From Massilia rubra (GTDB lineage: Bacteria > Pseudomonadota > Gammaproteobacteria > Burkholderiales > Burkholderiaceae_D): a stretch of DNA of 64,000 bases. This document shows positions 1-64,000 of this stretch, in pieces. The stretch's first letter is position 1. Each line of letters starts with the position of its first letter. The position numbers and the translations under genes were made by a program. The stretch covers positions 1-64,000 of the forward strand of contig NZ_VUYU01000013.1 in the NCBI RefSeq assembly GCF_011682065.1, read 5' to 3'. The notes beneath the pieces were generated by a model. That model was not told the DNA's origin, searched no databases, and saw only the letters and a program-made list of their open reading frames with translations.

Positions 1-113
1 AGTAAGCCACGTCCGGTCTGCCGAGAACTGACCACCAACCCGCCAACCTTCAACCGCATACCGCTCCATTCGATGTCCCGTTCAATCGGGTAGGGGGCTA
101 TTGCCCGCGACAT
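1..113 (-). CDS. possible partial CDS cut by left edge, unknown
   Basis: An ATG at 113 read leftward opens a frame that stays open to the window edge (about 37 residues, beginning MSRAIAPYPIERDIEW). Its composition is protein-like, with GC-biased third positions. No good Shine-Dalgarno is visible, and too little is present to recognise a family. Between it and the next gene (114-209) nothing recognisable is seen. Confidence 0.28.
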   Translation of the reverse strand, partial: MSRAIAPYPIERDIEWSGMRLKVGGLVVSSRQTGRGL

Positions 114-209
114 CGTGATCGTCACTGAGGAGCTCATGTATCGCCGAACCAGCACTGCGGTGGCAGTTTATGAAACATTCAGGCTAGGCAGCGCGAGGCG
201 GGCCTGATA

Positions 210-554
210 TTACAGTTTCCAGACATAGGCGACGCGCGCCCAGCTTTCCACCGGCTTGCCCTTGGCGCTGGCCGGGCGGAACTTGCACAGCTTGAGCGCC
301 TGGTGCGCCGCGTCGTCGAGCGCCGGGTGGCCGCTCGAGCTTTCCACCTTGCTGTCGGCCAGCTTACCGTCGGCGCCGACCAGGAAGGCCAGCTTCACCG
401 TGCCGTCATGCTGTGCGGCGCGCGCGTCGGCCGGGTAGACCGGCTTGGCGCAGGATGCCAGGTCGACCTTGGGGTGGCTGGCGGCGGCCGGCGCGCTGAA
501 GGCGGCGCAGGCCGCAACTGCCAGTATGGCCATCGAATTGATAAATGGGTTCAT
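210..554 (-). CDS. exported TonB C-terminal domain protein
   Basis: A 114-residue protein with an N-terminal signal peptide (hydrophobic AILAVAACAAFSAPAAA, likely cleaved near residue 25). The rest matches a single TonB-C fold: 'PVYPADARAAQHDGTVKLAFLVG', then a short helix, then a C-terminal strand ending in AYVWKL. The family's energy transducers bind TonB boxes, but this one has no transmembrane anchor or proline-rich linker, so it is a free periplasmic TonB-C domain. A strong AAAGGAG precedes the ATG at 554. It is divergent from the SIMPL-domain gene, and the shared intergenic region carries two copies of one operator. The exact role is unknown. Confidence 0.85.
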   Translation of the reverse strand: MNPFINSMAILAVAACAAFSAPAAASHPKVDLASCAKPVYPADARAAQHDGTVKLAFLVGADGKLADSKVESSSGHPALDDAAHQALKLCKFRPASAKGKPVESWARVAYVWKL

Positions 555-616
555 GCGATCTCCTTTGGTGGCGTCGTGCGCCTTGGTTTGGGCGGGTGCC
601 TGATTTATAGATTAAT

Positions 617-692
617 CTGTCTAGACAGAGTTGTCTATGACTTTCTTTCCGTCTTTATTGTCAGTGAAATTTATGTAGACAACATTGTCTAC
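617..692. promoter_or_regulatory. pair of TAGACA-N4-TGTCTA operators in divergent promoter region
   Basis: Two sites share the same architecture: TAGACA-GAGT-TGTCTA at 622-637 and TAGACA-ACAT-TGTCTA at 676-691. Their centres are 54 bp apart. The second lies in an 18-bp inverted repeat with 8-bp arms (GTAGACAA / TTGTCTAC), and the first overlaps a perfect CTGTCTAGACAG palindrome at 617-628. They sit between the starts at 554 (minus) and 739 (plus), so one dimeric repressor could control both genes. Half-sites containing TAGAC are typical of TetR-family operators. No such regulator is encoded nearby. Confidence 0.7.
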
Positions 693-738
693 GTTGCGTA
701 TTCTCGCGTTTTCATTTCAGATCATCCGCGGAGAACCC

Positions 739-1461
739 ATGCTCAAAACGATCGCCGCCGCCGGCGCCCTGTCCCTGTTGCCGATGGCCGCGCAAGCGTC
801 TGGCTTGCCCGATTATCCTTTCATCCATGTCAGCGGCGTTGGTACCGCGGTTGCCATGCCGGACCTGGGCCAGATCGATTTCGAGATCGCCGCCTTCGAC
901 GCCGACCCGGCCGCCGCCGTCGGCGTGGTCGAGGCGCGCGCCACCGAGATCCGCGCGGCCATGGCGCAGGCGGGCGTGCCGCTCGACGACGTGGAAATTC
1001 GCGATGTGCGCAAGGACTTCCGCAAGCAGGACGCGACTGCGGCGGGCGCGCCGGTGCAGTACGATATCCGCGCCGGGGTGCGCATCAACGTGCGCAACCT
1101 GGCCCAATGGCGCGCCGCCGCAACGCCGCTGCTGACCATGCCGAACCTTGATGGTTTCATGATCGTGTTCGATACCACCCAGCGTGAAAAAATAGAGATG
1201 GAACTGGCCGGCGATGCGCTCAGGATCGCGCGCCGCAAGGCGGAGGGGATTGCGGCGGGACTGGGAAGAAAGCTGGGAGCGGCGAGCGCCGTCAGTACAG
1301 GGGACTTGAAGAATCTGACCCGGGCCATGGGGCTGGCGCCGAGCGAGGCTGGTGCACGGTCGTCGCCGGACCAGAAAATCGGCACCGAGCGCGCCGACCT
1401 GCTGACGGTGATGTCGCTGAAATTCGCGCAGCCGGTCGACGTGATCTATCGTTTGAAGTAG
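739..1461 (+). CDS. periplasmic SIMPL (DUF541) domain protein
   Basis: A 240-residue exported protein. A signal peptide (LKTIAAAGALSLLPMAAQAS) is followed by the family opening 'IHVSGVGTAVAMPDLGQIDFEI', the alternating strand/helix pattern of the SIMPL/OMP28-like fold, and a C-terminal strand 'LTVMSLKFAQPVDVIYRLK'. ATG at 739 is chosen over an upstream TTG at 685 because it has a GGAGAA ribosome site and directly precedes the signal peptide, and because 685 lies inside the operator repeat. Family members are periplasmic or outer-membrane proteins linked to stress tolerance, with no enzymatic role established. Confidence 0.85.
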   Translation: MLKTIAAAGALSLLPMAAQASGLPDYPFIHVSGVGTAVAMPDLGQIDFEIAAFDADPAAAVGVVEARATEIRAAMAQAGVPLDDVEIRDVRKDFRKQDATAAGAPVQYDIRAGVRINVRNLAQWRAAATPLLTMPNLDGFMIVFDTTQREKIEMELAGDALRIARRKAEGIAAGLGRKLGAASAVSTGDLKNLTRAMGLAPSEAGARSSPDQKIGTERADLLTVMSLKFAQPVDVIYRLK

Positions 1462-1468
1462 CCGGGTT

Positions 1469-1495
1469 CCCGCAGGGTGGGTTGTGCCCTGCGGG
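1469..1495. terminator. strong hairpin between convergent genes
   Basis: CCCGCAGGG (1469-1477) pairs perfectly with CCCTGCGGG (1487-1495) around a 9-nt loop. It lies in the 46-nt gap between the ends of the SIMPL gene and dctA. Neither side has a clear U-tract, so it may stabilise 3' ends rather than be a classical intrinsic terminator. Confidence 0.45.
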
Positions 1496-1507
1496 AGAGG
1501 GCGAAGG

Positions 1508-2809
1508 TCAGGCGGCTTTGCGAACCGGGTACAGTTCGCTGTCGTCGTCCATATGGGTTGGATTGGCCAGTTCGCGTTTCATGCGGTCGTGATCGAGCTC
1601 TTTTTCCCAGTGCGAGACCACCACGGTGGCGACACCGTTGCCGACAAAATTGGTCAGTGCGCGGCATTCGCTCATGAAGCGGTCGATCCCGAGAATGAGC
1701 GCCATGCCGGCCACCGGGATGGTCGGCACCACGGCCAGGGTGGCGGCCAGGGTGATGAAGCCGGCGCCGGTGATGCCGGACGCGCCCTTGGAGGTCAGCA
1801 TCGCCACGCCCAGGATGGTGAGCTGCTGGCTAAGGGTCAGGTCGGTATTGGTGGCCTGCGCCACGAACAGGGCCGCCATGGTCATGTAAATGTTGGTGCC
1901 ATCGAGGTTGAACGAGTAACCGGTCGGCACCACCAGGCCGACCACCGATTTGGAGCAGCCGAGTTTTTCGAGCTTGCGCATCAGGGCGGGCAGGGCGCTT
2001 TCCGAGGAGCTGGTACCGAGCACGATCAGCAGTTCTTCCTTGATGTAGGCGATGAAGCGGAAGATCGAAAAGCCGGTCATGCGGGCGATGGCGCCGAGCA
2101 CGATGAACACGAACAGGGCGCAGGTGAGGTAGAAGGAACCCATCAGCTTGGCCAGCGGCAGCAGCGAGGCCAGGCCGAATTTACCGATGGTGAAGGCCAT
2201 CGCGCCGAAGGCGCCGATGGGAGCGACTTTCATAACGATGCCGACCACGCCGAAAATCACATGCGACATGTCGTCGATCAGTTTCGCGACCGGACGTCCG
2301 CGCTCGCCCAGCATCGACAGCGCGAAGCCGAACAGGATCGCAAACAGCAGCACTTGCAGGATGTCGCCCTTGGCGAAGGCGTCGACGACGGTGTTCGGGA
2401 TGATGTTCATCACGAAGTCGACCGTGTTCTGGCTATGCGCCTTGGCCGTGTATTCGGCAATGGCCTTGGTGTCGAGCTTGGCCGGATCGGCGTTGAAGCC
2501 GTCGCCCGGACGCACCACGTTGGCGACGATCAGGCCGATCGCCAGCGCGAAGGTGGAGACGACCTCGAAGTACAGCAGCGCCTTGCCGCCAACGCGGCCG
2601 ATTTTCTTCATGTCCTGCATGCCGGCGATACCGGCGACGACGGTGCAGAAAATCACGGGGGCGATGATCATCTTGATCAGCTTGATGAAGCCGTCGCCCA
2701 GCGGTTTCATGTCGACCCCGAGTTTCGGGTAGAACACGCCGAGCAGCACGCCGCACACGATGGCGATCAGAACCTGAACATACAGGATCTTGTAGAAGGG
2801 TTTTTTCAT
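1508..2809 (-). CDS. dctA: C4-dicarboxylate/H+ or Na+ symporter DctA
   Basis: A 433-residue inner-membrane transporter of the DAACS (glutamate/dicarboxylate symporter) family, importing succinate, fumarate and malate. The serine-rich re-entrant loop '[10 protein letters not shown]' (about residue 263) and the substrate-site motif '[11 protein letters not shown]' (about residue 295) are both present, with the second hairpin '[14 protein letters not shown]' further on. Length matches DctA. The ATG at 2809 is chosen because the family start [13 protein letters not shown] follows directly, and GGAGA lies just upstream. The frame is open further upstream but that part is not protein-like. A 14-bp palindrome GATATT-TG-AATATC (2826-2839) lies just upstream. 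No dctBD genes are adjacent. Confidence 0.95.
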
Positions 2810-2946
2810 GACGGTGTCTCCGTTCGATATTTGAATATCTGTATCTTTATCGAAATCGTGTACGTCATCTATTGTGGATACCCGCAGAATGCGAAGTTTC
2901 CACATGTAAATATTTAATGATTGATATGCGGCAATGTCAGTGTCTC

Positions 2947-3159
2947 TTATCGGGGACACGCCGAGCGTATGAAGTTGGCAATGAGCTGTTCGCGCGCGTG
3001 GCCGCTGTGGGCAAACACGCCGATATTGCTGCCGTTGGCGATCGTCGCGCCAAGCCTGCGCGCCAGCTGGGAGGCGCGCGCAGCTTGCAGCTTGTAGCAT
3101 CAGCCGAAAGAAATGCTGGGCAACAGGGTCGACAGCGCGAGGCGCAATAGTGATCGCAT
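2947..3159 (-). pseudogene. small ORF interrupted by an in-frame stop, unknown
   Basis: An ATG at 3159 has an AAAGGA ribosome site and begins [19 protein letters not shown], which looks like a signal peptide. A TGA at 3100-3102 interrupts it, and the same frame then continues about 50 codons with normal-looking composition (ending FIRSACPR) to a TAA at 2947. It could be a decayed small exported protein. No homologous family is recognised. The surrounding stretch 2810-3266 otherwise holds only the dctA upstream region. Confidence 0.3.
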
Positions 3160-3266
3160 GGGCTTCCTTTGTTGGTACGCGAAGGGCCATGGTGGCCGAG
3201 CCCGGCCGCTGCGTCTGCATGGGCGTGGGGCGTGGGATAATGTTGGATTGACATTGAAGGAAACGC

Positions 3267-3593
3267 ATGCAGCGAGCACTCTTTATCTGCAGCCAGAACC
3301 GGCTGCGCAGCCCGACGGCCGAGCAGGTCTTCGCCAGCTGGCCCGGGGTCGAAACCGATTCGGCGGGCCTGGGCGGCGATGCCTCGGTGCCGCTCTCGCC
3401 CGAGCAGATTGCGTGGGCCACCATCGTGTTCGTGATGGAAAAAGCGCACCGGCGGCGCCTGGGCGAGCGTTTTCGCTCCCATTTGAACGGTAAAAAAGTG
3501 ATTTGCCTCGATATTCCCGACAACTATACCTATATGCAGCCGGAGCTGATCGGCATCCTGGAAGCGAAGGCTGGAAAATTCCTGCGTCCATGA
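3267..3593 (+). CDS. small low-molecular-weight protein tyrosine phosphatase-like protein
   Basis: A 108-residue cytoplasmic protein. The P-loop signature C-x5-R-S is at C8-R14-S15 (CSQNRLRS), preceded by the hydrophobic strand ALFI, as in LMW protein tyrosine phosphatases. It is much shorter than classical LMW-PTPs (about 150 residues) and matches the compact 'predicted protein tyrosine phosphatase' group. The late part '[24 protein letters not shown]' carries the DIPD segment typical of that subgroup in place of the usual DPY general-acid motif. Substrate unknown. Confidence 0.85.
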
Positions 3594-3640
3594 AGCGGCC
3601 CCTGTTACTCGTCGCCGTGTGCGCGCTGTCGCTTGCGTAA
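3590..3640 (+). pseudogene. 16-codon signal-peptide-like ORF overlapping the phosphatase stop
   Basis: An ATGA overlap joins the phosphatase stop to a new ATG at 3590. It encodes [16 protein letters not shown] and then hits TAA at 3638. This is the N-terminal and hydrophobic core of a signal peptide with no mature protein. It may be the remnant of a truncated secreted-protein gene, or a meaningless short frame. Confidence 0.25.
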
Positions 3641-3713
3641 TTGTGCATGTGACCACCCCGCACGCGGTATAGTCATGCTTTCGACCCCGCGTCGGCCACC
3701 TGGGACACCCGCC

Positions 3714-4226
3714 ATGAAATTACTCCGTCATCTGCTGCTCGCTGCCGCCATCGCACCAGCCATCGTGCACGCGGCGCCCAAGGCGAAACCGGCGCCCAAG
3801 TCGGTGACCTCGTTCTTCCCCCAGCTCGAACTGGGCCGCTTCCTTGCCGATAATTTCGACCTGGCCTCGGTACGCAGTTCACTGGCCGCGCGGCGCACGC
3901 CGGAGCTGCGCACCTTCGCCGATTTCGGCATGCTGCCGACCAATAGCGGCGACGATGGCGTGACCTTCGACGGTGAACGCTGGCTGTACCAGCTGCGCGT
4001 GGTGCGCCGCGCCGACATCAACAACGACGGCATCGAAGACCTGGAAGTGTGCTTCACCGACCGCGCCAAAGGCGCCAGCTACGACTCCTCGCAAAGCCTG
4101 CTGGTGAGCCGCTACTCCGACGAAACCTACGCCGTCGCGCTGCGCTACGAGTCCGATGCCTGCGGCCCGGCCAAACGCGAAAAGACCAGTACCACGCTGA
4201 CCGTCCCGTCCAGCAAACCACAATAA
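3714..4226 (+). CDS. exported protein of unknown function
   Basis: A 170-residue protein with a clear signal peptide (MKLLRHLLLAAAIAPAIVHA). The mature part contains 'RRADINNDGIEDLEVCFTDRA', a D-x-N-x-D-G loop of the kind that binds calcium in FG-GAP or EF-hand-like repeats, and a pair of cysteines that could form a disulfide. ATG 3714 is chosen because the signal peptide starts there; upstream frame is not protein-like. No known family is recognised. It is followed 32 nt later by another exported protein in the same direction, so the two are probably co-transcribed. Confidence 0.75.
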   Translation: MKLLRHLLLAAAIAPAIVHAAPKAKPAPKSVTSFFPQLELGRFLADNFDLASVRSSLAARRTPELRTFADFGMLPTNSGDDGVTFDGERWLYQLRVVRRADINNDGIEDLEVCFTDRAKGASYDSSQSLLVSRYSDETYAVALRYESDACGPAKREKTSTTLTVPSSKPQ

Positions 4227-4258
4227 CCACCAAGGCCATCTTGCACACCACAACTACG

Positions 4259-5404
4259 ATGATCCACGCTGTTTCCCGCACGGCGCTGCGCGCGCCGCTG
4301 CTGCTTGCCCTGCTGTCGCCGCTGCAGATGGCCGCTGCCGCCATTCCCGCCACGCCCGTGAAAGCCGCCATGCCCGCGCCGCTGCCTGCGGCCCACGTCG
4401 AGGCGGTGCGCCAGATGCTGTCGGTCGTCAAGGGCGAAACCCTGCTCCAGGCTGCGGTGAAGGACAACGCCGCATTGCGCCCGTCCCAGCAAGCGCTGTT
4501 CAAGCACCTGTTTGCCACCACCACGCCGCAGCGCCAGCAGGAACTGATCTTGCGCGCGCTGGCGCGCCACCTGACCCTGGAGGAGGCGCGCAGTATCGCC
4601 GAAGCCTACGCCACTGCGCCCGGACAACGAGCCCTGGCGCTGCCGGCCGGCGCCAACCAGTCCGACGATGTGGCGGCGTTCAACGCCTTGCCGCCGGCGC
4701 TGCTGCTGGCCGGCGCCGTCAAGGCGGCCCGGCCCGCCATCGAGCAGGCCGCCAACGAATGGGGAGCCGATGCGCTCCACAAGCTGACCGAAACCGCGGT
4801 CGCGGTGGCGCGGCTGAAAATCGGCGACATCAATAGGGGCGACGAATACAGCGCGCCTGTGTCGATTCAGTACTGGTCGACCAGGACGGGCGTAGCTGCA
4901 GCCGACGAACTGGCCCTCGCCCTGGTCGTCTGCGCGCTGAAGACGGACCATGCGAATCGGGAGTTTCTTCTCACGGCCAAGGAAATGGCGTGGGGAGAAA
5001 TGCTTTGGCCCGCCAACCTCGCGTCACCGGAGAAGGTCGCGTCCAGCCTGCGCAGGCTCGATCTGGTCGAAGTGGCCGCCGGCCGCTATTTGACCGAACA
5101 GCGCGCCGGCTTCCAGCAAGCGAACGACAGCTTCGACAAGATCGATATGCCGTTCGACACGGGCCACGTGGCGGACGCCGCGAAGTCGCTGCTGCCCATC
5201 GTCGCGATCGTAGACCGTTTCGGGAAGGCCCAGAATGCGATCATCCCGGCCCAGCGCGCCATCCTGGCGTTTGCCGCCGAGCGCCCGGGCCAGTTCAGCG
5301 TCAAGAACGACAAGCTGGTCATCGCCAGCAAGGCCGACGAACGCGCCTTCGCGGCGCTCAACAAGAAGCTGGTCGCGGCGCGCGCCCTGCAGAGCGCCAG
5401 ATAG
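4259..5404 (+). CDS. exported protein, DUF2059-like segment
   Basis: A 381-residue exported protein. The signal peptide spans about residues 8-30, ending in the alanine-rich LQMAAAAIPA. The region around residues 45-125 ('AHVEAVRQML...ARHLTLEEARSIAEAYATAPGQRAL') resembles DUF2059, a small helical domain found in periplasmic proteins. The remaining two thirds are mostly helical, with no catalytic motif visible. ATG 4259 is chosen because it starts the signal peptide; the earlier open frame lies over the preceding gene. The DUF2059 assignment is a visual match only. Confidence 0.65.
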   Translation: MIHAVSRTALRAPLLLALLSPLQMAAAAIPATPVKAAMPAPLPAAHVEAVRQMLSVVKGETLLQAAVKDNAALRPSQQALFKHLFATTTPQRQQELILRALARHLTLEEARSIAEAYATAPGQRALALPAGANQSDDVAAFNALPPALLLAGAVKAARPAIEQAANEWGADALHKLTETAVAVARLKIGDINRGDEYSAPVSIQYWSTRTGVAAADELALALVVCALKTDHANREFLLTAKEMAWGEMLWPANLASPEKVASSLRRLDLVEVAAGRYLTEQRAGFQQANDSFDKIDMPFDTGHVADAAKSLLPIVAIVDRFGKAQNAIIPAQRAILAFAAERPGQFSVKNDKLVIASKADERAFAALNKKLVAARALQSAR

Positions 5405-5434
5405 CGATTATCAGCGGCTGTCGGTGACGGGCGC

Positions 5435-6229
5435 CTACTGCGCAGCCCAGCCGCCATCCATGTTCCAGGCCACGCCGCGCACCTGGTTGCCGGCGGCGCT
5501 GCACAGGAAAACCGCCAGCGCGCCCAGTTCTTCGGGCGTGACGAATTCGCCGGACGGCTGCTTTTCGCCCAGCAGGGCCTTCTTGGCCTCTTCGTTGCCG
5601 ATGCCGTCGCGCGCGGCGCGGTCGTCCACCTGTTTTTGCACCAGCGGCGTGAGCACCCAACCCGGGCAGATGGCGTTGCAGGTCACGCCCGTGCCGGCCG
5701 TTTCGAGCGCGGTCACCTTGGTAAAGCCGACCAGCCCGTGCTTGGCCGCCACGTAGGCCGATTTTTGCGCCGAGCCGACCAGGCCGTGCACCGAGGCCAG
5801 GTTGATGATGCGGCCCCAGTTCTTCTGTTTCATGGCGGGCAGCGCCAGGCGCGTGGTGTGAAACGCCGAGGTGAGGTTAATGGCGATGATTGCATCCCAT
5901 TTTTCGGCCGGAAAATCCTCGATATTGGCCACATGCTGGATGCCGGCGTTATTGACCAGCACATCGACGCCGCCGAATTTGTCGGTCGCGAACCGCATCA
6001 TCGCTTCGATCTCGCTTGGCTTCGACATGTCGGCGTTGTGATACGCCGTCTGTACGCCGAATTCGCGCCCCAGGTCGGTGTGCAGTTTGTCGATCTGGCC
6101 GGCGTCGCCGAAGCCGTTGAAGACGATGTTAGCGCCTTCCCGGGCCAGCGAACGCGCGATGCCGAGGCCGATGCCAGAGGTGGAACCGGTGACCAGTGCG
6201 CTTTTACCGCTCAACATACCTGATTTCAT
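5435..6229 (-). CDS. hbdH: 3-hydroxybutyrate dehydrogenase
   Basis: A 264-residue short-chain dehydrogenase/reductase interconverting (R)-3-hydroxybutyrate and acetoacetate with NAD, the entry step for degraded polyhydroxybutyrate. It shows the Rossmann glycine motif 'TGSTSGIG' near residue 13, the structural NNAG, the catalytic Y-x3-K in 'SAYVAAKHG' preceded by the active-site serine region 'INLASVHGLVGS', and the family-typical 'CNAICPGWVLTPLVQKQ' with a C-terminal 'GVAWNMDGGW'. ATG 6229 follows AGAGGA. It is divergent from the neighbouring hydrolase. Confidence 0.92.
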   Translation of the reverse strand: MKSGMLSGKSALVTGSTSGIGLGIARSLAREGANIVFNGFGDAGQIDKLHTDLGREFGVQTAYHNADMSKPSEIEAMMRFATDKFGGVDVLVNNAGIQHVANIEDFPAEKWDAIIAINLTSAFHTTRLALPAMKQKNWGRIINLASVHGLVGSAQKSAYVAAKHGLVGFTKVTALETAGTGVTCNAICPGWVLTPLVQKQVDDRAARDGIGNEEAKKALLGEKQPSGEFVTPEELGALAVFLCSAAGNQVRGVAWNMDGGWAAQ

Positions 6230-6354
6230 TGTGTCCTCTACAGAAAGAGTTTGGGGGTGGATGAGGTAGAATTCTAAACGCAGTGAAGATTGAAGCACAC
6301 ATTGGACAATGGCGACGGATCGACACGCTTGACAACACCTCAACAGGAGCCGGC

Positions 6355-7236
6355 ATGAGCGAGGCAAGAATCAAATCCGTCCAGTGCATGTCGCCCGCCG
6401 GCCTGCACCAGATGTCGTACAAGGAGTGGGGCGACCCGGCCAACCCGCGCGTGCTGGTGTGCGTGCATGGCGTCACGCGGGTGGGCGACGATTTCGACAG
6501 CCTGGCGCGCGCGCTGGCCGGCCACTACCGCGTGGTGGCGCCCGACGTGGTGGGGCGCGGCCGCTCGGGGCGCCTGGCCAATCCGCAGCTGTACCGCGTG
6601 CCCCAATACGTGAGCGACATGGTGACCTTGATCGCGCGCATCACCGGGGGCAATGGCATTGATGGCGTCGACTGGTTCGGCACCTCGATGGGTGGCCTGA
6701 TCGGCCTGGCCCTGGCGTCGCTGCCCGGCACCCCGGTGCGCAAACTGGTCCTGAACGATATCGGCCCGACGCTCGACCCGGCGGCGCTGCTGCGCATCGG
6801 CGACTATATCGGCCAGGAGCTGCGCTTTCCGACCTTTGACGCGGCCGCGCGCTTTGTGCGCGAGGTGTCGCAGTCGTTCGGCGAGCACACCGAAGAGGAG
6901 TGGCGCAAGCTGGCCGCCGACGTGCTGCGCCAGGAGCCGGACGGCCAGTGGGTGCGTCATTACGACATGGGCCTGGCGCTGCCGTTTCGCTCGGCCACGC
7001 CCGAGAGCACGCGCGCCGATGAAGCCATGCTGTGGGCCGCCTACGATGCCATCGCCTGTCCGACCCTGCTGGTGCGCGGCGAACACTCCGACCTGCTCTC
7101 GCGCGCCACCGCCGCCAGCATGGCCGCGCGCGGGCCGCGCGCCACGCTGGTGGAGATTGCCAACGTGGGCCATGCCCCGACCTTTATTCACGACGACCAG
7201 ATCGCCATCGCACGACAATTTTTGATTGGTACTTGA
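6355..7236 (+). CDS. alpha/beta-fold hydrolase
   Basis: A 293-residue cytoplasmic alpha/beta hydrolase. The oxyanion-hole motif 'CVHGVTR' comes first, then the nucleophile elbow 'GTSMGG' (G-x-S-x-G, about residue 111), an acid in 'VRGEHSDLL', and the catalytic histidine in 'VGHAPTF'. AGGAG lies 6 nt before ATG 6355. The substrate cannot be told from sequence. Its position beside hbdH might hint at hydroxyalkanoate ester chemistry, but the genes are divergent and this is only inference. RidA follows 8 nt downstream. Confidence 0.85.
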   Translation: MSEARIKSVQCMSPAGLHQMSYKEWGDPANPRVLVCVHGVTRVGDDFDSLARALAGHYRVVAPDVVGRGRSGRLANPQLYRVPQYVSDMVTLIARITGGNGIDGVDWFGTSMGGLIGLALASLPGTPVRKLVLNDIGPTLDPAALLRIGDYIGQELRFPTFDAAARFVREVSQSFGEHTEEEWRKLAADVLRQEPDGQWVRHYDMGLALPFRSATPESTRADEAMLWAAYDAIACPTLLVRGEHSDLLSRATAASMAARGPRATLVEIANVGHAPTFIHDDQIAIARQFLIGT

Positions 7237-7244
7237 AAGACATT

Positions 7245-7595
7245 ATGGAAATTACACGACTGCACGTAGGAAAACGCCTGTCCGAAGTGGCGATTCACAA
7301 TGGCACGGTCTACCTGGCCGGCCAGATCGCCGAAGACACCTCCGCCGACATCGTGGGCCAGACCCGCGAAGTGCTGGGCCACGTCGACCGCCTGCTGGCC
7401 GAAGCGGGCAGCGACAAGAGCTGCATCTTGATGTGCCAGATCTTCATCGCCGACATGGCCGGTTTCGCCGGCATGAACGCGGTCTGGGACGAATGGGTCG
7501 CATCCGGCCACACGCCGCCGCGCGCCACCGTCGAATCGAAGCTGGCCGACCCCGCATGCCTGGTTGAGATCGTCGTTACCGCAGCCCTGCGCTAA
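7245..7595 (+). CDS. RidA-family (YjgF/YER057c/UK114) protein
   Basis: A 116-residue RidA-superfamily protein. Canonical RidA deaminates reactive enamine/imine intermediates released by PLP enzymes. It has the family strand 'LSEVAIHNGTVYLAGQIAED', the helix 'IVGQTREVLGHVDRLLAEAGSDKSCI', and the C-terminal 'GHTPPRATVESKLADPACLVEIVVTAAL' with the conserved Arg of the active-site cleft (PPRAT). It belongs to an RidA-like subgroup rather than the archetype. It is 8 nt behind the hydrolase and 5 nt before relA, so probably co-transcribed with both. Confidence 0.88.
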   Translation: MEITRLHVGKRLSEVAIHNGTVYLAGQIAEDTSADIVGQTREVLGHVDRLLAEAGSDKSCILMCQIFIADMAGFAGMNAVWDEWVASGHTPPRATVESKLADPACLVEIVVTAALR

Positions 7596-7600
7596 GCCGC

Positions 7601-16788: not shown

Positions 16789-17481
16789 TTATTCGCCCTG
16801 CCAGAAGTCCTTGAAAGTCGCATTCCTGAACTTGATATCGGAGAAGCGGGTGCGGAACTCTTCGCCCATGGGCGATTGCGCCGAGAAGCCGACTTTGACA
16901 GTGGCCGCGCCCGGCAGGCTGAAGGCGCGCACCATGCTCCAGCTGGCACCGTCGGGCGCGGTGTAGAACACGAACATGTCCTTGCGCCGCACGACCTTGA
17001 GGTAAACCTCGCTGCCTTCCCGGGTGCCATGGTGAGCGTCATCGCCCGCGCCCCTGGCCACCGTGGTGGAAATGCCTGGCTTGCCTGTCTTGGCCAGTTC
17101 GAACAGCAGCTTTCCCCAAATCGCCTTGTCGCCGTACACAATCAGCGCTGCGCCGTCGAAGGGTTTGCCGAAGCTGGCCGTGGCTTTGGCGGAAAAGATA
17201 AAGTCGCCGGCGGGCTGGAACAGGACGCGCGGAGTGTTATCGGCCGTCTCGGTGCCGTCGGTATTGGCGTACAGATCGGTGCCTTTTTTGGCCACCAGCA
17301 CCAGCGTTCCGGCTTGCACCTGCGCCGCGCCCGGATCGACGCGCATGTCGAGCGCAAATGGCAGCGTGGCGATCGCCGGCTTGACCTCGCTCGGGATGGG
17401 GGCGCTTGCCTGTGCTTGCAGGGCGAACAGGGCCGCCGCCAAGGCGACTGTAGCAACTACCGATGCCGGACCGCTTTTCAT
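16789..17481 (-). CDS. exported DUF1349 (concanavalin-like) protein
   Basis: A 230-residue exported protein with a signal peptide (ASVVATVALAAALFALQAQA). The mature part is a beta-sandwich of the DUF1349 family, recognisable by 'ATASFGKPFDGAALIVYGDKAIWGKLLFEL' and 'YLKVVRRKDMFVFYTAPDGASWSMVRAFSL'. Family members bind or process carbohydrates, though activity is poorly known. A LacI-type operator lies 60 bp upstream of the ATG at 17481, consistent with control by a sugar-responsive regulator encoded elsewhere. Confidence 0.85.
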   Translation of the reverse strand: MKSGPASVVATVALAAALFALQAQASAPIPSEVKPAIATLPFALDMRVDPGAAQVQAGTLVLVAKKGTDLYANTDGTETADNTPRVLFQPAGDFIFSAKATASFGKPFDGAALIVYGDKAIWGKLLFELAKTGKPGISTTVARGAGDDAHHGTREGSEVYLKVVRRKDMFVFYTAPDGASWSMVRAFSLPGAATVKVGFSAQSPMGEEFRTRFSDIKFRNATFKDFWQGE

Positions 17482-17540
17482 ATCGGGATTCCTGTTGTGG
17501 CGAGGTGGGGCGCGCGCTGGAGTGGCGTGCCAAAAAGAGG

Positions 17541-17556
17541 TTGGAATCGCTTCCAA
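17541..17556. promoter_or_regulatory. LacI-family-type operator
   Basis: TTGGAATCGCTTCCAA: 6-bp perfect arms around a TCGC centre that retains the central CpG step typical of LacI/GalR operators. It lies between the divergent DUF1349 gene (start 17481) and the MerR-family gene (start 17669), closer to the former. No LacI regulator is encoded in the window. Confidence 0.55.
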
Positions 17557-17668
17557 TCACTTTTTCGAAGGTAACATGCTCGCTTCCGCGTTGTCAATAT
17601 GTGCCTTCGACCCCCGTCGGGGCTACACTGCTGCCGTGTTTCTCTCATTCCATCATCGACAGACCAGC

Positions 17669-18094
17669 ATGTATATCAGTGAACTAGGGCGCCGGACCAA
17701 GGCCTCGCCCAAGGCAATCCGGCTTTATGAATCCCTGGGATTATTGGGCAAGGTGGGCCGCAAGGGGACTTACCGGGTCTATTCCGAGCAGAACCTGCAG
17801 CAGGTCCGGCTGATCCGCCAGGTGCAGGCGCTCGGGTTCAAGCTGGCCGAGATGGGGCCGCTGCTGGTCGCGGTGCAGGGTACGCCCGACTGGGCGCAGC
17901 TCCTGGTGGTCGTGGAGCAGCGCCGCGCGCAGGTAGCCGCCGAGGTGGCGCGTTTGCAGGAGCTTGAACGCGCGCTGGGCGCGGTCGGCGCCGAGATCGG
18001 CGCCTGCCTGGCCGCACCGCTGCCGTCGACCCTGGCCGATTGCGTCGACGAGGTCCTTGACTCTGCCCCATGGGACAAGCTGCATACTTCCTGA
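17669..18094 (+). CDS. MerR-family transcriptional regulator
   Basis: A 141-residue regulator. The N-terminal winged helix reads 'YISELGRRTKASPKAIRLYESLGLL' followed by the wing 'GKGTYRVYSEQNLQQVRLIRQVQALGFKLAEM', the MerR DNA-binding signature. The C-terminal coiled dimerisation helix carries 'VVEQRRAQVAAEVARLQELERAL'. Its one cysteine-containing segment is not the metal-binding pattern of MerR, ZntR or CueR, so the inducer is unknown. The reductase gene starts 23 nt after it, so the pair is likely one operon. Confidence 0.85.
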   Translation: MYISELGRRTKASPKAIRLYESLGLLGKVGRKGTYRVYSEQNLQQVRLIRQVQALGFKLAEMGPLLVAVQGTPDWAQLLVVVEQRRAQVAAEVARLQELERALGAVGAEIGACLAAPLPSTLADCVDEVLDSAPWDKLHTS

Positions 18095-18117
18095 AATTCA
18101 TTTTTCAGGAGCATGGC

Positions 18118-18711
18118 ATGGGCGGCAAGACAGGGGCAAAACGGGTTCTGGTGATCGCTGCGCACGCGTCGGATGGCACGTTCGGCAGTGCGCTGGCGCA
18201 GGCGTACGCGCAAGCGGCGGGGCAGGCCGGGCACGAGGTCCGGGTGCTGGCCCTGGACCAGATCGCCTTCGATCCGATCCTGCATCACGGCTACAAGGTG
18301 GTGCAGGAACTGGAGCCCGATCTGAAAAAGGCGCAGGAGTCGATCACGTGGGCCAATCACCTGGTGTTTGCCTTTCCGGTCTGGTGGGGCGGCATTCCCG
18401 CGCTGCTCAAGGGTTTCCTGGACCGGGTCATGCTGCCCGGCTTTGCCTTCAAGTACCAGAAGGGCAAAGCCTTTCCGGCCAAGCTGCTCGGCGGGCGCAG
18501 CGCGCATCTGTTGGTCACGATGGATACGCCGCCGTGGTATTACCGGCTGGTGTACCGCGCGCCGGCGATTCGTCAAATGAAAACGACCACGCTGGAGTTT
18601 TGCGGCATTACGCCGGTAACAACCCTCCACTGCGGCCCGATTCTCGATTCCACGCCGGAAAAACGCAGCGCCTGGCTGGACCAGGCACGCGCCATGGCCG
18701 GCACCATTTAA
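18118..18711 (+). CDS. flavodoxin-fold NAD(P)H oxidoreductase
   Basis: A 197-residue protein of the NQO1/MdaB/KefF flavodoxin-fold family, reducing quinones or similar with FMN/FAD and NAD(P)H. It shows the N-terminal strand and flavin phosphate loop 'VLVIAAHASDGTFGSALAQAY', the isoalloxazine loop 'HLVFAFPVWWGGIPALLKGFLDRVMLPGFAF' and 'TMDTPPWYY'. ATG 18118 follows CAGGAG. It sits downstream of a MerR regulator, so it may be induced by electrophilic or redox stress. It overlaps the convergent next gene by 4 bp. Confidence 0.88.
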   Translation: MGGKTGAKRVLVIAAHASDGTFGSALAQAYAQAAGQAGHEVRVLALDQIAFDPILHHGYKVVQELEPDLKKAQESITWANHLVFAFPVWWGGIPALLKGFLDRVMLPGFAFKYQKGKAFPAKLLGGRSAHLLVTMDTPPWYYRLVYRAPAIRQMKTTTLEFCGITPVTTLHCGPILDSTPEKRSAWLDQARAMAGTI

Positions 18712-19247
18712 GCGCGCCGTTTTCCCTGCTTGCCGCTGGCAAAATACAGCGCCAGCCCGGCCAGCGCGGCCGGCAGCCATACCCACAGCAGCTCGGAGAC
18801 GATCACCACGATGCCGCGCCCGCTGAGGAAGGTCTTGATGGTCAGCGGGCTGACCCGGATCACGCGCACCGGGAAGAACAGGCGCGCGTCCGACACCGGC
18901 CAGGCCAGCGCCACGCCCAGCCCGCCGGTGGTGAACATGTCGAGCAGGCCGTGCGAGACGGCGCTGGCGGCGATGAACAAAAAGGCGGCAAGGCGCGACG
19001 CACGCAACTGTCGCGCACACGCCGCCGCCAGCAATCCCAGCACAATGGCGAACGCCAGCGAATGCGATGCGCCCCGGTGGCCGAGTTCGTTCGCGTAGGG
19101 AACGCCCAGGTGCAAACCGGCGACGTCGAAATCCGGCACGATCGATGCCAGCACGCCGGCCGCCAGCAAGCGGCCCGGAATAATGCGCGATCCGAGCGCC
19201 AGGCCGATAGCGAGGGGAACGGCGGGGTGCGAAAAAATGGTCGGCAT
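18708..19247 (-). CDS. YdjM/DUF457-like membrane-bound metal-dependent hydrolase
   Basis: A 179-residue inner-membrane protein with about four hydrophobic helices. The opening 'MPTIFSHPAVPLAIGLALG' and the histidine/aspartate clusters 'ASIVPDFD', 'LGHRGASHSLAFA' and 'SHGLLDMFTTGG' are the metal-ligand motifs of this family (predicted phospholipase-like hydrolase; E. coli YdjM is LexA-controlled). No LexA box is evident here. Confidence 0.85.
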   Translation of the reverse strand: MPTIFSHPAVPLAIGLALGSRIIPGRLLAAGVLASIVPDFDVAGLHLGVPYANELGHRGASHSLAFAIVLGLLAAACARQLRASRLAAFLFIAASAVSHGLLDMFTTGGLGVALAWPVSDARLFFPVRVIRVSPLTIKTFLSGRGIVVIVSELLWVWLPAALAGLALYFASGKQGKRRA

Positions 19248-19830
19248 GGGAATAATCGGGTGGGCTGTCGATATTGACGGGCGAGATGATAACGCGGCGC
19301 CGTGTTATCGGTAGTAGTTATCAGATAAATCTTTATGGCAATTTGTTATCGCTTTTGCGATATACTTCGATGGCGTTGCCATGGCGGGGAAGCCACCGGA
19401 TAAAGCAGCGGTCCTGGCTCGTGAGCCCAGGCTGGCGCGACGGCGTTACCGTTCGCGTACCGCGTTATCCGGCCTTTCTCAGGTTCGATTCCTGATTACG
19501 CAGCCGGTAGTTTTTTCCGGACTCACCATCCGGTTCGTGCAACACTTATGCATCATCCCTCAGGCGGCCAATTTCCGGTTGTTGCGCCGCGCGGCGTCAA
19601 TCCATCGGCGCCGCATTGCGCAACGACAGCGTGCCCCGGCTTTGCATGGCAGTCACTCGGCGCCGGCCCTGCGTTTCAAACCGACGTATCAACGGTTATC
19701 CCGATCATCCTGCGCCTTGGGCTGGTCTGCATGACCCTGCGTACCCGGCCCGATTCGGCAGCGCCATCCCGATACCGCCGTCCGCCCGGTTGCGTGGAAG
19801 GCTGCCGCGAGGGTTTTATCGAGATACTCC
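19248..19830. other. intergenic region with structured elements, no gene
   Basis: A 583-nt gap between divergent genes. The first part is AT-rich. It contains a perfect 6-bp hairpin TATCGC-TTTT-GCGATA (19347-19362), then GC-rich inverted repeats (for example CCTGGCTC / GAGCCCAGG around 19412-19431), and at 19479-19495 a sequence that folds exactly like a tRNA T-arm. No complete RNA gene or convincing protein could be built. The final 200 nt upstream of the SPFH gene hold only frames without protein-like composition. Confidence 0.4.
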
Positions 19831-21360
19831 ATGTTCCAGCGAAAATTGATAGAAGAACGGCAGGTCGGCCTGCTCTCCACGCCAAAAGGATTCGACAAGA
19901 TCCTCGGCGCGGGCAGCTACTTCCTGCCGTCCTCGAAAACCCTGCAGGTGCTCAGCTTGTCGGATTTTCCCGCGAACGTGCCCAACCTGGAATGGCTGGT
20001 CAACATGCATGGCGCCACCTTGGCCGCCCACCTCGATATCGTGCGCACCGGCGTCGATGAAGTGGCGCTGGTGATCAGCGGACAAACCCAGCATGTGGTG
20101 CCGCCCAATTCGCTGCAAGCGTTCTGGAAAAACGGCCTGCCGATCGAGGTCTTGCGCGCCAGGGCCGGCAGCGACCTGAAGGTGCCGGCCGACTGGCTGG
20201 CGCGCCTGCCGATCGGGGTATCCATGGCGTGTATTAAACAGGTCGCGATTCCGGCGGCGTCGTTCGGCATGCTGTTCGTCGACGACATGTTCGCCGACTT
20301 CCTGGCGCCGGGGCGCCATGCGTACTTTGACGTGCTGCCTAAAACCAAGCTGGTGACGTCGCTGCAAGCGCAGGTGCTCGAAGCGAAAGACGTGGTCAGG
20401 TCGATTTTGGGCAGCGGCCATGCGGCTATCGGCGAGCACCTGTTTTCGGTTGAAACCGGCGGCAAGCAGCTGGCGCTCTGGTGGGACAAAAACCAGCTGG
20501 TGCATGTGTCGGGGCCGGCCAGGCAGGCGCTGGCCAGCCGGCAGTTGCGCGCCGAATCGATCGAACTCGATGGCGCGCCCTTGCCGGTGCCGGCCCATAT
20601 CGTCGCGGCCATGCGCGGCAATGCGGCGGTCGCGGCCTTGCTGCAGCCGTACCTGACGACGTGCGAGGTGCCATCGCAGCATGTCGGCATGTTCCATGTG
20701 GACGGCGTGTTCGAGGCGACCTTGAAACCCGGTTTTTATGCGTACTGGCATGGCGGCAAGCGCCTGGCCATGACGGCCATCGATACGCGACTGATCGTGA
20801 TCGAAGTCACCGGGCAGGAAATGCTTACGCAAGACAAGGTGCAATTGCGCGTGAATGTCACGGCGGGCTACCAGATTACCGATGCGCAGCTGGTTACGTC
20901 CAAGCTGAACGACTACAAGGATTTCATCTACAAGGAAATCCAGTTCGCCCTGCGCGCCGCCATTGGCAGCCGCACCCTGGACGGTTTGCTCGAGAATAAG
21001 AACGACACCGACGAGCAGATTCTCGGCTACATGCAGAAAAAGGCCGCCGTGCTGGGCATCGCGATGATCTCGCTCGGCATCAAGGACTCGATACTGCCGG
21101 GTGAAATCAAGGCGATCCTGGGCAAAGTCGTGGAAGCGGAAAAGGCGGCGCAGGCCAATGTGATCCGGCGCCGCGAAGAAACCGCGGCGACCCGTTCGCT
21201 GATGAACACGGCCAAAGTCATGGAAGACAATCCGGTGGCGCTGCGCCTGAAAGAACTCGAAACCCTCGAAAAGATTACCGAGAAAATCGAGCATCTGAAT
21301 GTGTACGGCGGGCTGGAAGGCTTGCTCAAGCAGTTGGCGCCGTTGAAGGGCGGCGCTTAA
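19831..21360 (+). CDS. SPFH/band-7 (slipin-like) protein with repeated N-terminal modules
   Basis: A 509-residue protein with no signal peptide or N-terminal membrane helix. The SPFH core lies at about residues 300-440 ('RLIVIEVTGQEMLTQDKVQLRVNVTAGYQITD', then 'ALRAAIGSRTLDGLLENKNDTDEQI', 'LGIAMISLGIKDSILPGEIKAIL'). A motif of pattern G-(L/M)-(hydrophobic)-(V)-(D)-x-x-F-x-x-x-L-x-P-G-x-x-(A)-Y occurs near residues 13-32, 144-168 and 287-312, so the N-terminal half looks like degenerate copies of the module that leads into an SPFH domain. The C-terminal 70 residues are helical and charged. SPFH proteins form membrane-associated rings; here membrane attachment is not obvious. Confidence 0.8.
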   Translation: MFQRKLIEERQVGLLSTPKGFDKILGAGSYFLPSSKTLQVLSLSDFPANVPNLEWLVNMHGATLAAHLDIVRTGVDEVALVISGQTQHVVPPNSLQAFWKNGLPIEVLRARAGSDLKVPADWLARLPIGVSMACIKQVAIPAASFGMLFVDDMFADFLAPGRHAYFDVLPKTKLVTSLQAQVLEAKDVVRSILGSGHAAIGEHLFSVETGGKQLALWWDKNQLVHVSGPARQALASRQLRAESIELDGAPLPVPAHIVAAMRGNAAVAALLQPYLTTCEVPSQHVGMFHVDGVFEATLKPGFYAYWHGGKRLAMTAIDTRLIVIEVTGQEMLTQDKVQLRVNVTAGYQITDAQLVTSKLNDYKDFIYKEIQFALRAAIGSRTLDGLLENKNDTDEQILGYMQKKAAVLGIAMISLGIKDSILPGEIKAILGKVVEAEKAAQANVIRRREETAATRSLMNTAKVMEDNPVALRLKELETLEKITEKIEHLNVYGGLEGLLKQLAPLKGGA

Positions 21361-21376
21361 GCGGACATCCGCAGCC

Positions 21377-22165
21377 TCAGCGGGTGACTTTTTTCATGTC
21401 CAGTTCAATCCAGGTGGGCGCGTGGTCGCTCGGCTTGTCGCGCCCGCGCACGTCGCGGTCGACATTGGCGGCCGTGAGCGCGCCGGCCAGCATGGGGCTG
21501 AGCAGCAGATGGTCGATGCGCAGGCCGGCGTCGCGCCCATACGCATCGCGGAAATAATCCCAGAACGTGAAAATGCGCTCGTCCGGGTGCATGCTGCGCA
21601 GCGCGTCGGTCCAGCCCTGCGCCACCAGGCGCTGGAAGGCTTCCCGCGTTTCGGGGCGGAACAGGGCGTCGGTAACCCAGCGCTCGGGTTTATAGACGTC
21701 CAGCTCGGTCGGGATGGCGTTGAAGTCGCCGGCCAGCACCACCGGCGCGCCGCTGGCCAGCAGCCCTTCGGCGTGGGTGATCAGGCGTTCGAACCAGGCC
21801 AGCTTGTAATCGAACTTGGGGCCGGGGCAGGGGTTGCCGTTGGGAAGATACAGGCAGGCCACCAGCACGCCGTCGATGGCCGCTTCGAGGTAGCGGCTTT
21901 GCTCGTCGGCGTCGTCGCCCGGCAAGCCGCGCCGCACTTCCACCGGTGCCGTGCCGCGCGCCAGGATCGCCACCCCGTTCCAGCTTTTCTGGCCGATCCA
22001 CAGCGCCTGGTAGCCGGCCTCGTTGAGGGCCGCTTCGGGGAACCTTTCTTGCGGCGCCTTGAGTTCCTGCAGGCAGGCGACGTCCGGTTGGGTTTCTTCC
22101 AGCCATTCCAGCAGGGCGGGTAAGCGGCTGCCGATGCCGTTGATGTTGTAGGTGGCGATGCGCAT
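21377..22165 (-). CDS. xth: exodeoxyribonuclease III (AP endonuclease)
   Basis: A 262-residue member of the exonuclease III/APE family, cleaving abasic sites and 3' blocked ends in base-excision repair. All catalytic motifs are seen: 'TYNINGIGSR', the metal-binding Glu in 'CLQELKAP', 'WNGVAIL', 'VLAGDFNAIPTELDVY', 'FTFWDYF', 'LRIDHLLLSP' and the catalytic 'PSDHAP'. Length fits XthA. It is convergent with the SPFH gene (16-nt gap). Confidence 0.93.
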   Translation of the reverse strand: MRIATYNINGIGSRLPALLEWLEETQPDVACLQELKAPQERFPEAALNEAGYQALWIGQKSWNGVAILARGTAPVEVRRGLPGDDADEQSRYLEAAIDGVLVACLYLPNGNPCPGPKFDYKLAWFERLITHAEGLLASGAPVVLAGDFNAIPTELDVYKPERWVTDALFRPETREAFQRLVAQGWTDALRSMHPDERIFTFWDYFRDAYGRDAGLRIDHLLLSPMLAGALTAANVDRDVRGRDKPSDHAPTWIELDMKKVTR

Positions 22166-22374
22166 GGGAGGTCCGGGTCAAGTCAATGTCATGCTATTTT
22201 GAACGCAGATGCGCATCGTGCGCCGCACGTTAGTGGCCTGGCCTGAATTCGTCGGGCGGCAAACAAGGTCGTGGTTGAGGATTGCTTTTAGGAATGAATG
22301 GTTTCGGATAGAATTGCCTGTTCCGGCGTACTTACGCGCGCGCAATCCCGAGGTACGCTGTTGTTCAATTTCCC

Positions 22375-23952
22375 ATGACTTTACGCTGGCACAGTACGCC
22401 CCTGGCGCGCACGGTTCTCGTCGGCCTGATCGTCGCCGGCACCTGCCTGCGGCTGGACTGGCTCGCCACGCAGTCGTTCCACGCGCGCGAGCGCGCCCGC
22501 GTGGCCGAACAGGTCGCCGCGCTGCGCTCGATGCTGGAACAGCGGCTGCACCTGCACCTGGCCCCGCTGGCGGCGGGCGCGGCCGTGGTGCAGCTGAAAC
22601 CGGACCTGACGCAAGCCCAGTTCCAGCGCCTCGGCCAGGGCCTGCTCAAGGACGCGCCCGCCGTGCGCACGCTGGCCTTGTCGCCGAATGCGGTGGTGCG
22701 CCACGTGTTTCCGCCCGATCAAGCTGCTCATCTGCACACGATGCCGACCCTGGCCGAGGTCGAGCAAAGCGCGCGCGACGGCACGGTGCGCCTGGCCGGG
22801 CCGATGCAACTGGGCGATGGCGGCCTGGGCATGGTGGCGCGGCGCCCGGTCTACCTCGACCCGGACAGCCGGCTGCAGTTCTGGGGCTTTGTCAGCGCCG
22901 TCATCGATTACGACCGCTTCATGGCACTGGCCAAACCGCTGCTGGCCGCGCCCGACATCGCTTTCGCACTGCGCCATGTCAGCCCGGGTGGTGCGCCGCG
23001 CGCCGTTTTCCAGGGCGCGCCGGCGACCTTCGACGCGCTGTCGGAAACGGCGCTGATCGCCACGCCCGACGGCTTTTGGCAGGTCGGCGCGCGTCCGCAA
23101 GGCGGCTGGGAGCAGCCGCGCCCGTATTCCCTGCCGCTGCGCCTGCTGATGCTGGCCGTGCTGCTGGTGACCGGCGCCGCTACCTGGGTGTTGCGCGCCC
23201 GTGGCCTGCGCAACAAGATGCTGCTGCGCGAGCTGGAAGCGGGCGAGGCAGCCCGGGTGCAGTGGGTGGCCGATACCTCGCACGAATTGCGCACCCCCAT
23301 CACGATCCTGGCGACCCATCTGGACGCCATGCAGGACGGCATCATCGCCCCGACTCCCGACAGGCTGGCGGTCTTGTCCGACACGGTCCGGGAGATGGAG
23401 CGGCTGGTAAGCGACCTGCACGTACTGGCGCGCGCCGATGCCGGCGCCCAGGCCTTGCTGTGCCAGCAGGTCGATGTGGCCGCGCTGTGCGGCGAGGTGG
23501 CGGCCGCCTTTGCGCCGCGCCTTGCCAGCCATCCCTTGCACTATCGCCTGATCGATGAACTGGCGCCCGGCTGCCTGGTCCAGGGCGACCGCCAGCGCCT
23601 CGGCCAGGTGCTGACCAATCTGATCGGCAATTCGCTGCGCTACACCGACGCCGGCGGTGCCTTGCACCTGACGCTGGCGCTGGCCGGCCCGCACATCGTC
23701 ATCCGGGTCGAGGATTCCGCACCGGGCGTGCCCGATGCCGCGCTGGCGCGCCTGTTCGAGCGGTTTTACCGGGTCGACGAGTCGCGCAGCCGGGCCAGCG
23801 GCGGTTCCGGGCTGGGCCTGGCGATCTGCGAGGCCATCGTCGCCGGCCACGGAGGGCGCATGCAGGCCGGGCATTCGCCGCTGGGCGGCTTGCGTATCGA
23901 TATTTTTCTGCCGGCCCATGCGCCGCACGCCCACCACGGAGATTGCCCATGA
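22375..23952 (+). CDS. membrane sensor histidine kinase
   Basis: A 525-residue sensor kinase. TM1 is at about residues 12-30, a periplasmic sensor of about 220 residues follows (possibly CHASE-like), and TM2 at about 257-275. The HisKA box 'VADTSHELRTPITIL' places the phospho-histidine near residue 303. The ATPase domain follows with the N-box 'QVLTNLIGNSLRYTDAGG', the G1 region 'VEDSAPGVPD', the F-box 'LFERFYRVDESRSR' and G2 'GGSGLGLAICEAIV'. It most resembles BaeS-type kinases. ATGA overlap with the following response-regulator gene shows translational coupling, but that partner is frameshifted. Confidence 0.9.
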   Translation: MTLRWHSTPLARTVLVGLIVAGTCLRLDWLATQSFHARERARVAEQVAALRSMLEQRLHLHLAPLAAGAAVVQLKPDLTQAQFQRLGQGLLKDAPAVRTLALSPNAVVRHVFPPDQAAHLHTMPTLAEVEQSARDGTVRLAGPMQLGDGGLGMVARRPVYLDPDSRLQFWGFVSAVIDYDRFMALAKPLLAAPDIAFALRHVSPGGAPRAVFQGAPATFDALSETALIATPDGFWQVGARPQGGWEQPRPYSLPLRLLMLAVLLVTGAATWVLRARGLRNKMLLRELEAGEAARVQWVADTSHELRTPITILATHLDAMQDGIIAPTPDRLAVLSDTVREMERLVSDLHVLARADAGAQALLCQQVDVAALCGEVAAAFAPRLASHPLHYRLIDELAPGCLVQGDRQRLGQVLTNLIGNSLRYTDAGGALHLTLALAGPHIVIRVEDSAPGVPDAALARLFERFYRVDESRSRASGGSGLGLAICEAIVAGHGGRMQAGHSPLGGLRIDIFLPAHAPHAHHGDCP

Positions 23953-24636
23953 CATCGCCCCTCGTTTTGCTGGTCGAGGATGAACCGCGCATTGCCGAGA
24001 TTCAGCTTGCTTACTTGCAGCAGGCCGGCATGCGCACCCACCACTTGCTGCGCGGCGATGAAGTGGTCGAGTGGGTGCGCGCCAAGCTGCCCGACCTGGT
24101 TTTGCTCGACCTCATGCTGCCCGGCCTGGACGGGACCGCCGTGTGCAGCCAGCTGCGCACGTTTACGGACGTGCCGGTGATCATGGTCACCGCGCGGGTG
24201 GAAGAAATCGACCGCCTGCTCGGCTTCGACGTGGGCGCCGACGACTATCTGTGCAAACCGTTCAGCCCGCGTGAACTGGTGGCGCGCGCAGGTATGCCTG
24301 CGCCGGCGCGGGAAAGCGGCGGCCGGGCCGCGCACGCCGACCAGCGCGCTGTCGATCGACGAGGAGCGCCAGTGCGCCACCTGGAACGGGGCGCGGCTGG
24401 AACTGACGGCGCAGCAATTTCGCCTGCTGAACGTGATGGCGCGCCAGCCCGGACGTATTTTTTCGCGCGCGCAGTTGCTGGAGCTGGCCTTCGAGGCCGG
24501 CAGCGAACGTTTCGACCGCGCCATCGACAGCCAGATCAAGAACTTGCGCAAGAAACTCTCGCAGCAAGTGGTGGACCAGGAATTGATTCATTCCGTCTAC
24601 GGCGTTGGCTACCGTTTCGAATGCCAGCCGGCATGA
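23949..24636 (+). pseudogene. OmpR/BaeR-type response regulator, frameshifted
   Basis: The receiver domain is intact: 'VLLVEDEPRIAEIQ', phospho-acceptor in 'LVLLDLMLPGLDG', 'MVTARVEEIDRL', 'GADDYLCKPFSPRELVAR'. After codon VAR (to 24287) the reading frame changes. The winged-helix output domain ('LELTAQQFRLLNVMARQPGRIFSRAQLLEL...IDSQIKNLRKKL...HSVYGVGYRF') continues in the frame starting at CAG 24289. Adding two bases near 24288 restores the family sequence V-A-R-V-x-x-x-L-R-R. As written, the gene makes only a receiver with a wrong tail. It could be a true mutation or a sequencing error in the GCGCGCGCA stretch. Confidence 0.85.
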
Positions 24637-24724
24637 TGAATCTTGCCCGGACGCCATAATTGCGCCACATTTGCTCGTCAATATGCAGGCTCGGAAGACA
24701 GCCATCATGCATTTGGGAGAGAAA

Positions 24725-33784: not shown

Positions 33785-34731
33785 GCATGCTGCCGGCTGC
33801 CGCGCTTGACCAGGCGCAGCCGGCGCGGCAAGCGGAGCAGCCGGGGCAGCAGTCACGGCAAGCGGTGCTCTCGCTTCTGTATCGCGGAACGCTGTCCGGA
33901 TGCAATTACGACTGTGCGTATTGCCCCTTCGCCAAACGGCGCGACAGCCGGGCCAAGCTGGCGCGCGACGCGGCCGAAGTGGCGCGCTTTGTCGCCTGGG
34001 TGGGCGCGCAGGAGCGGCCCATCAGCGTGTTGTTCACGCCGTGGGGCGAAGGCATGATCCGGCGCCATTACCGCGATGCGATCACGGCCCTGTCGGGCAT
34101 GGCCCATGTGCGCCAGGTGGCGATCCAGACCAATCTGTCCGGGCCGCTGGCATGGCTGGAGCAGGCCGATCGGCGCAAGGTGGGCTTGTGGTGCACCTAC
34201 CATCCGAGCCAGGTGCGGCTGGAGCGCTTTGTCGAGCGCTGCGCGCGGCTGGCGCGCATGGGGGTGGATTTTTCGGTGGGCATCGTGGCCATGCGCGAGC
34301 ACTACGAGGATATCCGCGCCTTGCGTGCCGCGTTGCCGAGCCAGCACTATCTCTGGCTCAACGCCTACGACCGGCGCGCGCCGGGGTATTACAAGGCCGA
34401 AGACCTGGCCTGGCTCGATGCGATCGATCCGTGGTTCAGCTACAGCCGCAATCCCGAGATGTCACGTGGCAAAGCCTGCCGGGCCGGTTCGGAGGCGCTG
34501 TCGGTGGACGGGGATGGCGAGGTACAACGCTGCCATTTCTTGCCGCAGCGCCTGGGTAATCTGTACCAGGATAGCCTGGAAAACATGCTCGTCGAGAAGC
34601 CGTGCAGCCGCCTGCGCAAATGCGACTGCTATATCGGTTACGCGCACCGGCAGGACTTGCCGTTCTATGATGACTTCGGCGCCGGTGTGCTGGCGCGCAT
34701 TCCGCTGCGGCTGGTGCCGGCGCAGGGGTGA
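33778..34731 (+). CDS. STM4011-family radical SAM protein
   Basis: A 317-residue radical SAM enzyme with C42-x3-C46-x2-C49 (CNYDCAYC). The barrel continues with 'ISVLFTPWGEGMI', 'VAIQTNLSGPLAW' and 'LWCTYHPSQV'. The C-terminal region has several further cysteines ('KACRAGSEALSVDGDGEVQRCHF...CSRLRKCDCYIGY'), as in SPASM-type enzymes that hold auxiliary iron-sulfur clusters and often modify peptides. ATG 33778 overlaps the STM4012 stop by 7 bp. Confidence 0.92.
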   Translation: MLSMLPAAALDQAQPARQAEQPGQQSRQAVLSLLYRGTLSGCNYDCAYCPFAKRRDSRAKLARDAAEVARFVAWVGAQERPISVLFTPWGEGMIRRHYRDAITALSGMAHVRQVAIQTNLSGPLAWLEQADRRKVGLWCTYHPSQVRLERFVERCARLARMGVDFSVGIVAMREHYEDIRALRAALPSQHYLWLNAYDRRAPGYYKAEDLAWLDAIDPWFSYSRNPEMSRGKACRAGSEALSVDGDGEVQRCHFLPQRLGNLYQDSLENMLVEKPCSRLRKCDCYIGYAHRQDLPFYDDFGAGVLARIPLRLVPAQG

Positions 34732-34736
34732 ACGCA

Positions 34737-35137
34737 ATGCTGCGGCAGATCACGAATCCACACCGCGTTCTCGTCGAGGCTGGCATGACCGGATGCTTCA
34801 GCTCAGACCTTTTCTCCTTTGAATTGGTGCTGGGACCCCACGAAGCGCTTGTCAGTTTTTCCAGGAGTACCCAGCACATTTTGCCCGGATAGCCGAAGGC
34901 GAAGCGGGCAGTGCGCCGCTGCTCGATATGACGTCGAACGACATGCCAAGGGAATTTTTGGAAGACGTTGTTGCCGATCCCACAACGCAGCCTGCCCTGG
35001 CCGAACGGATACGTACAGCACTGGCGCAGGATTCCTTTAACCGGGCGTTTGCTATTGTTGTATTGGCGCGGCAACTGGCGCACCAGTTGGGGTATGGCCC
35101 GCTTCGCGCCAGCGCAATTCCGGCGGCGCGAATCTGA
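34737..35137 (+). pseudogene. sixth operon gene, unknown small protein, frameshifted in a T5 run
   Basis: ATG 34737, 5 nt after the STM4011 stop, opens 'MLRQITNPHRVLVEAGMTG' and stays protein-like through 'FELVLGPHEALVSF'. It then loses sense at TTTTT 34856-34860. From CAG 34862 another frame continues with protein-like sequence 'QEYPAHFARIAEGEAGSAPL', then 'MPREFLEDVVADPTTQPALA' and 'FAIVVLARQLAHQLGYG', to a TGA at 35137. One extra T would join them into about 133 residues. No family recognised. It could be a true frameshift, a homopolymer sequencing error or slippage. From 35138 to 35261 nothing is seen. Confidence 0.6.
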
Positions 35138-35261
35138 CTGTTGGGCATGCGTTTTCCCCTTGCCGCTCAATATAGTGCCGTGCGTAGCGCTTTTCGCTAT
35201 TGCACCAGCGGCATGCCGGGCGCAAAATCGATCGCATCGCATCCACAGGGGAGACCTGGCA

Positions 35262-36779
35262 ATGGCTAATTCAGTGCTGGCTGGCATGCTTGCAGCGGCG
35301 GTAGCGGCATCCCCGGCGCCACCGGCGACGCTGAAGGTAAGCGGAGGCAGTCTTGCCGGCCTGCTCATGGCCGATGGCAGCAGCATTTACTACGGCATCC
35401 CGTACGCGGCCGCGCCGGCGGGCGAGCGGCGCTGGAAACCGCCGGCCGAGCGCGCGCCATGGAGCGGCGTTCTCGACGCGCGCAAGCCGGCGTCCGCTTG
35501 CGTGCAGGAGAATGTCGGCTGGAATGGCGATTTTCTTGCCGGGGCCAGCGAAGATTGCCTGACGCTCTCGATCCGCGCGCCGGCCGCCGCCGGCAAAACC
35601 AGGCTCCCGGTATTGGTCTATATCCACGGCGGTTCGAACTCCGCCGCCGGGGCGGGCAATATGGCGGAAGACGCCCTGCACAGGGAAGGCGTGCTGCTGG
35701 TCAAGATCCAATATCGGCTGGGCCTGTTCGGCTTCATGGGCCTGGATGCCTTGCGCGAGGAAAGTCCGAACAAGACGTCCGGCAACTATGCCCTGCTGGA
35801 CCAGATTGCCGCGCTGAAGTGGGTCAAGGCCAATATTGCCGCTTTCGGCGGCGATCCCGGCAACATTACCATCAGCGGCAATTCGTCGGGCGCCTTCGAT
35901 GCGCTGCTGCTGACCATCTCGCCGCTGGCGAAGGGATTGTTTCAAAAAGCCATATTGCAAGCGGCGGCGCCGGGGGCGCCCATGACGGCGCAGCAGAACG
36001 AGGAGCTCGGCAAGGTGGTGCTGGAGCGGCTCAAGTTGCCGCCGGGCGCGGCCGGCCTGGCCCAGTTGCGGGCGCTGCCGGCCGACACCGTGATCAAGGC
36101 CGGACTCAAGCTGCCGGTGCGCACGGGCATCGATCAGCGTTTTTTGTGGGAACAACAGGTCGTCGACGGTTATGTGTTGCCGTATGCCTATAGCGAGGCG
36201 TATGCCAACGGCGCCGGGCGTGGCCTCGCCATCATCATCGGCAACAATCGCCAGGAGCTCGGGGCCGACCGCAAGCCGGACGTCGTCCCCGCCATGTTGG
36301 CGTCGGCATTCGGCGCGCAGGCGGGCGCCGCGCGCGCTCTCTACAGCGACGATGCGCGCCTGGGCAGCATGCCCACCCAGCTCCTGACCGATATGTGGTT
36401 TCGTTGCCCGGTCCATTGGCTGACCGGCCGCATGCTCAAGGCGACCCCGAAAGTGTGGCGTTACGAATTCGGTTTCGGCGTGCCCGGATCAGGCCGGCCG
36501 CCCGAACACACCAGCGAGATGCACTACGTGTATAACGCGGTGCCGGCGAGCGCGATCGACGCCGCCTGGCCGCCGCTGCAGCGTTACTGGGCCAATTTCA
36601 TGCGCAAGGGAGATCCGAACGGCAGCGGCTTGCCGCCCTGGCCGCCCATGGGAGCGCGGGGGGCGTATTTGTCGGTCGCACCGGAAGGCATCGGCACCGG
36701 GGAGGGTTTGCGCTCGGCGATCTGCGAGCTGATGTACAAGGAGCGTGACTATCCGGCTTCGCCAGTGGCTCCCGGCTGA
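35262..36779 (+). CDS. type B carboxylesterase
   Basis: A 505-residue alpha/beta hydrolase of the carboxylesterase/cholinesterase-like type B family. A short N-terminal signal-like helix precedes 'GGSLAGLLMADGSSIYYGIPYAAAP'. 'SEDCLTLSIRAP' is the family's second signature, with the oxyanion hole 'VYIHGGSN'. The nucleophile elbow reads 'GNSSGA' where the usual residue order is GESAGG, so the serine is kept but the Glu before it is Asn. The catalytic His is expected in 'PPEHTSEMHYVYN'. GGGGAGA precedes ATG 35262. Substrate unknown; probably periplasmic. Confidence 0.87.
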   Translation: MANSVLAGMLAAAVAASPAPPATLKVSGGSLAGLLMADGSSIYYGIPYAAAPAGERRWKPPAERAPWSGVLDARKPASACVQENVGWNGDFLAGASEDCLTLSIRAPAAAGKTRLPVLVYIHGGSNSAAGAGNMAEDALHREGVLLVKIQYRLGLFGFMGLDALREESPNKTSGNYALLDQIAALKWVKANIAAFGGDPGNITISGNSSGAFDALLLTISPLAKGLFQKAILQAAAPGAPMTAQQNEELGKVVLERLKLPPGAAGLAQLRALPADTVIKAGLKLPVRTGIDQRFLWEQQVVDGYVLPYAYSEAYANGAGRGLAIIIGNNRQELGADRKPDVVPAMLASAFGAQAGAARALYSDDARLGSMPTQLLTDMWFRCPVHWLTGRMLKATPKVWRYEFGFGVPGSGRPPEHTSEMHYVYNAVPASAIDAAWPPLQRYWANFMRKGDPNGSGLPPWPPMGARGAYLSVAPEGIGTGEGLRSAICELMYKERDYPASPVAPG

Positions 36780-36810
36780 TGCGGGGGGCCACTGGCGCAG
36801 CTTGGTCGCT

Positions 36811-38067
36811 TTATTCGAGGATGGCGCCGCTACCCTGAGGCAGCCGCTGGCGCGCCGGAACCTGGCTTGCGCCGGGGGCACGCGCGGCAAGCAGCCGCGC
36901 ACGCCGTTTGCGCACCCAGATGATCACCCCGGTCACGCTCAGCATGGCCACCACCACGCCCAGGAACGACAGGACAATGCGGCCCGGCAGACCGGCGATG
37001 CGGCCCGAATGCAGGGGGAACTGGAGTTGCAGGAAGATATCGCCGGCACTGCCCGTACCCGGCACGCGGTCGGCCACGAATTTGCCATCCTTGCCGTCGA
37101 AATACAGCCAGGAATTGCCCAGGCCGACATCGCCGTGATCGTTGCCCGGCTGGAAGAAGCCGACACCGTAGAGGCCGTAAGCGGAGGCGTAAAACACGCC
37201 GCCGACCGGGTCGGTCCAGCCGCGCTTGTTGCCTTCGGCGCGCGCCAGCGCTATCACCTGGTCGCGGCTGATGAGCGCCGGAATCGGCTTTTCCGGCGGG
37301 TTCATGGTGCGCGCGGCAAACGCATCCGGGCTGAGCGTGGAGACGGTCGAGAGCAGCGGGCGCACCACGCGGTCGGTCAGGTTCATCGACACCGAGGTGA
37401 TGGCCAGCACCAGCAAGAGCAGCCAGGCCCACACGCCGCCCGAGCGGTGCAGGTCGAAATTGAGCTTGGGGCCGCCTGCTTTCCAGCGGAAAGCGAAGGA
37501 CTTGCGCCAGCTGCGGACGTTGGGAAACGACAAGTACAGGGCGATGAAGCAATCGAGCACCCATACCATGGCGATGATGCCCATGAACCAGATGCCCAGT
37601 TCGATGCCCTTGACCTCGGGAATATGCATCGAGTAATGCAGCTTATACAGGAAGGGCAGCAGGTTTTCGCGCGCCAGCGAAATGTCGCCCCACTGGCGCC
37701 TGGCCTGGATCTTGCCGGTCACCGGATCGACGCCGATCTGGTTAAAGCCCAGTTCGTGCGGCTTGCCGGTGGCCGGATCGATCGTCCCTTCGACCGACAT
37801 CATCGAGGTGTGGCCCGGCTCGACCTCGGTCATCACGTAGCCGATGCGCACGCGCGGATCAAGCGCTTCGATCGCCCGCGCCAGCTCGGCGCCGGGGATC
37901 TGGCGCTGGGCCGCCGGGCCGCTGTGGGCATGGAACAGGTCGGGATTGAGGGCCGCGTCAAGCTCGTGATCGAAGGAGATCAGGGCGCCCGTTGCACCGG
38001 AAATGAACAGGAAGATCGCCACGCCGAGTCCGAACCAGCGGTGCAGGATGACCAGTGCGGGGCGCAT
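36811..38067 (-). CDS. PepSY-associated TM helix protein (ferric reductase-like)
   Basis: A 418-residue inner-membrane protein with four principal TM helices. The start 'LVILHRWFGLGVAIFLFISGATGALISFDHELD', the central 'LPFLYKLHYSMHIPEVKGIELGIWFMGIIAMVW' and 'RSGGVWAWLLLLVLAITSVSM', and the terminal 'LSFLGVVVAMLSVTGVIIWVRKRRAR' are family-typical, with conserved histidines positioned as haem ligands. Such proteins reduce ferric siderophores or iron in the periplasm. It lies 1 nt behind the TonB-dependent receptor in the same direction, so the pair should be Fur-controlled together. Confidence 0.9.
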   Translation of the reverse strand: MRPALVILHRWFGLGVAIFLFISGATGALISFDHELDAALNPDLFHAHSGPAAQRQIPGAELARAIEALDPRVRIGYVMTEVEPGHTSMMSVEGTIDPATGKPHELGFNQIGVDPVTGKIQARRQWGDISLARENLLPFLYKLHYSMHIPEVKGIELGIWFMGIIAMVWVLDCFIALYLSFPNVRSWRKSFAFRWKAGGPKLNFDLHRSGGVWAWLLLLVLAITSVSMNLTDRVVRPLLSTVSTLSPDAFAARTMNPPEKPIPALISRDQVIALARAEGNKRGWTDPVGGVFYASAYGLYGVGFFQPGNDHGDVGLGNSWLYFDGKDGKFVADRVPGTGSAGDIFLQLQFPLHSGRIAGLPGRIVLSFLGVVVAMLSVTGVIIWVRKRRARLLAARAPGASQVPARQRLPQGSGAILE

Positions 38068-38068
38068 A

Positions 38069-40237
38069 TCAGTATGTCCAGTTGAGGGTGGCGCTGGCGC
38101 TGCGTGGCGCCGCGTAGTACGCCTGGCTCCAGTACAGCGAGGTCAGGTATTTTTTGTCCGTCACGTTGTTCAGGTTCAGGGCCAGGGTCATGTTGCGGTT
38201 GATCTCATAGCGCGCCATCAGGCCCAGGGTGGCGTAGCTGTCCTGGCGCGTGACGATGCCCTGCTCCTGCTCCTGCTCCTGCTCCTGCCCCTGCTCGCGC
38301 TCGATGTCGCTCTGCCAGTTCAGGTTGGCGCCGATCTTGAGCTGGGGCACGGCCGGCAGGCGGTAGGTGCTCGACATGCGCAGCAGGCGGCGCGGCACGT
38401 AGGTCCTGGTCTTCTTGCCCTCGCCATCTTCCACTTTCAGGTGGGTGTAGCCGACGCTGGCCAGCCAGCCCTTGGCCAGTTCGCCCGTCACTTCCAGCTC
38501 GGCGCCGGTCGATTCGGCATTGATGCCGCGATAGTAGGCCTTGGCGCCATTCATGTTGACCTGCTCGGCGGTATTGTCCTGGCGTGCGCGGAAGAGGGCG
38601 CCGGAGTAGCTGGCCTTGCCATCGAACAGATCGCCCTTGAAGCCGGCCTCGGCGCTGCTGCCCATGATCGGATCGAGCGCCACGCCGTTGATGTCCTGCT
38701 CGCTTTGCGGGCTGAAAATTTCGGTGTAACTGGTGTACAGGCTCAGCTGCGGCAGCACGTCGACCACCAGGCCCACGTACGGCGAAGTCCGGCTGGCCGA
38801 TTTCTGTTTGCTGCTGCCGTAAGACAGGCCGCTCGAATCAGCCTTGGTCGCGTTGAAGCCGGTCAGCAGCTTGACCGTGTCGGCCAGCGTAAAACGCGCC
38901 GCCGCATACACGGTCTTGCGCACGTCCTGGTAGGTGCTGCCGTCGAAGCGCGCGTCGAATTCCGGCAACGGATAGGCGCCGGTAAAGTCGGTGCTGGCGG
39001 TGAGCGCGGTGCCGATGCCGCGGCCGTAGCCGGACAGGTCGTCCAGGCGCGAGCGCGACCAGCTGGCGCCGAAAGAAAGATCGTGCTGGCGGCCGGCCAG
39101 CGTGAACTGTCCGCTCGCGCCGATGTCGAACAAGGTCTGGCTATGGTCCGAGCGGTAGGCCGACGGGTACGAGAACAAGCCTGCGCCGGTGGCCTTGTCC
39201 GGCGTGCCGTACACGTAGAACAGTTTCGAGCGCGACGATTCCTTGTTGTGGCTCAAGGTCGACTTGAGCGCCCAGCCCTGGCCCAACTGATGGTTCAACT
39301 CGACAAAGCTGCCCTTGGTCGTGCTGTCCCAGAACGACCAGTCGGCCGAAGTGCTGGCGCCAGTCGGGTAGTTGGTGGGGCTGCCGTCGGTGAAATACAG
39401 CGGCAGGGCGCCCCACATGCCGCCGCGCGACTTGTTGTCTTGCCAGGTGTGGCCGATGCTGAGCAGGGTGTCGCTGCCCAGTCTGGCTTCGACGATGCCG
39501 TAGGCGACGTTCTTTTTCGTTGCGTAGCGATCGAGGTAGGAATCGCCCTGCTGGCTGGCGACCACCACGCGGCCCTTGACGCTGCCGCTGTCGTTCAGCG
39601 GGCTCGACAAGTCGGCATCGATGCGGCGCGTGTTCCACGAGCTCAGGGTCAGGCCGGCGTTGGCGGCAAAGGCGGCGCCGGGACGCTTGCGGATGAAGTT
39701 GACGGTGGCGGACGGGTTGCCGGTGGAGGCGGCCAGGCCGTTGGCGCCGCGCACGATGTCGACACGGTCGAACAGGGCGGTATCGAGGTTGCCCATCATG
39801 TTGCCGAATACCAGCGGCGTGCCGACACCGTCGACCTGGAAATTGATGATGTCGAAACCGCGTGCAACATAATAGGTGCGTTCGGTTTCGACTTTTTCGA
39901 CGGTCACGCCGGTGGTGTTGGCGAGCACGTCGTTCACCGTGTCGAGACGGAAATCGTCCATGCGCGCGCGCGTGACGACCGAGACCGATTGCGGGGTTTC
40001 GCGCAGGGTCAGGTTGAGTTTGCTCGCACTGTCGCTCTCGCGCACCTTGTAGTTGCCATGCTCGTTCGCGCCGGTGATGGTGATGACTGGCAGCACGGCG
40101 GCCTCGGGTGCATCGGGCGCCTCGTCGGCGGCGCTGGCGGCGCCAGCATGGCCGAGCGCCACGGACAGGGCGAGGACCAGCGGACGCAGGCGTGGACGGG
40201 GAAAGGACGAGACGGACGTGTTGATACGGCGAGGCAT
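38069..40237 (-). CDS. TonB-dependent siderophore receptor
   Basis: A 722-residue outer-membrane receptor. A signal peptide ends near ...ALGHAGAASA. The plug domain is 'ETPQSVSVVTRARMDDFRLDTVNDVLANTTGVTVEK', with 'DRVDIVRGANGLAASTGNPSATVNFIRKRP', the FpvA/FhuE-like siderophore-receptor pattern. The barrel ends 'AYYAAPRSASATLNWTY' with the terminal aromatic. There is no N-terminal signalling domain, so no sigma/anti-sigma circuit. A surface loop carries a GlnGlu-rich run encoded by (CTGCTC)n at 38261-38302. AGGAG precedes ATG 40237. A Fur box is upstream. Confidence 0.93.
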   Translation of the reverse strand: MPRRINTSVSSFPRPRLRPLVLALSVALGHAGAASAADEAPDAPEAAVLPVITITGANEHGNYKVRESDSASKLNLTLRETPQSVSVVTRARMDDFRLDTVNDVLANTTGVTVEKVETERTYYVARGFDIINFQVDGVGTPLVFGNMMGNLDTALFDRVDIVRGANGLAASTGNPSATVNFIRKRPGAAFAANAGLTLSSWNTRRIDADLSSPLNDSGSVKGRVVVASQQGDSYLDRYATKKNVAYGIVEARLGSDTLLSIGHTWQDNKSRGGMWGALPLYFTDGSPTNYPTGASTSADWSFWDSTTKGSFVELNHQLGQGWALKSTLSHNKESSRSKLFYVYGTPDKATGAGLFSYPSAYRSDHSQTLFDIGASGQFTLAGRQHDLSFGASWSRSRLDDLSGYGRGIGTALTASTDFTGAYPLPEFDARFDGSTYQDVRKTVYAAARFTLADTVKLLTGFNATKADSSGLSYGSSKQKSASRTSPYVGLVVDVLPQLSLYTSYTEIFSPQSEQDINGVALDPIMGSSAEAGFKGDLFDGKASYSGALFRARQDNTAEQVNMNGAKAYYRGINAESTGAELEVTGELAKGWLASVGYTHLKVEDGEGKKTRTYVPRRLLRMSSTYRLPAVPQLKIGANLNWQSDIEREQGQEQEQEQEQGIVTRQDSYATLGLMARYEINRNMTLALNLNNVTDKKYLTSLYWSQAYYAAPRSASATLNWTY

Positions 40238-40350
40238 GCAAAAACTCCTGAGGTGAGAAAGATCGTCACTGGCTTGGAGACTGCGCCTGGCTTGCGAACG
40301 ATGGGGTGCGGATGTGCTGCGGATACGGTGCGCTGTCGTCAACACAGATG

Positions 40351-40370
40351 CGAATGATTCTCATTTTATC
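40351..40370 (-). promoter_or_regulatory. Fur box upstream of the receptor/PepSY operon
   Basis: Read on the minus strand the site is GATAAAATGAGAATCATTCG, with the AATGAGAATCATT core closely matching the Fur consensus GATAATGATAATCATTATC. It lies about 115 bp before the receptor start (40237), at promoter distance, in the gap 40238-40543. The rest of that gap holds nothing recognisable. Confidence 0.8.
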
Positions 40371-40543
40371 AAAAATGCCAGGAGGGCGCAAACGGCCTCG
40401 CGGCTTGCGCCGTTGTCATGATGAAATAACTGTTGCAAAATTGGCGGTTTGGGGCGGATTGGCTTGGCTGGACTGCCGCGCCGGGTTACGCTTGATACTG
40501 AAGCGAACAATGCTGGCAAGTAAAGAAAACGGGAGGGTGACGG

Positions 40544-40987
40544 ATGCGTCCTGATGGGCTGATGATGGTGGCGCTGCTGGCCTGTTCCGTTCCGGCGCGC
40601 GCATGTGATATACCGCCCGTCACCATTGCCGATTACGTTCATGGCGCGGCGAATGGCAGGGTTGTGTTCGTTGGCAAGGTGGTGTCGTCGGCAACGCAAA
40701 AAACGGGCGGCGTGGTGATCGAAGACGTGACCGTGCGCGTGGGCAGGGTGTTTGGAATCAGCAATCTCCCTCCGACCTTGCCAGTTCTGAACCGCATTAC
40801 TGGCGGCATGAATCCCTGCGGGATCAGGGATTTTTCCGCCGGGACTGGAGACCAATGGCTGATTTTCGGCCAGCGTGACGCGGAGCGCGTCTATCCGGAT
40901 CTTCACCTGAGCCGCAAATTGGTCAACGGACACATTGACCAGTCGCTCTTGCGCCAGATCACGCCCTCGCTACGGTCGGGAAAATGA
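40544..40987 (+). CDS. small exported protein, possible NTR/TIMP-like fold
   Basis: A 147-residue protein with a signal peptide ending at 'VPARA|C', so the mature protein starts with cysteine. 'GRVVFVGKVVSS' and the late 'CGIRDFSAGTGDQWLIFGQRDAE' follow the pattern of NTR (netrin/TIMP-like) domains, in which the N-terminal Cys pairs with a later Cys and the last strand has a W/Y-L-I/V-F-G/A motif. The family assignment is by eye. Not in an obvious operon. GGGAGG precedes ATG 40544. Confidence 0.65.
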   Translation: MRPDGLMMVALLACSVPARACDIPPVTIADYVHGAANGRVVFVGKVVSSATQKTGGVVIEDVTVRVGRVFGISNLPPTLPVLNRITGGMNPCGIRDFSAGTGDQWLIFGQRDAERVYPDLHLSRKLVNGHIDQSLLRQITPSLRSGK

Positions 40988-41034
40988 GCGCGCTCGCGCG
41001 GCAGCTGTGCAGGGGCGCTGGCGCTGGCAAGCGC

Positions 41035-41604
41035 TCAATAGTCGCAGCGGTAGAAATGCCCCATGATCGGCACCACGCGGCCGGCGCAGTCGGAAAAGAG
41101 GGACAGGTCGCTGCTGGTCCACGCCGCGCTGTCCTTGGGCTCGGCGATGCGGCCGCTGGCGTCGTAGATTACGTAGGTGGTGTTGGTGTCGATCTTGCTC
41201 CAGTCATAGGCCAGCACCGGGCGCTTGCCGGGCGGATGGGTCACCAGTTTTTTATCGAAGCTTTGCCCTTCCGACATCAGTTGCACCACGTTCGAGGCGC
41301 GGCCGATGGTCGCTTGCAGCAATTCGGGTAGCGAGAACAGGGCCGCCAGCACGACGATATAGGTGGCCATGGATGCCGCGCGGCGCCATCGATGGTGCAG
41401 CAGGGCGCGTACCAGGCCGAACAGCGAACACAGGGCGCCGAACAGCGCGACCGGAAGGATCAGCATGCCCGCGAGGCCGGAAAACGGCACGACAAGGACA
41501 AAAGCGAGGAGCGAGGCGCCCAGCAGCCAGATTGGCCAGCTGAAGTAGGCGTCGCGATGGTGGATGGGGCTTGCGTGTTTGCTGCCGTGCGCGATAGTTG
41601 ACAT
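41035..41604 (-). CDS. membrane protein of unknown function
   Basis: A 189-residue protein with three hydrophobic segments in the first 110 residues ('WPIWLLGASLLAFVLVVPFSGLAG', 'LPVALFGALCSLFGLVRALL', 'ATYIVVLAALFSLPELL'). A soluble C-terminal domain of about 80 residues follows ('VLAYDWSKIDTNTTYVIYDASGRI...DCAGRVVPIMGHFYRCDY') with two cysteines, probably periplasmic. ATG 41604 is chosen; a TTG at 41622 is the alternative. Family not recognised. Confidence 0.65.
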   Translation of the reverse strand: MSTIAHGSKHASPIHHRDAYFSWPIWLLGASLLAFVLVVPFSGLAGMLILPVALFGALCSLFGLVRALLHHRWRRAASMATYIVVLAALFSLPELLQATIGRASNVVQLMSEGQSFDKKLVTHPPGKRPVLAYDWSKIDTNTTYVIYDASGRIAEPKDSAAWTSSDLSLFSDCAGRVVPIMGHFYRCDY

Positions 41605-41727
41605 GATCGTAATCTTTCGCAAATGAACTGGCGACTTGTTTTTAGCGTCCTGGGCCAGTGGCGTGGCCTATATTGTCACTACCTTGCCGTTAGCGCAATT
41701 TGTTTTTGCTGTCGTGCGGCCCCGCCC

Positions 41728-42663
41728 CTATGCGGGACGGTCACGAAAATGATAGGGCAAGACACTGTGGATGCGGGTCGCCGCGATCGCTGCTTGCCCA
41801 GCGGCTACACTTATCTGGTTCAAGCCCTGGGCCACGTCGCCGATGGCATACAGGCCCTCGACGCTGGTCTGCTGGTGGGCGTCGACCCGCAATTCCATGC
41901 AGGCCGAGGTGTGCGCGCCGAGCGCCGCCGCCAGGTCGGAGCGCGCCGCTTCGCCCAGCATGGGATAGAGCACGTCGCACTGGTAGGACTCGCCGTCTTC
42001 CGTATGCATTACCGGCGTCATGCGCTCGCTCATGGTCACCCCGCGTAGCGGCGAGGTGAGGTAGCGGATGCCGGCGCTGGTGAGGCGCTCGCGGTCGGCC
42101 GGGTCGACCAGGGCGTCCCTGGTGCGTTCGAACAGCGTCACGTCGGCCGAAAAGGTGCGCATGAACAGGGCGTGGCCGACCGGGTTGGTGGCGGACGTGA
42201 CCACGGCAATTTTCTGGTCGAGCACATCGAAGCCATCGCACACCGGGCACAGCCTGACAGCGCCGCACGCCACCGCATCGAGGAAGTTTTCGATCGGCAT
42301 ACCGGTGTCGGCGATGCCGGTCGCCAGCAGTACCGTGCGGGCGCGGATTTCGCCGCCGTCGTACGCGGCCACGAAGCAGCCGTCTTCGTGGACCAGGCGG
42401 GTGACTTCGCCCGCGATCACGTCGCCATCATAGCGCTTGAGCTGGGCACGCAGTTTGTCGAGCAATTCCTGGCCATGGATGCCGTCCGGGAAGCCCGGAT
42501 AATTATGCGTGACGGGAATCCAGCCCAGCCGGCTGTTGCCTTTGTCGACCAGGATGACGTTACGGCGAAAGCGGCGCAGGTAAATCGCCGCCGTCAGCCC
42601 GCCGGGGCCGCCGCCAATGATCAGGGTGTCGTGGATGACGGGGGAGGGAATGTAGGGAATCAT
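41728..42663 (-). CDS. thioredoxin-reductase-like FAD/NAD(P) oxidoreductase
   Basis: A 311-residue flavoprotein. It shows the FAD-binding 'DTLIIGGGPGGLTAAIYLRRF', the redox-active pair in 'RLCPVCDGFDV' (CPVC in the position of CATC of TrxB), and the C-terminal FAD motif 'GLYAIGDVAQGLNQISVAAGQAAIAA'. The NADPH-binding loop is unusual: the G-x-G-x-x-A of TrxB is replaced by 'VVTSATNPVGHALF', so NADPH binding may be altered or the partner may be a ferredoxin. Thus it is a TrxR-family protein, but not necessarily the housekeeping thioredoxin reductase. Confidence 0.85.
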   Translation of the reverse strand: MIPYIPSPVIHDTLIIGGGPGGLTAAIYLRRFRRNVILVDKGNSRLGWIPVTHNYPGFPDGIHGQELLDKLRAQLKRYDGDVIAGEVTRLVHEDGCFVAAYDGGEIRARTVLLATGIADTGMPIENFLDAVACGAVRLCPVCDGFDVLDQKIAVVTSATNPVGHALFMRTFSADVTLFERTRDALVDPADRERLTSAGIRYLTSPLRGVTMSERMTPVMHTEDGESYQCDVLYPMLGEAARSDLAAALGAHTSACMELRVDAHQQTSVEGLYAIGDVAQGLNQISVAAGQAAIAATRIHSVLPYHFRDRPA

Positions 42664-42761
42664 GGGCGCATTATCGAAAATGCCCGCACAAGCCGGCATC
42701 GGTGCGACTCCCGCTGATGGGTAAGACAGGGCTTACACCATCGTTTGCCGCGCACACTTAC

Positions 42762-43676
42762 TTAGTCGTGCGCCTCCGGTTGCAGGGTCACGTGGTCGAT
42801 ACCGTGCCTGGCGAGCAGCATTTCCTTGACCATGGCCAGCACTTCCGGCCAGTCGCGCAGGTTGCCGATGCGCAGGTGGCCGATCAGGGCTGGCTGGCCG
42901 GGCGACATGTCCCACACATGCAGGTCGTGCACCGACAGTACGCCCGGCACGGCGGCGAGGTCGGCGCCCACTTGCAGGTAGTCGATCTGGTGCGGCACGC
43001 CTTCCATCAGCGCGTGGTAGGAGTCGCGCAGCACGCCGATGGTGGACTGTAATATCAACACCGATACAAACAGCGACAGCAGCGGGTCGATCGGCATCCA
43101 GCCGGTGAAGTAAATCACGGCGCCGGCGGCAATCGCCGCGATCGAGCCGAGAATGTCGCCCATCACATGCACCAGCGCGGCGCGGGTGTTGATGCTTTCC
43201 TGGTCGCGCGAGAGCAGCCAGGCCACCAGCAGGTTGATGGCCAGGCCGATCACGGCGACCACGAACACGGCGCCGCCCTCGACCTGCTGCGGGCTGCGGA
43301 AGCGGTGCAGCGCTTCGAACGCGATCCAGCCGACCACGGCCAGCATGGCGAGCGCGTTGACGAAGGCGGCCAGCGCTTCGGCGCGGCCGAAGCCGAACGA
43401 GTGGCGCGCCGAGGGCGGGCGCTTGGCGATCAGTTGCGCCAGCAGCGCCAGGCCGAGCGCGGCGCCGTCGGTGACCATGTGGCCGGCGTCGGAGATCAGG
43501 GCCAGCGAATTGGAGAGGAAGCCGGTCAGCACTTCGACCACGGCGAACACCAGGGTCAGGCAGAGGGCGACGGCGAGCGCGCCCTGGCTGCGGCCGACGC
43601 TGACGTGGGTATGTTTGGCGTCGCCCTTGTGATGGGCGTGCAGATGGGCGGAGGAGGGGGTGGGTTTGGCGTGCAT
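42762..43676 (-). CDS. cation diffusion facilitator metal exporter
   Basis: A 304-residue CDF-family zinc (or cobalt/cadmium) proton antiporter of the CzcD/ZitB type. It has a histidine-rich N-terminus (HLHAHHKGDAKHTHV), six TM helices, the TM2 metal site 'ALISDAGHMVTDG' (D-x-x-H...D), the TM5 site 'HVMGDILGS' (H-x3-D), and the cytoplasmic dimerisation domain with 'VHDLHVWDM'. ATG 43676 is chosen at the start of the His-rich tail. Nothing else lies between it and the tRNA promoter. Confidence 0.92.
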   Translation of the reverse strand: MHAKPTPSSAHLHAHHKGDAKHTHVSVGRSQGALAVALCLTLVFAVVEVLTGFLSNSLALISDAGHMVTDGAALGLALLAQLIAKRPPSARHSFGFGRAEALAAFVNALAMLAVVGWIAFEALHRFRSPQQVEGGAVFVVAVIGLAINLLVAWLLSRDQESINTRAALVHVMGDILGSIAAIAAGAVIYFTGWMPIDPLLSLFVSVLILQSTIGVLRDSYHALMEGVPHQIDYLQVGADLAAVPGVLSVHDLHVWDMSPGQPALIGHLRIGNLRDWPEVLAMVKEMLLARHGIDHVTLQPEAHD

Positions 43677-43764
43677 GACAGGAGTGTAATAGAAAACGCC
43701 AGCGCATTTCCCTGCCGTCAGGCGGGGTACTTCGAGGCGCTTGAACATCGTGTTTAAAAAGCGC

Positions 43765-43793
43765 TTGTCATTCGGGGAATGGCTCTCTATAAT
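43765..43793 (+). promoter_or_regulatory. strong sigma-70 promoter of tRNA-Val
   Basis: TTGTCA (43765-43770), 17-nt spacer, TATAAT (43788-43793). The tRNA begins 10 nt later, so the start site is only a few bases before the mature 5' end. The transcript can continue into the thrS leader. Confidence 0.88.
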
Positions 43794-43803
43794 GCTGGTC
43801 TTC

Positions 43804-43880
43804 GGGCGGTTAGTTCAGCTGGTTAGAATACTTGGTCGACATCCAAGGGGTCGGGGATTCGAATTCCTCACCGCCCACCA
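43804..43880 (+). tRNA. tRNA-Val (GAC)
   Basis: 77 nt including encoded CCA. The acceptor GGGCGGT / ACCGCCC pairs perfectly. D-arm GTTC...GAAT. Anticodon stem CTTGG / CCAAG encloses the loop TCGACAT, giving anticodon GAC at positions 34-36. T-loop TTCGAAT. Two oddities: position 33 is C where U is almost universal, and the 53-61 pair is A-T where G-C is standard. It is transcribed toward thrS. Confidence 0.88.
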
Positions 43881-43916
43881 GAACATGCAGTACTGAGTAA
43901 GAGAGAGAAAGGCACC

Positions 43917-43964
43917 ATGGTTATGACACCGCGAACTACGACGGAGTTATTCCAGCGACGCTAG
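43917..43964 (+). CDS. threonine-rich leader peptide upstream of thrS
   Basis: A 15-residue frame, MVMTPRTTTELFQRR, ending TAG. GAAAGG precedes ATG 43917 at 4 nt. Four of 15 residues are Thr, three of them consecutive (ACT ACG ACG at 43935-43943). The frame is followed by a terminator and then the threonyl-tRNA synthetase gene. The expected logic is that shortage of charged tRNA-Thr stalls the ribosome here and changes leader folding. No experimental support is known to me. Confidence 0.6.
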   Translation: MVMTPRTTTELFQRR

Positions 43965-43995
43965 TCGAGGTGCTTCCTTTTGCTTACTCAAAATG

Positions 43996-44023
43996 AAAAA
44001 CGCGGCTAGTCCGCGTTTTTTTT
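43996..44023 (+). terminator. intrinsic terminator/attenuator before thrS
   Basis: AAAAACGCGG (43996-44005), loop CTAGT, CCGCGTTTTT (44011-44020), T-run to 44023. It lies 76 nt before the thrS start. It either ends the tRNA-Val transcript or acts as the regulated attenuator of thrS. Confidence 0.9.
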
Positions 44024-44098
44024 CGTCCGCATTTTTGCGCACCCCTTTGTTTATACTCTTATTTGTCATTCCCTATCAGTTTCGTTCAGGAGAACAGC

Positions 44099-46006
44099 AT
44101 GGTTTCAGTCCGCCTTCCCGATGGTTCAGAGCGCCAGTTTGATGGCCCAGTCACCGTAGCCCAGGTTGCAGCGAGCATCGGTACAGGCCTGGCCAAAGCG
44201 GCGCTGGCCGGCAAAGTCGACGGCAAAGTCGTCGATACCTCCTTCCTGATCGAGCAAAACGCCGATCTGGCCATCATCACCGATAAAGATCCCGAAGGCC
44301 TGGACGTGATCCGTCACTCCACCGCCCACTTGCTGGCCTACGCGGTCAAGGAACTGTATCCGGAAGCCCAGGTCACCATCGGCCCGGTGATCGAAAATGG
44401 TTTCTTCTACGATTTCGCCTACAAGCGCCCGTTCACGCCGGAAGACCTGGTCGCGATCGAAAAGAAAATGGCCGAACTGGTCAAGAAGGATGAAAAAGTC
44501 ACGCGCACCGTGTTGCCGCGCGACGAGGCTGTCGCCTATTTCAAGTCCATCGGCGAAGCCTATAAAGCCGAAATCATTTCCTCGATTCCGGCCGGTGAAG
44601 ACGTGTCGCTGTACGCAGAAGGCGGTTTTACCGACCTGTGCCGCGGCCCGCACGTGCCCAACACGGGCAAGCTGAAAGTATTCAAGCTGATGAAGGTGGC
44701 GGGCGCCTACTGGCGCGGCGACTCCAAGAATGAAATGCTGCAGCGTATCTACGGCACCGCCTGGCTCAGGAAAGAAGACCAGGAACTGTACCTGCACAAC
44801 CTGGAAGAAGCGGAAAAGCGCGATCACCGCAAGCTGGGCAAGGCGCTCGATTTCTTCCACTTCCAGGATGAGGCGCCGGGCTTGATCTTCTGGCATCCGA
44901 AGGGCTGGACCATCTGGCAACAGGTTGAGCAATACATGCGCAATGTGTACCAGGTCAACGGCTACCAGGAAGTGAAAGCGCCGCAGATCCTCGATCGCGG
45001 CCTGTGGGAAAAGACGGGTCACTGGGACAACTATCGCGAAAACATGTTCGTCACCGAGTCGGAAAACCGCTCGTACGCACTGAAGCCGATGAATTGCCCT
45101 GGCCACATCCAGATTTTCAATTCCGGCATGAAGAGCTACCGCGACCTGCCGCTGCGCTACGGCGAATTCGGCCAGTGCCACCGCAACGAGCCGTCCGGCG
45201 CGCTGCACGGCATGATGCGGGTGCGCGGCTTTACCCAGGATGACGGCCACATTTTCTGTACCGACGAGCAGATTCCAGGCGAAGTCGCCGCCTTCCACGC
45301 GCAGGCGATGGAAGTCTATACCGCCTTCGGCTTCGAGAGCATCGACGTCAAGCTGGCCCTGCGTCCGGACAGCCGTATCGGCAGCGAGGAAAGCTGGGAC
45401 ATCGCCGAGGAAGCGCTGCGCAGCGCGCTGCGTGCCTGCAAGGTGGAATGGACCGAGCTGCCGGGCGAGGGCGCGTTCTACGGTCCGAAGATCGAGTACC
45501 ACCTGAAAGACAGCCTGGGCCGCGCATGGCAGGTCGGCACGGTGCAGATCGACCCGTCGATGCCGGGCCGCCTGGGCGCCGAGTACACCGCGCCGGACAA
45601 CACCAAGAAAGTGCCGGTCATGCTGCACCGCGCGATCGTCGGTTCGCTCGAGCGTTTCATCGGCATCCTGATCGAAAACTATGCCGGCGCGATGCCGCTC
45701 TGGTTGTCGCCAGTGCAAGTATCGGTGCTCAATATTTCGGATGCGCAAGCCGACTACACCCAGGAAATCGCAACGAAGTTGCGCAAACTCGGGTACCGCG
45801 TTCACGCTGATTTGCGCAACGAGAAAATTACGTTTAAAATACGTGAACATTCCGTCCAAAAAGTACCGTACATCCTCGTGATCGGTGACAAAGAACGGGA
45901 TGCCAACACTGTGGCCGTGCGAGCTCGTGGCAATGTCGACTTGGGAGTCATGTCCCTCGATGCCCTGGTGGAGCGCCTCAAACACGAGGTCGATTCCAAA
46001 GCTTGA
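44099..46006 (+). CDS. thrS: threonyl-tRNA synthetase
   Basis: A 635-residue class II synthetase charging tRNA-Thr. An N-terminal TGS domain (residues 1-62), the editing domain with '[19 protein letters not shown]' (from about residue 73), the catalytic core with zinc ligands in 'MNCPGH' and '[10 protein letters not shown]', motif 2 '[16 protein letters not shown]', motif 3 '[12 protein letters not shown]', and the C-terminal anticodon-binding domain. ATG 44099 has CAGGAGAA just upstream. Length equals E. coli ThrRS within a few residues. First protein gene of the thrS-infC-rpmI-rplT-pheST-ihfA block. Confidence 0.97.
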
Positions 46007-46056
46007 CGAGTTAAATCTCGACGCGGCTAATTCATCAGATTTTAAAAGGAAACAAC

Positions 46057-46578
46057 ATAGCTACTGACAAGTCGCATCGCATCAATGGCGAAATCACCGC
46101 CCCCGAAATGCGTTTATCCGGGGTGGAAAACGAGCCGCTTGGCATTGTGAGCCTGGCTGAGGCTTTTCGTCTGGCCGAAGAAGCGAACGTAGATCTGGTG
46201 GAAATTGCGCCGACCGCGCAACCACCGGTATGCCGTCTGATGGACTACGGCAAGTTCAAATATTCGGAGCAGAAGAAGGCGCACGAAGCCAAATTGAAGC
46301 AAAAGATCATCCTCGTGAAGGAAGTTAAATTCCGTCCGGGTACTGATGATGGCGATTACAATATCAAGCTGAAAAACCTGATGAAGTTCCTCGATGAGGG
46401 TGACAAAACCAAGATCACGCTGCGTTTCCGCGGTCGTGAGATGGCTCACCAGGACATCGGCTTCCGCATGCTGGAACGTTTGAAGGCCGATCTTGAGCCG
46501 TATGGCCAGGTCGAGCAGTTCCCGAAGATGGAAGGTCGTCAGATGATCATGATCCTCTCGCCGAAGAAGAAGAAATAA
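46057..46578 (+). CDS. infC: translation initiation factor IF-3, ATA start codon
   Basis: A 173-residue IF3, which binds the 30S subunit and proofreads the start codon. The in-frame sequence upstream of ATG 46108 reads '[21 protein letters not shown]', the conserved IF3 N-terminus, and begins at ATA 46057 with AAAAGGA 6 nt before. So the true start is ATA, one of the rare codons IF3 discriminates against, giving autoregulation. Conserved motifs '[23 protein letters not shown]', '[17 protein letters not shown]', '[17 protein letters not shown]' are present. A terminator-like hairpin follows. Confidence 0.93.
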
Positions 46579-46613
46579 GCAAAGAACGGGCTGCCCAGGC
46601 AGCTTGTGCAAAG

Positions 46614-46650
46614 AAGCGCCCCGCCACGCAAGTGCCAGGGGCGCTTTGTT
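46614..46650 (+). terminator. terminator-like hairpin after infC
   Basis: AAGCGCCCC (46614-46622) pairs with GGGGCGCTT (46638-46646), 9 bp with a 15-nt loop, then TTGTTTTG. It probably reduces readthrough from infC into rpmI. The rest of the 46579-46868 gap holds the rpmI leader, including an 11-bp direct repeat ATGCAACTTCT at 46703-46713 and 46735-46745. Confidence 0.65.
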
Positions 46651-46724
46651 TTGTGGGTCCACTGCGTGGACGTGCATTCACACGCAAAAAAGTGCAAGGG
46701 CAATGCAACTTCTCCGCGGGCTGC

Positions 46725-46755
46725 TTGCAACATCATGCAACTTCTGTGTTATGAT
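46725..46755 (+). promoter_or_regulatory. possible internal promoter for rpmI-rplT
   Basis: TTGCAA (46725-46730) and TATGAT (46750-46755) are separated by 19 nt, downstream of the infC hairpin. A second perfect -10-like TATAAT lies at 46836-46841 without a good -35. Either could give the ribosomal protein pair its own transcript. Confidence 0.35.
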
Positions 46756-46845
46756 CTCCGGCTTCCTCCTTCACTGGCGGAAGACAATGTGAAAGCAGGC
46801 ATCTAAGTGCAGCACAGCGTTGCCACCTGCAATCCTATAATGGAG

Positions 46846-46861
46846 CTGTCCGGAAGGACAG
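46846..46861 (+). promoter_or_regulatory. hairpin covering the rpmI ribosome-binding site
   Basis: CTGTCC-GGAA-GGACAG: a perfect 6-bp stem with a GNRA tetraloop. The 3' strand contains the GGA of the rpmI Shine-Dalgarno (AAGGACAG, 8 nt before ATG 46869). It could throttle translation of L35 and, by coupling, L20, in keeping with the known autogenous control of this operon in E. coli. Confidence 0.5.
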
Positions 46862-46868
46862 AACTGCT

Positions 46869-47066
46869 ATGCCTAAAATGAAGACCAAAAGCTCCGCGAA
46901 GAAGCGTTTTCGCGTGCGTCCAGGTGGAACCGTTAAATCGGGTCACGCTTTCAAACGTCACATCCTGACCAAGAAAACCACCAAGAGCAAGCGCCAACTG
47001 CGCGGAATCACGAACGTCGATGCAGCGGATGTCAAGTCCGTCATGCGTATGATGCCGTCGGCTTAA
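46869..47066 (+). CDS. rpmI: 50S ribosomal protein L35
   Basis: A 65-residue basic protein, '[20 protein letters not shown]' onward, matching L35 over its whole length, including the conserved '[22 protein letters not shown]'. It binds 23S rRNA in the large subunit. It is followed 27 nt later by rplT in the standard order and is probably under L20 autogenous control. Confidence 0.97.
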
Positions 47067-47093
47067 TCTCACCACTCACATTAAGGAGTTACT

Positions 47094-47453
47094 ATGCCTA
47101 GAGTAAAACGTGGGGTTACAGCTCGTGCCCGTCATAAGAAAATTCTTGTACAAGCTAAAGGCTACCGTGGTCGCCGCAGCCGTGTATACCGTGTTGCCAA
47201 GCAAGCAGTCATGCGTGCTGGCCAATACGCTTACCGCGATCGCCGCAACAAGAAACGCGTATTCCGCCGCCTGTGGATCGCTCGTATCAACGCCGCTTCC
47301 CGTGAGCATGGCGTAACGTACAGCGTATTCATGAACGGCCTGAAAAAAGCATCTATCGAACTGGACCGTAAAGTCCTGGCCGATATGGCTGTGATGGACA
47401 AGCCGGCTTTCGCCGCGATTGTCGCAGCAGTGAAAGCCAAGATCGCTGCGTAA
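47094..47453 (+). CDS. rplT: 50S ribosomal protein L20
   Basis: A 119-residue protein. It has the long basic N-terminal extension '[20 protein letters not shown]' with '[19 protein letters not shown]' and the globular '[23 protein letters not shown]' end. It binds 23S rRNA early in assembly and in related bacteria represses its own mRNA. AAGGAG lies 6 nt before ATG 47094. A terminator follows. Confidence 0.97.
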
Positions 47454-47497
47454 GCAATGATCGATGCAAGCGCCGCCCCCGGGTGGCGCGCAAAAAG

Positions 47498-47530
47498 CGG
47501 GGCAGAGGTTCAAACCTGTGCCCCGTTTTT
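47498..47530 (+). terminator. intrinsic terminator between rplT and pheS
   Basis: CGGGGCA-G-AGGT (47498-47509), loop TCAA, ACCT-G-TGCCCCG (47514-47525), then TTTTT. The stem has 11 pairs with one G-G mismatch. In E. coli pheST is controlled by attenuation; no phenylalanine-rich leader frame is seen here, so this may be a simple partial terminator. Confidence 0.85.
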
Positions 47531-47577
47531 GATTGTGGCGCGTGCGCCAGTCCCGCTCAACAGGAAAAAAACATCGC

Positions 47578-48594
47578 ATGAACTCCCTGGAAGAACTCGT
47601 CGTCTCGGCACAGGCTGACTTTATCGCCGCCGAAGATGCTGCCGCACTGGAAAACGCCAAAGCCAAGTACCTTGGCAAGACTGGCCAGATTACCGAGCAA
47701 ATGAAGGGCCTGGGCAAGCTCGATCCGGAACAGAAAAAGACCCAGGGCGCGCTGATCAACGCCGCCAAGGTCCGGATCGAAGCCGCCCTGACCGCACGCC
47801 GCGACGCGCTCGCCAACGCCCAGCTCGAAGAGCGCCTGAACGCCGAAGCGATCGACATCACCCTGCCGGGCCGTGGCCGCTCTGGCGGCGGCATCCACCC
47901 GGTGATGCGCACCTGGGAACGGGTCGAGGAAATCTTCCGCTCGATCGGTTTCGATGTGGCCGACGGCCCCGAAATCGAAAACGACTGGACCAATTTCACG
48001 GCGCTCAACAGCCCGGAAAACCACCCGGCGCGCTCGATGCAGGACACTTTCTACATCGAAGGCAACGACAGCACCGGCAAGCCTTTGCTGCTGCGCACCC
48101 ACACCAGCCCGATGCAGGTGCGCTACGCGCGCACCCACACGCCGCCGATCAAGGTGATCGCGCCCGGCCGCACCTACCGCGTCGACAGCGATGCGACCCA
48201 CTCGCCGATGTTCCACCAAGTCGAGGGCCTGTGGATCGCCGAAGATATCTCGTTCGCCGACCTCAAGGGCGTGTACCTGAATTTCGTCAAGGCCTTCTTC
48301 GAGACCGACGACCTGCAGGTGCGCTTCCGTCCGTCGTACTTCCCGTTCACCGAACCGTCGGCCGAGATCGACATCGCCTTCGGCAGCGGCCCGCTCAAAG
48401 GGCGCTGGCTGGAAGTGTCGGGCGCCGGCCAGGTGCACCCGACGGTGGTGCGCAACTTCGGGCTCGACCCGGAAAAATTCATCGGCTTCGCGTTCGGCTC
48501 CGGCCTCGAGCGCCTGACGATGCTGCGTTACGGGATCAACGACCTGCGCCTGTTCTACGAAGGCGACCTGCGCTTCCTGAAGCAATTTAACTAA
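47578..48594 (+). CDS. pheS: phenylalanyl-tRNA synthetase alpha subunit
   Basis: A 338-residue catalytic subunit of the alpha2beta2 PheRS. The N-terminal coiled coil (about residues 1-90) is followed by the class II core: motif 1 region '[22 protein letters not shown]', motif 2 '[20 protein letters not shown]', '[17 protein letters not shown]', and motif 3 '[18 protein letters not shown]'. The adenylate and Phe pocket glycines are present. ATG 47578 lies behind CAGGAAAAA. 17 nt separates it from pheT. Confidence 0.97.
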
Positions 48595-48611
48595 TTCAAG
48601 GTTCACTGATT

Positions 48612-51038
48612 ATGCAATTTTCCGAAAATTGGCTCCGTACCATGGTCGATCCGAAGATGACTTCGGATGAACTGGCTCACCTGCTGACCATGTCCGGCCT
48701 GGAAGTGGAAGAAGTCGAAGCGGTCGCGCCGCCATTCTCGAACGTGGTCGTGGCCGAAGTGCTGGAAGTGGCCAAGCACCCGAACGCGGACCGCCTGAAC
48801 GTGTGCAAGGTCAATGTCGGCACCGGCACCCTGCTCAATATCGTGTGCGGCGCGCCGAACGTGCGCGCCGGCATGAAGGCCATCTGCGCCATGGCCGGCG
48901 CGATCCTGCCGCCGGGCGCGGACGGCAAACCCTTCGTGATCAAGGTCGGCGAACTGCGCGGCGTGGAATCGCAGGGCATGATGTGCTCGGCCAAGGAACT
49001 CAAACTGTCCGAGGAAACGAGCGGGCTGATGGAGTTGCCGGAAGATGCGCCGGTCGGCCAGAATATCCGCGACTACCTCGCGTTGAACGACCTCAAGTTC
49101 ACCATCAAGTTGACCCCGAACAAGGCGGACTGCCTGTCGGTGCTGGGCGTGGCGCGTGAAGTGTCGGCCCTGACCGGCACCCCCCTGGTCTTGCCGCAAA
49201 CGCGCCAGGTCGCGGTCAACGGCAGCGAAATCTTGCCCGTCAAGATCAGCGCGCCGGACCTGTGCGGCCGCTTTAGCGGGCGCGTCATCCGCGGCCTGAA
49301 CGCCAGGGCCGCCACGCCGGACTGGATCAAACAGCGCCTCGAGCGCAGCGGCCAGCGTCCGCTGTCGGCCCTGGTCGATATTTCCAATTACGTCATGCTG
49401 GAACTGGGCCGTCCGTCGCACGTGTTCGACATGGACAAGATCCATGGTTCGCTGGACGTGCGCTGGGGCAAAAAGGGCGAGTCGCTCAAGCTGCTGAACG
49501 GCAACACCGTGGAAGTCGACGACTGGATCGGCGTGATCGCCGACGAGCAGGAAATTGAATCCCTGGCCGGCATCATGGGCGGCGACGCCACCTCGGTTTC
49601 GCTCGAAACCACGAATATCTACCTGGAAGCGGCGTTCTGGTGGCCGAACGCGATCCAGGGGCGCGCGCGCCGCTTTAACTTTTCGACCGATGCGGGGCAC
49701 CGCTTCGAGCGCGGCGTCGATTTCGCCACCACCGTCGAGCACATCGAGCGCATCAGCGCGCTGATCGTGGAAATCTGCGGCACCCAGGACACCGTGGTCA
49801 GCCCGATCGACGACCAGATCGTCAACGTGCCGCTGCCCAAAGCGGTGACACTGCGCACCGCGCGCGCGCAAAAAGTGATCGGCGTGCCGATTACCGACGC
49901 CATGGTGGCCGACATCTTCACCCGCCTGGGCTTGCCGTTCACCCAGGAGCCGGGCGTGTTTTCCGTCACCGCGCCGACCTACCGTTTCGATATCGAAATC
50001 GAAGAAGACCTGATCGAGGAAGTGGCGCGCGTGTACGGCTTCGAGAACATCCCGGCCTTGCCGCCGGTGGCCGCCAGCCAGATGATCATCGCGCCGGAAA
50101 ACACCCGTTCGCTGTTCGCCGTGCGCCACCAGTTGGCCGACCTCGGCTACCAGGAAGTGGTGAACATGAGTTTCGTCGATTCCGCATGGGAAACCGACTT
50201 CGCCGACAATAAAGACCAGATCAAGCTGGTCAACCCGATCGCCAGCCAGATGAACGTGATGCGTTCCTCCCTGATCGGCTCCCTGGTTGCCAACGTGCGC
50301 TACAACCTGAACCGCAAAGCGGGCAGGGTGCGCGCCTTCGAAGTGGGCGCCATCTTCCGCCGCAATGCGCAAGCGCTCGACGGTCCGCTGTCGATCGCCG
50401 GTTTCGAGCAGCCCAAGCGCGTCGCCGGTATCGCCTACGGTCCCGCGCTGGACGAACAATGGTCGGTAAAATCGGCGCCGGTCGATTATTTCGATGTCAA
50501 AGCCGATGTGGAAGCCCTGTTCGCGCCGCGCACCCTGCGTTTCGTCAAGACCAGCCACCCGGCCCTGCATCCGGGACGCTCGGCTATGATCGAACTGGAC
50601 GGCCAGGACATCGGCTTTATCGGCGAATTGCACCCGCGCTGGCTGCAAAAGTACGATTTGCCGCAGGCGCCGGTCCTTTTCGAGGTGGATGCCATTGCGT
50701 TGCAGCAACGATCCGTGCCAAAATATGAAGAGATTTCAAAATTCCCCGGCGCCACGCGCGACCTTGCCTTTGTCGTGAAAAACACGGTGGCGGCGCAGGA
50801 CCTGCTGGACGCTTTCACTGCGGAATTGCAAGTAAATCCGGCAGGAAAGATTGTGCAAGCCATTGTTTTGTTTGATGAATATCGCGGAAAAGGATTGGAG
50901 GCGGACGAAAAAAGCCTTGCTTTCCGCTTTAGCTTGCAAGATACTCAAACCACCCTGCAGGACGATGTGGTCGAAGGCGTCATGAAGGCGCTGGCTGCGT
51001 CGGCCGAGCAGAAACATGACGCGAAGCTGCGTTCATAA
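48612..51038 (+). CDS. pheT: phenylalanyl-tRNA synthetase beta subunit
   Basis: An 808-residue beta subunit. An N-terminal EMAP/OB tRNA-binding domain ('[26 protein letters not shown]', about residues 39-150), the B3/B4 editing region ('[25 protein letters not shown]'), B5, the catalytic-like core ('[12 protein letters not shown]'), and a C-terminal FDX-ACB anticodon domain ('[12 protein letters not shown]', with up to the last 95 residues). Length fits the bacterial family (about 800). Confidence 0.97.
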
Positions 51039-51145
51039 CCGATCCCACCAGCAGTAACGACACGAGGCAGGGCTGTAAAATTAATAACAACGACGTTGAT
51101 TCCGCCGTACTCCAGTCGGCGCTGGCGGCCGACCTGCACCGCGCG

Positions 51146-51493
51146 ATGCAGGACGCCAGGGTTCGCCAGGACGCGGCGAAGAATCTGCCGACCCTGACCA
51201 AGGCCGAGCTGGCCGAACTGCTGTTCGAGCAGGTCGGCCTGAACAAGCGCGAAGCCAAGGACATGGTCGAGACCTTCTTCGACGAGATCAGGAACGCGCT
51301 CGAGCGTGGCGAGGCGGTGAAGTTGTCGGGCTTCGGCAACTTCCAGCTGCGCGACAAGCCGCAGCGCCCTGGCCGCAATCCCAAGACTGGCGAAGAAATT
51401 CCCATCACGGCGCGTCGCGTCGTGACCTTTCACGCCAGCCAGAAGCTCAAAGGCATGGTTGAAGAAACCAGCCCGATGGCGCGCGCCGCCTGA
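51146..51493 (+). CDS. ihfA: integration host factor alpha subunit
   Basis: At least 115 residues. The DNA-bending HU/IHF domain starts at '[29 protein letters not shown]', and the arm carries '[41 protein letters not shown]' with the intercalating Pro of the RPGRNPKTG loop. IHF binds with IHF-beta as an architectural regulator. ATG 51146 lacks a ribosome site. The same frame is protein-like back to ATT 51080 ([20 protein letters not shown]), which has AGGG 7 nt upstream, so the true start may be ATT, giving 137 residues. Confidence 0.93.
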
Positions 51494-51501
51494 AGTGACC
51501 C

Positions 51502-51906
51502 ATGAATGATCGTGCGAGCAAGTCTGACCTGATCGTGCTGCCGGCCATCCCGGCCAAGCGCTATTTCACGATCGGCGAGGTCAGCGAGTTGTGCGGCGTC
51601 AAACCGCACGTACTTCGCTACTGGGAGCAGGAATTTACCCAGCTTAAACCGGTCAAACGACGTGGAAACCGCCGCTATTACCAGCACCACGAGGTGTTGC
51701 TGATCCGTCGTATCCGCGAACTGTTGTACGAACAAGGCTTTACGATCAGTGGGGCGCGCAATAAACTCGATAGCCGCATCGGCGCGCTGCTGGCGCCTCC
51801 CGAGGACGACGCCGGCCCTGCGGAGACGGCGCCGCCCGAGATCGACCGCGCCCTGATCCGCAGCGAACTGCTGGCCATCCTGGCCGTGCTCAAGGGCGCA
51901 AGCTAA
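51502..51906 (+). CDS. MerR-family transcriptional regulator
   Basis: A 134-residue regulator, MlrA/CarA-like branch. It has the winged-helix signature 'YFTIGEVSELCGVKPHVLRYWEQEFTQLKPVKRRGNRRYYQ' and a short helical C-terminus without metal-binding cysteines. It sits 8 nt behind ihfA, the position conserved in many betaproteobacteria. The function is not established. Its stop codon overlaps the beginning of the long palindrome at 51905. Confidence 0.9.
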   Translation: MNDRASKSDLIVLPAIPAKRYFTIGEVSELCGVKPHVLRYWEQEFTQLKPVKRRGNRRYYQHHEVLLIRRIRELLYEQGFTISGARNKLDSRIGALLAPPEDDAGPAETAPPEIDRALIRSELLAILAVLKGAS

Positions 51907-52063
51907 GTAAGTGTGCAGAAATTATTGTGATTTCTAGCGAACAGAAGCGGATGCCTTGCAAGGCGCACGCCGTGACGCAGTGCGAGCACTGCTAGCGGTG
52001 GGCAACACAGCAAGGCGCCGCTTATGGAAGCTGGAAATGACAAGAATTTATGCGCACTTACTT
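51905..52063. repeat. 159-nt imperfect palindrome (long hairpin or MITE-like element)
   Basis: The 55-nt left arm 51905-51959 (AAGTAAGTGTGCAG...GCCTTGC) and the 54-nt right arm 52010-52063 (GCAAGGC...TGCGCACTTACTT) are complementary at over 75% of positions, by eye. The best blocks are AAGTAAGTG-x-GCA, AAATT-x-TTGT-x-ATTTC-x-AGC, AAGCGG and GCCTTGC. The apex holds a perfect hairpin GCAGTG-CGAG-CACTGC (51977-51992). No coding frame. Flanks show no obvious target duplication. The rest of the gap to 52268 holds a terminator and the regulator's promoter region. Confidence 0.75.
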
Positions 52064-52093
52064 GGGGCGGCGGCGACGGCCCGTGGCATCTTG

Positions 52094-52119
52094 CAGGGGG
52101 CCGCGTGCCCCCTGTTTTT
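52094..52119 (+). terminator. intrinsic terminator
   Basis: CAGGGGGC (52094-52101), loop CGCGT, GCCCCCTG (52107-52114), TTTTT. It ends the ihfA-merR transcript, or an RNA containing the 159-nt palindrome, before the next regulator gene. Confidence 0.9.
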
Positions 52120-52268
52120 CGCGCTCCATCCGGGCGGGCCGGGCCGCGCGGAGCGTCATACGTGTTTGTACTGAACAGCCAGAGTGCTAGAATACTAACG
52201 CATGCGCAGTGCCGGGCGCGCGGTTCGCCTCGGCTCTTTCCTATGCAAGGATAATTTAAGGGAAGACA

Positions 52269-52901
52269 ATGATACGCGTTGCCATATGTGACGATCACCA
52301 GATAGTACGTGCAGGTTTCAAACAGATCTTTTCTTCGTCACCCGACTTCGATGTCGTGGCCGAAGGGGCCACCGGGCGCGAAGCCCTCGACATCGCGCGC
52401 CGCGAAATCTGCGACGTGCTGCTGCTCGACATCGCCATGCCGGACCAGAGCGGGATCGACATCCTGCGCACCATCCGCCAGGGGCAGCCGAACCTGCCGG
52501 TGCTGATCCTGTCCGGTTATCCGGCGCAGCAATATGCGCTGAACCTGTTCAAGATGGGCGCCAACGGCTACCTCAACAAGGAATGCGAAGCCGATGAGCT
52601 CAAGACCGCGGTACGCACCGTGTTCCAGGGCCGCCGCTACGTCAGCTCCACGGTCGGCGAACTGCTGGCCCAGAGCTTCGACCGCGATCCCAACACGGCG
52701 CTGCATACCGAGTTGTCGGACCGCGAGTTCCAGGTGTTCCTGCGCCTGGCCAAGGGCGCGACCGTGTCCGACATCGGCGTGGCGCTGTCCCTGAGCATCA
52801 AGACGGTGTCGACCTACCGCACCCGGATCATGGAAAAAATGGGCTTGCAGTCGAACAGCGACCTGACCTATTACGCCATGAAGAACAACCTGCTCGACTG
52901 A
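52269..52901 (+). CDS. NarL/FixJ-type response regulator
   Basis: A 210-residue response regulator. The receiver has 'VAICDDHQIVRAGFKQIF', the phospho-acceptor in 'CDVLLLDIAMPDQSG', and 'LSGYPAQQYALNLFKMGANGYLNKE'. The LuxR-type HTH is 'LSDREFQVFLRLAKGATVSDIGVALSLSIKTVSTYRTRIMEKMG'. AAGGGAAG precedes ATG 52269. The neighbouring HisKA_3 kinase is its probable partner. A 178-nt gap to that gene contains nothing recognisable. Confidence 0.93.
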   Translation: MIRVAICDDHQIVRAGFKQIFSSSPDFDVVAEGATGREALDIARREICDVLLLDIAMPDQSGIDILRTIRQGQPNLPVLILSGYPAQQYALNLFKMGANGYLNKECEADELKTAVRTVFQGRRYVSSTVGELLAQSFDRDPNTALHTELSDREFQVFLRLAKGATVSDIGVALSLSIKTVSTYRTRIMEKMGLQSNSDLTYYAMKNNLLD

Positions 52902-53079
52902 TCTTGCGGGCGCGCCGGCCACGCCGGACGCCTGTTTTGCCCGCCGCGCGGCCTGTCGGCACGCCCCGCCCGCGCCGGCGCGTCCCTCTCTCCTACAGTC
53001 CAGCTTGGCTGCGGCACGGCATTTCCCGGTCTATAATTTGTTTCTGCCCGGCTCTGCAGTGCGCAAAAGGATTCCCAGG

Positions 53080-54603
53080 ATGTATTTTTCCACCGAACCA
53101 GCGGTCACCACCGGCTTGCCCTTCTATAAGACCGTGCTGTGCCTGACGTGCGTGCTCATCCTCATCATCAACGGCGTGAGCCTGTTTCACAACCTCGGCC
53201 AGCTCAAGGGCGCCAACGAGATCCAGGGCCAGACCGCCAAGGTGATCGACAAGGTCCAGTACGTCAATGTGCTGATCATGGATGCCGAAAGCAGCTTGCG
53301 CGGCTACTTCCTGTCCGGCTCCGAAGTCTACCTGGGGCCGCTGCGTACGGCCTCGTCCGAGATCGACGCCCAGTTCGCCGAGCTCGACCGCTTGCTGGCC
53401 GAGACCCCGTCCCAGCGCCGCAGCTTGGCCCAGCTGCACACCCTGGTCTACCGCAAGCTCGACACCATGAACCAGGTGCTCGACGTCTACCGCCAGGGCG
53501 GGCTCGATGACATCGTCAAGATCGCCGGTTCGTCCGACAGCAAGTCCGACATGGATGAAATCCGCCTGCAGGTGGTGATTTTGGTGCAGGAGCAAAATGA
53601 ATTGCTGGCTGTTCGCAGCGCCACGTTTGCGCGCGAGTACCGGAACGCCGTGTTTTTGGGCATCAGCATCAACGCCATGGCGATCCTGGTGCTGGCCTTG
53701 TTCTACCGCCTGATCCGGCGCAGCTATTTTGCCCGCGCGACTACCCAGCGCGCGCTGGAAAGCGCCAACGACAACCTCGAATCGATGGTGGTGCTGCGTA
53801 CCGAGCAATTGTCGGTGCTCTCGCGCCACCTGATCAGCGTGAGCGAAGAAGAAAAGGCGCGCCTGGCGCGCGAACTGCACGATGAACTGGGGGCCAACCT
53901 GACCTCGATCAATATCGACTTGAACGCCGTGGCCGACACCGTGCGCGCCGGTGCGCCCGAACTGGCGCTGATGCTCGACCGCGCGCGCGCCACCCTGGTC
54001 GAGACGGTCGAACTGAAGCGCCGCATCGTCGACAACCTGCGCCCCAGCCTGCTCGACCACCTGGGCCTGGCGGCCGCCGTGCAAAGTTATTGCGAGGAAT
54101 TCGGGCGGGTCACCAAGCTCGACTGCGAAGCGCTGATCGACGGCGATATCGATGTCGCCAGTCCGATGCATGCGATCGCGGTGTTCCGGATCGTCCAGGA
54201 GTCGCTCAACAATATCGCCAAGTATGCGCGCGCGCGCCACGTGATCGTGCACCTGGGACGCGAAGCGGGTGGCCTGGCGCTGGAAGTGAGCGATGACGGG
54301 GTCGGCATCGACGCCGACGCCGTGGCCAAGCCGAAATCGCATGGCTTGCTGGGCATGCGCGAGCGCGCCTTGTTGCTGGGGGGGAGTTTGCGGGTGAAGC
54401 GGGGCGTGAACAACGTGGGAACCTGCGTGGAAGCGTTTATTCCGCTCTCGCGCGTGGCCGACAGCGGCGAGGCGGCGCCGCACGTCGCGGCGCCGCTGCC
54501 GTTTAGCGGGCTACATCCATCAGAAGGCGATCGTACTCAGTCTTTGCGACCTTATAGCATTCGCCGGCGTACGCTTCGAGGCCCTGGCGGTCAATCACGG
54601 TGA
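53080..54603 (+). CDS. CHASE3-type sensor histidine kinase (NarX/UhpB class)
   Basis: A 507-residue kinase. TM1 is at about residues 15-35, a helical periplasmic CHASE3-like domain follows ('VQYVNVLIMDAESSLRGYFLSG' is its hallmark), then TM2 at about 187-208. HisKA_3 has the H-box 'LARELHDELGANLTSINIDL' (His about 267), and the ATPase domain has 'VQESLNNIAKYARARHV' and 'DDGVGIDADAVAKPKSHGLLGMRERALLLGG'. Partner of the NarL-type regulator upstream. The last 34 residues ('PFSGLHPSEGDRTQSLRPYS' onward) are encoded antisense to the Crp/Fnr gene end, suggesting a lost original stop. Confidence 0.9.
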   Translation: MYFSTEPAVTTGLPFYKTVLCLTCVLILIINGVSLFHNLGQLKGANEIQGQTAKVIDKVQYVNVLIMDAESSLRGYFLSGSEVYLGPLRTASSEIDAQFAELDRLLAETPSQRRSLAQLHTLVYRKLDTMNQVLDVYRQGGLDDIVKIAGSSDSKSDMDEIRLQVVILVQEQNELLAVRSATFAREYRNAVFLGISINAMAILVLALFYRLIRRSYFARATTQRALESANDNLESMVVLRTEQLSVLSRHLISVSEEEKARLARELHDELGANLTSINIDLNAVADTVRAGAPELALMLDRARATLVETVELKRRIVDNLRPSLLDHLGLAAAVQSYCEEFGRVTKLDCEALIDGDIDVASPMHAIAVFRIVQESLNNIAKYARARHVIVHLGREAGGLALEVSDDGVGIDADAVAKPKSHGLLGMRERALLLGGSLRVKRGVNNVGTCVEAFIPLSRVADSGEAAPHVAAPLPFSGLHPSEGDRTQSLRPYSIRRRTLRGPGGQSR

Positions 54604-55312
54604 TGTTGCCGCGACGGTATTGAATCAGGCCATCGTCCTGCAGCTTGCCGGCGGCGGCGGTAATGCTTTCGCGGCGCACGCCGAGCATGATCGAAATCAG
54701 TTCCTGGGTCACTTTCAGCTCGTTCGATGCGGAACGGTCGAGGCGGTCGAGCAGCCAGCGGCACAGCTTTTGTTCGATCGAGCTGTGACGGCCACCGACG
54801 GCGTTCTGGGCCATCTGCGCGAACAGCGCATTGGTGTAGCGCATCAGCAGCTGGGGCAGGGCGCCGCCCTGGTTGAAGGCGTCGCGCAGGTACTGGGTCT
54901 TGAGGCGGTAGCCGTAACCGGCGCTCTGGACCACGGCGCTGCACATGGCGCGTTCACCCATGAACAGCGACATGCCGACCACGCCTTCATGGCCGACCAC
55001 GGCGATCTCGGTGGTGGCGCCGTCTTCCATGACGTACAGCAGGGAAACGATGGCCGTCGTCGGGAAGTAGACGTTTTCGAGCTTGCTGCCGTATTCAAAC
55101 AGTTCTTTGCCGAAAGGCAGGGCGACCAGTTCCAGGTGGTCGAACAGGGTCTCGAGATCCTTGCGGGGAAGCGCGGCCAGCAATTCGTTTTGCTGGGTGC
55201 CGCTAAAGCTGACAACGGGACGGGCTGCAACTTTTAACTCTTGCGCGCTGGCAGGAATCTGGCCAACCGGCGATGTGTTCTGGGCGCTAGCACCAAGTTG
55301 AGTGTTGTTCAT
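54503..55312 (-). CDS. Crp/Fnr-family transcriptional regulator
   Basis: A 269-residue regulator. The cyclic-nucleotide-binding-like beta-barrel spans about residues 45-160 ('FGKELFEYGSKLENVYFPTTAIVSLLYVMEDGATTEIAVVGHEGVVGM'). The Crp HTH ('VTQELISIMLGVRRESITAAAGKLQDDGLIQYRRGNITVIDRQGLE') is at about 200-245. There are no FNR-type cysteines and the cAMP-binding residues are not evident, so the ligand is unknown. The 320-nt upstream region is shared with the divergent OmpR-type regulator and holds a CCCAGT-CCT-ACTGGG palindrome (55464-55478). Confidence 0.92.
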   Translation of the reverse strand: MNNTQLGASAQNTSPVGQIPASAQELKVAARPVVSFSGTQQNELLAALPRKDLETLFDHLELVALPFGKELFEYGSKLENVYFPTTAIVSLLYVMEDGATTEIAVVGHEGVVGMSLFMGERAMCSAVVQSAGYGYRLKTQYLRDAFNQGGALPQLLMRYTNALFAQMAQNAVGGRHSSIEQKLCRWLLDRLDRSASNELKVTQELISIMLGVRRESITAAAGKLQDDGLIQYRRGNITVIDRQGLEAYAGECYKVAKTEYDRLLMDVAR

Positions 55313-55463
55313 TTTTATTCCTCACTAGCTGAGACGGACTTCAAGGGCGCTTCACCTTCACCTGCGGCGAATCGCGATGTACGAACAGTAAAGCTTCCGT
55401 CTGTTGGCGAACATAAGACTGGCAGTCGCCCCCATGTAGGTTCAATGCATAAATTCTTGTAAT

Positions 55464-55601
55464 CCCAGTCCTACTGGGGGAAAAGCCGATAAATTGTCAT
55501 TTTACTCATGCTTTAAGGTGGGCGAACGCACAGAAGATGCACAAAACCACGTTTTTGACCTTCCCCAATCCTTGGAAGCTGCCCCCGCCATGCCTCATAA
55601 T
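55464..55601 (+). promoter_or_regulatory. palindrome and likely promoter in the divergent crp-like / response-regulator region
   Basis: CCCAGT-CCT-ACTGGG (55464-55478) is a perfect 6-bp-arm palindrome. Further right, TTGGAA (55572-55577) and CATAAT (55596-55601), with 18 nt between, make a plausible promoter for the response regulator at 55633. Nothing else is seen in 55313-55632. Confidence 0.4.
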
Positions 55602-55632
55602 GTGAATATCGCAACTTACTGAAAGCACCGGC

Positions 55633-56298
55633 ATGCACGTATTACTGGTCGAAGACGATGCCGTGCTGGCCGACGGCCTGACCCGCCTGCTGCAGGGACA
55701 CGCGATGGTGGTCGACGTGGTGGGCAGCGGCACCCAGGCCGACCAGGTGCTGCAACGCGCCGAGGTGGCGGTGGTGGTGCTCGACATCGGCTTGCCCGGC
55801 ATCGACGGTTTCGAGGTGGTGCGGCGCCTGCGCGCGCGCGGCAGCGCCGTGCCGGTGTTGCTGCTGACCGCGCGCGACGCCATCGAGGACCGCGTGCGCG
55901 GCCTGGAACTGGGCGCCGACGATTACCTGGTCAAGCCCTTCGCCACCGCCGAACTGGTGGCGCGCATCAAGGCCCTGGCGCGCCGCAACACGCCCAAGCC
56001 GGTCAGCCTGTCGCTGGGCCGCCTGACGCTCGACACCTCGTCCAAGCGCGCCCATATCGAAGGGCGCCCGGTGGAACTGTCGGTGCGCGAATGGGCCGTG
56101 CTCGAATACCTGTTGCAGCACAGCGCCCGCGTGGTGTCGAAGCAGCAGATCATCGACGCCATCCTGCCGTGGGGGGAGGATGTCAGCCTGAACGCGGTCG
56201 AGGTCTACATTTCGCGCCTGCGCATCAAGATCGCCGACGCCGGCATCAGCATCCGCACCATCCGCGGCTTCGGCTACATGCTCGAGCAGGATGTATGA
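55633..56298 (+). CDS. OmpR-family response regulator (QseB/PmrA-like)
   Basis: A 221-residue response regulator. Receiver: 'MHVLLVEDDAVLADGL', phospho-acceptor in 'VVVLDIGLPGIDGFE', 'LLTARDAIEDRVRGLELGADDYLVKPF'. The winged helix is complete: 'VELSVREWAVLEYLLQHSARVVSKQQIIDAI...NAVEVYISRLRIKI...IRTIRGFGYML'. It overlaps the next kinase gene by ATGA, forming a classical pair. The kinase/regulator order is the QseBC type. A tandem site upstream of the pilus operon could be its target (inference). Confidence 0.93.
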   Translation: MHVLLVEDDAVLADGLTRLLQGHAMVVDVVGSGTQADQVLQRAEVAVVVLDIGLPGIDGFEVVRRLRARGSAVPVLLLTARDAIEDRVRGLELGADDYLVKPFATAELVARIKALARRNTPKPVSLSLGRLTLDTSSKRAHIEGRPVELSVREWAVLEYLLQHSARVVSKQQIIDAILPWGEDVSLNAVEVYISRLRIKIADAGISIRTIRGFGYMLEQDV

Positions 56299-57638
56299 CC
56301 AGCATCCGGGTGCGCCTGCTGCGATGGCTGATCGTCCCGATCCTGCTCATCAACCTGGCGGGCGCGGCGCTGACCTACATGCTGGCCTGGATTCCGGCCC
56401 AGCTGGCCTTCGACCAGAGCCTGGCTGACGCCGGCGGGGCGCTGGCGGCGCGCCTGTACGGCGGCCCCGGCCAGCCGGGCATCGACTTGCCGACCCAGGC
56501 CGAGCAAGTCTTGCGCGCCGATGACGTCGACGCCCTGTACTTCATCGTGCGCACCCACGATGGCAAGGTGATTGCGGGCGACGTCGACTTTCCGCAGCTG
56601 GCCGCGCCGTCCAGCCGCGCCTACGACGACGTGATGCGTGGCGAGGAGGTGCGGGTCTCGAGCCGGATTGTCGGCAAGGGCGCGCGCGCGGTCCACATCG
56701 GGGTGGCGAAAACCATGCGCAAGCGCTTGCAGGTGCGCTCGGCCACCTTGCGCGCCCTGGTCTTGCTGGAAACCCTGTTCACCCTGGCCCTGGTCGGCCT
56801 GATCTGGATTTCGGTGACCAATGGCTTGCAGCCGCTGGCGCGCATGCGCGCCAACCTGCTGCAGCGCGACGCGACCGAGCTGGCGCCGATCGACCATGCC
56901 GGGGTGCCGCTCGAATTGACCCCGGTCACGGCCGCCTTCAATGAACTGCTCGACAAGGTGCGTTCCGGCGCCAAGGCCCAGCACGATTTCCTGGCCGATG
57001 TCGCGCACCAGCTGCGCACCCCGCTGGCCGGTATCAAGCTGCAGCTCGAATGGCTGGCGGCGCGCTACCCGGGCGAGCCCGAGACCGTCCATTCGGTGCG
57101 CCTGATGCTGCTCTCGAACGAGCGCATGATCCGCCAGACCAACCAGTTGCTGGCGCTGGCCCGGGCCGAACCGTCGCGCTTCGAGAAAACCCGGCTCGAA
57201 CGGGTCGACCTGGCCGTCCTGGTCGAGCAGGTGATCCAGTATTTCGTCGACGAGGCCGGCAAGAAGCGGATCGATATCGGCTTCGAACTCAAGCGCGCCA
57301 TCGTGCCCGGCAACAGCTTCCTGCTGCGCGACCTGATCGATAACCTGATCGACAACGCGGTGCGCTACACGCCGCGCGCCGGCACCGTCACGGTGCGCTG
57401 CTTCGCCGAGGACGGCGTGGCCGTGCTGCAGGTGGAAGACTCCGGGCCCGGCATCGCGCCGCACCTGCGCGGGCGCGTGTTCCAGCGCTATGTGCGGCTG
57501 GACGACAAGACCGAAGGCAGCGGCCTGGGCCTGGCGATCGTGCGCGACATCGCGCTGGCCCACAGGGCGCGCATCGATGTTGCCGCCGGCCCCGGCGGCA
57601 AGGGCACCCTGATGAGCGTGCATTTCCCGCTGATTTAG
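56295..57638 (+). CDS. sensor histidine kinase (QseC-like)
   Basis: A 447-residue kinase with TM1 at about residues 12-35, a periplasmic sensor of about 120 residues (2CSK-N-like), TM2 at about 158-178, and a HAMP-like linker. HisKA follows with 'FLADVAHQLRTPLAGIKLQLEWLAARY' (His about 238), then the ATPase domain with 'LLRDLIDNLIDNAVRYTPRAG', 'VEDSGPGIAP', 'VFQRYVRLDDKTEGSGLGLAIVRDI'. ATG 56295 overlaps the regulator stop. Confidence 0.93.
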   Translation: MTSIRVRLLRWLIVPILLINLAGAALTYMLAWIPAQLAFDQSLADAGGALAARLYGGPGQPGIDLPTQAEQVLRADDVDALYFIVRTHDGKVIAGDVDFPQLAAPSSRAYDDVMRGEEVRVSSRIVGKGARAVHIGVAKTMRKRLQVRSATLRALVLLETLFTLALVGLIWISVTNGLQPLARMRANLLQRDATELAPIDHAGVPLELTPVTAAFNELLDKVRSGAKAQHDFLADVAHQLRTPLAGIKLQLEWLAARYPGEPETVHSVRLMLLSNERMIRQTNQLLALARAEPSRFEKTRLERVDLAVLVEQVIQYFVDEAGKKRIDIGFELKRAIVPGNSFLLRDLIDNLIDNAVRYTPRAGTVTVRCFAEDGVAVLQVEDSGPGIAPHLRGRVFQRYVRLDDKTEGSGLGLAIVRDIALAHRARIDVAAGPGGKGTLMSVHFPLI

Positions 57639-57663
57639 CAAAAAAACATCGGTTTACGTGCAC

Positions 57664-57719
57664 TTGTCAGGATTTTGTCAGCCTTTCCTCAGGGAACTGC
57701 AAGGTTGGGTATTTATAAT
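57664..57719 (+). promoter_or_regulatory. promoter of the minor pilin operon with tandem TTGTCAG activator-type site
   Basis: TTGTCAG at 57664-57670 and 57675-57681 form a direct repeat with an 11-bp period, one helical turn, the spacing typical of OmpR- or LytTR-type regulator boxes. It lies just upstream of the -35 position of a perfect TATAAT (57714-57719) that has no good -35 hexamer. An activator-dependent promoter is implied. Confidence 0.55.
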
Positions 57720-57769
57720 AGGCAATATCCAAGGAGCCAGTCCGCTCCCAACCTTTTGAAAGTTCATCC

Positions 57770-58384
57770 ATGACCTATCCGGCGTTTCATGCCAGTGTGC
57801 GCAGCGCGGGCCTTGCCCGGCGCCCCGCGCCACGACGCGCACGCGGTTTCACGATGGCCGAGTTGCTCATCACCGTCGTCATCGTCGGTGTCGCCACCGC
57901 CGTCGGCTTGCCGCTCATGAAAGATTTTGTCGATGACTCGGCGGTGTCGGCCCAGGCCGAGCAACTGCTGGCCTCGGTCAACTACACCCGTTCCGAAGCG
58001 GTCAAGCGCAACGGCCGGGTCAGCATGTGCCGCAGCGCCGACGGCGCCGCCTGCGGCGGCGGCACCGCCGGCGACTGGCATGCCGGCTGGCTGGTGTTCG
58101 TCGATGGCGGCACCGTCGGCGTCAAGGATGGCGATGACGAGCTGCTGCGCGTGCAGCGCGGGGTGCCCGGCAAGGCGATGTTGACGGCCACCGGCGATGT
58201 TGCCAATTTCATTTCATACAACGGCAGCGGCCAGACCCGCACCGCCGCCAATGCCGGGCAAAACGGCACGATCTATTCCTGTCAGTCCTCGCTCACGGCC
58301 AAGCGCCGGGTGCTGGCCTTCCGCCCGGGCACGGGTTGGGTCGGGGTCACGATTGTTAATGGAGCAAGTTCATGTTCAGCTTAA
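57770..58384 (+). CDS. fimU: GspH/FimT-family minor pseudopilin FimU
   Basis: A 204-residue type IV minor pilin. A long prepilin leader ends at the processing site 'RGFTMAELLITVVIVGVATAVGLPLM': cleavage after Gly, Glu at +5, hydrophobic spine helix. The globular part with 'VSMCRSADGAACGGG' and the late 'PGTGWVGVTIVNGASSCSA' has cysteine pairs, as in FimU/FimT. Minor pilins prime pilus assembly. First gene of the operon; the ribosome site is weak and the leader is longer than usual, so an internal start is possible. Confidence 0.88.
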   Translation: MTYPAFHASVRSAGLARRPAPRRARGFTMAELLITVVIVGVATAVGLPLMKDFVDDSAVSAQAEQLLASVNYTRSEAVKRNGRVSMCRSADGAACGGGTAGDWHAGWLVFVDGGTVGVKDGDDELLRVQRGVPGKAMLTATGDVANFISYNGSGQTRTAANAGQNGTIYSCQSSLTAKRRVLAFRPGTGWVGVTIVNGASSCSA

Positions 58385-58398
58385 GCAAGGAGAAAACA

Positions 58399-58854
58399 AT
58401 GCGGCGCCAGCAGGGATTTTCGCTGATTGAAATTTTGATCACGATGTTGATCATGAGTGTGGGTTTGCTCGGCATTGCCGGCATCATCCTGACCAACCTG
58501 AAAAACAACCAGAGTTCCCAGGCGCGCGGCCAGGCCACGGTGCTGATCAACGACATCATCGACCGCATGCGCGCCAACCGCACCACCGCCCAGACCCTGG
58601 TGGGCGGCGTGTATCCGTATGATCTTGCCATCAACGCCCAGGCGCCGACCGACACCAGCGTGGCCTCGGTCGACCTGACCCAGTGGCGCGCGGCGGCGGC
58701 GCAGGCGATACCGAACGGCACCGGTTCGGTGAGCTACACCCCCGCCACCCGCAAGTTCGTCATTGTCGTGCAATGGGACGATTCGCGCGTCAAGGCCAGC
58801 GCCACGACGAACGGCCTGGCTGCCCAAGCAATTTCCGTGGAGACGAAGTTATGA
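58399..58854 (+). CDS. pilV: type IV pilus minor pilin PilV
   Basis: A 151-residue prepilin-like protein with 'QQGFSLIEILITMLIMSVGLLGIAGIIL': cleavage G|FSLIE, +5 Glu. The soluble domain follows the PilV pattern ('QARGQATVLINDIIDRMRANRT'). ATG 58399 is chosen because AAGGAGA lies 7 nt upstream; ATG 58372 overlaps the previous gene. The stop overlaps the next start by ATGA. Confidence 0.92.
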   Translation: MRRQQGFSLIEILITMLIMSVGLLGIAGIILTNLKNNQSSQARGQATVLINDIIDRMRANRTTAQTLVGGVYPYDLAINAQAPTDTSVASVDLTQWRAAAAQAIPNGTGSVSYTPATRKFVIVVQWDDSRVKASATTNGLAAQAISVETKL

Positions 58855-59684
58855 CCGGTCCTATGTACTCGCCGCCGTTCAGGTCGCCGCTCGCCGGCGC
58901 CCGCGGTTTTGGCCTGATCGAGGTGCTCGTCGCCATGACCCTGGGCCTGGTGTTGCTGGGCGGGGTAGGTTACCTGTTCATCGGCAGCAAGCAAATGTCC
59001 GTGGCCCAGAGCGATGGGGTGCGCATGAATGAATCAGTGCGCAATGCCATGGATGTCATGGGGCGGGCCTTGCGCCAGGCCGGCTACAAGCTCAACGTGG
59101 ACATGCCGCTCGTGCCGGGCCCGCTGAGCGGCGCCGATGGCGGCGGTGCGGCGCAGACGGCCGGCTCGGATATCCTGATTGTGCGGCATGACCCGGCATG
59201 GACGGCGACCTCGGCGGCCACCGGCTTGCGCAGCGGATCGGAAGTCAATTGCGAAGGCGTGACGGTGGCGTCGAACAATCCGAATGCCACCGGCACCGGC
59301 GCACCCGGCCCCAATGTGGCGCAGGTGGTTTACCAGTTCCGCGTGGTGGGCACCCAGCTCAAGTGCTTCGCGACCGACAACCAGGCGGTCAACCTCACCG
59401 GCGGCGTGGTGGTGGCCGAAAATGTCGAAAACATGCAGGTGTCTTACGGGATCGGCAGCGGCAACGAAGTCGTCACTTCCTATGTCAACAATCCGACCCA
59501 GGCCGAATATGGCCAGGTTTCGGCGGTACGGATCACCCTGCTGGTGCGCGGTCCTTCCACCAAGGGCGTGGTCGGGGTGCAATCGATCAATTTCAACGGC
59601 GGCGTTCTGGCCATTGCCGATGGCCGTCTGCGCAGTGTCGCTACCAGCACCTTCATGGTGCGCAACCAGACAAGGTGGGATTAA
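58851..59684 (+). CDS. pilW: type IV pilus assembly protein PilW
   Basis: A 277-residue minor pilin. The leader 'LAGARGFGLIEVLVAMTLGLVLLGGVGYLF' holds G|FGLIE. 'MNESVRNAMDVMGRALRQAGY' and a long beta-rich domain follow, as in PilW, ending 'LRSVATSTFMVRNQTRWD', the usual PilW C-terminus. GGAGACG precedes ATG 58851. The stop overlaps the PilX start by 1 nt. Confidence 0.92.
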   Translation: MTGPMYSPPFRSPLAGARGFGLIEVLVAMTLGLVLLGGVGYLFIGSKQMSVAQSDGVRMNESVRNAMDVMGRALRQAGYKLNVDMPLVPGPLSGADGGGAAQTAGSDILIVRHDPAWTATSAATGLRSGSEVNCEGVTVASNNPNATGTGAPGPNVAQVVYQFRVVGTQLKCFATDNQAVNLTGGVVVAENVENMQVSYGIGSGNEVVTSYVNNPTQAEYGQVSAVRITLLVRGPSTKGVVGVQSINFNGGVLAIADGRLRSVATSTFMVRNQTRWD

Positions 59685-60235
59685 TGAGAACAAATAACAC
59701 GCGGCGCACGCACGCCTCGCAACAGGGCGCGGTGCTCGTCAGCGGCCTGATTTTCCTGGTGGTGCTGACCATGTTCGTGCTCGCGCTGGTACGTGGCGGC
59801 ACGCTCGAAGAACGCCTGGCGCGCAACTCGCGCGACCAGCAAGTGGCGCGCGAAGCGGCTGAAACGATGCTGCGCTTTGCCGAAGAAACGGTGTTCAACC
59901 AGGCCCCGTTCGACCCGTTCGACAGCACCCAGTTCAGCGTGGCGTGCACAAACGCGCGCTGCCGCAACCAGGTGGAAGCCGACAATTTCCTCACCGTCAA
60001 TTGGAAGGACGACAAGGTGACGTCCAGCTTCATCAACGCCGTCGATCACACCAAACTGACGGTGCAGCCGCGTTACATCATTGAATTGATCAAGGCGCCC
60101 GAATTTATCAATTCGGACACGCCATGCTCGCCCGGGATCGCCAAAGTGACGGCGCGCGCGACGGGCAATGGCGGTGCGGTCGCGATCGTGCAATCGACCT
60201 ACCGTTTTCGTGTTTTCAGCAAAATTTGCGACTAG
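59684..60235 (+). CDS. pilX: type IV pilus minor pilin PilX
   Basis: A 183-residue protein with the PilX-N pattern 'SQQGAVLVSGLIFLVVLTMFVLALVRGGTLEERLARNSRDQQVAREAAETMLRFAE' (quoted in short by key parts: QQGAVLVSGL, EERLARNSRD, AREAAE). It lacks the F-T-L-x-E leader, as PilX-N members do. A small C-terminal domain with cysteines follows. A GGTGGGA ribosome site lies in the end of pilW. 30 nt later PilY1 starts. Confidence 0.9.
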   Translation: MRTNNTRRTHASQQGAVLVSGLIFLVVLTMFVLALVRGGTLEERLARNSRDQQVAREAAETMLRFAEETVFNQAPFDPFDSTQFSVACTNARCRNQVEADNFLTVNWKDDKVTSSFINAVDHTKLTVQPRYIIELIKAPEFINSDTPCSPGIAKVTARATGNGGAVAIVQSTYRFRVFSKICD

Positions 60236-60265
60236 TGCAGTACTCACAACCGTCGGAGAATCATC

Positions 60266-63200
60266 ATGCAACTAAGAACTAAATTACTAGCGGGTGCAAG
60301 CCTGGTGGGCCTGGCTGTCGCCGCGCTCGTCGCGGTGAACGCGGCCGACCGGTTTGAGCCGACGCAGCAGCCGGTCGGTTACATCGGTCGCCCAACGCCG
60401 TCGAACATCGATGTCTCGAACGGCACCGAAAAGATGTTTTCGATCGACTATAATTCCTTCGATTGGAGCGGCAATCTGCACGCTTACCCGATCACCAAAA
60501 CCGGTTCCATCGGCACCGTCGATTCCTGGACCGGCGGCGCCGGCACCAAGATCCGTGCCCAGAGCGCGACACAGCGCATCATCGTCACCCGTAACGACGC
60601 CAGCGGCGCGGCCGGCATCCCGTTCCGCTGGGCCAGTCTGGCCAAGGGCGACACCGGACACCGCGCGCTGCTCGACAAGCCTGCCATGGATGCGACCAGT
60701 TCGGACATCCTCGACTATGTGCGCGGCGATTCGGCCAAGGAGATCAAGAACGGCGGCACCCTGCGTACGCGTTACAGCGGCTTGGGCGACATCATCCACT
60801 CGACCCCGGTTTACCATGACGACGGCACGAATAAAACCGTGTTTGTTGGCGCCAACGATGGAATGTTGCACGCAATCAACGCGGCCGACGGCACCGAGCG
60901 TTTCGCCTATATTCCCGGCGCAGTCATGGGCGAGCTGGCGAAGCTGGCGAGTAAAGACTATACCCACCGCTATTACGTCGATGGCGGCATTGCCTTGCGC
61001 ACCATGGACAAGCAGACGATTCTGGTCGGCGCGCTGGGCGGGGGCGGCAAAGCCCTGTTCGCGCTCGATGTGACCAGCATGCCCACGGATGAGGCCTCTG
61101 CCGCGTCGAAGGTCATGTGGGAAGTAAACAACCAGAAAGCCGGTTTCGAGGACCTGGGCTACACCTACAGTGCCCCGGTCCTGGCCAGGGTCAAGCCCAA
61201 CGCCACCGACGCCGCCATCCCGGTGGTGGTGGTCGGCAATGGCTACAACAGCGACCATCCGAGCGCCACCGGTCATGCCGTTCTCTACGTGATGAACGCC
61301 AAGACCGGTGCCATTATCCGCACGATCGACACTGGCGTGGGCGCCAAGGCGACTCCGAACGGCCTGTCCTCGCCTTCCGTGCGCGACACCGATAACGACG
61401 GTTACAGCGACACCGCGTTTGCCGGCGATATCGAAGGCAATATGTGGAAGTTCGACCTGGTCAACGGCGGTACGCCGAAGAAACTGCATGCGGGAGGCAC
61501 CGCCGCGCGCGCCATCACCATGGCGCCGGCCCTGGCGGCCCATCCGGCTGGCGGCACGATGGTACTGTTCGTCACCGGGCGCCTCCTGACGCCGACCGAT
61601 ATGGTCTTGAGCCCGGCCGATACGACCAATCCGCACTATGCGTATGGCGTGTGGGACCTTGCCGACGTCACCAAGGCAAGCTACGTCGAGCAGACCTTGA
61701 GCGAGTTGGAGTATCAGCCGACGGGTGCGAAATTGCGGGTTCGCAGCGTGACCAATAAACCATTGAACTACTCGAATGATGTCAACAAGGGCTGGCAAGT
61801 CGCCTTGCCCCCGGGCGAACGCGTGGTGGGCAATGGCGCCTACGTGAACGGCAATGTGTTCCAGTTCTTCAGCACCAACCCGACCGTCACGCCGACTATC
61901 AAACCGCCGGGCGAGAACTGGTGGATGCAATTGAACTACCTGACCGGTGGCGACACCCGCGCGGTGGTATTCGACTTGAACGACGACCGCAAATTTACCG
62001 CCGACGACCTGATCGATGTGACCGTGGGGACCACCACCACCACCATGTACCCGGTCGGACGCCACATGGGCGGCGGCGTGCGTTCGCAACTGGTTGGCGT
62101 AGCGGCCGGCGGCGTTGACGTATTCCAGGCAAGTTTCGACCGCAATGGCGCGGCCACGCCACCGATCATTACCGAAGTCGATCCGATCGTCATGAAGGGT
62201 GAGCGCGGCGTGTCCGGCGGCCACTTCGATACCGACTTTTTCTGCTACACCCTGTGCGGCGGCGCCCAGAGCAACGATAAAGGTACGGCGCAGTACGGCT
62301 ATCTGAAAGTCGCTGGCGGTTACTACGGCTTAGGTCGCGCCTCCGACACGGCGTCGGTGGGTGCCAAGCTCAATTACATTCACGTGCATGAATACGATGA
62401 TATCTACGATGTCACCGGCATCAGCATGATCAATCCGAGCCAGGATCTGCAGCGTCTGCACAAGGCGTTCAGCGCCACCAGCACGAGCACCACGTACTCG
62501 GTCGATACGCCAGGTTATAAGGCGACGAAGACGTATCCGTCCAGCGCCATAGTGACGGCCGGCCCGACCAAAACCGAGACCCTGGTGAACTCCGACAATC
62601 AGAAAAACCAGATCAGTTACAACGCCGATACGGCCTACGAGTATGTGTCGGGACCGGTACCGGCTCTGGTTGGCGGTAAGTTTGCCATGGTGACGACGAG
62701 AAAATACACATCGACCGTGGTGTTGAACAACTACAGCTTCGCGCCTTCCGGCAACAGCAAGTATCCGTACAAACAAACCCGCGAGAGGATCGAGAAATCG
62801 TGGGACACCGTCGTAACGGAGAACGTGTTCGCGGAGAACAAGGAGTTCAAGTTGTTGATGGCAAACCAGGAAAATTCGCCGGCAATCAACTTCAATGTCC
62901 TCGGTGCGCTGGTGGCGGGCAAGCAGGCGGAGTATAACGGCAGGGTCACCGGATTCCAGACTGAGGACAATTTGAAAGTGTCTGAAATGACGAAATATTC
63001 GATGGCGACCGTGAAAGAGATGATGTGGTCGATGCCCTTGAATGCGTTTAACGTCAAGGAATGGGTGCCGGGTCCGGTCCGTACCGGCGTCCATCCGATG
63101 AGTCCAGTCTGCGCCGGTATCAGCGTGGCTGAGCCGCGCGAGGGCAAGGATAAGTCCTGGCGCAATGGCGCGCTGACGCTGCAAGTGGTCTCGGCCAACA

Positions 63201-63805
63201 TTACCCAGGACGACATCCAGATGAATGTGCCTGGCCAGCCGGCGCTCGGCTACCGCCTCAAGTCAACCAGCTACGGCGAAAGCAAAGGCAAGCTGATTGC
63301 GGAGTACCTGATCTATTGGCACCATCCAATCGTTACCTGCATGACCGATGCCGGCTTTACGATGGCGCCGGAAAAGACCGACAAAATCGTGGGCGCCGTC
63401 GCCGTGGCCGCCAGTCCGGCGCAGGGCTCGAAAGATCCGCACGGTGTATTCGTTCCAGGCACCGGTGAAACACCGTCGACGATTCCACCGCCTCCGGAGA
63501 ATACCGTGATCAAGAACGACAACGGCAGCATCACCACGATCGTCTGGCGGCATGAGGCGTCGGGGCCGGATGGCGGCTACATCCGCACGGGCACGCAGAC
63601 GATTTCGTGGCCGAATGGCGGTCCTGGCACGGGAAGCGGTGGCGAGGCGCCTGGCGCGTCGGACGGTGGTGGCATCCTGGTCGGTGGCGAGCAGGTCCCG
63701 CCTGCCAAAGCATGCAAGGACGATTGCGAGCAGGTCGATAAAGATGGCGGCAATGCACAGTCGCCCAACATTGGCCGCATCAACTGGCGGGAGCTGCAGC
63801 GATGA
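60266..63805 (+). CDS. pilY1: PilY1-family pilus tip adhesin/assembly protein
   Basis: An 1179-residue exported protein. A signal helix (about residues 8-27) is followed by N-terminal 'PTPSNIDVSNGTEKMF', then the conserved PilY1 beta-propeller, here N-terminal rather than C-terminal: 'LGDIIHSTPVYHDD', 'TVFVGANDGMLHAINAADGTE', 'GDPVLGVGGKALFALDV'-like 'LVGALGGGGKALFALDVT', and the calcium loop in 'VRDTDNDGYSDTAFAGDIEG' (about residue 374). No von Willebrand A domain. A poorly conserved region of about 550 residues follows, unlike P. aeruginosa PilY1, where the propeller is C-terminal. Probably a pilus-tip component. Confidence 0.88.
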   Translation: MQLRTKLLAGASLVGLAVAALVAVNAADRFEPTQQPVGYIGRPTPSNIDVSNGTEKMFSIDYNSFDWSGNLHAYPITKTGSIGTVDSWTGGAGTKIRAQSATQRIIVTRNDASGAAGIPFRWASLAKGDTGHRALLDKPAMDATSSDILDYVRGDSAKEIKNGGTLRTRYSGLGDIIHSTPVYHDDGTNKTVFVGANDGMLHAINAADGTERFAYIPGAVMGELAKLASKDYTHRYYVDGGIALRTMDKQTILVGALGGGGKALFALDVTSMPTDEASAASKVMWEVNNQKAGFEDLGYTYSAPVLARVKPNATDAAIPVVVVGNGYNSDHPSATGHAVLYVMNAKTGAIIRTIDTGVGAKATPNGLSSPSVRDTDNDGYSDTAFAGDIEGNMWKFDLVNGGTPKKLHAGGTAARAITMAPALAAHPAGGTMVLFVTGRLLTPTDMVLSPADTTNPHYAYGVWDLADVTKASYVEQTLSELEYQPTGAKLRVRSVTNKPLNYSNDVNKGWQVALPPGERVVGNGAYVNGNVFQFFSTNPTVTPTIKPPGENWWMQLNYLTGGDTRAVVFDLNDDRKFTADDLIDVTVGTTTTTMYPVGRHMGGGVRSQLVGVAAGGVDVFQASFDRNGAATPPIITEVDPIVMKGERGVSGGHFDTDFFCYTLCGGAQSNDKGTAQYGYLKVAGGYYGLGRASDTASVGAKLNYIHVHEYDDIYDVTGISMINPSQDLQRLHKAFSATSTSTTYSVDTPGYKATKTYPSSAIVTAGPTKTETLVNSDNQKNQISYNADTAYEYVSGPVPALVGGKFAMVTTRKYTSTVVLNNYSFAPSGNSKYPYKQTRERIEKSWDTVVTENVFAENKEFKLLMANQENSPAINFNVLGALVAGKQAEYNGRVTGFQTEDNLKVSEMTKYSMATVKEMMWSMPLNAFNVKEWVPGPVRTGVHPMSPVCAGISVAEPREGKDKSWRNGALTLQVVSANITQDDIQMNVPGQPALGYRLKSTSYGESKGKLIAEYLIYWHHPIVTCMTDAGFTMAPEKTDKIVGAVAVAASPAQGSKDPHGVFVPGTGETPSTIPPPPENTVIKNDNGSITTIVWRHEASGPDGGYIRTGTQTISWPNGGPGTGSGGEAPGASDGGGILVGGEQVPPAKACKDDCEQVDKDGGNAQSPNIGRINWRELQR

Positions 63806-64000
63806 TGGCAACAGCACGCATGATGCCGGGGCGTCGCCGCTCCGGCGGCTTCACCCTGATCGAGTTGATCGTGGCGTGCGCCGTGGTGGGCATCTTGTCC
63901 GCCATTGCGTACCCGTCATATACCCAGTACGTGTATTCCTCGCACAGGTCGACCGCCAAGGCCATCCTGAGCGAGCAAGCGCAGTTCATGGAGCGCTACT
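63802..64000 (+). CDS. pilE: PilE-like type IV minor pilin (partial, cut by right edge)
   Basis: The first 66 codons are present. The leader ends with 'SGGFTLIELIVACAVVGILSAIAYPSY', with G|FTLIE cleavage and +5 Glu, then a PilE-type helix 'TQYVYSSHRSTAKAILSEQA'. ATG 63802 overlaps the PilY1 stop (ATGA). Last gene of the fimU-pilVWXY1-pilE order. The 3' part is outside the window. Confidence 0.92.
   Translation, partial: MMATARMMPGRRRSGGFTLIELIVACAVVGILSAIAYPSYTQYVYSSHRSTAKAILSEQAQFMERY

Follow-up and report, generated by a model that had tools for sequence, protein, structure and literature searches.

Expression of thrS in the window (the whole 64,000-nucleotide stretch of Massilia rubra DNA that was analysed) is very probably governed by a ribosome-mediated transcription attenuator that senses charged threonyl-tRNA, as judged from the sequence of the leader and its computed folds. 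RNA polymerase would start before tRNA-Val and transcribe the leader, on which a ribosome would translate a peptide beginning MTPRTTT. When threonyl-tRNA is scarce, the ribosome would stall at the Thr codons and leave a switch strand free to pair with part of the terminator, and transcription would then run on into thrS; a ribosome that reaches the stop codon would let the terminator form, and with no ribosome a long hairpin (43894-43990) would trap the switch strand and the terminator would form too. We infer translation of the leader, stalling upon it and induction of thrS by shortage of threonine or of threonyl-tRNA synthetase (ThrRS). The reading of the region as a Thr-peptide attenuator of thrS, put forward in an earlier note on this DNA, is supported by comparison of relatives and by the computed folds.

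The features of an attenuator that were found at the locus (Table 1) are a short ORF with a ribosome site, cognate Thr codons kept as amino acids and an intrinsic terminator before the gene, while an antiterminator exclusive with the terminator, whose strand can be covered by a ribosome at the stop codon, is predicted by computation. The Thr-rich leader ORF with its ribosome site and three consecutive Thr codons, placed by the earlier note at 43917-43964, was confirmed in the sequence. Two candidate ATGs (43917 and 43923) precede the TAG at 43962-43964, and translation of the longer ORF from the first ATG gives MVMTPRTTTELFQRR; the ORF is real, but the second ATG is the start kept across 46 aligned relatives, and hence the leader peptide is more likely MTPRTTTELFQRR. 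The Shine-Dalgarno-like AGAAAGG lies 10 nt 5' of the second ATG and 4 nt 5' of the first. The flanking inverted repeats that had been described are 78% complementary, and the terminator stem is perfect over 10 bp, as had been claimed, with the thrS start 78 nt 3' of it. The RNA from 43881 to 44040 folds with a z of -4.69, and 0 of 200 shuffles were equally stable.

Table 1. Features of the thrS leader locus, in positions of the window.
Feature	Position	Strand	Basis or remark
Probable promoter TTGTCA-17-TATAAT for tRNA-Val, leader and thrS	43765-43793	+	11/12 consensus matches
tRNA-Val(GAC)	43804-43880	+	Probably on the same primary transcript as the leader; arrangement common to most, not all, of 80 relatives
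P1 long hairpin, 5' arm, enclosing Shine-Dalgarno and ORF	43894-43911	+	Folding; native versus swapped partners
Shine-Dalgarno-like AGAAAGG	43906-43912	+	Sequence; invariant in 46 aligned relatives
Predicted leader peptide ORF	43923-43964	+	In-frame upstream ATG at 43917 possible
Proposed regulatory codons, Arg-Thr-Thr-Thr (CGA ACT ACG ACG)	43932-43943	+	
Predicted switch strand GCTAGTCG	43960-43967	+	Overlaps ORF stop codon; partner 44003-44010
P1 long hairpin, 3' arm	43973-43990	+	Folding; inverted repeat
Intrinsic terminator	43996-44024	+	10-bp stem 43996-44005/44011-44020 plus U tract
CGGCTAGT, terminator 5' arm and loop	44003-44010	+	Antiterminator partner of 43960-43967
thrS, threonyl-tRNA synthetase	44099-46006	+	Regulated gene in the proposed switch

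Two hairpins were observed beside these parts. A possible small one around GGUUAUGACACC, with the start codon in its loop, is seen at 43918-43931 and in relatives (RNAalifold columns 25-38); it is near-invariant, its only change being C-G to U-G. The other, at 47497-47530, resembles a terminator with its T run; it falls in the gap separating rplT from pheS, some 47 nt 5' of where pheS begins, and is a possible second regulated leader in which no Phe peptide was seen by eye.

Mutually exclusive folds were obtained for the window leader, the folds being thermodynamic, not kinetic, and the ribosome footprints assumed. With a ribosome on the Thr codons, modelled as RNA free from 43954, the antiterminator is in the best fold even with the whole terminator out, and this fold (-20.4) is more stable, by a small margin, than the most favourable one in which the terminator is imposed (-19.7). 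When the ribosome is at the stop codon and the RNA is free from 43977, the terminator forms, while the fold without a ribosome (-51.8) contains both P1 and the terminator. These folds refine the earlier reading: the switch strand overlaps the stop codon and has its partner in the terminator, and the long flanking repeat is the hairpin of the ribosome-free state.

Pairing was also scored across leaders. When one leader was taken from each of 22 families, the switch strand paired with its own terminator arm at -10.96 kcal/mol, against -8.80 when shuffled and -9.43 with foreign arms, and 0 of 200 draws were as low under either control. Over 114 distinct leaders the mean rank of the switch duplex among shuffles was 0.145, where 0.5 is expected, and 49 leaders had a rank of 0.05 or less; a foreign terminator arm equals or surpasses the native one in 29% of cases, so that the specificity of the switch strand is real but modest. 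The 1:2 pairing, between Thr-codon strand and stop strand, reached -10.15 against -8.22 for shuffles (0/300) and -9.22 for swapped strands (4%). For P1, an average of 26% of foreign partners match or outdo the native pairing, and the rank among shuffles is 0.05 or lower in 48 of 115 loci. The position of the switch strand at the stop codon, scored at family level, was not significant (12.6 of 22, against 9.9 with sd 2.3 in the shuffled null). RNAalifold, run on the core class of leaders (A1, 46 of 64 listed sequences), picked the antiterminator over the terminator unprompted. Within A1 the antiterminator has 92.9% of cells paired and no two-sided change, the terminator 95.7% paired with two-sided change in 2 pairs, and the 1:2 pairing no covariation. 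Compensatory changes in the stems, which the earlier note had proposed to look for, are accordingly weak within A1 and appear mainly as native pairing better than foreign pairing between families.

Conservation of the leader was followed first in 80 relative loci found with the initial 200 ThrRS residues as query, 73 of which carry a Thr leader ORF (Massilia eurypsychrophila, L008, being counted by its ORF). The genera concerned include Massilia, Duganella, Janthinobacterium, Herbaspirillum, Undibacterium, Noviherbaspirillum, Cupriavidus, Caballeronia, Paraburkholderia, Trinickia, Pandoraea, Acidovorax, Rhodoferax, Rhizobacter, Vogesella and Chromobacterium, and their peptides range from MTPRTTTELFQRR to MNKTTRTTTAGQRQ and MFKRTTTTRISR. 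The upstream comparison suggested in the earlier note thus shows the run of Thr codons, its frame, the terminator and the alternative pairing recurring within Oxalobacteraceae and beyond. In the wider order, thrS was located in 196 of 200 genomes and 100 upstreams were hand-picked among those listed, with strands and family labels copied by hand; a detector of an ORF plus terminator found the leader in 44 of the 100 genomes, in 22 of 44 families, and by the same rules 56 had none. From the 181 loci taken together (window, 80 relatives, 100 order genomes) 127 ORF-terminator pairs were obtained, and 10 were removed by eye to leave 117 leaders: nine as tRNA-overlapping or spurious (L095, L101, L108, L113, L123, L156, L165, L185, L085) and L008 for a misplaced terminator, although its ORF is real. 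ATG is the start in 113 of the 117, and Thr codons number at least three in 99, two in 16 and one in 2. In L008, about 80 extra bases, GC-rich and with inverted repeats seen by eye, lie between the leader stop and the terminator.

Seven of the 80 relatives show no Thr leader ORF (L042, L045, L053, L054, L067, L069, L085). Close relatives that keep the terminator but not the ORF, a pattern that the earlier note would have counted against an attenuator, do occur as exceptions: an Oxalobacteraceae MAG (L045) and a member of the window's family (L090), both still with tRNA-Val, and probably L053 as a third case, where the terminator is kept and no ORF is recognisable. We read these as losses, some of them in MAGs or in a small genome (G101, 2.2 Mb).

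The same exceptions can be taken to mean that the terminator merely ends the tRNA-Val transcript, that the ORF is coincidental and that thrS has its own promoter, and the presence of a tRNA upstream in most of the 80 relatives agrees with this; it is nevertheless quite improbable in view of the surroundings of the leader. Of the 73 leaders in the relative set, 12 lack a + strand tRNA over the 700 nt inspected upstream (a further locus, L032, whose contig starts inside the tRNA, is not counted among them), and hence the terminator of these 12 does not end a tRNA transcript and the arrangement does not require tRNA-Val. In 30 of the 117 leaders, from 14 families of the 100-genome order sample, no more than 30 nt separate the end of the terminator from thrS, and in 8 no more than 20 nt, so that there is scarcely space for another promoter. 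The Thr enrichment of the ORFs and their synonymous variation at codon 6, both described below, also argue against a coincidental ORF. In the window the candidate promoter 5' of tRNA-Val is the sole promoter-like match in 43600-44300, and a less stringent scan of the stretch from the terminator to thrS gave no match. The transcript shared with tRNA-Val that had been suggested is probable here, but the tRNA is a dispensable part of the arrangement.

A promoter of comparable position may exist in Cupriavidus. A published C. metallidurans start-site table lists a promoter under the gene name thrS with the RNA-gene locus tag Rmet_R0015 (PMC9045368), and a closely similar promoter stands directly 5' of tRNA-Val in the Cupriavidus locus of our set (L050), for which reason Rmet_R0015 is taken to be the tRNA gene. 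It was also observed that tRNA-Val(GAC) stands in tandem, in two or three copies, 5' of the leader in L009, L010, L012, L014, L019, L022, L024, L026, L027 and L030, where the window has one copy.

A Thr-specific coding signal in the thrS upstreams emerged from a neutral test, which counted for each amino acid the loci with a 7-30 codon ORF holding at least three of that residue in six codons, with dinucleotide shuffles as the null and no bonus for RT or CGAAC; 94 of the 100 order upstreams were usable, 6 being too short. Thr showed much the strongest enrichment of any residue (27 of 94 loci, 1.9 expected), and at least four Thr in six codons were present in 13 of the 94 (0.1 expected). Apart from Thr, only Phe was clearly in excess among these upstreams (14 vs 5.5 expected), an excess which we ascribe to T tracts. 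As a lineage control, 40 loci were hand-picked from 68 other thrS-bearing genomes (75 searched, including the window's own) in the other families of the class, presumably Gammaproteobacteria in the GTDB sense; in the 37 that remained after 3 proved too short, Thr ORFs were at chance (1 vs 0.9 expected).

Codon usage inside the ORF points the same way. In the 70 distinct ORFs beginning MTPRT or MAPRT, codons 1-5 hardly vary even in nucleotide sequence (CGA in 69, ACT in 59), codon 6 is Thr in 51 and is spread over ACC (15), ACG (13), ACA (13) and ACT (10), and codon 7 is ACC, ACG or ACT in 47. Gaps in A1 are multiples of three within the ORF and not so after the stop. These patterns in the aligned sequences support coding selection on the leader, and not RNA constraint alone.

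E. coli thrS is the textbook case of translational autorepression, and this precedent, together with GGTTATGACACCGCGAAC, which is nearly invariant as nucleotides in the 46 sequences of A1, could suggest that ThrRS protein binds the leader and acts on the terminator, the peptide only placing ribosomes. The E. coli operator does resemble the present leader in exerting feedback control on the same gene, whereas it works by protein-RNA repression of translation and has no translated leader with a terminator. Self-regulation of E. coli ThrRS is mentioned in a survey of premature terminators (PMC2965389). Binding of the leader by ThrRS is nonetheless the least probable of the alternatives considered, as the Thr codons vary synonymously, which a protein-binding site does not predict, and as the terminators that end within 20 nt of thrS, in 8 of the 117 leaders, leave hardly any room for an independent operator where the gene begins.

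Two other origins of the ORF were rejected. The 14-mer ATGACACCGCGAAC is single-copy in the window's genome, which discards a repeated motif; its exact form occurs in 23 of the 200 order genomes, at most 300 nt upstream of thrS in 16 and elsewhere in 5, the thrS place of the remaining 2 not being among those listed, and the reversed control pattern has matches in 3 of 200. A functional small protein was discarded on the grounds that conservation lies mainly in the N-terminal residues, with C-terminus and length varying.

Codon choice in the leader differs from that of its neighbours. ACT and ACA make up 238 of the 379 Thr codons in 104 distinct leaders, against 10 of 90 in five window genes, and this bias would fit published theory, in which attenuators favour starvation-sensitive codons (PMC1183508). 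The Arg-Thr dicodon CGA-ACT (43932-43937 in the window; also L006-L185) is nearly fixed despite the rarity of CGA in neighbouring genes: CGA is the Arg codon in 104 of 107 RT-containing leaders and in only 2 of 135 Arg codons of the five window genes. Since the choice of leaders gave a bonus to RT and CGAAC, the corresponding counts (107/117 and 105/117) are partly selected. The leaders of f23, f27 and f48 have poor 1:2 pairing and still keep CGA, so 1:2 pairing alone does not explain its fixation.

Such a fixed, rare codon might belong to a nascent-peptide or rare-codon stall (M-T-P-R-T, CGA-ACU) that senses a signal other than threonine, for instance a translation inhibitor, the more so as some families retain only MTPRT or xFRT. 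We regard this as unlikely, if somewhat less so than the other alternatives, for the leaders of f3, f22 and f5 have Leu, Pro or Asp in place of Arg yet keep Thr, leaders with three or more Thr codons predominate, and the downstream gene is thrS. Within the preferred reading, attenuation by charged threonyl-tRNA, it may be speculated with considerable doubt that the sensing core is the fixed slow dicodon CGA-ACU, in which the rare Arg codon would time the ribosome just before one decisive Thr codon; extra Thr codons would then be optional, some families could sense with one or two, and such a thrS attenuator would have spread through Betaproteobacteria.

Searches for known RNA families gave no other identity to the leader. 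Rfam holds a T-box model and an enteric threonine operon leader family; the T-box covariance model had no match in 43700-44150 with E allowed to reach 5, and none in 10 relatives at the gathering threshold, and the enteric threonine operon leader model none in the window region or the 10 relatives, in which no family other than tRNA was found at gathering. A whole-window Rfam scan at gathering also returned no match, yet a scan over a shorter range gives tRNA-Val 59.8 bits (cutoff 29), so that this whole-window negative is not reliable.

Judged by its sequence-level features, which are of the expected kind, promoter scans aside, the thrS leader is one that would work like the trp, his and pheST attenuators. 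E. coli pheST has a leader (pheM) attenuator in which, like here, a synthetase gene lies behind a short cognate-rich peptide and an intrinsic terminator, although it senses Phe and the likeness is one of description. The enteric trp, his and thr attenuators share the 1:2, 2:3, 3:4 logic but control biosynthesis, whereas the leader here would control a synthetase. For trp, PMC1183508 outlines regulatory codons in a short ORF and alternative pairings before a terminator. PMC8079986 already proposes a Thr leader, thrL-thrS, in Streptomyces lividans, besides attenuators of alaS, trpS and leuS; its Thr-containing peptide (MKRVRPFLETTPGFVPAR) is likewise assigned to thrS, but it has two Thr codons, a leaderless start and, according to its authors, no uridine-rich terminator, and it belongs to Actinobacteria, the peptides being compared by description. 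According to PMC8632094, uORFC-8-2 upstream of cysS in Rhodobacterales is another proteobacterial leader predicted to act on a tRNA synthetase gene as a ribosome-mediated attenuator, but with Cys codons and in Alphaproteobacteria. The word thrS is absent from the main text of the premature-terminator survey (PMC2965389), and in the open-access literature searched we found no report of a betaproteobacterial thrS leader.

Overall, if the proposed attenuation is true, many Betaproteobacteria would rely on a Thr leader peptide and attenuation of transcription to control thrS, and, with the autorepression of E. coli, two unrelated feedback circuits would have come to act on one essential gene. The leader would furthermore be a ready reporter for Thr-tRNA charging.
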